A stretch of DNA of 8,591 bases from an archaeon (lineage in GTDB: Archaea; Thermoproteota; Bathyarchaeia; TCS64): positions 1-8,591 of the forward strand of contig JAHLLU010000072.1 in the NCBI GenBank assembly GCA_020444005.1, written 5' to 3'. Position 1 is the stretch's first letter. Every line of letters starts with the position of its first letter. The notes beneath the pieces were generated by a model. That model made no database searches, had not been told where the DNA came from, and saw only the letters and a list, made by a program, of their open reading frames with translations. The position numbers were made by a program, and so were the translations under genes. Shown here in pieces: positions 1-8,591 of the stretch.

Positions 1-2
1 GC

Positions 3-212
3 GATTCCAATGAGTTGATGGATAGACTATGTAATGAGCCCGAGTTCAAGGAAGCAGGGATAACCGAGTCTATGCTTTCTAGTGCCTTGAAGGAGAAGAC
101 TCATTTCCTTGGCAACGCAGATGCACAGATCACAGCAGTAAAAATGAAAACAAATCCATTGCTATTAAAATACGCTAAGGAAGCAGGTTATGAACCGGGG
201 GACATCCTCTAG
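3..212 (+). CDS. C-terminal fragment, probable adenylosuccinate lyase-type enzyme
   Basis: The reading frame is open to the left edge of the window and ends at TAG 210-212, so this is the 3' end of a longer gene; the TTG at 15 and ATG at 18 are probably internal codons. About 70 residues are visible. The segment HFLGNADAQITAV, preceded by an Asn-Glu-Pro-Glu-Phe stretch and a helix-like region, resembles the C-terminal end of adenylosuccinate lyases, where a Tyr/Phe-x-Gly-x-Ala motif followed by Val precedes the terminus. If right, the enzyme cleaves SAICAR and adenylosuccinate to release fumarate in purine synthesis. The last ~23 residues after that motif look longer than usual. The identification comes from a short tail recalled from family knowledge and is moderate at best; another fumarase/aspartase-superfamily member is possible. 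It faces the minus-strand cluster tail to tail. Confidence 0.55.
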   Translation, partial: DSNELMDRLCNEPEFKEAGITESMLSSALKEKTHFLGNADAQITAVKMKTNPLLLKYAKEAGYEPGDIL

Positions 213-213
213 G

Positions 214-897
214 CTACTCTGAGCCGGCTCTCAGGTACATTACCATTGATGCGGCGATGAATACCACCACCAGCAAACCTACTAGCATGTGAGGTACAGG
301 CAGTCCCGCAAGTGGAGCCTGCGCTATTTTAGTCATATAAGGTGTTGCAACGTATATTCCCGCTGTTAATCCACCTGTTATCATAACTAACATGACTAGG
401 TATCCAACTTGTCCACGTGTAATATCATCGATATCCTGTTCATCTGCGCCCCTGCCTCTTAGCTCATCTCTGACATATCTAAAGCGCACAGTATATCGGA
501 GCATTAGATATGTTATCTGTAGTAATAGTCCGACTCCGAAGACCCATAGGTGGGTGACTCCGGGGGTTGGTGTGAGATCGAATATGAGTCCAACCCAGTT
601 GAATGTGCTGAAATCGAGGACGCTGGGGAAGAACATGAGCATGTTGAGGCTAAATAGGCGTCCGAACCAGACCTCGTCGCCTTTTCTCCAGAAAGTGAAG
701 CAGACGAAGAGTACTGCTATGATGATTGCTATGTTAAAGTATGGTAGATATGGCTGTACCAGTGGACCGATTACGCTGTTGCTGATCTTGGTAAGTATCT
801 TGTTGTAGAGGGTTGTCTGAACCATAGTTACAGCTGCCATATAGGTAGCCGCGACAGCCACGAGGGCTTCCATGGTTCTTACGAATCCTTCTCTCAT
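214..897 (-). CDS. Six-TM membrane protein, last gene of MoxR cluster
   Basis: This 227-residue integral membrane protein belongs to no family I recognise. Hydrophobic segments lie at about 9-27, 53-70, 80-97, 114-134, 163-184 and 203-221. Positive charges favour a cytosolic N-terminus, a cytosolic RKGDE loop after TM2, and a large charged cytosolic loop at about 135-162 that begins with many Arg and then turns acidic. That loop is the likeliest contact for the cytosolic ATPase or DUF58 partner. The ATG start overlaps the TGA stop of the DUF58 gene as ATGA, and a purine-rich GAGGGTGGG tract (902-910) sits just upstream, so translation is probably coupled. It is the distal gene of the five-gene cluster and its TAG is one base from the stop of the convergent neighbour. 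A membrane subunit of the MoxR/DUF58 complex is inferred from position only. Confidence 0.85.
   Translation of the reverse strand: MREGFVRTMEALVAVAATYMAAVTMVQTTLYNKILTKISNSVIGPLVQPYLPYFNIAIIIAVLFVCFTFWRKGDEVWFGRLFSLNMLMFFPSVLDFSTFNWVGLIFDLTPTPGVTHLWVFGVGLLLQITYLMLRYTVRFRYVRDELRGRGADEQDIDDITRGQVGYLVMLVMITGGLTAGIYVATPYMTKIAQAPLAGLPVPHMLVGLLVVVFIAASMVMYLRAGSE
219..234. other. GC-rich hairpin at convergent gene ends
   Basis: CTGAG at 219-223 can pair with CTCAG at 230-234. The central bases 221-230 also form a perfect palindrome, GAGCCGGCTC. The element starts seven bases after the stop codon of the left-edge gene and lies inside the last codons of the opposing 6-TM gene. It could fold at the 3' end of the plus-strand mRNA. 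No T-run follows it, so a terminator role is only a suggestion. Confidence 0.3.
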
Positions 898-2336
898 CCA
901 CCCACCCTCTGTCGTTGTAGTGCCCTTGCGAAGCTTTCCTCTATAGGGTCCCAGTTAAGCACAGTTACGCCCATTCCTCTGAGGAACTCGTAGTATGGCT
1001 TGGTGTGATAGGTTAGGAATCCTGCTGCGATCTTTTCTTGGTCGCTCTGGGCGGCGATGTTGTAGCCTTGTACGTTGAATAGGATGATGTTTGGTCTGCC
1101 CCCGACCCTGCCCATGTATTTGTGGAGTTCTTTGACACCTTCTACGATTCCCTGTATTCGGGCGCCTTCGATCATGCTGATGAGGACGAAGAGGGGCTGA
1201 GTGCCTACGATGTATCGGCGGCTGCTGTGGATGGCTTCCTTGAGGCTCTCGTTGCTATACTTGACCTCGACATGAAGCATCTCTCGTGTGATCTTGTATT
1301 GCTGTCGTTTACCTGTATCCGGGTAGAGTACTCTTGATGTATGCTTCTTTGTTGGAAGAATTTTTTCATCAGACTCAGGGATATACACCTCTGGCTCCAT
1401 CTGCTCTAAACCAGGTAGCTCTAAGTCCAGTGGTTGTTTGTCTTTTTTCTCGAATGGTCCTTCCCATTGGCTTGCATCATGGTTGTATACGCAGAACCCG
1501 ACCCTGCAGTCTCTTTCTAGGTAAAAGTTTGTGAACCCGAGGGCTGCCCTGATGGCGTACTCCATGGTGTTATTCACAGTTGTTCCCAATGCCATATGGA
1601 CGGCGCTGTCTAGGAATATCCAGACTACTTTCTTGCCTTCTTTCTCAAAATCGTTTACCATGAACTTGGGGTTGGATATGCTGAGGTGTTTGGCGGACGC
1701 CTTCCAGTTAATGTCTCTATAGTTATCACCGGTGCCGTATTCCCTTATTTCCTTAAAGTCTGTGGTGGGTATTCCGAACCTGAATCTTGCGTCCATTGGC
1801 ATGGGGATTCTGCTGATGCTCTTATGGTTCTTTATCTTTCGTACGAAGAGTGGCTGCGGCTGGACGATGATGGCTCGTTTAGCATCGAGTACTCCAAGAA
1901 CGTTGGCGCTAACCTGTAGGGGGTGTCTTACCTCATAGTTTACCTGTCTGACATCAAAGTAGCCTCTTTTCGCGCAGAGAGCTCTGTAGTTTAGGTCGAT
2001 TGTCTTGGGTCTTAGTCCCTTCCAGACGGCTTTGAAGTTGTTTCCCTCCTCAAGCGCGAAGCTTTTGGGTAGGCTGTCGCTTACTGTTACTATTCCGGGG
2101 CCTCCGTCGATTGTGACTTGTAGGCTGTCGCTTACCTTGTCGTCCACGTTTACTTTGATGTCTTTGCCTATGCGTTCTACTGCGGTTACTGTGGGTTGAC
2201 CTATGAGTATGGATATGCTGAGAAATAGTATTGGTGCGAGTCCTAGAGTAATCAGGATGAGGTTTCCCAGAAACATGCCTAGCACTAGATAGACAACCGC
2301 TGTTACAATCAGCTCAAGCGTGTCCTGGGTCAGCAT
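894..2336 (-). CDS. DUF58 / vWA-like protein with degenerate metal site
   Basis: This 480-residue protein has two N-terminal TM segments (about 8-28 and 30-46), then a beta-rich region (50-150). The DUF58 signature is at about 193-224: an IREYGTGDNYRDINWKASAK segment matching the family pattern REY.pGD..R.I.WkasA. A vWA-like fold follows from about 237. In the family the first vWA strand ends in DxSxS, which binds a divalent metal; here it reads D243-S-A-V-H247, so both motif serines are replaced. The downstream ..YAIRAALGF...RDCRVGF pattern is still typical. Residues about 293-365 look like an extra charged insertion, which helps explain a length above the usual ~400. DUF58 proteins are regularly paired with MoxR ATPases and are thought to be their adaptors or substrates. 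The gene starts 3 bases after the MoxR stop, with only a weak GGGAAAAG upstream, and overlaps the next gene by 4 bases. Confidence 0.93.
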   Translation of the reverse strand: MLTQDTLELIVTAVVYLVLGMFLGNLILITLGLAPILFLSISILIGQPTVTAVERIGKDIKVNVDDKVSDSLQVTIDGGPGIVTVSDSLPKSFALEEGNNFKAVWKGLRPKTIDLNYRALCAKRGYFDVRQVNYEVRHPLQVSANVLGVLDAKRAIIVQPQPLFVRKIKNHKSISRIPMPMDARFRFGIPTTDFKEIREYGTGDNYRDINWKASAKHLSISNPKFMVNDFEKEGKKVVWIFLDSAVHMALGTTVNNTMEYAIRAALGFTNFYLERDCRVGFCVYNHDASQWEGPFEKKDKQPLDLELPGLEQMEPEVYIPESDEKILPTKKHTSRVLYPDTGKRQQYKITREMLHVEVKYSNESLKEAIHSSRRYIVGTQPLFVLISMIEGARIQGIVEGVKELHKYMGRVGGRPNIILFNVQGYNIAAQSDQEKIAAGFLTYHTKPYYEFLRGMGVTVLNWDPIEESFARALQRQRVGG

Positions 2337-2339
2337 AGT

Positions 2340-3326
2340 TTATCTTTTCCCGATGAACTCTTTCGGCACTTCTATCTGTTCAAGTATCTCGTTTAGTACA
2401 GCCTCGACGCTGAAGCTTCCTTCAAGTACGTACTCCATCTTCATGATGCATCGGTGTCCGAGGGCGTCATGGACGAACATCTTGATATCGTCAGGTGTGA
2501 CGAATGCTCTTCCGCTGATGGCTGCGTGACTACGGGCGACTTTGAGTAAAGCTAGTCCTCCTCTGGGGCTTGCGCCTACTTCTACGACGGGGTGTTTTCG
2601 TGTTTCTCGTATGATCTCGCTGATGTAGTCGATTATCTTGTCGTCTACGTAGATTTTCTCTTCGATGAAGTCTTGTACTGCTTTGAAGGTTTGCTGGTTG
2701 GTTACTGGCTGGATCAACTGTGTGGGGTCATCTTGTTTCCAGTAAACTCTCCGTTTGAGTATCAATGCTTCTTGGCTTAGTGTCTCAACATAGCCCATGT
2801 TCATTTTTAATAGAAAACGGTCCATCTGCGCTTCTGGTAGTGGATATGTTCCCTCCATCTCGATGGGGTTCTGTGTAGCGATTACGAAGAAAGGCTTCTC
2901 CAGTTTATGGGTCTCTCCTTCAATGGTTACCTGCCGCTCCTCCATCGCCTCCAGTAGACCTGCTTGGGTCTTTGGTGGGGATCTGTTGATCTCGTCTGCG
3001 AGCAGGATATTTGTGAATATTGGGCCTCGCTCCAGCGTGAATGTCTGGTCCGTCATCCTGTAGATTTTGGTTCCGAGGATATCGGCTGGCATCAGGTCTG
3101 GTGTGAACTGGACCCTGCTCATCTTGCAGCCGGTGATCTGGGCGTAGAGTTTCGCTAGTAGCGTCTTACCTAGACCCGGATAGTCCTCGAATAGGACGTG
3201 GCCATTGGCGAAGCTCGCTGAGAGCATCTTTCTGAGCACCATTCTTTTTCCTACATAGACCTTTCCTAGGCCTTCAAGTATCGCGTTGCTTATGGCGCGT
3301 ACCCTGTCGACGTGCATTGCCTGCAT
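2340..3326 (-). CDS. moxR: MoxR-family AAA+ ATPase
   Basis: This 328-residue ATPase has complete motifs: Walker A YPGLGKT (49-55), Walker B ILLADE (107-112) followed by the MoxR-typical INRSPPKTQ, sensor 1 TQNP (Asn153), the EAQMDRF arginine-finger region (Arg170), and sensor 2 GASPR (Arg255) before a helical lid. Length and motif order are normal for the family. MoxR proteins are cytosolic AAA+ chaperone-like ATPases that remodel or activate partners, often vWA or DUF58 proteins encoded next to them. The ATG at 3326 is preferred over the ATG three codons later because GGAG (3337-3340) lies 10 bases upstream of it. The gene begins 2 bases after the stop of the 8-TM gene and ends 3 bases before the DUF58 start. 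It appears to be the only protein in the cluster with intact catalytic motifs. The specific target is unknown. Confidence 0.97.
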   Translation of the reverse strand: MQAMHVDRVRAISNAILEGLGKVYVGKRMVLRKMLSASFANGHVLFEDYPGLGKTLLAKLYAQITGCKMSRVQFTPDLMPADILGTKIYRMTDQTFTLERGPIFTNILLADEINRSPPKTQAGLLEAMEERQVTIEGETHKLEKPFFVIATQNPIEMEGTYPLPEAQMDRFLLKMNMGYVETLSQEALILKRRVYWKQDDPTQLIQPVTNQQTFKAVQDFIEEKIYVDDKIIDYISEIIRETRKHPVVEVGASPRGGLALLKVARSHAAISGRAFVTPDDIKMFVHDALGHRCIMKMEYVLEGSFSVEAVLNEILEQIEVPKEFIGKR

Positions 3327-3328
3327 TT

Positions 3329-4543
3329 TTATTGTTCTCCGTTTTCCTGTTGCCTATTTGATTTATACGCCCCTAGGCCTAGGTCGTTGATCCGTTGTAC
3401 TGTCCTTTGTAGGACCAGCATTCTACGTTCCCTGTTCTGCTCCTCGATCTTGTCACTTGTTCCGCGTTTTGAGAAGTGCGGGAACTTTTCATCTTCGTAT
3501 CTGATGAATTCCTCAAGGCTGTCGGACATCTCTCTTTCGGATGCCCTGTTGTCGCTGAGGAACGCGAATAGTTTGACTAAAAGTCTCTCTTTTTCACCCT
3601 TCTGGATGAATTGTTCAATTATTTCTGTGAAATCTTTGAGGGCTTTGCCCTTTGTGGCGCTGGTGTCTTGGATGTGTTTGCTCCAGTTGCCTATCTCTGT
3701 TGGCACCATCATGGACTCGCTCATGCCTTGCCTCATTATCTGAAAGATGAATGCACCAACTATGACTACGCCCGTCCATTCTACGTATGGACTAAGTTGC
3801 TCCATGACCGGGCTGACCTCGGTGAGGTTACCGCTGATAAAGTTCACATAGAGTGTACCGATTAAGCTCAGAGCCAGTACGAAGAAGTAGTTTGCCGCGA
3901 TTGCACCGATCTGTGATAGATATGGGCTGCGGCTGTCCCTGAATATGCCCACAAGTGTGATTACCGAGGCTGCGCCGAAGCCCCAGTTGAGCATACTCTT
4001 GATGAGTGCTACTTGCTCTGACTCCGGTACACCGGGTACAATCATGTAAAGATTGACTAACTGTACACATACCTGTCCAATGATGAATATAGCTAGGGCT
4101 CCCGCTATCACCCTGATGTAAAACTGCTTTCTAAGCTCAGCTATAGTAGCTAGAATAGAGTACAGGAAATAGACTGCAAAGCTTCCCATGAAGAGATAAC
4201 CTGCTGTCTGTGTTGCCTGGCTGGCTGGCTGCAGTATCATGAATACTATGATTAGGCTTGCAAAGCCTCCTGCGTATAAGCCGCTTATTATTACATTGTT
4301 TATCTTTCCCTCAAAGAGGGTTCCGACTAGTATTGCTAAGTAGAAGAAGATGAGTGCAATCATTACTGGCACCATTATTACATAGATTCCCGCTGGCGCC
4401 ATTGATTCTGGGATGTATGGTAGGAAGCTGGCTACGTCTCCTATGGTGATTGTTGACGCGAAGCTGAGTACTGCTAGTACTGCTATTATACTGAAGAATA
4501 TCACTGTGGCTCTGATTAGCCTGCTTCTATTCTCGTTGGCCAC
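3329..4543 (-). CDS. Eight-TM membrane protein with charged cytosolic tail
   Basis: This 404-residue protein matches no named family I can identify. Hydrophobic segments lie at about 10-30, 52-75, 83-104, 114-136, 143-169, 183-201, 212-236 and 255-270. Positive charges (EGK near 80, ELRKQF near 140, FRDSR near 203) consistently place both ends in the cytosol. Residues 271-404 are soluble, very rich in Lys, Arg, Glu and Asp, and probably helical; this tail is a candidate docking site for the MoxR ATPase encoded next. The start is GTG at 4543, within the end of the upstream gene (17-base overlap); no stronger start is available before TM1. The overlap implies co-translation with the transglutaminase-like protein. 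A channel, transporter or scaffold role cannot be told apart from sequence. Confidence 0.85.
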   Translation of the reverse strand: MANENRSRLIRATVIFFSIIAVLAVLSFASTITIGDVASFLPYIPESMAPAGIYVIMVPVMIALIFFYLAILVGTLFEGKINNVIISGLYAGGFASLIIVFMILQPASQATQTAGYLFMGSFAVYFLYSILATIAELRKQFYIRVIAGALAIFIIGQVCVQLVNLYMIVPGVPESEQVALIKSMLNWGFGAASVITLVGIFRDSRSPYLSQIGAIAANYFFVLALSLIGTLYVNFISGNLTEVSPVMEQLSPYVEWTGVVIVGAFIFQIMRQGMSESMMVPTEIGNWSKHIQDTSATKGKALKDFTEIIEQFIQKGEKERLLVKLFAFLSDNRASEREMSDSLEEFIRYEDEKFPHFSKRGTSDKIEEQNRERRMLVLQRTVQRINDLGLGAYKSNRQQENGEQ

Positions 4544-6647
4544 TCTTCATCAACTCAATTATTAGCTCTATAGTAGCGTTCGTCCGCTTAAAATCATCTT
4601 GGCTCAACGTGATATTACTATACATGGCTATCTCGTAGCTTGAGACAAGGTCCTCTAGCAAGGCGTCCGCTGTCTTTGGAAGGCGTTCCTCTAGGACGTA
4701 TTGGAACTCACGTGGCGTCATCGCCTCATCGATATCGGGGTATATACGTTGCATGCTGACGTAGAATCTGTTAAACAGCTTGACTACGCCCTCCTCGTAA
4801 CTAGTGTATTCTAGGGGGATTCCGTCCTCGAACCCTACGTATTGTTTCTCTGGTGCTAGCTTGACACGTGCTTCTATGATTGGTTCTTCTTCTTGGAGTC
4901 GTTTGTTTCTTCGAGCCGCGTATACTCCTACTCCTATGGCTCCTGTGAGGGCGACGCCTATGTTGTATGGGAATGTGAGGAGCAGTGCTAGGAAGTTTGT
5001 AGCATCAGGAGGTGGCACAATGACTGTTACTGCTAACGTGTCGACGCCTCCTAGATAATAAAGGGACTCCTCTTTCACGAGGCTCACGTTTACCTGTCCC
5101 TTCTCTGGGAATAGTGCTACAAAGCTTACTTTTCCTTCGGCATCGCTTTTGAGGGTGATTATCTGGTTTAGGAATTCTACGTTTAGTGTGGTGTTTATTA
5201 TGGGTGTTCCGTCGCTTGAGTCAACTATGGTGCCTCTGTATGTGATGTTTCTTCCCTCATAGACCTGTCTTGGTCCATTGATATCGAGTATTGGGTCACC
5301 CATGACCTTGATGGGTGGATCGCTGAAGGATTCCATGTAGTAGGCTGTTTCTAGGCTGTGGGCTGTGAGGTTGTAGTCTCCGACGATTATCTCGGGTGTT
5401 GCGTCACAGGTTACGTTGAACCAGCCGTCTGTTACTACTCCTACTCCGACGATTAATCCTGCTTCTGACATGTTCAATTTGTCTTTTTTCAGAATGATCT
5501 CTACTTGTGTGTCTGTTACGGCTGTGTCGTTTGCGGTTCTTACTGTTCCCCAGACATTGAACTGTTGTCCTCTGATTGCTACTGGGTCATTTCCTGTGAT
5601 GTTACAGATAGTTTGTTGCTGGGTGATGTTTTGTTTTCCTTCCGTTGTATGGATTGGACAGGCGTCGAATTTTACCCAGCCAAGGTTCTCAAACTCTACT
5701 TCAGCGTACATGTATGCTTGTTGAGGTAGAACATACTGCATCTCGACGTCTGGTTTGACCGTGTATCCAACTACAACTCTCGCTGGAATATTCAGGCTTC
5801 TAGCAAGCAGCACAAAGGCTGTGTTGAAGTGGCTTCCTACTCCTACTTTTGTGATTGATAGGAAGTATCTGATGGGGTCGTATGATGATGGTGTTGCTGG
5901 GAATGATTCGTTGAACTCAAAGTTCTCCAAGAGGTACCTCTGAAGCGTTACCAGTTTGTCATAATCTGTGGCTGCACCGCCACTCCACTCCGTCGCTTTC
6001 TCATCTAGATAATCTTCTAGTGCAACTGGTACCTGAAGTGCTTCTTCTGGTCCTATTGCTTGGCTTGCCCTGAGGGCTGCTTCGCTGTACTGGTATTTCT
6101 TGTAGCTCACCCAGTATGGTTGGTCGTATGGTTCTATTGCGTCGAAGCTCTGAATGTCCTCGTAGTACTCTATGGTGAAGTCACTCTGGTTTAGTTTGAG
6201 GTGGTCGGTGTTTTGTGCTACAAGCATGTATCCTGTTAGGTTTGTTAGGGGGTTTACTTGGAACTGTACGAGTGCCGGGTTCTTTGGGTATGTTGGATCG
6301 GCGGGTAGTAGTTGTCCATAATAGTCCATTGGCTCTAGGTCCATTGGTTTGGTCCATGTGCCGTGTGTATAGTTGTATGCCGCGTATCTTCTGAGGTATT
6401 TGTCGCGTGTGGGGAGCCTGATGAGGAGGATGGGTCCTTTTTCTTGTTCAACTTCATAACCAACCTGTGCCTGTTGTTCTCCACCGCTTAGACTCTGTGC
6501 TTCTGAGAATCCTTTACTTGTTACGGGAGCTGTCTCGTCTAGTTCAAGCCGCGTGATGTCTCCTAGGATGTTGATGGCTGTTCCCAGCATTCCTACGCTG
6601 AGGGTCAGCACAATGAGTAATCCTAGTAGTCGCGCGTATTGTTTCAA
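4527..6647 (-). CDS. Exported inactive transglutaminase-like protein with DUF4129 tail
   Basis: This 706-residue protein is the first gene of the cluster. One N-terminal TM or signal anchor (about 7-29) leads to a large external region: an N-terminal part (30-210), a transglutaminase-like domain (about 215-335), and two Ig-like beta domains (about 350-445 and 449-545). A second TM (about 551-577) is followed by a cytosolic DUF4129-type domain (about 615-700) with the family's TPREF (644-648) and YEIAMYS (671-677). In the transglutaminase core the ARSLNIPARVVVGY and LGWVKFDACP segments are typical and the catalytic Asp (328) is kept. However, the Cys position holds Gly271 and the His position holds Tyr312, so cysteine-protease or crosslinking activity is unlikely. 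Thirteen N-x-S/T sequons lie in the external part. The start is TTG, with AGGGG (6661-6665) 13 bases upstream and no in-frame ATG before residue 20. Confidence 0.93.
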   Translation of the reverse strand: MKQYARLLGLLIVLTLSVGMLGTAINILGDITRLELDETAPVTSKGFSEAQSLSGGEQQAQVGYEVEQEKGPILLIRLPTRDKYLRRYAAYNYTHGTWTKPMDLEPMDYYGQLLPADPTYPKNPALVQFQVNPLTNLTGYMLVAQNTDHLKLNQSDFTIEYYEDIQSFDAIEPYDQPYWVSYKKYQYSEAALRASQAIGPEEALQVPVALEDYLDEKATEWSGGAATDYDKLVTLQRYLLENFEFNESFPATPSSYDPIRYFLSITKVGVGSHFNTAFVLLARSLNIPARVVVGYTVKPDVEMQYVLPQQAYMYAEVEFENLGWVKFDACPIHTTEGKQNITQQQTICNITGNDPVAIRGQQFNVWGTVRTANDTAVTDTQVEIILKKDKLNMSEAGLIVGVGVVTDGWFNVTCDATPEIIVGDYNLTAHSLETAYYMESFSDPPIKVMGDPILDINGPRQVYEGRNITYRGTIVDSSDGTPIINTTLNVEFLNQIITLKSDAEGKVSFVALFPEKGQVNVSLVKEESLYYLGGVDTLAVTVIVPPPDATNFLALLLTFPYNIGVALTGAIGVGVYAARRNKRLQEEEPIIEARVKLAPEKQYVGFEDGIPLEYTSYEEGVVKLFNRFYVSMQRIYPDIDEAMTPREFQYVLEERLPKTADALLEDLVSSYEIAMYSNITLSQDDFKRTNATIELIIELMKSGQRE

Positions 6648-6650
6648 TAT

Positions 6651-6662
6651 GGATGTACATCC
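6651..6662. promoter_or_regulatory. 12-bp perfect palindrome at the start of the MoxR cluster
   Basis: GGATGTACATCC is its own reverse complement. It lies 4-15 bases upstream of the TTG start of the transglutaminase-like gene and overlaps the G-rich Shine-Dalgarno-like stretch at 6661-6665. It could be an operator for a dimeric regulator or a small mRNA hairpin that masks the ribosome site. A partly similar GGATATGTACC lies at 6788-6798 on the other side of the divergent region. The palindrome is read directly; the function is inferred. Confidence 0.45.
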
Positions 6663-6693
6663 CCTGTGTGGGTTTTATTCTTTTACGTGCCCG

Positions 6694-6701
6694 TTTTATA
6701 T
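6694..6701 (-). promoter_or_regulatory. TATA-box-like element for the MoxR cluster
   Basis: On the minus strand the bases read ATATAAAA. An archaeal box A here would place transcription start about 25 bases downstream, near 6670-6675, giving a leader of roughly 25 bases before the TTG start at 6647. This is the only good TATA-like match at that distance upstream of the five-gene cluster. No TFB-recognition element is obvious. Confidence 0.5.
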
Positions 6702-6817
6702 GGTGAAATGATCAGATACCACGTTGTCTCAGTTTTCTGTTACATTACTTGCTGTATGGGACTAAATTAAAGGTCTTTATGGACTCTGGATATGTACCAA
6801 GGATAGCAAGTTAGTAT

Positions 6818-6825
6818 CATATATT
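6818..6825 (+). promoter_or_regulatory. TATA-box-like element for the arginine deiminase gene
   Basis: CATATATT lies about 55-60 bases upstream of the ATG at 6879. Transcription would start near 6845-6850, giving a leader of about 30 bases. That leader contains no Shine-Dalgarno-like GGAG or GGTG sequence, so initiation would be SD-independent. The position is plausible for an archaeal promoter but is not confirmed. Confidence 0.4.
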
Positions 6826-6840
6826 GAGAGCAACTCTACC

Positions 6841-6868
6841 CCCAAAAACCATTTACACCCAAAAACCA
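6841..6868 (+). repeat. 11-bp direct repeat upstream of the arginine deiminase gene
   Basis: CCCAAAAACCA occurs exactly at 6841-6851 and again at 6858-6868, a spacing of 17 bases start to start. Both copies lie between the predicted TATA element and the ATG. They could be binding sites for a regulator near the transcription start, or part of an unstructured leader. The repeat is exact; the role is unknown. Confidence 0.5.
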
Positions 6869-6878
6869 ATCAATATCC

Positions 6879-8228
6879 ATGTGGACAGTCAAGTCCGAGT
6901 CAGGCAAACTAAACGCAGTACTAGTACAAGACTCAACAGAACAGCTCTGGACGAAGAAAATGCCCTTCGCAGGCATCGAGTCCAGCACACACTATGTTAG
7001 CCGAGACCCCCATGCTCAGATGAATCCCGGACACGATCAATGGCTCCAGCTACCAAAAATACTCCGAGATGAAGGCGTAAAAGTCTTTGAAGTAAAGGAA
7101 ATGCTAGGACAAATCATTGAGAATGCTACGCTAGCTGAGCTAGAAGATATAGTAGATGATGTCTGGATGGGCATGCCTAACCCGCCTGAGCCAGAAGACC
7201 TTACCGTTGAACACCTCATGTGGGGCAACCCACCGATACCATTCTACGATCCAGTGACCGAGAAAGTAGTTCTCCCTGATCACAGACGTGTAGCATGGAC
7301 CTATACACGAGACACTAGCTTCACAACACAGATCGGAGCCGTTATCTGCAACATGCGCCGATACAGCAGACGCTATGAGCCAAGAGTAGTCAAGCTCTGC
7401 TACCAGTATGATCCAGTGCTCAGCGAAAAGACCGAGATTGTATATGATGCAAACGATACTCTAGGCGTATTCAGTGAACCCCCATGTGTTGAGGGCGGCG
7501 ATACTCAGATTATTGACGAAGAGACCATAGCTATTGGTGTAGGTCAGCGTTCAACAGTCACAGGTGTAGTCGAGACTGCTAAGCGTTTGTTTGAGGCTGA
7601 CAAGGATGGTGAGTTGAAGTATATCTGTGCAGTGAACTTGGCTGATTACCCTGCTGTGGACTATATGCATCTAGATGTAACCATCAACTACCCAGACAAA
7701 GGAAAAGCATTGGTCATGCCATACGTTTATGACACCAAGTTACTCAAAGACTATCCACCCAAGAAACTATTACTAAAAACCCTTGAAGCCATCAGACGCC
7801 AAAGCGAACAACATGGAAGACCCATGGAGCCACTAGTACACCCAGACCACTTCGCAGCTCTGGGAAGAACAGGAGTCTATATCAACGATAACGGTAAACC
7901 AAAGCTACTCAGGAACGAGATCAGTTTCCTAGACTTCCTGTTGAAGGAGGAGAAACTGGAGACAGATGGAGTCATCTATGTTGGGGGCGTACCTGAAGAC
8001 CCATGGGATGTTGAACATCTCCTCGATACCATGCTTGAGCAGAGCCGAGGGGCTTCAAACATTGTTACCATCAAACCCGGAATGGTAATCGCCTACGACA
8101 GAAACCATGCTACCAACGAGGAGCTAAGAAACCACGGCGTAACCGTCAAGGAATGGGAATCAGGATACTTAGACTTACTAGGTGGACCCCACTGCAGTAC
8201 AAGCCCTCTAAGCCGAGACCCAGCCTAA
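6879..8228 (+). CDS. Arginine deiminase family enzyme
   Basis: This 449-residue cytosolic protein has the ordered active-site motifs of arginine deiminase, which converts L-arginine to citrulline and ammonia through a Cys-bound intermediate. They are TYTRD with Asp145, VEGGD with Glu205, an IGVGQRS segment with Arg224, MHLD with His264 and Asp266, and the C-terminal GGPHC with nucleophile Cys439 followed by STSPLSRDP. Bacterial enzymes are about 410 residues; the extra length lies mainly between the N-terminal LNAVLVQDS strand and the TRD motif. From memory of the Pseudomonas enzyme, the Arg five residues before the nucleophile (Arg401 there) contacts substrate; here that position is Leu434, so substrate choice may differ. 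The ATG has no Shine-Dalgarno sequence. No carbamoyltransferase or carbamate kinase gene is visible, so the rest of an arginine deiminase pathway would lie elsewhere. Confidence 0.88.
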   Translation: MWTVKSESGKLNAVLVQDSTEQLWTKKMPFAGIESSTHYVSRDPHAQMNPGHDQWLQLPKILRDEGVKVFEVKEMLGQIIENATLAELEDIVDDVWMGMPNPPEPEDLTVEHLMWGNPPIPFYDPVTEKVVLPDHRRVAWTYTRDTSFTTQIGAVICNMRRYSRRYEPRVVKLCYQYDPVLSEKTEIVYDANDTLGVFSEPPCVEGGDTQIIDEETIAIGVGQRSTVTGVVETAKRLFEADKDGELKYICAVNLADYPAVDYMHLDVTINYPDKGKALVMPYVYDTKLLKDYPPKKLLLKTLEAIRRQSEQHGRPMEPLVHPDHFAALGRTGVYINDNGKPKLLRNEISFLDFLLKEEKLETDGVIYVGGVPEDPWDVEHLLDTMLEQSRGASNIVTIKPGMVIAYDRNHATNEELRNHGVTVKEWESGYLDLLGGPHCSTSPLSRDPA

Positions 8229-8298
8229 CACCCCCGTATCCTATATCCGTCTACTTTCTTTACACAACTTCTAAATACGAACCCCTTAGAAACCAAAA

Positions 8299-8315
8299 TG
8301 GAGAAAACATCTCCA
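8299..8315 (+). other. Short perfect hairpin downstream of arginine deiminase gene
   Basis: TGGAGA (8299-8304) pairs perfectly with TCTCCA (8310-8315) around a 5-base AAACA loop, 71 bases after the stop codon. No T-run follows, so it is not a classic intrinsic terminator. It may stabilise the 3' end of the mRNA or be chance. The rest of 8229-8412 shows no ORF or RNA gene that I can support. Confidence 0.3.
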
Positions 8316-8412
8316 CAGGTTAGGCGCCAAATCCCAATTTCTTCTCAAGTATCACGAAAATCAAAACACCGGTTACACAAGCCATGTTTCAATAAAAATT
8401 AATAGTTAAGAC

Positions 8413-8501
8413 GCCGGGATCGCCTAAACAGTTTATGGCGCCAATCTTAGAAATTGGAGACCCACCCCTGGGTTATCAGGGTTCAAATCCCTCTCCCGGC
8501 G
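8413..8501 (+). tRNA. Class II tRNA-like gene, anticodon UAG (Leu), irregular
   Basis: A full cloverleaf can be drawn. The acceptor stem GCCGGGA (8413-8419) pairs perfectly with TCCCGGC (8494-8500). The D stem GCC (8422-8424) pairs with GGC (8437-8439). The anticodon stem CCAAT (8441-8445) pairs with ATTGG (8453-8457) around loop CTTAGAA, giving anticodon UAG at 8448-8450, which reads CUA/CUN leucine codons. A long variable arm has ACCC (8460-8463) paired with GGGT (8470-8473). The T arm is CAGGG-TTCAAAT-CCCTC (8477-8493). Irregularities: the D loop lacks the usual GG pair (AAACAGTTTA), the outermost T-stem pair is C-C, and the discriminator is G (8501), typical of archaeal tRNA-Ser, where Leu normally has A. 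CCA is not encoded. It is either a divergent leucine tRNA, a serine-derived tRNA with a changed anticodon, or a decaying copy. Confidence 0.75.
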
Positions 8502-8527
8502 AAAAACATAGCCTATTAACACAAGGC

Positions 8528-8582
8528 GGGGGGGGATACCAACCGAAAAGGCTGGAAGCAACCCCTTTACCAAAAACCAGCC
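8528..8582. other. G-rich structured stretch with two competing stems
   Basis: After an 8-G run (8528-8535), GGGG (8532-8535) can pair with CCCC (8562-8565), enclosing a second stem of CCAACC (8539-8544) with GGCTGG (8550-8555), one A-C mismatch, around a GAAAA loop. The same GGCTGG can instead pair perfectly with CCAGCC (8577-8582). Two mutually exclusive folds are therefore possible. It may be the start of a noncoding RNA or leader continuing past the window, or only low-complexity sequence. The strand is not determined. Confidence 0.25.
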
Positions 8583-8591
8583 CCAAAACAG

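Follow-up and report, generated by a model that had tools for sequence, protein, structure and literature searches.

The window, an archaeal DNA stretch of 8,591 nucleotides (contig JAHLLU010000072.1), contains the gene of a membrane protein (TGc protein) that, to judge by its sequence, is a TgpA-like transglutaminase that has become catalytically dead, and this state is fixed in a single bathyarchaeial clade. Two residues of the protein's catalytic triad are replaced, and catalysis has almost certainly been lost in its transglutaminase (TGc) domain. The dead domain most likely binds something outside the cell instead of carrying out chemistry.

The TGc protein and its triad positions

The TGc gene (4527..6647, minus strand) has a TTG start and encodes 706 amino acids. 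The protein consists of one N-terminal transmembrane (TM) helix, an ectodomain, one C-terminal TM helix and a DUF4129-like tail that probably lies on the cytosolic side. The N-terminal anchor (residues 7-25; 6573..6629, minus) is given by hydropathy and by AlphaFold helix 2-29. The ectodomain comprises a beta-rich part in the predicted structure (about residues 58-207; 6027..6476, minus), the Transglut_core domain (PF01841, residues 218-329; 5661..5996, minus; Pfam 69.6 bits, cut-off 23) and two Ig-like beta domains in the model (about residues 342-545; 5013..5624, minus), the region of which shows weak CarboxypepD_reg similarity (0.0054), under the cut-off. The C-terminal TM helix (model helix 549-583; 4899..5003, minus) is predicted by the AlphaFold model and hydropathy. 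The DUF4129-like tail (residues 610-700; 4548..4820, minus) scores 21.3 bits in Pfam, below the 24.8 cut-off, and this sub-threshold match spans residues 634-688. Precomputed annotation places PF13559 in 8 of the close relatives P0001-P0103. The Pfam search at E up to 1 gave no match to TgpA_N (PF11992), and the NCBIfam search gave no family for the protein. In structure comparison, the beta-rich part and the TGc core align jointly to the TgpA ectodomain, and most matches ranking after TgpA are to Ig-like segments of complement or macroglobulin proteins.

The transglutaminase-like fold proposed in the earlier note is confirmed by the PF01841 match and by the AlphaFold model, in which residue 271 starts helix 271-284, residue 312 lies within strand 311-319 and residue 328 follows strand 323-327. 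The PF01841 triad test reads Gly-Tyr-Asp where active members have Cys-His-Asp. The codons were correctly reported in that note: Gly271 (GGA; 5835..5837, minus) and Tyr312 (TAC; 5712..5714, minus) occupy the positions of the catalytic Cys and His, respectively, by codon check and orthologue alignment, and the third triad residue, Asp328 (GAC; 5664..5666, minus), is retained by codon check. Close orthologues with the motifs G-x-C-x-x-F-N and H-x-[WY]-x-E set 271 under Cys and 312 under His. The phmmer pairing with TgpA slips two residues at His and sets Tyr314 under it; the His-to-Asp spacing of 16 in the window protein equals that of TgpA (6g49, hand count on the alignment). Tyr312, and not Tyr314, is assigned to the His position because the orthologue alignment and the 16-residue spacing were taken as decisive.

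The protein has three cysteines in total (C330, C348 and C414), each of which had been named as a possible substitute. Of the 99 rows without Cys271, 27 have Cys at the position of C330 and 25 at that of C348; none of the 20 active rows has Cys at either. The C414 column has Cys in 96 of the 99 and 18 of the 20, and C414 sits in the next domain. A replacement nucleophile among the three is ruled out by these row counts and by the place of C414. The number of base changes, which had been used as an argument against sequencing error, does not serve that purpose: Cys to Gly can need one change (TGC to GGC), and His to Tyr is also one. The GGA codon is two bases off the Cys codons, and the codon in the 271 column is GGC in loci L007 and L009. 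Sequencing error is excluded because Gly and Tyr are kept clade-wide, base counting alone being insufficient.

An inactive clade and the order of losses

A protein search with the TGc protein gave 111 matches, including a close family (P0001-P0103) at E <= 1.1e-114. Three of the eight matches beyond P0103 are bacterial by name or carry bacterial TgpA_N, and most of the others carry TgpA_N. The triad was read in 102 of the 103 close-family rows; the one left out is a fragment without the Cys column. Cys-less triads with Tyr or Phe are G-Y-D (70 rows), G-F-D (13), G-F-N (1), G-Y-E (1), S-Y-D (3) and A-Y-D (1), and the His-bearing triads are A-H-D (2), S-H-D (1), C-H-D (9) and C-H-E (1). Cys combined with Tyr or Phe at the His column occurs in 0 of 102. 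Among the 98 Cys-less rows of the main clade, the 271 column is Gly in 90 and the 312 column is Tyr or Phe in 95. Two further residues mark these rows, with the three His-bearing Cys-less ones included in the counts. Tyr305 (5733..5735, minus) is Tyr in 97 of 98 and in 0 of 20 active rows, and Gln309 (5721..5723, minus) is Gln in 98 of 98 and in 1 of 20. Row counts do not equal species counts, because certain locus rows duplicate protein rows (L008, L010, L011 and L012 are 98.6-100% identical to P0037, P0028, P0048 and P0079, respectively). The earlier note had allowed that only this copy might be changed. The same replacements are found across the whole clade, and Gly and Tyr are kept in orthologues with the same MoxR/DUF58 neighbours.

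A tree of 54 rows was rooted on operon-B proteins after removal of the triad columns and column 314; P0056, L053 and L054 were left out, and the Gly-Tyr/Phe rows were thinned at 75% identity. Apart from L047, the Cys-less rows in this tree, 28 in number, group as a single clade (support 98/91). Its deepest member, P0093, is an A-H-D protein on a long branch, the nearest active neighbour of which is P0091 (C-H-D). Because A-H-D and S-H-D rows exist and rows pairing Cys with Tyr or Phe do not, the aligned rows indicate that Cys was lost before His. The two independent losses claimed earlier therefore stand as the loss of both residues, but the losses are successive. Forcing L047 (S-H-D, genome G246) into the Cys-less clade is rejected (AU p 0.000487), so that Cys was lost at least twice. 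L047 (1492-3564, minus) shows a separate Cys-to-Ser change (TCC codon) in an otherwise active branch. In a quick tree of 90 rows, P0056 (A-H-D, long branch) falls within the window clade, and the basal node of the inactive clade has a support of 88. P0089 and P0056, both inside the clade, lack Cys and have His, which would imply that His was lost repeatedly or regained; given these two, the His column of the clade is not wholly settled. The inactive state is a derived subclade and not a founding feature of the MoxR/DUF58/TGc system, because intact Cys-His orthologues occupy the same genomic place. The suggestion of a distinct variant of the system holds for a dead clade in which the operon is kept, but it describes a derived branch with active orthologues in the same position.

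The dN/dS values were calculated by the Nei-Gojobori method for nine pairs, two of which (L008-L011 and window-L011) are saturated in TGc and are not quoted. Those of the TGc core are 0.12, 0.04 and 0.20 in three inactive pairs and 0.25, 0.23 and 0.12 in three active pairs, and L003-L047 gives 0.14. The dS of L008-L010 (1.24) is near saturation. For the pair L007-L009, dN is 0.077 in the TGc core, double the 0.038 of the whole protein. Identity was compared in 12 divergent sequences per group. It is 0.554 in inactive versus 0.561 in active sequences for the TGc core, 0.533 versus 0.479 for the whole protein and 0.722 versus 0.564 for the DUF4129-like tail. The core exceeds the whole protein in the active group and is about equal to it in the inactive group; it has therefore given up part of its extra constraint, yet is far from neutral. 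Only 3 of 123 TGc positions (271, 305 and 309) are switched between the groups, a share that does not exceed those of the remaining ectodomain regions (3/128, 3/108 and 4/93), and 8 of 91 are switched in the tail. The inactive set used here leaves out L047 and the three His-bearing Cys-less rows, and position 271 is partly circular since the groups were defined by the triad, whereas 305 and 309 are not.

Operon A and its twin

The term operon is used here for a prediction from strand, spacing and conserved order. In the window, the TGc, TM404, MoxR and DUF58 genes of operon A share a strand, and adjacent genes either overlap slightly or are no more than 3 bases apart. The second gene, TM404 (3329..4543, minus), overlaps the TGc gene by 17 bases and encodes a multi-TM protein for which simple hydropathy gives 6 TM segments and the Pfam search (E up to 1) no match. 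It is followed by the genes encoding a MoxR AAA+ ATPase (2340..3326, minus; AAA_3 214.2 bits, with PGLGKT and ADEIN motifs), a DUF58 protein with two N-terminal TM segments (894..2336, minus; DUF58 35.1 bits) and, as the last gene of the predicted operon, TM227 (214..897, minus; 5 TM segments by hydropathy). Comparison by hhalign of TM404 and TM227 with the N-terminal TM part of TgpA-type proteins showed no similarity (probability 0.2 and 0.1, respectively), though a relation may exist. The five operon proteins gave 0 matches to PADLOC anti-phage defence profiles at E 0.001, and the identification of the operon as a defence system was rejected.

An arginine-deiminase-like gene (6879..8228, plus) lies divergently beside the TGc gene; in most loci with contigs long enough to include it, it neighbours the active as well as the inactive form. 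This gene, about 57-96% identical, is found beside the operon in many Bathyarchaeia. Its score of 130 bits is well below the ArcA cut-off of 489, and the substrate of its product may differ for this reason. A tRNA-Leu gene is predicted downstream of it (8412-8502).

A pattern-based scan of genome contigs found 16 loci, all from Candidatus Bathyarchaeota. The order of the divergent deiminase-like gene, TGc, TM404, MoxR, DUF58 and TM227 is the same in L001-L005 (active) and L006-L013 (inactive), read as far as the contigs extend: L006 and L009 stop short of the deiminase gene, and TM227 is within the contig only in L002-L005 and L009-L012. The L013 protein shares 97% identity with that of the window. 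The orthologues of L001-L005 and L048-L052 share this gene order where contigs extend, at 34-38% protein identity, but unlike the window protein they keep the full triad, and Tyr305 or Gln309 occurs in 0 of 10. The upstream gene differs in L049-L051. Of 256 bathyarchaeial genomes searched, 74 gave some match, mostly weak. The operon-A TGc gene was found in 20 genomes: it is inactive in seven (G006-G012), S-H-D in one (G246), C-H-D in 11 (G001-G005, G014, G239-G242 and G244) and cut off without a readable TGc part in one (G015). The G006 metagenome-assembled genome (MAG) contains two operon-A copies, L006 and L010 (A-Y-D and G-Y-D), by duplication or in a mixed bin.

A paralogous operon B encodes a twin TGc protein of about 1250 amino acids, cut by the contig end in G007. 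The TGc modules of five twins are Cys-His-Asp in 10 of 10. Of the seven genomes in which the operon-A copy is dead, five contain the twin (G007, G009, G010, G011 and G012); it was not found in the other two (G006 and G008), in any of the 12 genomes with a C-H-D (11) or S-H-D (1) copy, or in G013, G054, G143 and G015 (the last unreadable at the triad); this distribution is limited by clade structure and unknown MAG completeness. Relatives of TM404, MoxR, DUF58 and TM227 adjoin the twin in L062 (7377-15437) and L064. Three opposite-strand open reading frames lie between TM404 and MoxR/DUF58 in L063, and L065 and L066 are truncated where their contigs end. A further TGc open reading frame (L067, 42-1139; 365 amino acids) with an intact Cys-His-Asp triad lies near a contig end in G012, the genome closest to the window.

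The metal-binding motif of vWA-type domains is DxSxS. The DUF58 gene of the window encodes D-S-A-V-H (1596-1610) where this motif would lie. Operon-A DUF58 proteins read D-[ST]-[AG]-x-H in 11 of 11 aligned cases, from loci with active and inactive TGc, and operon-B DUF58 proteins keep D-x-S-x-S in 3 of 4. Operon A may have lost the DUF58 metal site before the TGc catalytic residues.

Function of the dead domain and known systems

MoxR/DUF58/transglutaminase clusters occur in bacteria and archaea; in the window the MoxR and DUF58 genes stand in one run with the TGc gene, and this is kept in relatives. The sensor or ligand-domain role proposed in the earlier note is plausible from the sequence, and the TGc domain probably acts in binding or sensing, with the DUF4129-like tail connecting it to the MoxR/DUF58 machine. 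Tyr305, Gln309 and Tyr312 would reshape the former substrate cleft, and the reshaped cleft would accept either a surface protein or peptide as extracellular ligand or a partner subunit. Its occupancy might then be signalled via the C-terminal TM helix and the tail to TM404 and DUF58, on which the MoxR ATPase would act. The enzyme would have become a receptor or scaffold arm of the MoxR machine. Several observations tell against this reading: the TGc core has given up part of its extra constraint, its share of switched positions does not stand out, and the His column is not wholly settled.

It is less probable that the dead protein is a regulatory partner of the active operon-B twin, which it would help or restrain through a shared ligand or in mixed complexes, as inactive paralogues of enzymes do. 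The confinement of the twin to genomes with dead copies, its intact triads and the MoxR/DUF58-type relatives beside it agree with such a role, but the dead copies all belong to one clade, so that the association may reflect common descent. Two of the seven dead-copy genomes show no twin, in MAGs of unknown completeness, and operons A and B own separate MoxR and DUF58 genes. A bolder version, in which the dead domain is a receptor that controls MoxR/DUF58 by sensing substrates or products of the intact twin, the two forming a sensor-effector pair across the cell surface, is speculative and rather improbable. A purely structural scaffold, that is, a folded spacer for assembly of a membrane complex with no ligand, is similarly doubtful. 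The kept fold and gene order would suit it, as would the fall in relative constraint of the TGc core and the rise in that of the tail, and Gly271 and Tyr312 could be held for folding only. The replacements are nevertheless fixed, unlike the variable columns of the bacterial P0111 family described below, and new residues became fixed beside them.

A different, hidden chemistry with another nucleophile is very unlikely. Asp328, Glu316, Asn275 and His273 are conserved, but the TGc domain has no conserved Cys, and His273 is also present in 13 of the 20 active rows and is hence not a newly gained substitute. Only the missing catalytic residues speak for a decaying pseudogene or assembly error; this reading is scarcely credible and, like sequencing error, is ruled out by the intact frame, the low dN/dS and the tens of relatives in the same state, the divergence of which speaks against copies of one faulty assembly.

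Gene order, ectodomain fold and tail remain under selection although the enzyme is dead, which suggests that, in the dead clade at least, the cluster's essential output is something other than catalysis. This clade separates two hypotheses for the whole class, a surface enzyme served by MoxR and a surface receptor coupled to MoxR, and the active and inactive orthologues provide natural pairs for testing them.

TgpA has several N-terminal TM helices. The window protein shares the ectodomain fold of TgpA (PDB 6g49, PF11992-PF01841) but has one N-terminal TM helix and two extra Ig-like domains, and lacks the catalytic Cys and His. TgpA of Pseudomonas aeruginosa is described, in the available part of the source, as having a Cys-His-Asp triad and measured activity (PMC3507681). 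The erythrocyte protein 4.2 (EPB42) is called a catalytically inactive member of the transglutaminase family in an excerpt of PMC10318531. Its structure (7uzs) is Foldseek hit 3 for the window protein with a poor global fit (TM 0.15), and it is eukaryotic with another domain set.

Inactive transglutaminase domains of polymorphic toxins form a closer parallel, from the work of Zhang and colleagues (2012). The sections available place these extracellular domains directly behind a signal peptide or a TM helix, in some cases with Ig-type domains alongside, and propose that they bind peptides at the cell surface (PMC3482391), which makes the binding reading of the TGc domain more natural. In those toxins RHS repeats and a toxin domain follow the transglutaminase domain, and the same sections do not name MoxR or DUF58 (PMC3482391). 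No Pfam match to RHS repeats or a C-terminal toxin domain was found in the window protein, which has Ig-like domains, a TM helix and the DUF4129-like tail instead.

Other systems resemble the window operon in part. MoxR-vWA ternary systems link a MoxR ATPase with peptidase domains, many of them inactive; the accessible portion of the source concerns caspase and trypsin domains, intracellular conflict and a vWA protein, and does not name DUF58 (PMC7159879). HM2192, an inactive transglutaminase the disruption of which altered vesicle production according to an extract of PMC12096838, is like the window protein a membrane protein, in this case bacterial, annotated as an inactive transglutaminase. 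It has seven TM helices, and the Pfam search of the window protein (E up to 1) gave no family of this type. The PFNA cluster of bifidobacteria contains adjoining MoxR-type ATPase, DUF58 and transglutaminase genes with a proposed receptor role, but also kinase and FN3 genes, and its transglutaminase-like enzyme is described with no statement of triad loss in the portion of the paper available (PMC8430577). An excerpt of PMC4858521 links transglutaminase-family surface peptidases with archaeal type IV pili and, separately, reports MoxR/vWA pairs; a pilus connection of the TGc protein is a lead only. None of the passages retrieved from the open-licence PMC literature described a dead transglutaminase within a MoxR/DUF58 operon, and Bathyarchae and transglutaminase did not occur together in any paper of that literature.

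A family of TgpA-type proteins (P0111-P0230, the best 120 of 490 matches) has a TGc domain without Cys, as in the window protein. P0111, from an Ilumatobacteraceae bacterium, reads S-R-D at the triad columns. Among the best 120 of 490, P0111 included, the Cys column is without Cys in all 120, His is kept in 6 and Asp in 112, and the 3 of 120 rows that carry an organism name are all Ilumatobacteraceae. The 120 rows do not gauge how common inactivity is because they are those nearest to an inactive query. Unlike the window protein, the family mostly carries TgpA_N (PF11992), and its replaced Cys and His columns have 2.38 and 3.09 bits versus 0.49 and 0.76 in Bathyarchaeia. Lineage and domain make-up point to a separate origin of this inactivity, which suggests that conversion to a dead enzyme occurred more than once.
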